Source: Lachnospiraceae bacterium (lineage in GTDB: Bacteria; Bacillota; Clostridia; Lachnospirales; Lachnospiraceae). Taken from it: a DNA stretch of 38,961 bases. Shown here in pieces: positions 1 through 38,961 of this stretch. The notes under the pieces are model-generated. The model made no database searches and had not been told where the DNA came from. It saw only the letters and a list, made by a program, of their open reading frames with translations. Position 1 is the stretch's first letter, and every line of letters starts with the position of its first letter. A program made the translations under genes and the position numbers. The stretch spans positions 1 to 38,961 of the forward strand of contig JAFTFE010000059.1 in the NCBI GenBank assembly GCA_017449765.1, in the 5' to 3' direction.

Positions 1-615
1 GGTCAGATAGGAAGGCTTCATGAGGATGCAAAGACCGACAGGTCGGAGATTTCTTCAACGTTTGCGTATCAGATAGACTTTGACGATAATCCTGATGATG
101 AAACAATCGATGAAAGAATTGAGCGCTTGAAGGTAATATTTGATACAAAGGATGTACGTAATGCAGCGGATTATACCAACAATTTAACAGGTGTGTCGGA
201 TACAATGCGTGCGGTTGAGTATCTTGCACTTGTTCTTACGGTTATTATAGCAGCACTTATTGCAATACTTATGGAGCGTTCCTTCATAAGCAGGGAAAAG
301 AGCGAGATAGCCCTTATGAAGGCTGTCGGAATAAAAAATAAAAGGATAATAATTCAGCATACCTTAAGATTTGTAATAGTTATGGTTCTTGCGATTATAA
401 TAGCAGCCTTACTTGCAGTACCGTTAACCAAGCTTTGTATCGACCCGATATTTGGAATTATGGGTGTGGCATACAGCCTTGAATATGAGGTTAAGCCTTT
501 GGAGGTTTTCATAATCTGCCCGCTTATAATACTTGCGGCAACGACAATAAGCGCATTTTTGACGGCGCTTTATACCAACACCATAAAGGCATATCATACA
601 GCGGATATTGAGTAG
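1..615 (+). CDS. ABC transporter permease, FtsX type (3' part only)
   Basis: The frame is open from the first base, so this is the C-terminal part of a longer permease cut by the window edge. The first 50 or so residues are hydrophilic and rich in Asp and Glu, as in the extracellular domain of MacB/FtsX-type permeases. Three hydrophobic segments follow, with a charged cytoplasmic loop (REKSEIALMKAVG) between the first two. A loop of that kind, E-(I/F)-(A/G)-x-(L/M)-(K/R)-A-(I/V)-G, is typical of the FtsX fold. It stops 33 bases before an ABC ATPase gene and then a two-component system, an arrangement typical of efflux or antimicrobial-peptide-resistance modules. The substrate cannot be told. 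An internal TTG at 127 is not needed as a start. Confidence 0.85.
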   Translation, partial: GQIGRLHEDAKTDRSEISSTFAYQIDFDDNPDDETIDERIERLKVIFDTKDVRNAADYTNNLTGVSDTMRAVEYLALVLTVIIAALIAILMERSFISREKSEIALMKAVGIKNKRIIIQHTLRFVIVMVLAIIIAALLAVPLTKLCIDPIFGIMGVAYSLEYEVKPLEVFIICPLIILAATTISAFLTALYTNTIKAYHTADIE

Positions 616-648
616 TTGATAATCATTTTAAAATAAAGGAGAAAAATT

Positions 649-1416
649 ATGGAAAAGATTTTAGAGGTAAAGGATTTATGTAAGACCTATGTTGTAAATA
701 AAAGACAGAATAACGTACTTAAGAATGTTAATTTTGAAGTAAATGAAGGAGAAATGGTTGCAGTCATAGGACCTTCCGGTTCGGGTAAATCAACACTTCT
801 TTATACCGTATCGGGCATGGACGAAGCAACTGCGGGAGAGGTTTCATTTGAGGGTAAAAATATAGCGGATATGAAGGAAAATGAGCTGGCTGAATTCAGA
901 CTTGACAAGATGGGATTTATATTTCAGCAGATGTATATGTTGAAAAATCTAACCGTACTTGATAATATTATCTTACCGGCAGTTGAATCAAAAACCAATA
1001 CTTTAAGCAAGAAGGAAAAGCTTGAAAGAGGACAGGGGCTTATGAGAAAGCTTAATATAATCGATACTGCCGACAATGATATAAATGAGGTATCGGGCGG
1101 ACAGCTTCAGAGAGCATGTATATGTAGAAGCATGATCAATAATCCTAAGATGATATTTGCAGATGAACCTACAGGTGCCCTTAACCGTACATCTTCAGAT
1201 GAGGTTATGGAGGAGTTAAACAAGTTAAATGATGAAGGTACAACCATCATGCTTGTTACACATGATGCGAGAGTGGCAGCCAAGTGTTCAAGAGTTTTGT
1301 TCATAGTCGATGGAAATATCAAGGGAGAGTTTTCACTTGGTAAATTAGAAGCCAAGCAGGATTTGCGCGACAGAGAGCGTTCACTTAATAACTGGCTTAT
1401 GGAGATGGGTTGGTAA
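649..1416 (+). CDS. ABC transporter ATP-binding protein (MacB/LolD-like)
   Basis: This 255-residue ATPase powers the FtsX-type permease just upstream. It has Walker A GPSGSGKS near residue 42, a Q-loop (FIFQQMYML), signature VSGGQLQR near residue 148, Walker B MIFADEPTGAL, and a switch His in VTHD. The ADEPTGALN pattern is usual for the MacB/LolD/BceA group of ATPases that work with FtsX permeases. A GGAG Shine-Dalgarno sits before the ATG. The response regulator starts 1 base after the stop, so permease, ATPase, regulator and kinase are probably one transcript. The cargo is unknown; antimicrobial peptides or lipids are the usual ones in this group. Confidence 0.93.
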   Translation: MEKILEVKDLCKTYVVNKRQNNVLKNVNFEVNEGEMVAVIGPSGSGKSTLLYTVSGMDEATAGEVSFEGKNIADMKENELAEFRLDKMGFIFQQMYMLKNLTVLDNIILPAVESKTNTLSKKEKLERGQGLMRKLNIIDTADNDINEVSGGQLQRACICRSMINNPKMIFADEPTGALNRTSSDEVMEELNKLNDEGTTIMLVTHDARVAAKCSRVLFIVDGNIKGEFSLGKLEAKQDLRDRERSLNNWLMEMGW

Positions 1417-1417
1417 T

Positions 1418-2083
1418 ATGGTTGATATACTTGTGGTAGAGGACAACAAAGAAATATCAGGTCTTATCACGGATTTTTTACGAGCAGAAAATTACATAGT
1501 AACTACAGTAGATAGTGGAGAGAAAGCCTTGTCCGTATTTGAAAAATACGGAGCGAGGCTTGTCTTGCTTGATATTATGCTGCCGGGGATAGATGGGTTT
1601 GCAGTCTGCGAAAAAATCAGAAAAATAAGTGATGCGCCTATTATTATCCTATCTGCAAGAGTTGAGAAGGATGATAAGCTTAACGGTCTTATATTAGGTG
1701 CGGATGATTATATGGAGAAACCATATGACATAGATATATTACTTGCCAAGATTCAGGGGATATTCAAGAGAAGATATTCTATGGATGAAATTACCTGTGG
1801 TAAACTTACGCTAAATAAAATCGAGAAGACAGTTTATAAAGATGGCAGGCTTCTTGATACGAGAGCTAAGGAATTTGAGCTTCTATTGCTTCTTATTGAA
1901 AACAAGGGTAAGACACTTACTAAGGAATATATATTCAATCAGATTTGGGGAAGCGACAGTGAATCAGAGCTTCAGACTCTTACTGTTCATATAAAGTGGC
2001 TTAGGGAGAAGATTGAGGATAATCCCAAGCAGCCTGAGCATATACTGACGGTCTGGGGAACAGGGTATAAATACATTGAGTAG
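1418..2083 (+). CDS. Response regulator, OmpR/PhoB family
   Basis: The protein has 221 residues, the normal length for the family. The N-terminal receiver domain has acidic residues E8-D9, phosphoacceptor Asp52 in LLDIMLPG, the conserved Ser at LSAR and Lys at EKPYD. The C-terminal winged-helix DNA-binding domain has the LTKEYIFNQIWG and LTVHIKWLREKIE pattern and ends with GTGYKYIE. It begins 1 base after the ATPase gene and is followed by a sensor kinase 27 bases after its stop. By context it probably regulates the adjacent ABC transporter genes. Confidence 0.94.
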   Translation: MVDILVVEDNKEISGLITDFLRAENYIVTTVDSGEKALSVFEKYGARLVLLDIMLPGIDGFAVCEKIRKISDAPIIILSARVEKDDKLNGLILGADDYMEKPYDIDILLAKIQGIFKRRYSMDEITCGKLTLNKIEKTVYKDGRLLDTRAKEFELLLLLIENKGKTLTKEYIFNQIWGSDSESELQTLTVHIKWLREKIEDNPKQPEHILTVWGTGYKYIE

Positions 2084-2110
2084 GAATATGAAAATTGGAG
2101 CATTATTTTT

Positions 2111-3367
2111 ATGAGGCGATATGACAGAATATGTATTGGAATATTTTTAGCGGTTATATTGATATTTGTGTATATCAATATAGCTTTTTATGTTGCGCCA
2201 AATGATACATCGGGCAGAGAATATAATGTTGAGATAGAGAGATTAAGCAGACAGATTGAGGAAGGGGAATTACCTGATATTGATGGTTGCAAATATGTAT
2301 CAAATATAGAAGAATTTGAGTACAAAGATAACAGAACCGGTGATGTTGATATTAAAGAATTTATTAATAGCAGTAGTGACTATGTGATTAAAGAAATAAA
2401 CGGCAGATTATATCGCTTTGACTATAATCATATCACAGATAGAAACGGTAAACTGAAATTAAAAATTAATGTCTGTATGACAGCGATGATTGTGATATTT
2501 CTTTTTGTTTTAATATATATAAGAAATCAGATATTAAAGCCATTTTTCAAGCTGTCAGATATTCCGTATGAGCTTGCAAAGGGGAATCTAACCGTACCGA
2601 TTGAGGAAAATAAAAACCGTTTTTTCGGAAGATTTACCTGGGGAGTTGATATGCTTCGCGAAACTTTGGAAGAGCAGAAGAAAAAAGAACTTGAAATGCA
2701 GAAGGATAAACAGACACTTCTTCTTTCAATATCACATGATATAAAGACCCCCTTATCCGCTATAAAGCTTTATGCTAAGTCACTTTCAAAAGGGCTTTAT
2801 AAGGATAAGGAGAAGCAGACAGAGGTGGCTGAAAATATAAATGACAAGGCTGACGAGATTGAAAGCTATGTAACTGAATTAACTGATACTGCAAGAGACA
2901 GTTTTATGGAATTCGATGTAAAGGAGGGAGAATTCTATCTTTCCGAATTGATTGATAATATCAGAAACTACTATACAGACAAGCTTCTTCTTAATAAAAC
3001 GGAATTTACGATAAATAAGTTTACAGATTGTATATTAAACGGAGACATTGACCGAAGTATAGAGGTCTTACAGAACATAATGGAGAATGCAATTAAGTAC
3101 GGAGACGGGAAAGCCATAGATATTATTTTTTCAGACGAAGAGGACTGCCGTCTTGTCACGATTACAAATACAGGCTGTACTCTTCCCGAAGCAGAACTTG
3201 TACATATATTTGACAGCTTTTGGCGTGGTTCGAATGCAGATAACAAAAGCGGAAGCGGTCTCGGACTGTATATCTGTCGTCAGCTTATGATAGGAATGAA
3301 CGGCGACATATTTGCAGAGGTTAAGGACGATAAGATGAAGGTTACGACCGTGTTCCGAAGAAGCTGA
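2111..3367 (+). CDS. Sensor histidine kinase (PhoR/BaeS-like)
   Basis: A 418-residue membrane kinase, the partner of the regulator before it. It has one membrane helix near residues 8-27, an extracellular segment of about 95 residues, and a second helix near 122-141. Then come a linker, the dimerisation/phosphoacceptor helix with the H-box LLSISHDIKTPLSAI, an N-box (ENAIKYGDG), and G-boxes (GSGLGLYICRQL). The sizeable extracellular part argues against the short intramembrane-sensing BceS type. GGAG at 2097-2100 precedes the ATG. The signal sensed is unknown; a substrate of the neighbouring transporter is a reasonable guess. Confidence 0.93.
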   Translation: MRRYDRICIGIFLAVILIFVYINIAFYVAPNDTSGREYNVEIERLSRQIEEGELPDIDGCKYVSNIEEFEYKDNRTGDVDIKEFINSSSDYVIKEINGRLYRFDYNHITDRNGKLKLKINVCMTAMIVIFLFVLIYIRNQILKPFFKLSDIPYELAKGNLTVPIEENKNRFFGRFTWGVDMLRETLEEQKKKELEMQKDKQTLLLSISHDIKTPLSAIKLYAKSLSKGLYKDKEKQTEVAENINDKADEIESYVTELTDTARDSFMEFDVKEGEFYLSELIDNIRNYYTDKLLLNKTEFTINKFTDCILNGDIDRSIEVLQNIMENAIKYGDGKAIDIIFSDEEDCRLVTITNTGCTLPEAELVHIFDSFWRGSNADNKSGSGLGLYICRQLMIGMNGDIFAEVKDDKMKVTTVFRRS

Positions 3368-3410
3368 CGAAATTGCAGTAAAATAATATACAAATTACTG
3401 TAAATTAATG

Positions 3411-3439
3411 TTTCAAAAATCCCCAATATAGTTTATAAT
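3411..3439 (+). promoter_or_regulatory. Putative sigma-A promoter for the EAL-domain gene
   Basis: A -10 box TATAAT at 3434-3439 lies 17 bases after TTTCAA (3411-3416), a weak -35. It sits in the 129-base gap after the kinase gene and about 57 bases before the start codon at 3497, which has a strong AGGGGG Shine-Dalgarno. Confidence 0.5.
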
Positions 3440-3496
3440 GTATGTATGTTTATTTGAATCGGCAGAGAGGATAAAAGAGTAGTAAGGGGGCATTGT

Positions 3497-5155
3497 ATGG
3501 ACAAGGAAAGGCAAAGAAAGTTAGACGAGCTCTTCGAAGCTTTTTCCGTAGTAGCGGAAGGCGCTTATGTGTACCTGTGCGATATGTCAGAGGATATATC
3601 AAGGTGGTCGAAGAGCGCAGTTAATTACTTTGGACTTCCGTCAGAATACATGGAGAATGCAGGAGGAATATGGGAGGAACATATTCATACTGACGACAGA
3701 GACGATTATCACCATAGCATAGATATGATTTTTTCCGGAAAGGACAGCGGTCATGATATGCAGTATCGTGCGAAGACACGAGACGGCAATTATGTTGTAT
3801 GTACCTGTCGTGGAGTGGTACTACGTGATGCAGAGGGTAATCCTGCTTATTTTGGCGGAGCAATTAAGAATCATGGTATAAAAAGTTATGTGGATACTGT
3901 CACGGGACTTCGTTCCTTATATGGATTTTTCGAGGATTTAAGAGCTATATTCTGGAAGAAGGACAAAAGTATTATACTCCAGCTTGGCATAAGCGGATTT
4001 TCCAACTTAAATGATGTGTACGGATACAGCTTTGGTAATCGTATATTGCAACAGCTGGGAAGAAAGGTTCAGAAAAAATTCGCAAATGTTGGGGCTGTAT
4101 ATCGTATGGATGGAACCAAGATGGTCGTTATCTCACGAACACTTAGTTTGGATGAGGTTGCCGAAAGATACAGCGAGTTACAGGACGAGGTAAGCCATGA
4201 CTTTTATGTGGATGATGAGCTGATAAGTCTTTCACTTAATGCAGGACTTGTAGTAGCTGATAATTTTGATATAAGTGATAAGACGGTTTATTCCTGTCTT
4301 AAATATGCATACAGTGAGTCAAAGAACCGTAAGCTTGGAGACCTGGTTATTTTCCATGATATGCTTTCCCATGACAATCGAAAGGCACTTGAGAAGATAA
4401 ATGTAATACGTAATAACGTGTCAGAAAATTGTAACGGATTTTATCTGTGTTATCAGCCTATTATGTATGCTTCTTCCGAGAAGCTTAAGGGTATGGAAGC
4501 ATTGGTAAGATGGAAGAATGATACCTACGGAAGCGTGCCGCCTAACCAATTCATACCTATATTGGAACAGGACACATTATTTCCGAAGCTTGGTAAGTGG
4601 ATATTAAAGCAGGCTATGACAGATGGCCTAAAATTCCTTGAGAAATATCCTGACATGATAATGAATGTCAACCTTTCCTATGCGCAGATGGAGAAGGACG
4701 GTTTTATAAAAGAGGTTTTAGATCTGCTTGAGGAGACCGGGTTCCCTGCAAATAATCTCTGTCTTGAGATTACGGAGAGATGTCGTCTGCTTGATATGGA
4801 ACTTCTTAAAGATATGGTTAAGATATTCAGAGACAATGGTATCCGTATTGCTTTAGATGATTTTGGTACAGGATATGCATCACTTGGAATATTAAGAGAA
4901 CTTCCTGTTGATACGGTCAAGATAGACCGCGAATATGTAAAGGATGTAGAGAAGAGCAAGGCAGACCAGAGTACAGTTAGATTTATCTCGGATCTGGCAG
5001 ATGCATTTTCAGCAGAGGTCTGTGTCGAGGGTGTGGAGACTGAAGATATGAAGGACTTCTTAAAGCAATATAAGGTAAGCTCGTTACAGGGATATTATTA
5101 TTCAAAGCCGGTTCCTTCTGAAGAATTTTTGAAGATGGATTTTGTTGCCGGATAG
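3497..5155 (+). CDS. PAS-GGDEF(degenerate)-EAL cyclic-di-GMP phosphodiesterase
   Basis: A 552-residue cytoplasmic protein with no membrane segment. Residues about 15-125 resemble a PAS domain followed by a PAC-like stretch. Residues about 130-290 have the GGDEF fold, but the active-site motif reads DGTKM (205-209), so it should not make cyclic-di-GMP; it may bind GTP or be purely structural. Residues about 300-552 are an EAL domain with the motif intact (E334-A335-L336 in MEALVRW), ITE, DDFGTGYASL (454 on) and VEGVET. It should therefore hydrolyse cyclic-di-GMP to pGpG. The PAS domain may tune activity in response to a small ligand. It is a single gene between a promoter-like sequence and a clear terminator. 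Confidence 0.93.
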   Translation: MDKERQRKLDELFEAFSVVAEGAYVYLCDMSEDISRWSKSAVNYFGLPSEYMENAGGIWEEHIHTDDRDDYHHSIDMIFSGKDSGHDMQYRAKTRDGNYVVCTCRGVVLRDAEGNPAYFGGAIKNHGIKSYVDTVTGLRSLYGFFEDLRAIFWKKDKSIILQLGISGFSNLNDVYGYSFGNRILQQLGRKVQKKFANVGAVYRMDGTKMVVISRTLSLDEVAERYSELQDEVSHDFYVDDELISLSLNAGLVVADNFDISDKTVYSCLKYAYSESKNRKLGDLVIFHDMLSHDNRKALEKINVIRNNVSENCNGFYLCYQPIMYASSEKLKGMEALVRWKNDTYGSVPPNQFIPILEQDTLFPKLGKWILKQAMTDGLKFLEKYPDMIMNVNLSYAQMEKDGFIKEVLDLLEETGFPANNLCLEITERCRLLDMELLKDMVKIFRDNGIRIALDDFGTGYASLGILRELPVDTVKIDREYVKDVEKSKADQSTVRFISDLADAFSAEVCVEGVETEDMKDFLKQYKVSSLQGYYYSKPVPSEEFLKMDFVAG

Positions 5156-5185
5156 AAAGACTGTTTAATTAATATGTCATAAATA

Positions 5186-5224
5186 AATCGGGAGATAATA
5201 TTGATTATCTCCCTGATTTTTTTT
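5186..5224 (+). terminator. Rho-independent terminator after the EAL gene
   Basis: Stem of about 14 pairs with one bulged base (arm GGGAGATAAT against ATTATCTCCC), a loop of about four bases, and a following run of T. It lies 31 bases after the stop codon at 5155. Confidence 0.88.
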
Positions 5225-5317
5225 ATAATAGATAATTATTACAATTGTTGAAATTATATTTGTAAATTATTTATACATTATATTGATTATAGAATTAGTA
5301 AAATAGAAAGGTTAAGA

Positions 5318-5998
5318 ATGTTAGGAAACAAAAGAGGAAAAAGACTTACATACTATGTACCGGATTATGTTGTATTTGACTTAGAGACAACAGGAATCTC
5401 ACCTAAGAGGGATAAGGTTATAGAGATATCAGCAGTTAAGGTTAAAGAGGGAAAGGTGGTTGATGAGTTCTCATCACTTGTTAATCCGTTATGCAATATA
5501 CCTTACGGAGCAAGTCAGGTGAATAATATAACGGATGATATGGTGGAGGATGCGCCGACCTTTGATGAGGTGTTGCCGCTTTTTATAGATTTCATAGAGG
5601 AGCTTCCGCTGGTTGGACATAATATTCATTCATTCGATATGAACTTTATATATCGTGACAGTCGTGATATACTTGGAGAAATACCGGATAATGATTATAT
5701 TGATACACTTCATATATCAAGGTCTGTACTGCCGGATATGGCACATCACAGGATGACAGATCTTGCGGTACATTACGGAATATCTACTGTGGGAGCACAT
5801 AGGGCTCTTAAGGATTGTCATATGACGCAGCAGGTGTTTGAGGGCTTGCATAATGATATGGAATCTGCTAAGTTAGGAAATAATAAAGTCAGGATATGTC
5901 CTAAGTGCAATAGTGTCCTGAAGCTTAGAAACGGTATATACGGAGAGTTTTATGGCTGTGGCGGATATCCTGAATGCAGGTATACAGAGAGGGTTTAG
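5318..5998 (+). CDS. DnaQ-like 3'-5' exonuclease with topoisomerase-type zinc finger
   Basis: A 226-residue DEDDh exonuclease. Exo I is D21 and E23 in FDLETTG, Exo II is D107 in GHNIHSFDMNF, and Exo III is H161 and D166 in HRALKDC, so all catalytic residues are present. A four-cysteine finger follows (C194, C197, C214, C220; CPKC then FYGCGGYPEC), matching the topoisomerase I C-terminal zinc finger that binds single-stranded DNA. It resembles epsilon-type proofreading subunits and DnaQ/DinG-family exonucleases, but the polymerase partner is not visible here. A role in trimming single-stranded DNA during repair is an inference. An AGAAAGG site precedes the ATG. The HD-GYP gene starts 18 bases downstream and is probably cotranscribed. 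Confidence 0.9.
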   Translation: MLGNKRGKRLTYYVPDYVVFDLETTGISPKRDKVIEISAVKVKEGKVVDEFSSLVNPLCNIPYGASQVNNITDDMVEDAPTFDEVLPLFIDFIEELPLVGHNIHSFDMNFIYRDSRDILGEIPDNDYIDTLHISRSVLPDMAHHRMTDLAVHYGISTVGAHRALKDCHMTQQVFEGLHNDMESAKLGNNKVRICPKCNSVLKLRNGIYGEFYGCGGYPECRYTERV

Positions 5999-6016
5999 AG
6001 GGGAGAGAATGTTTAA

Positions 6017-7816
6017 ATGATAGAAGCATATTATTTGACCGCATTTATATTGTCAGTGCTTGGAACGTTAATTTTTGTATGGCGTTGGAAGAGTGACACA
6101 AATATATATTTCGCTTTGCTTTTTATTTTGATACCTATTAGCAATATGGGATTTTATCTTTTGGCAATTTCAACTGAGATTAATGGGGCACTGCTTGCCA
6201 ATACAATTACAATTCTCGGCGGTAACTTCCTATCTCTTTTCATAATGCTTAGTATAGTAACGATGTATGAAGGAAATATATCAAAGATATTTACCGTTGT
6301 TATGTTTGCGCTTAGCTTTATCTTGTTCGGAGGAGCGCTTACCATAGGCCATTCTGACATATATTATAAAGATGCTGAATTCAGTATCGTTGACGGGGTC
6401 GGAACAATCAACAAGGTATACGGACCTATGCACAATATATTCTATGTTGTAATTATTCTTCATGCAGTAATAGGAATAGGTGTAATAATTTACAGCTTCA
6501 AGGGTAATAAGGGTGTATCGTATAAATCTCTCATTTTCTTCTCAGCTATCGAAGTGATTTCACTTTCTTCATATCTGATAGGGAAGGGTATGGGAAGCAA
6601 TTTAAGTCTTATGCCGGCAGAATGTGTAATATTTCAGATTTTCTTCCTCAGTATAATGGAGAATACCTCTCTTTATAACATAAGCCGTGTTCAAGCTTCA
6701 TCGCTTATAGATAAGGGAGAGAACGGTTTTTTATCAGTCAGCAAAAAGAATAAATTTATCGGAAGCAATAATACTGCTAAGGAGTTTTTTCCTGAACTTG
6801 CAAGACTCAGAGTAGATAAGTTATTCCATGATAAAAATAATGAGAATTCAATTATTTCGATACTTGCCGGTTATATAGAGGGTTTTAAAAATAATTGTAA
6901 TCATAATAATTGCGGAGATAATGAACATACGCACCATGCACATGAGCATAAAAATGAAAAAAAGCATAATAATGAGAAGTTTTTCCATGAGGAAGAACAT
7001 ATCCTTGAAAGAGACGGAAAGATTTATAAGATTCTGGTTGAGCATCTGATGTATCAAAAGAAGATAAAGGGATACCAGATATCAATTATTGATGAGACAA
7101 AGGAGAGAAAATATACAAAGCTTTTACAGGAATATAATCAAAACCTTGAACATGAGGTTGCAGAAAAGACAGAACATATTCAGGAGATCCAGGACAAGAT
7201 GGTGCTTGGTCTTGCTGATATGGTTGAGAACCGTGATGCAAATACAGGTGGACATATCAAGAGGACAAGCAGGGTCGTAAGCATATTGATAGATGAGATG
7301 AAGAAGGACAGAATGGAAGGCTTGGATGATGAATTCTGTAAATGTGTTATTAAGGCAGCGCCTATGCATGACCTTGGAAAGATTGCGGTTGATGATGCCG
7401 TACTTCGTAAACCGGGCAGATTTACACCTGAGGAGTTTGAGAAGATGAAAACTCATGCTGCCAAGGGTGCCGAGATAGTTCATAAGGTACTGGCAGATGT
7501 TGAAGAACCAAGATTTCAGCAGATTGCGGAAAATGTTGCTCATTATCATCATGAGAGATGGGATGGCTCAGGATATCCTGAGGGTAAGAAAGGTGAAGAT
7601 ATTCCGTTTGAAGCTCGTATAATGGCGATTGCTGATGTATATGATGCTTTGGTAAGTAAGAGGTGCTATAAGGAAAGTATGTCCTTTGAACAGGCATTTA
7701 ATATAATCGAAGAGGGTATGGGAACTCAGTTTGATGAGAGACTTAACAAGTATTTTGTGGCTGCAAGAAAAAAACTTGAGGCATATTATACTGAGGCAAA
7801 GGAAGGCAGAGCATAA
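6017..7816 (+). CDS. Membrane-bound HD-GYP domain protein (probable cyclic-di-GMP phosphodiesterase)
   Basis: A 599-residue protein. The first 215 residues hold about seven membrane helices, like the seven-helix sensor module at the N-terminus of some histidine kinases. Residues about 225-360 look like a PAS-like segment interrupted by a His-rich stretch (291-328: nine His, two Cys). A coiled coil at about 361-395 leads to the HD-GYP domain, with H451-D452 in HDLGK and GYP at 519-521 in HERWDGSGYPEG. HD-GYP enzymes hydrolyse cyclic-di-GMP using a metal centre. A GAGGGGAG site precedes the ATG. Together with the EAL gene upstream, this makes two degrading enzymes close together with no intact cyclase nearby. 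Confidence 0.92.
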   Translation: MIEAYYLTAFILSVLGTLIFVWRWKSDTNIYFALLFILIPISNMGFYLLAISTEINGALLANTITILGGNFLSLFIMLSIVTMYEGNISKIFTVVMFALSFILFGGALTIGHSDIYYKDAEFSIVDGVGTINKVYGPMHNIFYVVIILHAVIGIGVIIYSFKGNKGVSYKSLIFFSAIEVISLSSYLIGKGMGSNLSLMPAECVIFQIFFLSIMENTSLYNISRVQASSLIDKGENGFLSVSKKNKFIGSNNTAKEFFPELARLRVDKLFHDKNNENSIISILAGYIEGFKNNCNHNNCGDNEHTHHAHEHKNEKKHNNEKFFHEEEHILERDGKIYKILVEHLMYQKKIKGYQISIIDETKERKYTKLLQEYNQNLEHEVAEKTEHIQEIQDKMVLGLADMVENRDANTGGHIKRTSRVVSILIDEMKKDRMEGLDDEFCKCVIKAAPMHDLGKIAVDDAVLRKPGRFTPEEFEKMKTHAAKGAEIVHKVLADVEEPRFQQIAENVAHYHHERWDGSGYPEGKKGEDIPFEARIMAIADVYDALVSKRCYKESMSFEQAFNIIEEGMGTQFDERLNKYFVAARKKLEAYYTEAKEGRA

Positions 7817-7828
7817 AAAGGATTTAAG

Positions 7829-8212
7829 ATGAGATATATCAGACAGTTTTTAATTATATTGTTTATATCATTTATAGGTGAGATGCTTAATCATTTTATC
7901 CCGCTGCCTGTTCCGGCGAGCATATACGGTATAGTGATTATGTTTGTGTGTCTTCTGACAGGGATAATCAAGGTTGAACAGGTAAAAGAGACTTCTAAAT
8001 TCCTAATTGAGATTATGCCGCTTGTATTTATCCCGGCAGCTGTTGGACTTATTAACTCATGGGGGCTTATAAGTGAGAAATGGTATATGTATGTAACAGT
8101 AATTTTTGCGACTACAATTCTTGTCATGGCAGTGTCGGGACTTATGACACAGTTTGCAATAAGATATGAATTAAGACACAATACGAATACGGAGGTTACG
8201 AAGGATGAGTGA
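7829..8212 (+). CDS. lrgA: CidA/LrgA family membrane protein
   Basis: A 127-residue protein with four hydrophobic segments and the family pattern near the N-terminus (FIGEMLNHFIPLPVPASIYG) followed by LVFIPAAVGLI. CidA/LrgA proteins are small holin-like membrane proteins linked to murein hydrolase control, and in some bacteria LrgAB moves pyruvate. It overlaps the lrgB gene by 8 bases, the usual pairing. The start has an AAAAGGA site 7 bases upstream. It lies 12 bases after the HD-GYP gene and may be read through from it. The choice of lrg over cid is convention only. Confidence 0.88.
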   Translation: MRYIRQFLIILFISFIGEMLNHFIPLPVPASIYGIVIMFVCLLTGIIKVEQVKETSKFLIEIMPLVFIPAAVGLINSWGLISEKWYMYVTVIFATTILVMAVSGLMTQFAIRYELRHNTNTEVTKDE

Positions 8213-8906
8213 GATAGCAAAAACTCTTGAAGGCTCCGCATTCTTTGGACTACTTTTAAGTCTTACAGCTTATGAGATAGGAGTGTTATTAAAAAAGAAG
8301 TTCAAATCGGGAATCTTTAATCCGCTTCTTATATCCATTATTATAGTTATAGCAGTGCTTAAATTCGGACATATAAGCTATGAGAAGTACAGCGCAGGAG
8401 CAGAATACTTAAGCTATCTGCTTACACCTGTAACGGTATGTCTTGCAGTGCCGCTTTATGAACAGCTTGCCGCACTCAAGAAGAACTGGAAAGCAATTAT
8501 ACTTGGGATAAGCTCAGGTGTAATCGCAAGTATGCTTGGCGTATTGGCACTTGGTCTTGCTTTTGATATGACACACAAGGAATATGTATCACTTCTGCCA
8601 AAGTCGATAACAACCGCCATAGGTATGGGAGTTTCAGAAGAACTCGGAGGCTATGTGTCCATAACGGTTATAGTTATCATTTTGACAGGTGTAGCCGGAA
8701 ATATCATAGCTGAGCTTGTATTTAAGATATTCCATATAGAAGAACCGATAGCAAGAGGTATCGCCTGCGGCACCGCAAGCCATGCTATAGGTACGGCAAA
8801 GGCTATGGAGCTTGGTGAGGTAGAAGGTGCGATGAGCAGCCTTTCCATAGTGGTTGCAGGAGTCATCACAGTATTTGGAGCAGCGGTATTCGCACATATT
8901 TTATAA
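8205..8906 (+). CDS. lrgB: CidB/LrgB family membrane protein
   Basis: A 233-residue membrane protein with about six helices and the LrgB patterns LLPKSITTAIGMGVSEELGG and GIACGTASHAIGTAKAMELG. It forms a pair with the small LrgA-like protein encoded by the overlapping upstream gene. Proposed family roles are control of autolysis and, for LrgAB in Bacillus and Streptococcus, pyruvate transport; which applies here is not visible. The gene ends 60 bases before a perfect hairpin that may end its transcript. Confidence 0.9.
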   Translation: MSEIAKTLEGSAFFGLLLSLTAYEIGVLLKKKFKSGIFNPLLISIIIVIAVLKFGHISYEKYSAGAEYLSYLLTPVTVCLAVPLYEQLAALKKNWKAIILGISSGVIASMLGVLALGLAFDMTHKEYVSLLPKSITTAIGMGVSEELGGYVSITVIVIILTGVAGNIIAELVFKIFHIEEPIARGIACGTASHAIGTAKAMELGEVEGAMSSLSIVVAGVITVFGAAVFAHIL

Positions 8907-8965
8907 ACTATTTGGACCAATATAAACTAAATGGGCTACAAAAAGGAAAAAATATATGTTATATT

Positions 8966-8997
8966 ATGGGCTGGTTAGCTTTATCTAACCAGCCCAT
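8966..8997 (+). terminator. Perfect 13-bp hairpin between lrgB and the ECF genes
   Basis: ATGGGCTGGTTAG (8966-8978) pairs perfectly with its complement at 8985-8997 across a 6-base loop. Only a loose AT-rich tail follows, not a solid T run, so terminator is the first reading but an attenuator or operator in the leader of the ECF operon is also possible. The start codon of the S-component lies 26 bases further on. Confidence 0.55.
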
Positions 8998-9022
8998 TAT
9001 TTATAGAAAAGAGGTACATATT

Positions 9023-9616
9023 ATGAGTAAAACTGAAAACACATCAAAGTTAAATGGAAGAGACCTGATCAATATAGGTATATACTCTGCTATATATTTT
9101 GTAATTGTAATGGTTTTTGCAATGACCGGACTTATACCGATTATGCTCATGCTTTTATCATCTATGGTTGCTGTATTTGGCGGTATTCCATTTATGCTTT
9201 TTCTTACAAAGGTTAAAAAGCCGGGCATGATATTTATTATGAGTGTTATTATGGGTATTTTGATGTTTGTTACAGGCATGACCTGGATGCCTATAGTTGT
9301 ATCTGTTATAACAGGAATTATATCTGAAATTATATATAAGAGCGGAAATTATCAGAGTATATCAAAAGCAGTTCTTACATGTGGAGTATTTCCACTTTGG
9401 GCATTTGGTAATTATCTTCCACTGTTTTTACAGCGTGATCAGTATTTTGCAGACAGAACAGAATATGGTCAGGAGTATGCTGATGCTGTTATGAAGCTTA
9501 CGCCTAATTGGATGATTATAGTCCTTTTGGTTTTTACGTTTGTCTGTGGTATAGTTGGTGGACTTATAGGTAAAAAGCTTTTAAAGAAGCATTTTGAGAA
9601 AGCGGGAATTGTATAA
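9023..9616 (+). CDS. ECF transporter S-component, MptD/Trep_Strep type
   Basis: A roughly 197-residue protein with five or six membrane helices. It matches the Trep_Strep/MptD group of putative ECF substrate-binding (S) components, with the N-terminal pattern NGRDLINIGIYSAIYFVIVM. I placed the start at ATG 9023 because AAAGAGG lies just upstream; the same frame stays open to 8912, but that would run the coding region through the 13-bp hairpin. The stop abuts the EcfT start, with the ATPase next, so a complete dedicated (group I) ECF importer is present. I recall a streptococcal member of this group (SiaFGH) being tied to heme uptake. The cargo here is an inference from the siderophore-like neighbours. 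Confidence 0.85.
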   Translation: MSKTENTSKLNGRDLINIGIYSAIYFVIVMVFAMTGLIPIMLMLLSSMVAVFGGIPFMLFLTKVKKPGMIFIMSVIMGILMFVTGMTWMPIVVSVITGIISEIIYKSGNYQSISKAVLTCGVFPLWAFGNYLPLFLQRDQYFADRTEYGQEYADAVMKLTPNWMIIVLLVFTFVCGIVGGLIGKKLLKKHFEKAGIV

Positions 9617-10321
9617 ATGGGTACATATAAAAGCTTACTTGACCCAAGAACGAAATTACTTTTAGTTTTTGTCGAAGCGACATTTGTGCTTGCCACTATG
9701 GGTGGAGAAAGTATGGAGTTATTTAGAATAATATTTACAGTTGTGCCGTTTATGCTGCTAATAAGCTCAAAAAGATATAAGACCTGCATAATAGGACTTA
9801 TGGTGCTTTTTATAACATGGGCACTTGAATATATAGCATACCCACATATGTCGGGGATGCTGTCTTATCTTATGCTTGCTGTCATAACCGTAGTTACAAG
9901 ATTTTTGCCGGCTTATTTAATGGGTTCGTATGTAATACAGACTACAACAGTCAGTGAGTTCAAGGCAGCTATGGATAAAATGCATGTAACGGATAAGCTT
10001 ACCATACCGATGTGTGTAATGTTTCGTTTCTTTCCAACCGTGCGTGAGGAAAAGGATTCTATAAATGCTGCTATGAGGATGCGTGGTATAGCATTTGGAG
10101 GTGGAAAAGTATCAAAAATGCTTGAGTATCGTATAGTTCCGATTATATCCTGTTCAGCAAAAATCGGAGAAGAGCTTTCTGCATCTGCGTTGACACGAGG
10201 CCTTGGAAAGACAAACAGGCGAACAAACATATGCAAGATAGGATTTGGAATTTGGGACTATATTGTTTTTATTTTTGTTGCTGTAACGGTAATATATTGG
10301 ATATATGGAGTATTTAGATGA
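9617..10321 (+). CDS. ECF transporter transmembrane component EcfT
   Basis: A 234-residue protein with several membrane helices. It has the two cytoplasmic coupling motifs of EcfT proteins, Ala-x-x-x-Arg-Gly, seen here as AMRMRG and SALTRG, which pass movement from the ATPases to the S-component. The N-terminus SLLDPRTKLLLVF is typical of the family. It begins directly after the S-component stop codon, and its own stop overlaps the ATPase start (ATGA), which indicates coupled translation of the transporter parts. Confidence 0.92.
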   Translation: MGTYKSLLDPRTKLLLVFVEATFVLATMGGESMELFRIIFTVVPFMLLISSKRYKTCIIGLMVLFITWALEYIAYPHMSGMLSYLMLAVITVVTRFLPAYLMGSYVIQTTTVSEFKAAMDKMHVTDKLTIPMCVMFRFFPTVREEKDSINAAMRMRGIAFGGGKVSKMLEYRIVPIISCSAKIGEELSASALTRGLGKTNRRTNICKIGFGIWDYIVFIFVAVTVIYWIYGVFR

Positions 10322-11769
10322 TTAGATTTGAAAATGTCAGCTTTGCTTATGAGGCAAATCCGGAGAAATTAAGTTTGGATGATGTTTCATTTGAAATAGG
10401 TGATGGTCAGTGTGTACTTGTAACAGGAGAATCAGGATGTGGTAAGTCAACAATAATAAGGCTTATTAACGGACTTATACCTGAGTTTTATCCCGGAGAA
10501 CGTAAAGGGAAAATATATATAGATAATGATGAAATAACTGAAAAAGAAATCTATGATTTTGTAGGCAAAATCGGTACGGTGTTTCAAAATCCACGTGCTC
10601 AGTTTTTTAATGTCGATACAACCGGCGAGCTTGCATTTGGATTAGAGAATCTGTCTGTGTCTGAAGATGAGATACTAAAAAAAATAGATAAAACAGTTGA
10701 GATATTTCATATAGAAAAGCTTATGGATAAAAGCATATTTAACCTATCGGGTGGAGAAAAGCAAAAAATTGCATGCGCATCCGTAGATGTTCTTGATCCT
10801 TCAATTATATTGCTTGATGAACCGTCAGCTAATCTTGATTATGATGCCATGAATAAATTAAGAGATGTGATTTGCGAGTGGAAGAACCAAGGAAAAACCA
10901 TCATAATTGCGGAGCACCGTATAAGCTATATATGTGACATAGTTGACAGGGTCATCTATATGGAAAATGGTAAAAACATAAGTGATTGGAGTAAAGATGA
11001 GTTCTCATGTTTTGATGAAGCCGAATGTGAGAGATACGGGCTTCGTTCGCTAAAACGAACATCGCCGATTAAACTGGCGCAGGATAAAAATGCATATGAA
11101 ACAGATGACAACGTCAAAGACATTCAGGAAGATAAAGTTTACAAAACTGATAAGGCAGATAATGATAGATATATTATTTTAAAGGACTTTAAATTTGCTT
11201 ACAGCGGTAAAAATTATGTTTTAGATATATCAAAGATGCATATAAAAAGAGAAAAGGTTACTGCAATAATCGGAGAAAATGGTATAGGAAAGACTACATT
11301 TATGGAATGCCTGTGTGGTATAAAAAAGAACAAGGGTATTCTTATATCAGACGGAAAAGAGTACAACTATAAAAAAAGGTTAAAGGAAATATTTATGGTT
11401 ATGCAGGATCCTAATCACCAGCTTTTTACTGAGTCTGTATTGGATGAGGTTTTGATCAGTATGCCGGATGAGGATGTAAAAAAAGCAAGGCAAATTCTTA
11501 AAGAGGTGGATCTTGTTGAATATGAAAAAAGACATCCGATGTCGCTTTCGGGCGGACAAAAGCAGCGTGTAGCCATAGCGTGTGCCATAGCTTCAAAAAG
11601 ACCTATAATTCTTATGGATGAACCGACAAGCGGGCTTGATAAAAAATATATGCTTGAGGTTGCAGATATATTAAACAAATTAAAGACCGCGGGAAGAACC
11701 ATTATAACTGTCACACATGACAGTGAATTTATAGAAAACTGCTGTGATGACATTAAGCTTTTGAAATAA
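10318..11769 (+). CDS. ECF transporter ATPase with two fused ABC domains (EcfA-EcfA')
   Basis: A 483-residue protein carrying two complete ATPase domains. The first has Walker A GESGCGKST (about 38-46), Q-loop VFQNPRAQFF, signature LSGGEKQK (about 142) and Walker B IILLDEPSANLD. The second has Walker A GENGIGKTT (about 319), Q-loop MQDPNHQLF, signature LSGGQKQR (about 410) and ILMDEPTSGLD with VTHD. The PxxQ(F/L)F Q-loop pattern is characteristic of ECF ATPases. A charged linker of about 60 residues joins the two halves. This fused form is common in dedicated ECF systems and supplies energy to the S and T components encoded before it. Confidence 0.94.
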   Translation: MIRFENVSFAYEANPEKLSLDDVSFEIGDGQCVLVTGESGCGKSTIIRLINGLIPEFYPGERKGKIYIDNDEITEKEIYDFVGKIGTVFQNPRAQFFNVDTTGELAFGLENLSVSEDEILKKIDKTVEIFHIEKLMDKSIFNLSGGEKQKIACASVDVLDPSIILLDEPSANLDYDAMNKLRDVICEWKNQGKTIIIAEHRISYICDIVDRVIYMENGKNISDWSKDEFSCFDEAECERYGLRSLKRTSPIKLAQDKNAYETDDNVKDIQEDKVYKTDKADNDRYIILKDFKFAYSGKNYVLDISKMHIKREKVTAIIGENGIGKTTFMECLCGIKKNKGILISDGKEYNYKKRLKEIFMVMQDPNHQLFTESVLDEVLISMPDEDVKKARQILKEVDLVEYEKRHPMSLSGGQKQRVAIACAIASKRPIILMDEPTSGLDKKYMLEVADILNKLKTAGRTIITVTHDSEFIENCCDDIKLLK

Positions 11770-11789
11770 GATAAAGAAAAGAGGATATT

Positions 11790-12767
11790 ATGGCAAAAAA
11801 TATGACGGTTTGGGAGTCCTTTCACAATATGGCAGATATAGGAGAACACAGGCTTATAGCCAATACGGATGAGTGTGTTGTAGTTAGACTTGAAAATGAA
11901 ACCGGTGAAGGTGATATGATAGTTTATCAGGTTTTTGATGGTGTATATCTTATGTACAATGACTTTCATATATCATATTATAATTCTGAATTTCAAACTA
12001 TCGAGACGATTCTTGCAATAGACTATTGCAGAGAGGGTGTTCTTCAAACCGAACAGGATAACGGCTTCAGTATTGTGAAAAAAACAGGAAATGTATGTAT
12101 AGATTCACGCGTGCATCATAAGGGAAAGGTTTTCTTTCCGACATCACATTTTCACGGTATTACGATAGGCTTTGAAAAGAATGTTGCTGAAAAAACTCTC
12201 AAAGAAGAGGTAAAAGGCATACCTGTAGATATCGGTGCAATAAGAGATAAATTCTGTGGAAACGGGCAGCCTTTTTTACTTAAAGAGGATGAAAATTTAA
12301 AAAGTCTTTTCACTGCGCTTTATAAGGTTCCTGATAAGGTTAGAACAGAGTATTTCAGAGCTAAGGTGCTTGAACTCCTTGTATATCTTAGTGCAATTGA
12401 ACTTGATGATTTGGAGAGTGAAAAACCGTATTTTTATAATAGTCAGATTGAAAAGGTCAATGCCATACATAAATTAATAACGTCTGCGCCTGAACATGAC
12501 TATACGATAGAAGAATTGTCAAAACGCTATGACTTATCCCAAACAGCACTAAAAAAATGTTTTAAATCAATTTATGGTAAACCGATTCATGCCTATATGA
12601 CAGAATTCAGGATGCAAAAGGCAGCAGAGCTGCTTAAGGGAAATGAAAAAATGAGTATAGGTGATATAGCCTTTACAGTCGGTTATGAAAGCGGAGGAAA
12701 GTTTTCCGCTGCATTTAAAAAGACGATGGGCATGACCCCGTCTGAATATAGAAATCAGCCGCACTAG
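11790..12767 (+). CDS. AraC family transcriptional regulator (PchR/YbtA-like)
   Basis: A 325-residue regulator. The C-terminal 100 residues form the AraC double helix-turn-helix, first TIEELSKRYDLSQTALKKCFK, then MSIGDIAFTVGYESGGKFSAAFKKTMGMTPSEYR. The N-terminal half contains IDYCREGVLQTE, resembling the short CREG pattern of PchR/YbtA-type regulators that sense siderophores. It lies between the ECF ATPase and two ABC half-transporters of IrtAB/YbtPQ type, 20 and 64 bases away, so it probably activates the whole uptake cluster when its ligand is bound. The ligand is unknown. GAGG lies upstream of the ATG. Confidence 0.88.
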   Translation: MAKNMTVWESFHNMADIGEHRLIANTDECVVVRLENETGEGDMIVYQVFDGVYLMYNDFHISYYNSEFQTIETILAIDYCREGVLQTEQDNGFSIVKKTGNVCIDSRVHHKGKVFFPTSHFHGITIGFEKNVAEKTLKEEVKGIPVDIGAIRDKFCGNGQPFLLKEDENLKSLFTALYKVPDKVRTEYFRAKVLELLVYLSAIELDDLESEKPYFYNSQIEKVNAIHKLITSAPEHDYTIEELSKRYDLSQTALKKCFKSIYGKPIHAYMTEFRMQKAAELLKGNEKMSIGDIAFTVGYESGGKFSAAFKKTMGMTPSEYRNQPH

Positions 12768-12831
12768 TGGTTTGATATATATAAGTATTATGTATAAAAG
12801 ATACAATGATATATAAAAAAGGAGATTAAAA

Positions 12832-14619
12832 ATGGAAGAAGCAGTAGAAAAAGAGAAGAAGAAATCACTTGTTCAGTGGATTATGCAGTTCGCAGGTATG
12901 CGAAAGACATACTATACGATAAGTGTAATCGTAGCCATACTTGGAGTTATATGCAGTATGGTACCGTATTACCTTATAGGAAGGATAGTGCAAAGACTGC
13001 TTGAGAAAAATACAGAGCATACATTTTCGGATTTTAGGACAGAGCTTATACTTTTGGTTGTGTTCTGGACCTTGAGAGGATTATGCCATTCTATTTCAAC
13101 AAGCTGTTCACATGTTGCAACCTTTGCGGTGCTTGGCAATATCCGTAAAGCTATGTGTATGAAGCTTACCAGGATGCCTCTTGGAAACGTAAAAAATATA
13201 CCATCAGGCTCACTTAAAAATATCATAGTGGAAAGAGTAGATTCGATGGAGACAACTCTTGCCCATATACTTCCTGAGTATACGGCCAATATCACGGCAC
13301 CTATACTTATGTTTGTTTTTTTATGTACGATAAACTGGAAGATGGCTCTTGCATCACTTATAACATTTCCTGTCGGGATGTTTTGTATGGCAGGTATGAT
13401 GAAGGATCAGGCTGCACAATGGGCCAATTGTATTGAAAAGACAAAAATTTTAAATGATACTGCAGTCGAGTACATAAACGGTATAGAGGTTATTAAAGCA
13501 TTTGGTAAGGCGGACAGCTCTTATGAAAAATTCCGTGTGGCTGCCAGAGAGGGAGCTGACTGTTATATAAGCTGGATGAGAAAAAGTATCGGATACTTTT
13601 CGGCAGCTATGGCAATTACACCGTCTACCATGCTGGCAGTACTTCCTATAGGCGGATTTATGTACCTTCACGGAGGAATTACAGCATCAGAACTTATTAT
13701 GGTTATAATACTTGCCTCAGGTCTTATTACTCCATTTATAACAATTATGTCCTACAATGATGATATGACAAAAGCTAAGACTATATTTGACGAGGTTGGA
13801 GGAATCCTTGAGGAAAAGGAGATGGAAAGACCTGATACAACTAAGGAAGAGCCTAAGGATAGCGAAATAGTACTTAAGGATGTTCATTTTGGTTACAGCA
13901 AAGATAAGGAAATTCTTCATGGTATAAGTCTTACTATGAAGGATGGTTCCGTAAATGCACTTGTCGGACCTTCCGGTTCGGGTAAATCTACAGTTGCCAG
14001 ACTTATAGCTTCTCTCTGGGATGCTGATGAGGGAAGTATAACCTTGGGCGGTGTAAATATAAAGAATATTTCACTTGCAGATTATAATGACAGGATAGCT
14101 TACGTATCGCAGGATAATTATCTTTTCAATACAACCATCCGTGAAAATATTCGTATGGGTAAAAAGGATGCTTCTGATGCCGAGGTAGAGGAAGCTGCTA
14201 AAAAGTGTGGCTGTCATGACTTTATCATGAGTCTTGAAAATGGCTATGAAACTGTAGTCGGTGATGCCGGCGGACATCTGTCCGGTGGTGAAAGACAGCG
14301 TATATCTATAGCAAGAGCCATGCTTAAGGATGCACCGGTTGTTATACTGGACGAGGCAACAGCTTATACCGATCCTGAAAATGAAGCACTTATCCAGCGA
14401 TCACTCGCTAAGATGATACAGGGTAAGACACTTATAGTAATAGCACACAGATTATCAACTATAGTTGATGCTGACAGGATATTTGTAATAAAAGACGGCA
14501 AACTTGATTCGGATGGTACTCATGAGGAGCTTCTTTCACAAAACGGACTTTATAAGAATATGTGGGAGGCACATATAGCAGCCAGGGATACAGTGGAAGG
14601 AGGTAATAAAAATGATTAA
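12832..14619 (+). CDS. ABC half-transporter, fused membrane and ATPase domains (IrtA/YbtP-like)
   Basis: A 595-residue protein with six membrane helices in the first 310 residues (type IV exporter fold) and a C-terminal ATPase: Walker A GPSGSGKST (about 379), signature LSGGERQR (about 483), Walker B VVILDEATAYTDPENE, and switch His in AHRLST. The DEATAxxDPENE variant is shared with the IrtAB/YbtPQ group, which despite its exporter fold imports metal-siderophore complexes. The stop overlaps the next half-transporter gene by 8 bases, so the two form a heterodimer. AAGGAG precedes the ATG. A drug exporter remains the alternative, but the adjacent AraC and ECF genes favour uptake. Confidence 0.9.
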   Translation: MEEAVEKEKKKSLVQWIMQFAGMRKTYYTISVIVAILGVICSMVPYYLIGRIVQRLLEKNTEHTFSDFRTELILLVVFWTLRGLCHSISTSCSHVATFAVLGNIRKAMCMKLTRMPLGNVKNIPSGSLKNIIVERVDSMETTLAHILPEYTANITAPILMFVFLCTINWKMALASLITFPVGMFCMAGMMKDQAAQWANCIEKTKILNDTAVEYINGIEVIKAFGKADSSYEKFRVAAREGADCYISWMRKSIGYFSAAMAITPSTMLAVLPIGGFMYLHGGITASELIMVIILASGLITPFITIMSYNDDMTKAKTIFDEVGGILEEKEMERPDTTKEEPKDSEIVLKDVHFGYSKDKEILHGISLTMKDGSVNALVGPSGSGKSTVARLIASLWDADEGSITLGGVNIKNISLADYNDRIAYVSQDNYLFNTTIRENIRMGKKDASDAEVEEAAKKCGCHDFIMSLENGYETVVGDAGGHLSGGERQRISIARAMLKDAPVVILDEATAYTDPENEALIQRSLAKMIQGKTLIVIAHRLSTIVDADRIFVIKDGKLDSDGTHEELLSQNGLYKNMWEAHIAARDTVEGGNKND

Positions 14620-16351
14620 TATACTTAGCAGATTCTTCACTTTTTCAGGTGAGGAAAATAAAAAGAAATTTATCACTTCCATAATTCTCGGAATTATAGA
14701 GGCATTATGTCAGGCTGTTCGTATACCTGCTATATACCTTATCGTGAGAGGTATGGTAAATGAGGATCTTGACAGCAAAACCATATGGATGGCATTTGGC
14801 ATACTCATAGCTGGGATCATAATTCAAATCACTGTGTCAGGTAAGAGCCAGATGCTTCAGACAGAAGCCGGGTATACGGGCTCATGTAATAAGCGTATTG
14901 AGATAGCGAGTCATCTGCGTTATCTGCCGATGGGTTATTTTAACAGCAACTCACTTGGATATATAACCAGTGTTACGACTAACACTATGGAAAACCTTGC
15001 TGATGTCGCAACGAGAGTTGTTATGATGACTACGAAGGGTATACTTGAGGCAGGTCTTATAACCCTTATACTTTATGCCTTTGATTGGCGTATAGGACTT
15101 GTAGCAACAGTAGGTATAGTATTATTTTTCCTTGTGAATAGAATTACTCAAAGGGTATCAAATAAGATGTCTCCGCGAAAGCTTGCTGCTGATACGGGAC
15201 TTGTTGAACAGATACTTGAATTTATACAGGGTATATCCGAGGCGAAAAATTATAATATGACAGTTGAAAGCAATAAAAAGCTTGAGGATACCATAGATGA
15301 GGCATCAGCAGTATGTACTGATATGGAGCTTAAATTTGTTCCGCTTTTGGGACTGCAGACATGGCTTATCAAGATGACCGGCGTGGTTATGTGTGCACTT
15401 TCACTTATATTTTATTTGGATGTAAATGATAAAATGGATTTGCCAAGTTGTATAGTTATGCTGATAGCATCCTTTATCGTATTTGCAGCACTTGAGTCTG
15501 CCGGTAACTATTCATCACTTCTTCGCACAGTTGATATGTCGGTTGAAAAGGCAAGTGGCATACTTGCGATAGAAGAGATGGATATAAGCGGTAAGGAAAT
15601 TGCACCAAAGACACGTGATATTGAGGTATCAGACATAGATTTTGCATATGAGGAAAGAAAGGTTATAGATGGAGTTTCTCTTAAGATTCCTGAAAATACT
15701 TCGGCAGCCTTTGTCGGTCCTTCCGGTGGTGGTAAGACTACTCTCTGTCACCTTATAGCAAGATTCTGGGATGTAAATTCAGGTACAGTCAAATTAGATG
15801 GAACCGATGTAAGAGAATACAGCATGGATTCTCTTATGGAGAATTTTAGCTTTGTTTTCCAGAATGTTTATCTATTCCATGATACCATAGCCAACAATAT
15901 TCGCTTCGGACAACCTGACACACCTATGGATAAGGTTATTGAGGCTGCAAAGAAGGCTTGCTGTCATGACTTTATCAGTGCACTACCTGATGGCTATGAT
16001 ACTGTAATCGGTGAAGGAGGTGCTTCCTTATCCGGTGGTGAAAAGCAGCGTATATCCATAGCAAGAGCAATCCTTAAGGATTCACCGGTTATAATCCTTG
16101 ATGAGGCAACTGCTAATGTTGATCCGGAGAATGAAAAGGATCTTATGGACGCTATAGAAGCACTTACAAAGGAAAAGACTGTACTTATGATTGCGCATCG
16201 TCTTAAGACTGTAAGAAATGCAGATAAGATTTATGTAGTCGATAAGGGACATATCGCGCAGAGCGGAACTCACGCAGAGCTTATGGCAAAGGATGGCATT
16301 TACAGAACCTTCGTAGATACCAGAAAGGAAGCTGTAGGTTGGAAGATATAA
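14612..16351 (+). CDS. ABC half-transporter, fused membrane and ATPase domains (IrtB/YbtQ-like)
   Basis: A 579-residue partner of the preceding half-transporter, with which it shares the fold: six helices, then Walker A GPSGGGKTT (about 369), signature LSGGEKQR (about 473), Walker B VIILDEATANVDPENE, and AHRLKT. Both partners keep a full catalytic Glu, so neither ATPase site looks degenerate. GGAGG sits before the ATG inside the upstream gene. It ends only 8 bases from the end of the convergent TraX gene, with no obvious terminator in the gap, so some read-through antisense to that gene is possible. Confidence 0.9.
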   Translation: MINILSRFFTFSGEENKKKFITSIILGIIEALCQAVRIPAIYLIVRGMVNEDLDSKTIWMAFGILIAGIIIQITVSGKSQMLQTEAGYTGSCNKRIEIASHLRYLPMGYFNSNSLGYITSVTTNTMENLADVATRVVMMTTKGILEAGLITLILYAFDWRIGLVATVGIVLFFLVNRITQRVSNKMSPRKLAADTGLVEQILEFIQGISEAKNYNMTVESNKKLEDTIDEASAVCTDMELKFVPLLGLQTWLIKMTGVVMCALSLIFYLDVNDKMDLPSCIVMLIASFIVFAALESAGNYSSLLRTVDMSVEKASGILAIEEMDISGKEIAPKTRDIEVSDIDFAYEERKVIDGVSLKIPENTSAAFVGPSGGGKTTLCHLIARFWDVNSGTVKLDGTDVREYSMDSLMENFSFVFQNVYLFHDTIANNIRFGQPDTPMDKVIEAAKKACCHDFISALPDGYDTVIGEGGASLSGGEKQRISIARAILKDSPVIILDEATANVDPENEKDLMDAIEALTKEKTVLMIAHRLKTVRNADKIYVVDKGHIAQSGTHAELMAKDGIYRTFVDTRKEAVGWKI

Positions 16352-16359
16352 GAAGAAGG

Positions 16360-17124
16360 TTATCCATTCAGCATTATAAAAATACCATATAGTATAAGAA
16401 GATGGACCGGATAGTATGCGTAGAAAACATATTTCATAGACGGTCCTTTCTTATGGTTATGAAAGGCTATCGGAATAAGTGAGAGTAAGCCAAGAAGTTC
16501 AAAGGTGTTGCTGAATATAAATGTAAAAATAGCTATGGATATAAACAACTTTATAAATTTTATTAAATCCTCTCTGCTTGACAATGGATATTCAATTCTG
16601 AAATAATAAAATAATAATATGAGCATTATTCCATATGCGGAATAATCCGTATGGAGTATTACTGATATAATCATTATAATAAGTATGGCAAAGTAAGCAC
16701 ATATGCAGGAACGAAGAATTGACTTGTCACCACCTTCTTTGTATTCTGCATATTGTTTCTTTTCGTAATCAGCCAGATATACACAAATAAGACCAAAAAA
16801 CAGCGTGAAATATACATTTGTATCAAAATCAAAAGGTGTCTTGAAAAACGCAAGGGAAAAAGGTACCTGTGAGATTAGTGCAAATATGAAAAGTCTTAAG
16901 GCATATTTTCTGATATTTCTTGTATGATAATAACCTTCAACTATGAGATAGCAGAATATAGGAAATGCAATTCTGCCTATGGCTCTGCAAAGAAAATATA
17001 TATTTTTAGGTATAAGTCCGCTTAGGTATAAGTTTCCGTTGACATAGGTAAGACCTATGGAAGCACCTATATGGTCTATGGTCATTGTAATAATAGCTAT
17101 TAATTTTAATACAAAAGTTGTCAT
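16360..17124 (-). CDS. TraX family membrane protein
   Basis: A 254-residue protein with about eight hydrophobic segments. It matches the TraX family through IAIITMTIDHIGA near residue 10, RAIGRIAFPIFCYLIVEGYYHTRN, and RLFIFALISQVPF. TraX of F plasmid acetylates the N-terminus of pilin, and the fold is that of membrane acyltransferases. Chromosomal copies in Clostridia are common and are not evidence of conjugation; no other transfer gene is present here. It is the only minus-strand gene in the first 32 kb, with its own promoter-like sequence. The substrate is unknown. Confidence 0.88.
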   Translation of the reverse strand: MTTFVLKLIAIITMTIDHIGASIGLTYVNGNLYLSGLIPKNIYFLCRAIGRIAFPIFCYLIVEGYYHTRNIRKYALRLFIFALISQVPFSLAFFKTPFDFDTNVYFTLFFGLICVYLADYEKKQYAEYKEGGDKSILRSCICAYFAILIIMIISVILHTDYSAYGIMLILLFYYFRIEYPLSSREDLIKFIKLFISIAIFTFIFSNTFELLGLLSLIPIAFHNHKKGPSMKYVFYAYYPVHLLILYGIFIMLNG

Positions 17125-17188
17125 TATTATTTCCTCATTTCATAATTTCAAGAGATGTTTCAACTGATTTGGTAATTATTTCTGCGTC

Positions 17189-17217
17189 ATTATACTATAA
17201 AACATCAGAGTAGGCAA
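17189..17217 (-). promoter_or_regulatory. Putative promoter of the TraX-family gene
   Basis: On the minus strand, TTGCCT (17212-17217) and TATAAT (17189-17194) are spaced 17 bases apart, about 65 bases before the start codon at 17124. It is divergent from the promoter at 17244-17272. Confidence 0.6.
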
Positions 17218-17243
17218 ATTTGGATAACGTATACCTTTGGAGG

Positions 17244-17272
17244 TTGTTAAATTCAGACAGATAATGTATAAT
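17244..17272 (+). promoter_or_regulatory. Putative promoter of the membrane protein gene at 17305
   Basis: TTGTTA (17244-17249) and TATAAT (17267-17272) with a 17-base spacer, 33 bases before the start codon. The two divergent promoters share this 180-base gap. Confidence 0.65.
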
Positions 17273-17304
17273 TAATTGGATACATGATGAGAGGATAATA
17301 TAAA

Positions 17305-18192
17305 ATGAGAATTTTAGAAAACATAAGAGTTATACTAAATTTTATAATTGCAATAGTGTTAATAGAAATCGGATTTTTTCTGCTTTTAGGCGATAGAATT
17401 ATTTCAAAAGAGAATTCAAAGGATTTAAGTAATTATAGTATAGATGAAATTCCGGATATTGGAACTGAGGTTGATGTCAGCCTTGTGGATGTTGGTGCGT
17501 TATTCCTTGAAACGGATGATATATTTAGTGTGAGCTATGATTTAAACTGTTACTATATTGCACAGATGAATAATGGAAGATTTATCGTCCTTAAAGCAAT
17601 AAAAAACAGTCCTTTAGATAGAAGAATCAGTGAATATGCAGAAAAATGTAATGCTTATTATTTTCTTAGAAATGGTAAGAAACCGGATACATTATATCTG
17701 GAAGGCAGGATAACAACTGAGCCTGATTATGAGGATGTTGATTATTATACATCACTTGATGAAGGAACCAAACAGATGATGGTTTCACGTGGCTATGTCA
17801 GAATGGATGTAGACAGCATTATTTTTGAAGCATATGAGAATTCAGCAAGACAATCTATCACAAGAACCTTGAAGAGCTCATTGGAAATTATAGTAAATAT
17901 GAATAAGGCACTTAAGACTGTTTTAGGAATTGTGGCTACGCTCTTAGGCGTATTTCTTATCGTGAATGCCATCCGTGATTTCCTTGAGGAGATGTCAATT
18001 ATGGGTGAGGTTGAGCATGAAATTATAATAAGTAATGATGTATTCAGCAATATACGGAGCAATAGAATGAGCTGGAATGATGAGTTGGATGAACTGGATT
18101 ATGAACATGAAAGGCGCGAGGCTTTGAAGCATAAGAGGGAGAATAGTAGTAAGAGCAAGACAGGTGGCTTAAGATTAAAGGACATTGATTAA
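17305..18192 (+). CDS. Membrane protein of unknown function
   Basis: A 295-residue protein that I do not recognise. It has a membrane helix near residues 10-29, an acidic, probably extracellular segment of about 170 residues, a second helix near residues 205-222, and a charged C-terminal tail of about 70 residues ending in Lys, Arg and Ser-rich sequence. The layout (two helices with a soluble domain between) resembles small sensor or anchoring proteins, but no catalytic motif is visible. GAGG precedes the ATG. It has its own promoter-like sequence and is followed 130 bases later by a UBA-DUF4342 gene. A weak AT-only hairpin follows the stop. Confidence 0.75.
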   Translation: MRILENIRVILNFIIAIVLIEIGFFLLLGDRIISKENSKDLSNYSIDEIPDIGTEVDVSLVDVGALFLETDDIFSVSYDLNCYYIAQMNNGRFIVLKAIKNSPLDRRISEYAEKCNAYYFLRNGKKPDTLYLEGRITTEPDYEDVDYYTSLDEGTKQMMVSRGYVRMDVDSIIFEAYENSARQSITRTLKSSLEIIVNMNKALKTVLGIVATLLGVFLIVNAIRDFLEEMSIMGEVEHEIIISNDVFSNIRSNRMSWNDELDELDYEHERREALKHKRENSSKSKTGGLRLKDID

Positions 18193-18322
18193 AATAAATT
18201 ATTTTTTAATCTAATTTTAATCTTTCCTAAAAGATGTTCTAATCTTAATAGTTTATATTAAGTATTGTCAACAGGACATAGCGGTTATGAAAACCGTAAT
18301 TTAGGAAAAGAGGTAAAGAAAA

Positions 18323-18853
18323 ATGGATGAATTAGAAAAAGTTGAAAAATTAAGACAGCGTGCAGATGTATCATATGAGGAAGCAAAACAGGCACTTAAT
18401 GAATGTAACGGTGACCTGCTTGATGCGATGGTTTACTTAGAGAAGCAGGGAAAGGTTAAGAAACCTGAGCAGACAACTTATACGACAAATGCTGAGAAAC
18501 AGCCTGAGTATGCGGATGTTCCTGCAGTCGTAAGAGAGGGCGAGCAAAGAAGCAGTGAGGAAAGCGTTGGTAAGAAGCTTGGTCGTATGTTCAAGAAAGC
18601 AGCAAGATACTTAAATGACAATCACCTCAAGGTAGAGCATAATGAAAAGACAATTATAAATGTTCCTTTGTGGGTTGCGGTTATAGCACTTCTTGCAGCA
18701 TGGTGGATACTCATAATACTTATAATCATTTCATTGTTCTGTGATTACAAGTACACTATAGAGGGAACAGGTAATAACGAAGAAGTAAACAGGGTTATGG
18801 AAAAGGCATCAGAGTTTACCGATCAGGTAAAGGATGAGTTCAAAAACAACTAA
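18323..18853 (+). CDS. UBA-like / DUF4342 domain protein
   Basis: A 176-residue protein. Residues 1-45 match the UBA-like helical domain found at the start of elongation factor Ts (VEKLRQRADVSYEEAKQALN then GDLLDAMVYL). Residues about 85-155 match DUF4342: a basic amphipathic stretch, VPLWVAVIALLAAWW, and one or two membrane helices. A charged tail follows. The function is not known. The DUF4342 arrangement next to a response regulator and kinase is one I recall from other Clostridia, so a role linked to that two-component system is plausible. GAGG precedes the ATG. The N-terminal fold is called ubiquitin-associated by history; nothing suggests it binds ubiquitin. Confidence 0.82.
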   Translation: MDELEKVEKLRQRADVSYEEAKQALNECNGDLLDAMVYLEKQGKVKKPEQTTYTTNAEKQPEYADVPAVVREGEQRSSEESVGKKLGRMFKKAARYLNDNHLKVEHNEKTIINVPLWVAVIALLAAWWILIILIIISLFCDYKYTIEGTGNNEEVNRVMEKASEFTDQVKDEFKNN

Positions 18854-18935
18854 TAATTTGTGTAATGTTGAGAAGAATTATTCGTGAAAGCGATTTAAGC
18901 GTGATAGTATTCATATTTGGATTAAGAGGTAAAAA

Positions 18936-19784
18936 ATGGGAGTAAAGATACTGGTAGTAGAGGATGAGGAAAAACTGGCGAGGTTCATTGAACTTGAACT
19001 TCGCCATGAAGGATATGAGGTTGAGAAGGCTTTTGACGGCAGGACAGCTCTCGATATGGCTATGTCAAATGATTATACTCTGATATTGCTTGATATTATG
19101 CTCCCGGGTTTAAACGGACTTGAGGTACTAAGACGGTTACAGATGGACAAGCCGACACCTGTTATACTTCTTACCGCAAGGGATGCAGTAATGGATAAGG
19201 TGTCGGGACTTGATGCCGGAGCAGTAGATTATATCACCAAGCCATTTGCGATAGAGGAGCTTCTGGCAAGGATAAGAGTTGCATTGAAATTACATTGTAG
19301 GGATATTAGTGAAAATGGTTTGAATAATGTGGTTAATAAAGCCGGTATGAGCTCGGATACAAATAGCAATAATACAAATACAGGTGGTATGAGTACGAGC
19401 ACAACAACGGATGGCACAGGGATTACATCAGAAATTGCTAGTACAGGAATTAATTCAAATCCTGCAAAAAGGTCAGCTCTGGGAGAAACATATACATGGA
19501 AAGCCCTTGTCCTTGATGTACCAAGGCACAGGGTTACATATAACGGCGAGGAAATCGAGCTTACCAACCGCGAGTTTTTGATGCTCAAGACTCTGCTTGA
19601 GAATATGGATATAGTCTTATCCCGTGATACACTGCTTGAGAGAGTGTGCGGTTATGAATATGTAGGTGAGACAAATGTAATAGATGTGTATGTAAGATAT
19701 TTAAGAACAAAGATAGATGAAGAGTACGGTGTGAAGATGATACAGACTGTACGTGGTGTGGGATATGTGATTAAGGCGGAGTAG
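18936..19784 (+). CDS. Response regulator, OmpR family, with a long low-complexity linker
   Basis: A 282-residue regulator, about 55 residues longer than usual. The receiver domain (1-120) has E9-D10, phosphoacceptor Asp53 in LLDIMLPG, LLTAR and Lys102 in TKPF. The winged helix (about 186-282) has the LTNREFLMLKTLLE and DVYVRYLRTKID patterns and ends VRGVGYVIKAE. Between them, residues about 122-185 form an insert rich in Asn, Ser, Thr and Gly. Such a flexible linker is uncommon in this family. The sensor kinase gene follows 44 bases after the stop (start at 19829). GAGG precedes the ATG. Confidence 0.93.
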   Translation: MGVKILVVEDEEKLARFIELELRHEGYEVEKAFDGRTALDMAMSNDYTLILLDIMLPGLNGLEVLRRLQMDKPTPVILLTARDAVMDKVSGLDAGAVDYITKPFAIEELLARIRVALKLHCRDISENGLNNVVNKAGMSSDTNSNNTNTGGMSTSTTTDGTGITSEIASTGINSNPAKRSALGETYTWKALVLDVPRHRVTYNGEEIELTNREFLMLKTLLENMDIVLSRDTLLERVCGYEYVGETNVIDVYVRYLRTKIDEEYGVKMIQTVRGVGYVIKAE

Positions 19785-19828
19785 AGAATCGGATTTATAG
19801 ATTTTTGATAATAAATGGAAGAGAGTAT

Positions 19829-21085
19829 ATGTCAGAAAATAACGATAAAAAACACAAAAAAGAAAGCAAAAAAACGTCCTCAATAGCCAAGAAGCTGAGC
19901 AGACAGCTTACCGGCAAGAAATGGGGACTTTTTATTGGTGCGGATTTATTCTTATTTATAGCTTTGTCGCTTGGATGGATGGTAGAACAGGAGATAAATA
20001 CGCTTGGGAATCTGGTATGGGACAGGTATAGGGTATTTCATATAAAGGACGGTATAAGTTCACTTACCTATGAGGTGTCATATGGGGGTGAGGAGTTAAT
20101 AAATGTGAATGCCTACAATGCATTTATATTTATCATTGGTGTAGTGTGTGTCGCATTTATATTTCAGATGCTTGATCTGATTTTTTCACATTATGCGGAA
20201 TATATGAGTATTAAGAAGACACTTAAACCTCTTGATGAGCTCGCATTAAAAGCAGACAAGATAAGCCGTATGTCATTTGATGAGGACAAGTTTCATCTTA
20301 TCGAGGATGCCATAACGCATATCAATCCTGAGGACGAGAAAACCCTATCACTTGGAAATGAGGATTTACGCGGGATTGAGACTGCCATGAACAATCTTCT
20401 TAAGAGGATGCACGATACATATAATCAGCAGGCAAGATTTGTAAATGACGCTTCCCACGAGCTTCGTACACCTATAGCTGTAATACAGGGTTATGCAAAT
20501 ATGCTTGACCGTTGGGGCAAGGAAGATGAGTCGGTATTGGATGAGTCAATCGCCGCAATCAAAAATGAATCCGAGCATATGAATCATCTGGTGGAACAGC
20601 TTTTATTCCTGGCAAGGGGAGACAGCGGCAGGAATGTGATGAATTTCGAAGATATATCTCTTAATGAAATGATGAAAGAGATATATGAGGAGTCACTTAT
20701 GATAGATGAGGAACACCCATATAGATTCTCCGATTCAGATGAGAATATAAGAGTAAATGCTGATGCTTCAATGTTAAAACAGGCAGTAAGAATCCTCGTT
20801 GATAATGCAGCTAAATACACACAAAAAGGCGACGAGATAAAGCTCTCCGTCGGGCGTAACGAATATGGCAGACCATACCTGCAGGTACAGGACAGCGGAA
20901 TCGGTATGGCGGAAGCAGATGTACAGCATATGTTTGAACGCTTCTACCGCTCAGATGAGGTAAGAAAGACACAGGGTACGGGTCTCGGACTATCCATATC
21001 CAAGTGGATAGTGGATAAACACAAGGGACATTTTGAAATCCTTTCCAGGACAGAGCTTGGAACTAGGATAAGGATTGTATTGTAA
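19829..21085 (+). CDS. Sensor histidine kinase with HAMP-like linker
   Basis: A roughly 418-residue kinase partnered with the preceding regulator. I chose ATG 19829, with GGAAGAGAG just upstream, over an in-frame TTG 24 bases earlier. A basic N-terminus leads to a membrane helix (about 30-50), an extracellular segment of about 50 residues, and a second helix (about 93-113). Next come a HAMP-like linker and the phosphoacceptor motif FVNDASHELRTPIAVIQGY. N-box (LVDNAAKYTQ), DSGIGM, FERFYR and GTGLGLSISKWIV motifs are all present, so it should be active. The signal is unknown. A strong terminator closes the unit. Confidence 0.93.
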   Translation: MSENNDKKHKKESKKTSSIAKKLSRQLTGKKWGLFIGADLFLFIALSLGWMVEQEINTLGNLVWDRYRVFHIKDGISSLTYEVSYGGEELINVNAYNAFIFIIGVVCVAFIFQMLDLIFSHYAEYMSIKKTLKPLDELALKADKISRMSFDEDKFHLIEDAITHINPEDEKTLSLGNEDLRGIETAMNNLLKRMHDTYNQQARFVNDASHELRTPIAVIQGYANMLDRWGKEDESVLDESIAAIKNESEHMNHLVEQLLFLARGDSGRNVMNFEDISLNEMMKEIYEESLMIDEEHPYRFSDSDENIRVNADASMLKQAVRILVDNAAKYTQKGDEIKLSVGRNEYGRPYLQVQDSGIGMAEADVQHMFERFYRSDEVRKTQGTGLGLSISKWIVDKHKGHFEILSRTELGTRIRIVL

Positions 21086-21090
21086 TAGTA

Positions 21091-21125
21091 TAGGAAGCAG
21101 TCGGTTGACTGCTTCCTAATTATTT
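21091..21125 (+). terminator. Rho-independent terminator after the kinase gene
   Basis: A perfect 12-pair stem (TAGGAAGCAGTC against GACTGCTTCCTA) with loop GGTT, followed by an AT-rich tail with TTATTT. It begins 5 bases after the stop codon. A close look-alike is found at 21807-21832. Confidence 0.85.
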
Positions 21126-21218
21126 ATTTACAAAAAATGACATATATTTTATTTTTTCGAATATAATATTTATAGATAGATATTTAGATATAGAATTTTT
21201 AATAAATATTATTTCCCA

Positions 21219-21247
21219 TTGACATTATATCTTTAGATTTATATAAT
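21219..21247 (+). promoter_or_regulatory. Perfect consensus sigma-A promoter
   Basis: TTGACA (21219-21224) and TATAAT (21242-21247) with exactly 17 bases between them. This is the only promoter in the window matching consensus at every position of both boxes. Expected transcription start is near 21254. It faces a structured, apparently non-coding stretch. Confidence 0.8.
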
Positions 21248-21253
21248 AATCAT

Positions 21254-21450
21254 AGAATGAAAAATTTCATTCAGGTGTGCTGACACCTTAAAAATCTGAC
21301 ATTTATGCTATTATTATAGGATAGTAAGTTGAGGAGCAACAGAAAAACTCTAAAGTTAAGCCGTTGTTGTAGGGCGGCAAGTTGGCAGACAACAGAAAAA
21401 TCAGCAAAAATGAATCTTAAAGAGTTGTCCATAATGGGCAGCTCTTTTTT
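21254..21450 (+). ncRNA. Probable structured small RNA or leader RNA, unclassified
   Basis: About 200 bases between a consensus promoter and a clear terminator, with no convincing reading frame. Hairpins in order: GAATGAAA paired with TTTCATTC (near 21255-21275); AGGTGT-GCTG-ACACCT; GTTG-AGGA-GCAAC; GCCG against CGGC; and GTTG-GCAGA-CAAC. Two of these are followed by the same AGAAAAA tail, so the core looks like a duplicated hairpin unit. The terminator (21417-21450) has a 10-pair stem and a T run. I do not recognise a riboswitch class: checks by eye against cyclic-di-GMP, SAM, preQ1, guanidine, fluoride and T-box consensus failed. It could be a trans-acting RNA or an attenuated leader for the remnant genes downstream. 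Confidence 0.5.
21417..21450 (+). terminator. Rho-independent terminator ending the structured RNA
   Basis: AGAGTTGTCC (21421-21430) pairs with GGGCAGCTCT (21436-21445), including two G-U pairs, followed by six T. An AAAG/TTTT extension lengthens the stem. Confidence 0.85.
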
Positions 21451-21473
21451 ACTTGAAAGAAGGTTACATCATA

Positions 21474-21800
21474 TTGAAAAGATACGATAAGAACTCAGTA
21501 TTAAAAATTATTATAAATGCTACTTATATTTCACAAGGCTATAAAATAAATGACATGCCTGAGGAAATAAAAGCTAAGATTGATATAGGTAATTCAACTG
21601 ATAAAGCAATGTTATAGAATAAAAATTGCATAGCACCGAGAGAGGTTGTAAAGCAAGTAGACGAGGTTTTAAAACTTATGCAGGCGCTTACGAAATATAC
21701 ATAGTGGGCGACAGTATTGAAATGGAAAGGAAGAGGTTTCAAAGGTTATTGAAAAACTTGAAACCGAGAATTTACAAAAGCAAAATTAAAACAAGCATTA
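21474..21800 (+). pseudogene. Short reading frames that look like decayed gene remnants
   Basis: A 47-codon frame (21474-21617, TTG start, GAAGG upstream) reads MKRYDKNSVLKIIINATY at its start and ends at TAG. After it, a second frame gives IAPREVVKQVDEVLKLMQAL before a stop near 21700. A third frame gives EEVSKVIEKLETENLQKQN before a stop near 21790. All three have protein-like composition with helical heptads, but each is broken, as expected for a gene hit by frameshifts. I do not recognise the parent family. The first frame could instead be a real small protein. Confidence 0.4.
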
Positions 21801-21805
21801 ATAAG

Positions 21806-21842
21806 TGGGAAACAGCCGGTTGACTGTTTCCCATAACTTTTA
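21806..21842 (+). terminator. Hairpin resembling the terminator at 21091
   Basis: GGGAAACAGCC (21807-21817) pairs with GACTGTTTCCC (21822-21832) with one mismatch and loop GGTT, followed by an AT-rich tail with CTTTT. The sequence shares CGGTTGACTG and the surrounding arm pattern with the terminator 716 bases upstream. It ends just before the metallopeptidase start codon. Confidence 0.6.
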
Positions 21843-21855
21843 TTATAATAATTCC

Positions 21856-22416
21856 ATGAATAACACAATCATCAAAAAATCAAAAAGAAAAACCATACAG
21901 ATAGAAATAAACGAAAACCTTGATATCATAGTCCGGGCACCAAACCGTATGTCGAGGTCTGCCATTCAAAGATTTATCAACGAACATTCGGATTGGATTG
22001 ATAAGCATATGGAACTTATGAGTAAAAAACTATCAGAGGGGGAAAATGTTCGGAAGCTGTCGTTGATAGAGTTTAATGAGCTTGTCAATTCGGCGAGGAT
22101 TGTTATACCTGCACGTGTTAGATATTATGCAGAACTAATAGGAGTTGACTATGGGAGAGTAACTGTTAGGAATCAGAAGACAAGGTGGGGAAGCTGCTCA
22201 ACTAAGGGTAATCTTAATTTTAATGTGGCTCTTATGAGAGCACCTATTGAGGTACTTGATTATGTGGTGGTACATGAGCTATGTCACAGAATTGAGATGA
22301 ATCATTCCGGGCGTTTTTGGAGTGAGGTGGAAAGAGTAATGCCTGATTATCGTGTGCATAGGAAGTGGCTTAAGGATAATGGTGGTAAATTGCTTATGGA
22401 GATTAATTTTGATTGA
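21856..22416 (+). CDS. YgjP-type (DUF45, M48-like) metal-dependent peptidase
   Basis: About 186 residues. The zinc motif is HELCH with a downstream His in NHSGRFW, giving the HExxH...H pattern of the YgjP/WSS1-like group. The core also has RKTIQIEI, IIVRAPNRMS and TRWGSCSTKGNLNFN, all conserved in the family. I placed the start at ATG 21856, where family similarity begins. The frame stays open upstream to GTG 21805, but that would put the hairpin inside the gene. No clear Shine-Dalgarno precedes the ATG, so expression may be low or leaderless. The substrate is unknown; relatives are proposed to act in DNA-protein crosslink or protein quality control. Confidence 0.88.
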   Translation: MNNTIIKKSKRKTIQIEINENLDIIVRAPNRMSRSAIQRFINEHSDWIDKHMELMSKKLSEGENVRKLSLIEFNELVNSARIVIPARVRYYAELIGVDYGRVTVRNQKTRWGSCSTKGNLNFNVALMRAPIEVLDYVVVHELCHRIEMNHSGRFWSEVERVMPDYRVHRKWLKDNGGKLLMEINFD

Positions 22417-22540
22417 ATGATATTAGTTCACAAATTATTTTGTCTGATATAACAAAGTATCATTTTACAAGATGGAGAAAATCAAAATAAGATAATTAAT
22501 AATTATAACAATTTGTTTATAAAATTTTTAGGAGAACGAT

Positions 22541-23443
22541 ATGTCAAAATTCAGTGAAATAACACGTAAAAACTTTTCAGAGTCAGATAAAAAAAGAGAT
22601 GCAGGATTAACTACGCCTGATGATATTGAAAGATATGATGATATAGTATATGGTGCGGATGAAGTATGGAATCTGCTCGATGTATATCGCCCGAAGGAGT
22701 ATGGCGATAAGAAGCTTCCTGTCATAGTAAGTGTACATGGTGGCGGCTGGGTATATGGTGATAAGGGCGTATATCAGTATTATTGCATGAGCCTTGCCGA
22801 AAGAGGCTTTGCTGTCGTGAACTTTACATACAGACTTGCACCCGAATACAAATTCCCTGCATCAGTCGAGGACACGGACAATGTATTCAGATGGATATAT
22901 GATAATGCGGAAACATACGGACTTGATACGGAGAATGTTTTCGCAGTCGGTGATTCGGCGGGAGCTCATATTCTTGGTGTATATTCAAATTTTATGACCA
23001 ACAAAGAATATGAAAAAAAGCTGATGGAATATGGGCAGATCAAAGAACCGCAGGATAAAATAAGCTTCAGAGCCATTGCTCTTAACTGCGGAAAATACAG
23101 TTTGGACAAAGCAGATGAGAGTAATCCTGACACGGAAGATATATTAAATGATTTTCTGGCTAATGGAGGTTATGAAGAAGAATTAAATCTCGTTAATGTA
23201 CTTGAACATATAACCGATAAATTCCCAACAGCGTATATAATGACCTGCTATGGCGATTTCTTAAAGAGCGAAGCAGGCAAGCTTACATCAAAGTTGGAAG
23301 AAGTTGGAGTGCCGTTTGAATATCATTTTTACGGCAGCAAGGATAATCCGCTTGGACACGTATTTCATTGCAATGTCAGGATTGAAGACGGGAAAAAATG
23401 CAATGATGATGAATGCGGATTTTTTAGAAAACATATAGATTAA
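22541..23443 (+). CDS. Alpha/beta hydrolase, esterase/lipase (HSL-like)
   Basis: A 300-residue cytoplasmic protein with no signal peptide. It has the oxyanion motif HGGGW, nucleophile Ser in GDSAGAH, a probable catalytic Asp in CYGDFL and a catalytic His in GHVFH: the layout of the hormone-sensitive-lipase/acetyl-esterase group. It probably hydrolyses short acyl esters, such as acetyl groups on carbohydrates. AGGAG precedes the ATG. It appears to be a single gene; the AT-rich DNA after it contains no clear terminator. Confidence 0.9.
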   Translation: MSKFSEITRKNFSESDKKRDAGLTTPDDIERYDDIVYGADEVWNLLDVYRPKEYGDKKLPVIVSVHGGGWVYGDKGVYQYYCMSLAERGFAVVNFTYRLAPEYKFPASVEDTDNVFRWIYDNAETYGLDTENVFAVGDSAGAHILGVYSNFMTNKEYEKKLMEYGQIKEPQDKISFRAIALNCGKYSLDKADESNPDTEDILNDFLANGGYEEELNLVNVLEHITDKFPTAYIMTCYGDFLKSEAGKLTSKLEEVGVPFEYHFYGSKDNPLGHVFHCNVRIEDGKKCNDDECGFFRKHID

Positions 23444-23496
23444 AAGTAAAATATAATTTCATATTTTTTATTTTTTAATAAAATTAAAAAATAGTA

Positions 23497-23554
23497 TTGA
23501 CAAATACAATTAGATTGTGTACAATCAATTCAAATAAAAGATTGCGCACAATCT
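23497..23554 (+). promoter_or_regulatory. Consensus promoter overlapped by OhrR/MarR-type inverted repeats
   Basis: TTGACA (23497-23502), 17 bases, then TACAAT (23520-23525). Overlapping the -10 box is the perfect inverted repeat GATTGT-GT-ACAATC (23513-23526). The stretch 23505-23521, TACAATTAGATTGTGTA, resembles the Bacillus OhrR operator (TACAATT with AATTGTA). A second repeat, AGATTGCGCACAATCT, is at 23539-23554, and a half-site lies near 23583. A repressor bound here would block RNA polymerase. The obvious candidate is the OhrR homologue encoded 2.4 kb downstream in the same operon, giving autoregulation. Confidence 0.75.
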
Positions 23555-23618
23555 ATTTTCTTGTAATTATTAAAAGATATGTTGCAATCTAAATAAGTAA
23601 AATCAGGAGGTAAGGAAT

Positions 23619-24164
23619 ATGAGTATTTATGAACAGAAAGTGGTAAACTTATATGGAGATGAGGTTGATTTAACTGAGTTTGAAGGAAAGGTAATGATGA
23701 TTTTTAACTCAGCTACACAGTGTGGATTTACACCTCAGTATGATGAGATTCAGGATTTGTATGAGAAGTATGCAGATCAGGGATTAGCTGTATTGGAATT
23801 CCCATGCGATCAGTTCGGACATCAGGCTCCGGGAACGGATGAAGAGATAGCAACATTTTGCGATGCGAGATTTGGACTTACATTCTCAAGATATTCAAAG
23901 GTAGACGTAAACGGTGAGAATGTATTACCTCTCTTTAAGATACTTACTGAGGCGCAGGGATTTGAAGGTTTTGACGCTGATAATCCGGCTTCCGAGATGC
24001 TTGATAATATGCTGGCAAAGGCTGATCCGGATTATAAGAATAACCCATCTATCAAGTGGAATTTTACCAAGTTCCTGGTTGACAGAGACGGCAATGTAGT
24101 AAGAAGATTTGAGCCGACGGCACCGATAGATAAGATTGAAGAAGCAATCGAGGAGCTTTTATAG
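23619..24164 (+). CDS. Glutathione peroxidase family thiol peroxidase
   Basis: A 181-residue peroxidase with catalytic Cys35 in NSATQCGFTPQY, the Gln motif in FPCDQFGHQ and the Trp-Asn pair in KWNFTKF, so the Cys-Gln-Trp-Asn site is complete. It uses Cys, not selenocysteine. Bacterial members of this family usually take electrons from thioredoxin rather than glutathione, consistent with thioredoxin and its reductase in the same operon. It has an extra segment of about 25 residues (near 113-140) before KWNF compared with its neighbour. AGGAGG precedes the ATG. It is the first gene after the OhrR-type operator. Confidence 0.93.
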   Translation: MSIYEQKVVNLYGDEVDLTEFEGKVMMIFNSATQCGFTPQYDEIQDLYEKYADQGLAVLEFPCDQFGHQAPGTDEEIATFCDARFGLTFSRYSKVDVNGENVLPLFKILTEAQGFEGFDADNPASEMLDNMLAKADPDYKNNPSIKWNFTKFLVDRDGNVVRRFEPTAPIDKIEEAIEELL

Positions 24165-24210
24165 AGTAAAAAATATTTAACATTAATTAAAGAATTTGGA
24201 GGATAATATT

Positions 24211-24681
24211 ATGGGATTTTATGATTATAAGGCAGTAAAAATGAATGGACAGGAAGTGTCAATGGAAGAATATAAAGGTAAGGTTGTATTGGTTGTCAAT
24301 ACAGCAAGCAAGTGTGGTTTTACACCGCAGTTTGAAGGTCTTGAAAAGATTTAGGAGGAGTACAAGGATCAGGGACTTGAGATACTCGGCTTCCCTTGTA
24401 ATCAGTTCGCAAGTCAGGATCCCGGAGATAATAAGCAGATTAATGAATTCTGCTCACTTAATTACGGAGTAACATTTACAATGTTCGAGAAGATTGATGT
24501 AAATGGTGACAATGCACATCCTTTATACAAATTCCTTAAGAATGAGAAGCATGGACTTGTGAAGAATATTAAGTGGAATTTTGAGAAATTCCTTATTGAC
24601 AGAGAGGGAAATGTCGTTGACAGATTCGGCTCTACAAAAACTCCGGAAAAGTTAGTTGACGATATCAAAAAATACTTGTAA
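24211..24681 (+). pseudogene. Second glutathione peroxidase, interrupted by an in-frame TAG
   Basis: Starting at ATG 24211 (GGAGG upstream), the frame encodes a normal peroxidase N-terminus with Cys in [12 protein letters not shown]. It then meets TAG at 24352-24354 (codon 48) and continues in the same frame as [18 protein letters not shown], with KWNFEKF and the usual C-terminus, to 24681. No other lesion is visible. Family members normally have Tyr at this place, and TAT or TAC to TAG is one base change. A fresh nonsense mutation, a sequencing error or amber read-through are all possible. An ATG at 24481 could only give a fragment lacking the active-site Cys. If intact it would be about 156 residues, a standard length. 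Confidence 0.85.
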
Positions 24682-24708
24682 GATATTTCTAAGAAAGCAG
24701 GGATAAAA

Positions 24709-25578
24709 ATGGATAGATATGATATAGCTATTATCGGAACAGGTCCGGGAGGACTTGAAGCTGCTATAACAGCTAAGATTCGTAATAAAAATATACTTCT
24801 TATCGGTAACAAGGATTTGAGTCTTAAGGTTGAGAAAGCACATACTATAAAGAATTATCTGGGTATACCGAGTGCTGGTGGAAGTGTTCTTGCAGAAGCC
24901 TTTAAGAAACATCTTGAAGATATGGATATAAGTATAACTGAGGATAAAATAAGCTCAGTATATGCTATGGGAGAATATTTTGCACTTCAGGGCGCTGATG
25001 TGATGTACGAGGCAACGACAGTCATACTTGCTACAGGTGTGGTGCTTGGAAAACCGTATCCGGGTGAAAATGAATATCTCGGTAAGGGCGTAAGCTATTG
25101 TGCAACCTGTGATGCACCTTTGTATCGTGGCAAAACTGCGGCGGTTTTAGGATTTAGTCCTAAGGAGGAAGCAGAGGCGGCATTTTTGGGAGAGGTATGC
25201 GAGAAGGTTTACTACTTTCCACAGTATAAGGAGCCGGTTGAACTTAGTAAAGAAAATGTAGAGATATGCATGGATAAGCCAAAGGAGATAAAGGGTGAGA
25301 TGACTGTAAATACCCTTGTTACCGAAGGCGGTGAAGTGAGTGTGGACGGTGTATTTATCCTTCGTGAGAGTGTAGCACCAAGCCAGCTTGTACCCGGACT
25401 TGAGACAGAGGATAATCATGTAAAAGTAAACCGAAAGCTTGAGACAAGTATACCGGGCTGCTTTGCCTGCGGAGACATTACGGGAACTCCGTATCAGTAT
25501 ATAAAGGCAGCGGGTGAAGGAAATGTGGCAGCTCTTTCAGCAGTTGCTTATCTTGATGAATTAAAACGTAAGTTGTAA
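24709..25578 (+). CDS. Thioredoxin reductase-like flavoprotein without NADPH motifs
   Basis: A 289-residue flavoprotein. FAD-binding GTGPGGLEAA (10-19), a redox-active CATC pair (131-134) and the C-terminal FAD motif ACGDITG with Q263 and AAGEG are all present. The usual NADPH-binding GGGDSA and HRR motifs are absent: the equivalent place reads VLGFSPKEEAEAA (146-158), and the domain is shorter than in standard enzymes of about 310 residues. This is the pattern of clostridial ferredoxin-dependent flavin thioredoxin reductases (FFTR) and the related DTR enzymes. It should reduce the thioredoxin encoded next. The electron donor is an inference. It starts 27 bases after the broken peroxidase. 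Confidence 0.88.
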   Translation: MDRYDIAIIGTGPGGLEAAITAKIRNKNILLIGNKDLSLKVEKAHTIKNYLGIPSAGGSVLAEAFKKHLEDMDISITEDKISSVYAMGEYFALQGADVMYEATTVILATGVVLGKPYPGENEYLGKGVSYCATCDAPLYRGKTAAVLGFSPKEEAEAAFLGEVCEKVYYFPQYKEPVELSKENVEICMDKPKEIKGEMTVNTLVTEGGEVSVDGVFILRESVAPSQLVPGLETEDNHVKVNRKLETSIPGCFACGDITGTPYQYIKAAGEGNVAALSAVAYLDELKRKL

Positions 25579-25667
25579 AATAGGCAAAGAAATGATAAAA
25601 TTCCAATTAGGAATAAAATTAAGAATCAGATAAAAAATATGATTATAAACTGAAGGAGGATTGGATT

Positions 25668-25976
25668 ATGGTAAAGGTTATCAATCAGGATGAATTTGAT
25701 GAGGTAAAAAACAGCGATTTGGCTGTAGTGGATTTCTCGGCAGTATGGTGTGGTCCTTGTAAGATGGTTGCACCTGTTCTTGAAGAGGTTTCAGAGGAAC
25801 TTGCTGATGTCAATTTCTTCAATATAGATGTTGACAAAAATATGGAGATTGCAAGAGAGTACAACATCACTAACATTCCTGCAATTCTTGTGTTAAAAAA
25901 GGGTGAGGTTGTTAATTCACAGATTGGATTTGCACCAAAGGATAAGCTTGTTGAGGTTATTAACAGCAGTAAGTAA
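25668..25976 (+). CDS. trxA: Thioredoxin
   Basis: A 102-residue thioredoxin with the standard active site WCGPC (27-31), the cis-Pro motif NIPAI and the buried Asp in VDFSA. It should carry electrons from the adjacent reductase to the peroxidases upstream. AGGAGG precedes the ATG. It lies 89 bases after the reductase, in a gap with a small ATTCC/GGAAT hairpin, and 17 bases before the OhrR gene. Confidence 0.95.
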   Translation: MVKVINQDEFDEVKNSDLAVVDFSAVWCGPCKMVAPVLEEVSEELADVNFFNIDVDKNMEIAREYNITNIPAILVLKKGEVVNSQIGFAPKDKLVEVINSSK

Positions 25977-25993
25977 TAAGTGAGGAGATAAGG

Positions 25994-26434
25994 ATGGCAG
26001 ATAAGTACGAGGCTCTGAAATTAAAAAATCAATTGTGTTTTCCGCTTTATGCGTGCGGCAAGGGTATAGTAAAAAGATACAAACCATTTTTGGATAATAT
26101 AGGTCTTACCTATACCCAGTACATAACGATGATGGTTATGTGGGAACAAAAAAAGATTAATGTCAAGGATTTAGGAGGCTTTTTATATCTTGATTCGGGT
26201 ACTTTGACTCCGGTATTAAAAAAGCTTGAGCATATGGGATATGTTACAAGGGAAAGAGATTCCGAGGATGAAAGAGTGCTAAATGTAACGATAACAAAAG
26301 CCGGGGAGGATCTAAAGAAAAAGGCAGTAGACGTACCACTCCAGATTGGTTCGTGCATAAGACTTGAGCCGGAGGAGGCAGAGACGTTATATAAGCTTTT
26401 GTACAAGCTTCTTGGGGAATTGGAAGAAGAATAA
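25994..26434 (+). CDS. ohrR: OhrR-type MarR family peroxide-sensing repressor
   Basis: A 146-residue MarR regulator closely resembling Bacillus subtilis OhrR. The reactive Cys15 is conserved in LKNQLCFPLYA, Tyr residues that hydrogen-bond to it occur near 29 and 40, and the winged-helix region reads LYLDSGTLTPVLKKLEHMGYVTRERDSEDERV. Oxidation of this Cys by organic hydroperoxides or hypochlorite releases OhrR from DNA. Cys21 and Cys121 are also present; Cys121 is near the place of the second Cys in two-Cys OhrR proteins. The operator-like repeats at 23505-23554 are its likely target. The kinase gene begins 3 bases after its stop. Confidence 0.9.
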   Translation: MADKYEALKLKNQLCFPLYACGKGIVKRYKPFLDNIGLTYTQYITMMVMWEQKKINVKDLGGFLYLDSGTLTPVLKKLEHMGYVTRERDSEDERVLNVTITKAGEDLKKKAVDVPLQIGSCIRLEPEEAETLYKLLYKLLGELEEE

Positions 26435-26437
26435 GAA

Positions 26438-27718
26438 ATGAATATAGTCGTAGAATATTTAAGTAATTGTTATCCGACTGTTATGGCTCTTTTGACCATA
26501 ATAGTTATGGTGGAATTAACTAAACGTAGTGGGATATTTGAGAAGACAGGGCGTATATACATCATGGTGTTGCTTACATTTGCTCTGTCTTTGCTTGAAT
26601 TTGCGGAGATATGGATAGATGAACATAATTTAAATTATAGGCTTTTATTTTATAAGGCCATGCTTATTTACAGTCTCTATCCTATGGTAGCTCTGCTTTT
26701 TTATTATTTTACATCTGATGTAAAGCATAAGTTCCTTATATTTATCCCGCAGCTTATTAATATAATTATTAATGTTCTTGATTTATTTGGCACAAGGCTT
26801 ATTTATTATTACTATGAGGATCATGGATACAAGGGTGGACCACTTAATTTTCTGCCTTTTGCTGTGGAAATATTCTATGTTGTTTTAATATGTGTCTATT
26901 CTGTAAGAATATTAAATGGAAAAAATAAATCCAAGGGTATTATAATGGCATTTTGTATGGCGACAATTATATTTGCACAGTTCCTTACTAATTTTGATAT
27001 GCCGTCCATATATCTTCCTACGATAATTGCTATCGAGATTTTAGTATATTATTTTTATATTGCGGCTATCCAGTATAATGAAAATAAGGATGCGCTTGTA
27101 GAGAGCGAACTTGCACTTGAAAGAAACAGAAATAATCTTTTGCTTGCGCAGATAAAGCCGCATTTTATAAACAGCAATCTTGCGGTTATAAGAAGTCTTT
27201 GCTATGAGGAGCCTGAAAAGGCGGTCGAGATGTTGGATCATTTTTCGGGATATCTGCGGGAAAATATACAACAGATAGATGATATGCAGCTGGTATCCTT
27301 TGAAAGAGAGATGGAATCGGTAGATAACTTTATCTATCTTGAAATGCAAAGATTCCCTGATAAAATAGAGGTTATTAAGGACATAAAGGTTAATGATTTT
27401 TTTGTTCCGCCTCTTTCGGTTCAGACAATCGTGGAAAATGCTATAAGACACGGTATAAGCATGACCGGCAAAAAAGGAACTGTCCGTATATCGACACTTG
27501 CAAAGGATGATAATTTCATTGTAAAAATCGAGGATAACGGCAAGGGCTTTGACGTAGACAACATAGAATTTGACGGGATAAATCATGTCGGAATTAAAAA
27601 TGTAGCCAATAGATTAAAAAGGATACTTAACGGAAAAATCAAGGTTGAAAGCGAAGTCGGATACGGAACCATCGTTACATTTTACATACCGAGAGAAAAT
27701 GTAAGGAAAGAAATATAG
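26438..27718 (+). CDS. LytS/YehU-type sensor histidine kinase
   Basis: A 426-residue membrane kinase with about six hydrophobic segments in the first 210 residues and no large extracellular domain. A coiled coil at about 215-235 follows, then the His_kinase domain of the LytS group: phosphoacceptor His242 in QIKPHFINS (family consensus QINPHFLxN), PPLSVQTIVENAIRHGI, and GKGFD and GIKNVANRL. It pairs with the response regulator 47 bases downstream. Tight spacing after ohrR suggests that peroxide derepression also raises this system. The signal is unknown. Confidence 0.92.
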   Translation: MNIVVEYLSNCYPTVMALLTIIVMVELTKRSGIFEKTGRIYIMVLLTFALSLLEFAEIWIDEHNLNYRLLFYKAMLIYSLYPMVALLFYYFTSDVKHKFLIFIPQLINIIINVLDLFGTRLIYYYYEDHGYKGGPLNFLPFAVEIFYVVLICVYSVRILNGKNKSKGIIMAFCMATIIFAQFLTNFDMPSIYLPTIIAIEILVYYFYIAAIQYNENKDALVESELALERNRNNLLLAQIKPHFINSNLAVIRSLCYEEPEKAVEMLDHFSGYLRENIQQIDDMQLVSFEREMESVDNFIYLEMQRFPDKIEVIKDIKVNDFFVPPLSVQTIVENAIRHGISMTGKKGTVRISTLAKDDNFIVKIEDNGKGFDVDNIEFDGINHVGIKNVANRLKRILNGKIKVESEVGYGTIVTFYIPRENVRKEI

Positions 27719-27765
27719 CAGATAAAAGGTATTAATTAAGATATCAGGATTGGAGGCAGACATAT

Positions 27766-28536
27766 ATGAAATGTTTGATAGCAGATGATGAACCGCTTAT
27801 ATTGAAGGATATCCATAGAACAGCAAAGAAGGTTCTTGGAGAAGATACGGATTTTTTTCTGGCGGAAAATTCTGATGAAGCGCTCGGGATAATAAAGAAA
27901 GAAAATGAATCCGGAACCGGAATACAGATAGCATTTCTTGATATAGAGATGCCGTTTATATCCGGACTGGAGGTTGCAAAAAAGATTCAGGAGATAAGTC
28001 CAAAAACCAATATAATATTTGTTACGGGACACGGCAAATATGCACTTGATGTGCTGGAAATGTATGTGAGCGGTTTTATCATGAAGCCGGTTAATGAAAA
28101 GAGCATGAAAAAGGCAATCGAAAACCTCAGATATCCGATACCGAGTCTTTCGATAAAATGCTTCGGACACTTTGAAATCTTCTTTGGAGATAAACCTGTT
28201 AATTTTAAACGTACACAGTGTAAGGAGATAGTTGCATATCTGGTGGATAAAAAAGGTGCACTTGTATCCGAGGATGAGCTCAGATATCTGCTATGGTCCG
28301 AGAATGAAGATACAGAAAAGAAAAAACGCTATATACGAAATATCATAAGTGATATAAGAGTAGCATTTAAAAACTGCGGAGTGGATGATGTAATTATAAA
28401 TAACAATAAATCCTTTTATTGTATAAACAAGGATAAGATAAGCTGTGATTACTTTGATTATCTGGATGGGAATAAAGATATAACCGATGACAAGAATGCT
28501 TCATATATGGAGCAGTATCCTTGGGCGGAACTTTAA
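27766..28536 (+). CDS. Response regulator with SARP-like winged-helix output
   Basis: A 256-residue regulator. The receiver domain (1-122) has D7-D8, phosphoacceptor Asp59 in FLDIEMP, and Lys112 in MKPV. The C-terminal half starts IKCFGHFEIFFGDKPVNFKRTQ and continues KEIVAYLVDKKGALVSEDELRYLLW, the pattern of OmpR-like DNA-binding domains of the SARP/BTAD type, rather than the LytTR domain usually paired with LytS-type kinases. This receiver plus SARP-type combination is common in Lachnospiraceae. GGAGG precedes the ATG. The surface-protein genes downstream are possible targets, but the sequence does not prove it. Confidence 0.88.
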   Translation: MKCLIADDEPLILKDIHRTAKKVLGEDTDFFLAENSDEALGIIKKENESGTGIQIAFLDIEMPFISGLEVAKKIQEISPKTNIIFVTGHGKYALDVLEMYVSGFIMKPVNEKSMKKAIENLRYPIPSLSIKCFGHFEIFFGDKPVNFKRTQCKEIVAYLVDKKGALVSEDELRYLLWSENEDTEKKKRYIRNIISDIRVAFKNCGVDDVIINNNKSFYCINKDKISCDYFDYLDGNKDITDDKNASYMEQYPWAEL

Positions 28537-28545
28537 AGATTAAAT

Positions 28546-28593
28546 AAAAGTAACCGACTCCAATCGTAACCGACTGGAAACGGTTACTTTTTT
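28546..28593 (+). terminator. Rho-independent terminator of the peroxide/two-component operon
   Basis: AAAAGTAACCG (28546-28556) pairs with CGGTTACTTTT (28581-28591). A second GTAACCG copy at 28566-28572 could pair with the same right arm in an alternative fold. A T run follows. It starts 10 bases after the stop codon. Confidence 0.88.
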
Positions 28594-28625
28594 ACTTTAT
28601 AGGAAAGTTCTCCTATAAAGTAAAA
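28590..28625. terminator. Second hairpin, probably bidirectional
   Basis: A perfect 15-pair stem (TTTTACTTTATAGGA, 28590-28604, against 28611-28625) with a 6-base loop, flanked by T on one side and A on the other. It overlaps the end of the previous terminator. Confidence 0.7.
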
Positions 28626-28627
28626 AA

Positions 28628-28775
28628 CGCTCCGCTAAGGATGCGCAGCTCGCGGAAGGGTAATTTTGCTACGCAACCGCTCGCGCGCGAAGTGTCGCGA
28701 GCGACACTTTGTTCTGCACACGCCCGCGTAATGAAAATTGTCACTTTGTGACATGCGGGCGGCGCGGAGAGTAGT
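28628..28775. other. GC-rich structured intergenic element
   Basis: About 148 bases of strikingly GC-rich DNA in an otherwise AT-rich gap, without a credible reading frame. CTCCGC (28630-28635) and GCGGAG (28764-28769) can close an outer stem. Inside are a 9-pair hairpin (AAGTGTCGC, 28690-28698, against 28701-28709) and GCCCGC (28722-28727) against GCGGGC (28755-28760), enclosing GTCAC-TTT-GTGAC. It resembles a dispersed repeat or a non-coding RNA. The rest of the 453-base gap holds two terminators before it and a promoter after it. Confidence 0.55.
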
Positions 28776-28885
28776 GTGCGATTTCATCTTCCCTACTCGA
28801 TTTTGTACATATATGACTATGATTATAAATTACAAGAGAAAAGCAAAATGACACGAATCATTTTTATGAAAAAAATTGATTTTGG

Positions 28886-28949
28886 TTTACATAACTGTTA
28901 GCTTTGTGGCAGATTTGTGGCAACTGTTTGATATAATATAGGCTAATTA
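28886..28949 (+). promoter_or_regulatory. Promoter block of the ubiquitin-containing surface protein gene (copy A)
   Basis: TTTACATAACTG, then two direct repeats TTTGTGGCAGA and TTTGTGGCAAC (28903-28913 and 28914-28924, an 11-base period), then 7 bases, then TATAAT (28932-28937) and GCTAATTA. No -35 box sits at 17 bases, so the repeats may bind an activator. The same block lies before the second large surface gene at 34081-34142 with identical spacing. Confidence 0.75.
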
Positions 28950-28989
28950 TGATGTTATTAGACTTAAAATTATACGAGGAGGCTTTTGA

Positions 28990-31900
28990 ATGAAAACAAA
29001 AATAAGATTAAGAAAGAGATTATTTAGCTTTGCGATTGCACTTGTGATAGTGATTGGTACTTTTTCAGGTGTTGTGCCGGGTACAAGTATGACATCGTAT
29101 GCAGCAGAAATAGCAATAATAAAACCATATGAAATTCCTGCTTCTTGGGAAAAAGATGATAGTGCACATACATTAAATGATTTTGAGGGCTTTCAATCAA
29201 CATCGTTTGAGGCTGTAACTGCATTGGCGGGTACAGATTATATTCCAAATATAGGCAGTTGTGTAGTTGTATACGATTATGTTGAAGACCACTATGTGGG
29301 TGTTTGCTTTAATAATGGAAGTTATGCAGGTATCGTTAATCTTTATTTTCATTATATAACATATAATGCTTGTGCCTTAAATTCTTCGTTTTATTATACC
29401 ACTGGTGTAATCAGTGATTCTTTTACTGTAAAACTTAATACTAATGGTGGAACAATCAATAATGGGAATATTACTGAATATACAGAAGGAACAGGAGCAA
29501 CATTACCGACTGAGACTGATATTATAAGAGATGGTTATACCTTTGGTGGATGGTATGCAAATTCAGATTTCAGTGGTGATCCAGTAACTTCTATTTCCGA
29601 AACAGAAACAGGAAATAAAGAATACTGGGCTAATTGGACAATGGCAGGAGATATGCAAATATTTATTAAAGGAATTAGTGGTGGGTCTAAATCTATTACT
29701 GTATATAATAGTGATACTATCGCTATAACCAAAAATAAGATTGTTGATGTATTTAATACTTCACAAGGAGTTAAAAGATTAATATTTGCAGGTAAGGTGT
29801 TAGAAGGCGATAAAACATTGGCTGATTATAATATTCAAAAAGAATCTACACTTCATGTAATATTTGATAATGAATATACGGTATCATTTAATACTAATGG
29901 AGGAAGTGCTGTTTCTTCTCAAACTTTAGTCAGTGGAAGTAAGGTAACGGTACCTGAAGATCCGGAAAAGGATAGCTATACATTTGCCGGTTGGTATTCA
30001 GATGAGGGTTTAACATCACAGTATAATTTTGACGATGAAGTTACATCTGATTTTACGCTATATGCAAATTGGATACCGGTAACATATACAGTAACATTAC
30101 ATGCAAATGGTGGAACTATTGCTGATGGAAAAAATGTTACAGGATATACTTATGGAACAGGTGCGACATTGCCAACTGATTCCGATATGAGTAGAAACGG
30201 TTATATATTTGATGGCTGGTATGATAACGAAGAATTAACCGGAGAGGTTGTAACAAGTATATCAACAACTGATACAGGAAATAAAGGATACTGGGCTAAA
30301 TGGACATCAAATAAATACACTATTACATTTGTGAATGACGATAATACAAAAATATCAAGCGTTGAATATGACTATGGAACATCTGCAAATGATATAGTTA
30401 AACCAAGTAATCCGACAAAGAGTGCAACAGCGCAGTATACCTATACATTTGCAGGCTGGGATTCGGAAGTAACAGTTGTCACAGCAGATAAAACATATAA
30501 GGCGACTTATACAAGTTTAGTAAATAAGTATACAGTAACCTTTAAAGACTATGATGGAAGAACTGTATTAGATTCGCAACAAGTGAATTATGGTCAGGCT
30601 GCAACAGCACCTTCTAATCCAACAAGAACAGGATATACATTTATAGGTTGGAATAAGACATTTAATAATGTTACTGAGAATTTAGTAGTAACAGCACAAT
30701 ATAGAATAAATAAATATACAATTAAATTTGTTGATGACGATAATACAGAAATATCAAGTGCAAAATATAACTATGGAACATCTGCGAATAATATAGTAAA
30801 ACCGAGCAATCCAAAAAAGAGTGCAACAGCACAGTATACCTATAAATTTGCAGGATGGGATTCCGAAATATCTGATGTTACTGGAAATAAAACTTACAAG
30901 GCAACTTATACAAGTGCAGTAAATAAGTATACAGTTACTTTTGATTCAAATGGTGGAAATGATATTGATAGTCAATCCGTAGATTATGGTACCAAAGCAA
31001 CGGCGCCTAAAGATCCGACAAACGGTAATTTGCATTTTATAGGATGGTTTGTTGATCCTACGATAGACAATATATTTAATTATGAGACCTTTGAATATAA
31101 TACATTTGATTTTGATACTGAAATAACAAGTGACATTACTCTAAAAGCTTTATGGAGCACAAGATTAAATGTCAATACAAAAGGATGCGGCCAGATTGCT
31201 ACAGCAGAAAGTGGCGGAGAATTAGAATATGATGAAGAATATACGATAACATCGACATCAGAATTAGCAATAATTGGATTGTATGATTCATTTGATGTAG
31301 AAGCAAAACCTGATGAAGGATATCATTTTGTCAAATGGACAAAAGATGGTGATGATTATTCAACAGATTCTAAGATAACTATTACGTTAGAAAATGATAT
31401 GGTTGAATTAGTTGCAGTTTTTGAAATTGATACCTATGACGTTACATTTGATTCAAACGGACATGGAACAGCACCTGTTTCTCAAAGTGTAGTATATGGC
31501 AGCACAATAACAAAACCAAAAGATATATCAGCAGAAGGTTATACTTTTGCAGGATGGTTCAAAGAGAAAAAATGTAAAAATGAATGGGATTTTAATAAGG
31601 ATACTGTAAAAGAAGATACTGTAATCTATGCAAAATGGATTGAGTTAGGTGAAAAAGAAATAGCAACAGATGTTAAGAAAGATGAAAATTCTCCGGAGTT
31701 AAATACATCGGATTTAACTAAAGAATTAGCAGACTCCACTCTCTCAAATGAAGAAAAGGATAAAATTGATGAGGCGATAGAGCAGGGGCAAGATGTCGAT
31801 GTAGAAGTTTATCTTGAAATAAATGACATTAGTGAAAGTGTTAGCACTGATGACAAGGAGAAGATTACGGCACTTGTTTCTGATGCTGACGATATAAAGT

Positions 31901-32655
31901 ATTTTGATATTTCATTATTTAAAGAAATATCAATAAGTGGACAGTCGCAGGGAGCAACATCACTTCATGAACTTACATCACCGATAAAACTTACTATCGC
32001 AGTGCCGGAAAGCTTCCCGGCAGTTGCAGCAGGTTATACAAGAATTTATACAGTTATAAGAATTCATGAAGGTATTGCAGAGAAACTTCCGACAACCTTA
32101 AATGCGGATGGAACATTAACATTTGAGACCGATAAGTTTTCAACCTATGCACTTTCATATACGGATTCGGCAGTAGATGCAGGCAAGGATGAAGATGAGG
32201 ATAAAGATAAGGATAGAGATAAGGATAAAGACGCAGAAGAGATAAGGACTGTAGATATGTACCGTCTCTATAATCCAAACAGCGGAGAACATTTCTATAC
32301 AGCAAATGTATCTGAAAAGGATAATCTTTTAAGTTTAGGCTGGAGAAATGAGGGTATCGGTTGGAAGGCACCGGTTAGCTCTAATACGCCTGTATACAGA
32401 TTATATAATCCTAATGCCGGTGACCATCATTTTACAATGAATATTGATGAGAGAGATTTCCTAATAAGTGTAGGTTGGAAGTATGAAGGTATAGGATGGT
32501 ATTCAGATGATGCAAAGACAGTTCCTTTGTACAGACAGTATAATCCGAATGCTAAATCAGGAACTCATAACTATACCGCTAATAAGAGCGAGAATGATTG
32601 GCTTGTAAGTCTTGGTTGGAGATACGAAGGCATAGGCTGGTATGGAGTGAAATAA
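28990..32655 (+). CDS. Secreted multidomain surface protein: InlB repeats, ubiquitin-like domain, DUF5648 repeats
   Basis: A 1221-residue exported protein. The signal peptide is 1-39 (RKR, hydrophobic core, SYAAE). Residues about 40-145 are an unrecognised N-terminal domain. InlB/Listeria-Bacteroides repeat 1 (about 146-221, GYTFGGWY) comes next, then a ubiquitin-like domain (222-293). Repeats 2-7 follow from about 295 to 730 (FAGWYSDE, FDGWYDNE, FAGWDSE, FIGWNK, FAGWDSE, FIGWF), then a divergent repeat, repeat 8 (about 820-890), and a charged domain (about 890-1060). A Lys/Asp-rich linker leads to three DUF5648 repeats (1088-1221: YRLYNPNSGEHFYTAN, YRLYNPNAGDHHFTMN, YRQYNPNAKSGTHNYTAN). There is no LPXTG or membrane anchor; DUF5648 repeats may hold it to the wall. 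GAGG precedes the ATG. A role in adhesion or host interaction is inferred. Confidence 0.92.
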   Translation: MKTKIRLRKRLFSFAIALVIVIGTFSGVVPGTSMTSYAAEIAIIKPYEIPASWEKDDSAHTLNDFEGFQSTSFEAVTALAGTDYIPNIGSCVVVYDYVEDHYVGVCFNNGSYAGIVNLYFHYITYNACALNSSFYYTTGVISDSFTVKLNTNGGTINNGNITEYTEGTGATLPTETDIIRDGYTFGGWYANSDFSGDPVTSISETETGNKEYWANWTMAGDMQIFIKGISGGSKSITVYNSDTIAITKNKIVDVFNTSQGVKRLIFAGKVLEGDKTLADYNIQKESTLHVIFDNEYTVSFNTNGGSAVSSQTLVSGSKVTVPEDPEKDSYTFAGWYSDEGLTSQYNFDDEVTSDFTLYANWIPVTYTVTLHANGGTIADGKNVTGYTYGTGATLPTDSDMSRNGYIFDGWYDNEELTGEVVTSISTTDTGNKGYWAKWTSNKYTITFVNDDNTKISSVEYDYGTSANDIVKPSNPTKSATAQYTYTFAGWDSEVTVVTADKTYKATYTSLVNKYTVTFKDYDGRTVLDSQQVNYGQAATAPSNPTRTGYTFIGWNKTFNNVTENLVVTAQYRINKYTIKFVDDDNTEISSAKYNYGTSANNIVKPSNPKKSATAQYTYKFAGWDSEISDVTGNKTYKATYTSAVNKYTVTFDSNGGNDIDSQSVDYGTKATAPKDPTNGNLHFIGWFVDPTIDNIFNYETFEYNTFDFDTEITSDITLKALWSTRLNVNTKGCGQIATAESGGELEYDEEYTITSTSELAIIGLYDSFDVEAKPDEGYHFVKWTKDGDDYSTDSKITITLENDMVELVAVFEIDTYDVTFDSNGHGTAPVSQSVVYGSTITKPKDISAEGYTFAGWFKEKKCKNEWDFNKDTVKEDTVIYAKWIELGEKEIATDVKKDENSPELNTSDLTKELADSTLSNEEKDKIDEAIEQGQDVDVEVYLEINDISESVSTDDKEKITALVSDADDIKYFDISLFKEISISGQSQGATSLHELTSPIKLTIAVPESFPAVAAGYTRIYTVIRIHEGIAEKLPTTLNADGTLTFETDKFSTYALSYTDSAVDAGKDEDEDKDKDRDKDKDAEEIRTVDMYRLYNPNSGEHFYTANVSEKDNLLSLGWRNEGIGWKAPVSSNTPVYRLYNPNAGDHHFTMNIDERDFLISVGWKYEGIGWYSDDAKTVPLYRQYNPNAKSGTHNYTANKSENDWLVSLGWRYEGIGWYGVK
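29653..29868 (+). other. Segment coding a ubiquitin-like domain
   Basis: Residues 222-293 of the secreted protein. Against human ubiquitin (from memory) it aligns with no gap from Met1 to position 72, with 37 identities by hand count. Identical stretches are MQIF, SDTI, RLIFAGK (42-48) and DYNIQKESTLH (58-68). Lys6, 27, 29, 48 and 63 are kept; Lys11 and Lys33 are not. Of the Ile44 patch, Ile44 and His68 are kept and Leu8 and Val70 are Ile. The C-terminal LRLRGG is replaced by Asp-Asn-Glu-Tyr-Thr, which runs into the next InlB repeat, so it cannot be conjugated as it stands. Codons are AT-rich like the rest of the gene. Confidence 0.93.
30310..30921 (+). repeat. Tandem InlB-type repeats with a near-duplicate pair
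   Basis: Three units each begin with Asn-Lys-Tyr-Thr: 30310-30522, 30523-30708 and 30709-30921. The first and third are both 71 residues long and nearly the same (YGTSAN, IVKPSNP, KSATAQYTY, KTYKATYTS), separated by a different unit. This points to a duplication within the gene. Confidence 0.85.
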
Positions 32656-32705
32656 TATTTGAAATGTGACGGTATACATAATCCCCATCCGTCATATTAG
32701 AATAA

Positions 32706-32735
32706 GGGCAGGCACAAAGTGTGCCTTCCCATAGA
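32706..32735 (+). terminator. Terminator of the surface protein gene
   Basis: GGGCAGGCACA pairs with TGTGCCTTCCC (one mismatch) around AAG. It begins 50 bases after the stop codon. The T run is weak, but a second hairpin follows. Confidence 0.65.
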
Positions 32736-32742
32736 CAGTAAT

Positions 32743-32777
32743 CGGTGCCAATCTTTAATAGTTGGCACCGAATGTAT
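32743..32777. terminator. Second hairpin between convergent genes
   Basis: CGGTGCCAA (32743-32751) pairs perfectly with TTGGCACCG (32762-32770), followed by GTATTTTT on the plus strand. It may serve the plus-strand gene and the minus-strand nuclease gene that ends at 32803. Confidence 0.65.
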
Positions 32778-32802
32778 TTTTGGTTTGCATTGTTAATATA
32801 AC

Positions 32803-33780
32803 TTATACCATAACAGATTCGTTTAATATGATGTCTTTGTATTTTTCTCTTTTATCATTGGATATTTTCAAAATGTCCATACATTTATCAATATCCCAAT
32901 CTGTGTTTTCTATTAGGTTTTTGATACTGTTTATGGTTGATTCTTCAATGCCGGAATCATAACCATCATTAAATCCATCATCATATACACCCTGGCTTAA
33001 ATTACACATACTTCTTACACCACCTTCCAGTTCTTTGGTCATAGGAATATTAAATTCTTCGCTTAATCTTTTCTTTTTATCTTCCGTATTTATTGTCTTT
33101 GACAGCAGGGTAGAGAGCATCTGTATGAGCTTGTCGCTACTGTCATTTTTATTATCGTTCAGGCATATGATGGAAACGGAGATTAAATCATAATCGTCCA
33201 TGTTTTCTTCAAAATGTCCGAATACTTCTTCTTTCGTAAGGTTATACCGGGATATGGTGTTTTGCCTTTTCTTCGGCGGTCTGGTACATATCCATATGGA
33301 ACGAACTTTCTTAAGCTTCTCATAGTGAGAGTTGGTAAATATCGTTTCATACTGCGAGGATATCATGCGGCTTGCATAATATATGCCTCTTTTTATGATA
33401 GGATATCCCGGATAAAAATCATTTTGTGCTTCGACATTTATAATCATGTCAGCACGATTATCCGTTTCAGGTATGATTGCCTTGAATTTAATGTCAAATC
33501 TGACAACACCTTCTTTTATAGAGCTGTCTTCATTATTGGCGCCTTCGATAGATTCCGGCACTTCATCTCTGTGAACCGTTTCTTTGGAAATCTGTGGTTC
33601 ACCGTCTATAAAATTTTCGGCTATTTCAAAAACACTGTAATCGGAATACTCTTTTGTAGAATATTTGATAATCCAGGCAAGGATTATCTTGTTTGCAAGC
33701 ACCTGTTTACAGGCTTTGTCATAGGAAGCCATGATACCTGCAGTATCAATGTGTTTTGCTAATCTGTTTTGTACCTTCAA
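32803..33780 (-). CDS. Rpn-family / PD-(D/E)XK nuclease (transposase-like)
   Basis: A 325-residue protein of the recombination-promoting nuclease/PD-(D/E)XK transposase-like group common in Lachnospiraceae. Visible features are DKACKQVLANKIILAWIIKY at the start, RFDIKFKA and IINVEAQND (the Asp and Glu-x-Gln of a PD-(D/E)XK site), YPIIKRGIYYASRMIS, and an acidic C-terminal tail with DDGFNDGYDSGIEE. I accept the TTG start at 33780 because AAGGAGG lies 8 bases upstream of it; the first ATG (residue 17) has no such site. Family members are DNA endonucleases linked to RecA-independent recombination. No terminal repeats of a mobile element are visible. It sits alone between two surface protein genes. 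Confidence 0.85.
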   Translation of the reverse strand: MKVQNRLAKHIDTAGIMASYDKACKQVLANKIILAWIIKYSTKEYSDYSVFEIAENFIDGEPQISKETVHRDEVPESIEGANNEDSSIKEGVVRFDIKFKAIIPETDNRADMIINVEAQNDFYPGYPIIKRGIYYASRMISSQYETIFTNSHYEKLKKVRSIWICTRPPKKRQNTISRYNLTKEEVFGHFEENMDDYDLISVSIICLNDNKNDSSDKLIQMLSTLLSKTINTEDKKKRLSEEFNIPMTKELEGGVRSMCNLSQGVYDDGFNDGYDSGIEESTINSIKNLIENTDWDIDKCMDILKISNDKREKYKDIILNESVMV

Positions 33781-34080
33781 GCTTTCTTCCTCCTTATTTT
33801 ACAATATAGTTATTTTAAACGCAACCTAAATAGGTTTTTGTAAAAATGTAATAAAAAACAAAATACCCCCTTCCGAATAAAATTTTACTAATTGGTAATA
33901 AGCAGGAAATCTTAAGTGAATTAAGAATATTCAGAAATAAGAATTATCTGCTTGAGATTAAATATAAAATAATAATGAATAAATGTCAATACGATTTTTC
34001 GAAAATATTATTTCAACGAATTAGTAAAGAGATTTTATTTATATAATAAAATTCGAAAATAGAAATTTTTATAGCTTTAG
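33781..34080. other. AT-rich intergenic stretch
   Basis: It holds the Shine-Dalgarno of the minus-strand nuclease gene (33789-33795) and two copies of TTCGAAAAT (33998-34006 and 34052-34060). No reading frame or RNA is convincing. The shared promoter block of the next gene follows directly. Confidence 0.6.
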
Positions 34081-34142
34081 TTTACATAACTGCGATTTTG
34101 TGGCGGATTTGTTGCAACCCTTTGATATAATATATGCTAATT
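34081..34142 (+). promoter_or_regulatory. Promoter block of the MBG/YDG surface protein gene (copy B)
   Basis: TTTACATAACTG, direct repeats TTTGTGGCGGA and TTTGTTGCAAC (34097-34107 and 34108-34118), 7 bases, TATAAT (34126-34131) and GCTAATTA. It matches copy A at 28886-28949 nearly base for base and with the same spacing between the repeats and TATAAT. The leader to the start codon is longer here (about 96 bases). Confidence 0.75.
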
Positions 34143-34227
34143 AACCTAAATATACTTGAACAAAGACTTGAAGATACATTTTATGTTGATAAGAAAATAT
34201 TTTTAATGTGATTAGGAGGATAAAGAA

Positions 34228-37200
34228 ATGAAAAGGAGATTGTCGCGAATAATAGCTATATTGCTTGTGTTGATTATAGCAGTTTGCAATCAGAGTTATT
34301 CATCTTGGGCATCTGATGAAGATATTAATATATCAGAAGAAATAGAAGTGGTATCAGGAGAGAATGAAATTGAACAATCAGAGATTGCAACGGATTCGGA
34401 TATCGAGCCTGAAACGAGCTACCCTGCGTTCATAAGATCAGAGTCTGTTGATGACGTAAGAGTTACCGTAACTGCTTCAGAAGGTGTATTTCCTGAGGAA
34501 GCAACCCTTAATGTAAATAAAGTTACAGATGTTGAGGAGGAGAATATAAATCAGGCGGTAGATGCTGTACGTGACGATAATGTTATGGTGGCTCATACCT
34601 ACACATTTGATATAAAGGTACTTGATGAAAACGGTATAGAAATCCAGCCGGCAGACGGACAGACTGTAAATGTAAGTTTTGCTATGGATGAGGTATCAAA
34701 TCAGAATCTTACAGCGGATGTCTATCATGTACCGGATGAAGACGGAAGCCTTGTAGCAGAAGAGCTAAACACAACAGAAAGCGGAGACATCGTTACAGCT
34801 GTATCGGATGGATTTTCGTATTATACTGTTGAATTTACATATGATGAAAAGCAGTATGTGATGAATGGTGATACAACGGTAGCACTTTCGGACATACTTG
34901 ATTATGTAGGTCTTACAGGTGAGGTAAGCGCTGTAAGCGTAAGTGATGAGAGCCTTTTCTCGGCTTCAAATGAAAGCGGAGAGTGGATGGTAACTGCACA
35001 TCAGGCATTTTCTACAAATGAGTGGATGAAGGTTACTATTGATGGGGTTGAATATGAGATTGTTGTGACGGATGCGACGAATATCTCTTCTGGAGCAACT
35101 TACAAAGTAGATGGTTCAACGACATATTCTATTACAATTCCTAAAACATCCTCGCCAAATGGTAATTGTGTGTATAATCAGGTTTATAATGGCGTAACAT
35201 CCTTGTCTTCTTATACAGCAACTAGCAACTTTACTGCGAATATAAGCGCTGATGGAAAGCTTACTCTTTCTAAGAACGATCCTAGTTGGAGTTATGATTA
35301 TACTTTGGGAAGCGGTTATAATGCATGGAAAGTTGGATACAATGACGGAACATATTATTTTTATAGAGCATATGTTAAATCTGACCAGACATGGACAATA
35401 AGTGCTTCAAATTCTGCTTATACCGGAAGCAGTGTGACAGGATATACATTAAGTGGAACAGGCTATGGCACGCTGACAAAAACATATTCAGGTAGAAATA
35501 GCACAACCTATAGCGGTACCACAGCGCCTACTAGTGCTGGAGATTATCATGTTGTAGTTACATATGCGGGAAATGATTCCTATAACCAACGTTCCCAAGA
35601 GGTTGATTTTTCAATATCGCCAAAATCAATCACAATCACAGCCAAATCCCAGACTGTAACCTATGGCACTTCTATAACTAACGGAACAGGACAGGTAACG
35701 GCTTCACTTGCTTCCGGTGATTCACTTACTGCAATTACATTAACGCCAAGTACAAGCAATGTTACCACAAGTGGAACGATTACACCTAGCTCGGCAACAA
35801 TAAAGAATGGAAGTACAGATGTAACTGCGAATTATACCATTGCATATAATAAAGGAACGTTGACTATAAATAAAGCATCCCTTACCGTTACGGCTAAACC
35901 TAAAACTATTACCTATGGTTCTGCTCCTGCAAATGATGGCGTAACTTATAGTGGATTTAAAGGCAGCGATTCAGCATCTTCATTGAATGGTACATTGGCT
36001 TATTCATACAACTATTCACAGTATGGAAATGTAGGTTCATATACTATTACACCGAGTGGACTTACAAGCAGCAATTATAATATAACATTTGCAACAGGAA
36101 CACTTACGGTAAATCAAAAGGTAGTTGGATTAACATGGACAAACACATCATTAACATACAATGGTTCTGCACAGAAGCCGACTGCTACAGCTACAGGTAC
36201 AGTTAATAGTGATGAAATAGGTGTTACCGTGACAGGTGAGAAGACGAATGTAGGAACTTATACAGCTACAGCATCTGCTCTCACGGGTACAAAGGCAGGT
36301 AATTATAAGCTTCCTTCAGAAAATACATATAGCTTTTCAATAGTAAATGCATCAATGAACAGTGAAGTTTCTGCAACCGACTATACAGGAACCTATGATG
36401 CAGCTGCACATGGTATTACAGTAACAGCACCAAGCGGTGCAACCGTGAAATATCGCACTGCAAGCAGCGGAGATTATACCCTGACAACTAACCCGACATA
36501 TACAGATGCTGGAACCTATACAGTATATTATCAGGTGGAAAAACCAAACTATGAAACAGTTACAGGTTCAGCAATAGTTAAGATTAATCCGAAAGAGCTT
36601 ACTCTTAACTGGAGTACTAACAATACATTTACATACAATGGTTCATCTCAGGCACCTACGGCAACTATCAGTGGTGTAATTAATAATGATGTTTGTACAG
36701 TGAGTGTAAATGGTGCCCAGACAAATTACAGTGCGACAGCGTATACGGCAACGGCTGAACTTATTGGTGCAAAAGCAGGAAATTATGTCCTTCCGGCTAA
36801 TCATATAACGACATTTACTATAGGTAAAAAAGCAACCACAATTACAGCAAATAACCGGACGGTGACTTATGGCACTTTAATTGCATCAGATGTTGCAAAT
36901 GTTACAGCAACGGGTCTTGTTGACGGAGATATAGTAACAGCGATAACCCTGACACCAAGCACAAGTGATGTTACTACAAACGGAACAATCACACCAAGTG
37001 CAGCAACGATTAAGAAAGGCGATACGGATGTAACGAATAACTACAACATTACATACAACACCGGAAACCTTACGATAAACAAAAAGCCTATTACTATTAG
37101 CGGTATAACTGCTTCGAATAAAACTTATGACGGTGCGACAGTAGCAACATTAAATTATAACGGAATTAACTGGATTGCATGTGGTATGGTTGCCGGTGAT

Positions 37201-38961
37201 GACCTTTCTGTTACGGCAGCCGGAACATTTTCAGATGCTGATGTCGGTACCGGAAAGACAGTTACAATAACAGGTTTAACCTTGGGTGGCACTAAAGTCG
37301 ATAATTATGAGCTTGCATCAAGCGGACAACAGACAAGTACAACTGCTGACATCAATACGAAGGCAATTACCATAACAGCGGACAGCGATTCAAAGGTATA
37401 TGACGGAACTGCACATACAAAGAATAGTTATAGTATTACAAGCGGCGGACTCGCAACAGGTGATAGTATAGAGAGTGTCACCGTAACAGGAAGTCAGACG
37501 TTTGTAGGAAGCAGCGATAATGAACCGAGTACGGCTGTGATTAAAAACAGTTCAGGTGTATACGTTACCGGAAATTATGATATTACATACACCAAAGGTA
37601 CACTTACAGTAACGAAGAAACCTCTTACCATAACGGCAGACAGCGATACAAAGGTATATGATGCTACACCGCTTACAAAAAACAGCTATACACATACAGA
37701 ATTAGCATCAGGAGACAATATCACAAGTGTAACGATAACCGGAAGTCAGACGAGTGTTGGCGAAAGCGCAAATGAACCGAGTGCAGCCGTAATTAAAAAA
37801 GGCGATGAAGATGTAACTGCAAATTATGATATAACCTATGCGAACGGAACACTTACGGTAACAAAGAAATTGGTTACGATTACTGCGAATAGCGATACTA
37901 AAATATATGACGGCACGGCTCTTACCAATGATGGTTACACAGTTAGCGGCCTTGAGACCGGAGACAGAGTTGATAGCGTAACTATAAACGGAAGTCAGAC
38001 ATCTGTAGGTACTAATGCAAATGAACCAAGTTATGCAGTTATTAAAAACAGTGCAGAAGAAGTTGTAAATGATAACTATACTATTTCATATGTCAACGGA
38101 ACACTTGAAGTAACAAAGAAAGCTATAACGATAACAGCTGATAGTGACACTAAGGTATATGACGGAACAGCACTTACAAAGGACAGTTATACAAATACCG
38201 CATTGGCAGACGGAGACAGAATAGATAGTGTAACCGTAACCGGAACTCAGACTATCGCGGGTGAAGGTGCAAATGTTCCAAGTGAAGCAGTGATAAAAAA
38301 TGCTGCAAATGAAGATGTAACCTTAAGCTATGATATAACTTATGAAAACGGAACACTTGAAGTAACCCAAAAGGCTGTAACGATAACGGCAGATGATGCT
38401 ACGAAGGTATATGACGGAACAGCGCTTACAATAGACAGCTATACCAACAGCGACCTTACAGCAGGGGATACTATTGAGAGTGTTACAGTAACAGGTAGTC
38501 AGACTAATGCAGGTCAAAGTGCAAATGTTCCAAGTGAAGCAGTTATAAAAAATGGTGCGGGTGAAGATGTAACCGCAAGCTATGACATAACCTATGTAAA
38601 CGGAACACTTGAAGTAACGAAGAAGCCTGTTACGATAGACAGTATCTCAGCTAAAGATAAAATCTATGACGGAACTACAGATGCAGAGCTTGATTATGCT
38701 AATATAGATTGGTCGGCATGCGGTATGGTAGATGGTGATGAGCTTAGTGTAACTGCAACAGGTACATTTGATAATTCAGATGTAGGCACAGGTAAGAATG
38801 TCACTATAACAGATATAACGCTTGGTGGAACAAGCATAGATAATTACATACTTTCAGAGGACGGTCAGCAGACTACAGCTGTCGCAACGATTAATAAGAA
38901 AGCAGTAACAGTTACTGCACTTAAACAGACCGTTGCTGTAAACGGAGAGATAGAAAACTCA
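34228..38961 (+). CDS. Very large secreted repeat protein with MBG and YDG domains (3' end outside window)
   Basis: The frame is open from ATG 34228 (AGGAGG upstream) to the window edge, 1578 codons so far. The signal peptide is about residues 1-28 (MKRRLSRIIA, hydrophobic core, SSWAS). An acidic stretch follows, then an unrecognised domain (about 65-280) and a Thr/Ser/Tyr-rich region. MBG-type repeats run from about residue 467 (TITAKSQTVTYGTS, TVTAKPKTITYGSA). Longer YDG units start about 952, and then a tight array of YDG repeats runs from 1047. The beta-sandwich repeats suggest a long stalk reaching out from the cell surface. Any anchor lies beyond the window. It shares its promoter block with the ubiquitin-containing gene, so the two are probably expressed together. 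Confidence 0.9.
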   Translation, partial: MKRRLSRIIAILLVLIIAVCNQSYSSWASDEDINISEEIEVVSGENEIEQSEIATDSDIEPETSYPAFIRSESVDDVRVTVTASEGVFPEEATLNVNKVTDVEEENINQAVDAVRDDNVMVAHTYTFDIKVLDENGIEIQPADGQTVNVSFAMDEVSNQNLTADVYHVPDEDGSLVAEELNTTESGDIVTAVSDGFSYYTVEFTYDEKQYVMNGDTTVALSDILDYVGLTGEVSAVSVSDESLFSASNESGEWMVTAHQAFSTNEWMKVTIDGVEYEIVVTDATNISSGATYKVDGSTTYSITIPKTSSPNGNCVYNQVYNGVTSLSSYTATSNFTANISADGKLTLSKNDPSWSYDYTLGSGYNAWKVGYNDGTYYFYRAYVKSDQTWTISASNSAYTGSSVTGYTLSGTGYGTLTKTYSGRNSTTYSGTTAPTSAGDYHVVVTYAGNDSYNQRSQEVDFSISPKSITITAKSQTVTYGTSITNGTGQVTASLASGDSLTAITLTPSTSNVTTSGTITPSSATIKNGSTDVTANYTIAYNKGTLTINKASLTVTAKPKTITYGSAPANDGVTYSGFKGSDSASSLNGTLAYSYNYSQYGNVGSYTITPSGLTSSNYNITFATGTLTVNQKVVGLTWTNTSLTYNGSAQKPTATATGTVNSDEIGVTVTGEKTNVGTYTATASALTGTKAGNYKLPSENTYSFSIVNASMNSEVSATDYTGTYDAAAHGITVTAPSGATVKYRTASSGDYTLTTNPTYTDAGTYTVYYQVEKPNYETVTGSAIVKINPKELTLNWSTNNTFTYNGSSQAPTATISGVINNDVCTVSVNGAQTNYSATAYTATAELIGAKAGNYVLPANHITTFTIGKKATTITANNRTVTYGTLIASDVANVTATGLVDGDIVTAITLTPSTSDVTTNGTITPSAATIKKGDTDVTNNYNITYNTGNLTINKKPITISGITASNKTYDGATVATLNYNGINWIACGMVAGDDLSVTAAGTFSDADVGTGKTVTITGLTLGGTKVDNYELASSGQQTSTTADINTKAITITADSDSKVYDGTAHTKNSYSITSGGLATGDSIESVTVTGSQTFVGSSDNEPSTAVIKNSSGVYVTGNYDITYTKGTLTVTKKPLTITADSDTKVYDATPLTKNSYTHTELASGDNITSVTITGSQTSVGESANEPSAAVIKKGDEDVTANYDITYANGTLTVTKKLVTITANSDTKIYDGTALTNDGYTVSGLETGDRVDSVTINGSQTSVGTNANEPSYAVIKNSAEEVVNDNYTISYVNGTLEVTKKAITITADSDTKVYDGTALTKDSYTNTALADGDRIDSVTVTGTQTIAGEGANVPSEAVIKNAANEDVTLSYDITYENGTLEVTQKAVTITADDATKVYDGTALTIDSYTNSDLTAGDTIESVTVTGSQTNAGQSANVPSEAVIKNGAGEDVTASYDITYVNGTLEVTKKPVTIDSISAKDKIYDGTTDAELDYANIDWSACGMVDGDELSVTATGTFDNSDVGTGKNVTITDITLGGTSIDNYILSEDGQQTTAVATINKKAVTVTALKQTVAVNGEIENS
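37366..38628 (+). repeat. Tandem array of YDG repeats, about 252 bases per unit
   Basis: Units start at 37366, 37624, 37873, 38125 and 38377, with periods of 258, 249, 252 and 252 bases. Each opens like VTITADSDTKVYDGTALT and closes like YDITYVNGTLEVTKK. A longer related unit (INWIACGM type) precedes the array at about 37087, and a matching one (IDWSACGM type) follows at 38629, so the five short units are bracketed by two copies of a longer one. Confidence 0.9.

Follow-up and report, generated by a model that had tools for sequence, protein, structure and literature searches.

Ubiquitin is taught as a hallmark of eukaryotes, with one well-known bacterial exception. The secreted ubiquitin of Bacteroides fragilis, BfUbb (encoded by ubb), is described in two reports as a free mature protein of 76 amino acids, which starts at Met1 and ends in Cys; it acts on bacteria and, in vitro, is an inhibitor of ubiquitination (PMC3352274, PMC5705921). 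Effects of extracellular ubiquitin on immune cells have been reported, with CXCR4 as a disputed receptor (PMC10892293). An earlier note on the DNA analyzed here, which comes from a Lachnospiraceae bacterium, had described a ubiquitin domain within a secreted repeat protein and had named the B. fragilis protein as precedent, and BfUbb does place secreted bacterial ubiquitin among known kinds. Among the titles listed in our literature search, none dealt with such proteins in Clostridia, Firmicutes, Lachnospiraceae, Ruminococcus or R. albus. What appears to be new is a ubiquitin that forms one bead inside an InlB array and belongs to a broader, scattered group.

The window (the whole stretch of DNA analyzed, 38,961 nucleotides) carries on its forward strand an ORF of 1,221 amino acids (28990..32655) that includes the ubiquitin domain. 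Residues 1-39 (28990..29106; MKTKIRLRKRLFSFAIALVIVIGTFSGVVPGTSMTSYAA) form a Sec signal peptide, predicted by eye, with likely cleavage after SYAA, in keeping with the earlier note, which had placed a signal peptide ahead of the domain. They are followed by an N-terminal region (residues 40-144; 29107..29421) with no Pfam family at E 0.1. An InlB B-repeat (PF09479; 29422..29622) stands directly before the ubiquitin domain (residues 222-293; 29653..29868), which lacks the C-terminal Gly-Gly, and another stands directly after it (residues 296-359; 29875..30066). The two neighbors scored 46.8 and 80 bits against the Flg_new cut-off of 27, and the second matches Internalin B repeat 2y5p in sequence; the proposed placement between two InlB repeats thus stands. 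Additional InlB-type repeats occupy 30067 to approximately 31700, and a DUF5648 domain (PF18885; residues 1090-1219; 32257..32646) lies at the C-terminus. In total the Pfam scan found seven Flg_new and three Flg_new_2 stretches, PF09479 reaching 293.5 bits, so that with repeats above the cut-off the protein passes as an InlB B-repeat protein. We infer, rather than observe, its retention at the surface, because the signal peptide was called by eye and the Pfam scan found neither a sortase nor an S-layer anchor in the protein.

Residues 1-218 had no full-length match in the 36 other genomes of the genus, where partial matches were to InlB repeats or to sections of the initial ~107 residues. These genomes yielded no orthologue of the gene, hence no domain-free site could be shown. 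Among the best 120 of 6,593 matches of a whole-protein search, none had PF00240 in the precomputed Pfam column, and no domain-bearing orthologue appeared.

The earlier note had read residues 222-293 as a eukaryotic-type ubiquitin, and profile, ungapped identity and predicted fold all support this reading. The ungapped match over 72 positions has 37/72 residues identical to human ubiquitin, and on recounting 22/27 are identical at ubiquitin positions 42-68; conservation is uneven, with 15/41 kept over positions 1-41. The six reading frames contain 77,492 stretches of 72 codons; the runner-up among them reached 14 identities to ubiquitin, and the maximum in 20,000 shuffles of the domain was 15. 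PF00240 scored 52.0 bits (cut-off 25.4, E 6e-14), and 57.5 bits in a genome-wide profile search in which this domain was the only match in the window's genome. Structure prediction returned the beta-grasp ubiquitin fold, with block pLDDT of 82-94 across almost the whole domain. The domain continues the reading frame of a single uninterrupted ORF, and its GC content is 26.9% against 34.3% for the gene, a value as low being found in 0.9% of gene segments of the same length. The exposed C-terminal LRLRGG of a conjugatable ubiquitin is absent; FDNEYT follows, and then the next repeat. All of positions 42-48 and 6/9 residues of the Ile44 patch are retained.

With eukaryotic ubiquitin and polyubiquitin (PF00240) the domain shares sequence, ungapped register and predicted fold; unlike them it has no Gly76, stands in a predicted extracellular repeat protein and is much changed over positions 1-41. 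BfUbb also lacks Gly-Gly, but it ends in Cys, which the window domain does not, and the BfUbb-type signal peptide directly before Met1 has no counterpart here, the domain starting at residue 222, internally, between InlB repeats. ThiS, MoaD and SAMPs belong to the beta-grasp fold class, as does ubiquitin. No such family was found in the window protein by Pfam at E 0.1, and unlike them the window domain has no terminal Gly-Gly and is predicted to be extracellular. The flanking repeats match those of InlB B-repeat proteins (PF09479; Internalin B, 2y5p) above the cut-off. No leucine-rich repeat family was found in the window protein at E 0.1 by Pfam scan, and the NCBIfam internalin models scored far under their cut-offs; unlike InlB B-repeat proteins, it has a ubiquitin domain among its repeats.

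The profile was then applied to other bacteria. PF00240 matches above the cut-off were present in 7/397 genomes of the window's family, 4/37 of its genus, 6/295 of its order, 5/391 of its class and 4/199 of its phylum (two of them weak), counts that include the window's own genome and in which some other genomes recur, as well as in 1/6 and 4/70 genomes of two other families; the 14 control genomes had no match. A search of genome contigs added four loci, one from Bizionia argentinensis and three from MAGs, of which one has goat jejunum in its title, and a plasmid search one, on pRUMAL01 of Ruminococcus albus 7 (WP_013483628, annotated 'ubiquitin family protein'). Phage records gave no match. 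Viral contigs gave none with the window domain as query and nine loci with the G440 domain, which is closer to ubiquitin. Four of the viral-contig loci (L083, L085, L086 and L090) were judged eukaryotic-virus-like and excluded, L087 alone was kept of the three near-identical loci L087-L089, and three bacterial-looking ubiquitin loci were obtained from these contigs. A search with residues 215-300 served as comparison set only, its best 120 of 1,328 matches all being PF00240 and, as far as named, mostly eukaryotic polyubiquitins.

The final set comprised 29 bacterial ubiquitin domains, the window's included. Left out were G147, G146, G628 and G668 (under the cut-off) and G854 (28.0 bits), G892 (25.8 bits, internal stop), G1117 (33.0 bits) and G1256 (57.7 bits), which pass it but were not seen to fit a secreted layout. 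No signal peptide was seen in G1117 or G1256. The former, a small genome of the window's order, has weak ubiquitin-like domains at L081 5893-6978 and L082 4021-4647 (33.0, 23.6 and 23.2 bits); one protein holds two of these domains, and the proteins have hydrophobic stretches. The latter has its ubiquitin-like domain at the start of a protein (L079 3-905) whose later part resembles peptidoglycan-binding repeats by eye.

Identity to ubiquitin over positions 1-72 ranges from 46% to 94% across the 29 domains, few of which are as diverged as the window copy. The R. albus 7 plasmid copy is 90% identical and a copy on a bacterial-looking viral contig 94%; relatives this close make descent from a eukaryotic gene, as the earlier note had proposed, the best explanation. 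A rule requiring [AVSLTIG]-x-Ala ahead of Met1 picked out 24/29 domains, and reading the sequences removed G289, which lies ~100 residues past its signal peptide, and restored G017, whose VNA|Met1 had been missed by an offset. A predicted signal-peptide junction with the mature protein starting at Met1 is therefore found in 24/29 domains (24/33 with the four left-out matches). The others are the window domain, L011 and L012, which stand among repeats, L027, which starts ~100 residues after its signal peptide, and L080, where the gap is a few residues; L080 is a small predicted secreted member of 108 amino acids on a 5.6-Mb contig. The window domain belongs to a scattered set of predicted secreted bacterial ubiquitins, mostly at the predicted mature N-terminus.

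RLRGG is kept in 3/29 domains. In G589 and G1043 the chain continues beyond it, and in L084 it forms the end of the protein. At L037 6496-6723 and L075 6093-6320, ubiquitin comes after a predicted signal peptide and the protein runs on past an intact RLRGG; eukaryotic deubiquitinases would be expected to cut such a layout. L084 2902-3228 (viral contig IMGVR_UViG_3300021559_000195) encodes a predicted signal peptide and a complete ubiquitin, RLRGG and then stop, potentially a secreted, conjugatable ubiquitin. At L036 6758-7896 (G440), two adjoining genes encode predicted secreted ubiquitins that are 83% identical in the domain and have similar-looking tails.

The relatives are fused to various modules: S-layer (SLH) domains in L037, L040 and L077, a type IX secretion tail (Por_Secre_tail) in L010, an IPTL-CTERM motif in L087, BspA-type leucine-rich repeats in L034, fn3 in L028 and L037, and an autotransporter match under its cut-off in L091. 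Several, e.g. L036, L038, L029, L075 and L076, had no other Pfam family at E 0.001. These attachments to surface and secretion modules lead us to read display outside the cell as a common theme. Like the window protein, R. albus 7 WP_013483628, L037 with SLH and L010 with the type IX tail join ubiquitin to surface or secretion modules; unlike it, they have the domain directly after a predicted signal peptide. PF00240 together with PF09479 (Flg_new), a combination that the earlier note had proposed to look for, occurred, besides the window protein, in L037, L035, L032 and L013, the Flg_new score of L037 being 27.0 bits, just at the cut-off, and 33.2 bits for the piece alone; L077 has ubiquitin with Flg_new_2.

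The earlier note knew of no ubiquitin embedded in an InlB-repeat protein. On sequence comparison, embedding of ubiquitin in InlB-like repeats appears to be rare, not unique. In the MAG locus L011 the domain stands between repeats like those of the window protein by BLASTP. In L012, from a related MAG, it appears to stand behind one such repeat, and the sequence after it does not look repeat-like; the BLASTP comparison with the window repeats covered L011. Pfam gave 12.1 bits for one L011 flank and nothing for the other two stretches flanking the domains of L011 and L012.

InlB repeats are beta-grasp domains, and structural alignments support this indirectly. Linear di-ubiquitin structures aligned to the window model span the ubiquitin domain and the InlB repeat before or after it (6njd on model 1-153 and 3b08 on model 82-223, at 6-8 A rmsd), suggesting that the repeats may be arranged as ubiquitins are in a chain. 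The literature search found no paper on the InlB repeat fold.

To learn which surface is kept, we compared eight diverged bacterial lineages with 85 diverged units taken from 22 polyubiquitin-type proteins, those with a name being eukaryotic. Positions 54-66 were kept at 0.81 (95% 0.73-0.88) in bacteria and 0.65 (0.59-0.71) in the polyubiquitin units, and the Asp58 patch at 0.83 and 0.62; the Ile44 patch was kept at 0.37 (0.19-0.55) and 0.54 (0.43-0.66), with overlapping intervals. The direction was the same with 12 bacterial sequences against 82 units. The patch definitions, and the counting of Ala57 as retained, are our own working assumptions. The contrast is only suggestive, because the one control set is small and was picked by words shared with the window. 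It suggests that the group as a whole may not be selected for the standard ubiquitin-receptor surface, most of which the window copy retains; the poor retention of the Ile44 patch in diverged copies argues against ordinary ubiquitin-receptor mimicry for the group.

The phylogeny proposed in the earlier note was built from 59 rows and 72 columns. It gave supported bacterial groups, {G289, G977, G1012, G487} (98/99), {G017, G414, G426, G094} (100/99), {SIG556, RGIG2515} (100/100) and {G533, G440, G1043, G1019} (94/86), but was mostly unresolved and settled neither the backbone, the donor nor the number of transfers; a single bacterial clade was neither rejected (AU p 0.121) nor shown. The row nearest to the window's is G425, which belongs to the same genus and is 56% identical. 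G977 and G1012, from different classes, are alike along the protein (66% over 497 amino acids plus a second stretch, together covering 98% of G977), which makes transfer between bacteria likely. One member, moreover, is on the mobilizable R. albus plasmid.

Of 21 chosen pairs, 14 had saturated synonymous sites and seven a finite dN/dS (0.017, 0.017, 0.042, 0.10, 0.13, 0.15 and 0.28), of which several, with dS above 2, are rough. G440a and G1043 share 71/72 residues at a DNA identity of 76.9%, their synonymous sites being saturated. In several pairs residues were thus kept while synonymous sites became saturated, indicating strong selection; if two members had been captured separately, part of their history would be eukaryotic. 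The highest value, 0.28, is that of the window against G425, indicating that the window copy changes faster, as would a domain losing constraint.

Together, these data lead us to a reading to which we give about an even chance: the window domain is a ubiquitin captured from a eukaryote and displayed outside the cell as a putative non-covalent ligand. A eukaryotic ubiquitin gene would have entered bacteria once or more and been placed behind a signal peptide, which would make Met1 the first residue of the mature proteins, and the secreted ubiquitin genes would have moved among distant bacteria. In the window lineage the domain may have been shuffled into an InlB array, whose beta-grasp repeats would accept another bead. 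The array would hold the domain off the cell, and its retained face (42-48, 54-68) would bind a putative partner. Without Gly-Gly, the domain would be neither conjugated nor cleaved off as ubiquitin fusions are; a secreted ubiquitin of this kind, held out by an array, would act by binding. The earlier note had named as possible roles mimicry of host ubiquitin, an interaction with ubiquitin-handling enzymes, and service as a building block. The presence of PF00240 in only 4/37 genomes of the genus counts against the ligand, as do the faster evolution of the window copy and the poorly kept Ile44 patch in the group. A wider proposal, which we hold tentatively and think somewhat more likely to be wrong than right, makes the window copy a branch of a wide class of surface-displayed ubiquitins in Bacillota, Bacteroidota and probably Pseudomonadota, arising by eukaryotic capture, fused to a variety of systems for secretion and anchoring, constrained by strong purifying selection, and acting as a putative extracellular ligand whose selected face lies around Asp58 and Lys63 and not at the Ile44 patch.

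As the main alternative, the domain might be a passive spacer, a very stable, protease-resistant beta-grasp bead slipped by recombination into the InlB array and having no binding role. We consider this rather unlikely, although the exact placement between repeats, the di-ubiquitin alignments running into the neighboring repeats, the faster divergence of the window copy and the decay of the Ile44 patch in diverged relatives all agree with it. Bacteria own many beta-grasp spacers, so a spacer role leaves the capture of a eukaryotic ubiquitin, and its strong conservation, unexplained; nor does it fit positions 54-66 being kept beyond the control or the uneven conservation of the window copy before and after position 42. 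An antibacterial domain that harms competitors by contact or after release is improbable. Its model, BfUbb, is secreted without Gly-Gly and inhibits other B. fragilis strains (PMC5705921), and small predicted secreted members such as L080 are similar to it in layout; but bovine ubiquitin was inactive against those strains, and the window domain is locked in a 1,221-residue array, with no free mature N-terminus. Equally little probability attaches to a passive capture now decaying or to an assembly chimera. The genome is a draft of 191 contigs with 5.29% contamination, the segment is low in GC and the distribution patchy; against this stand the unbroken, in-frame ORF with clean domain borders, the confidently predicted fold, relatives in independent genomes, on a complete plasmid record and on the 5.6-Mb contig of L080, and the same kind of embedding in L011.

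Scattered bacteria thus encode ubiquitin within proteins predicted to be secreted; several lineages have kept it almost without change, and in the window one ubiquitin is threaded into an adhesin-like array. If displayed, such proteins would present hosts or protists with a molecule like the host's own, a matter of interest for immune tolerance, antibodies against ubiquitin and signaling by extracellular ubiquitin. They also offer a natural experiment on which ubiquitin surface stays once conjugation is lost.

We also noticed the genes around two of these loci. Just upstream of the ubiquitin gene in the window are a histidine kinase and a response regulator (26438-28536, forward strand). Directly downstream, on the other strand, is a match to a PD-(D/E)XK nuclease family transposase (32803-33780; 30.3 bits, cut-off 27.4), followed on the forward strand by a second very long ORF with YDG and MBG_2 repeats, likely a surface protein, which runs off the window (34228-38961). 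On R. albus 7 pRUMAL01 (L074 3392-10282), the ubiquitin gene lies within a run of predicted secreted proteins, several of which have a tail resembling that of the ubiquitin protein by eye (the one such paralogue examined had no Pfam family), and a PI-PLC-X protein and a dockerin protein adjoin.
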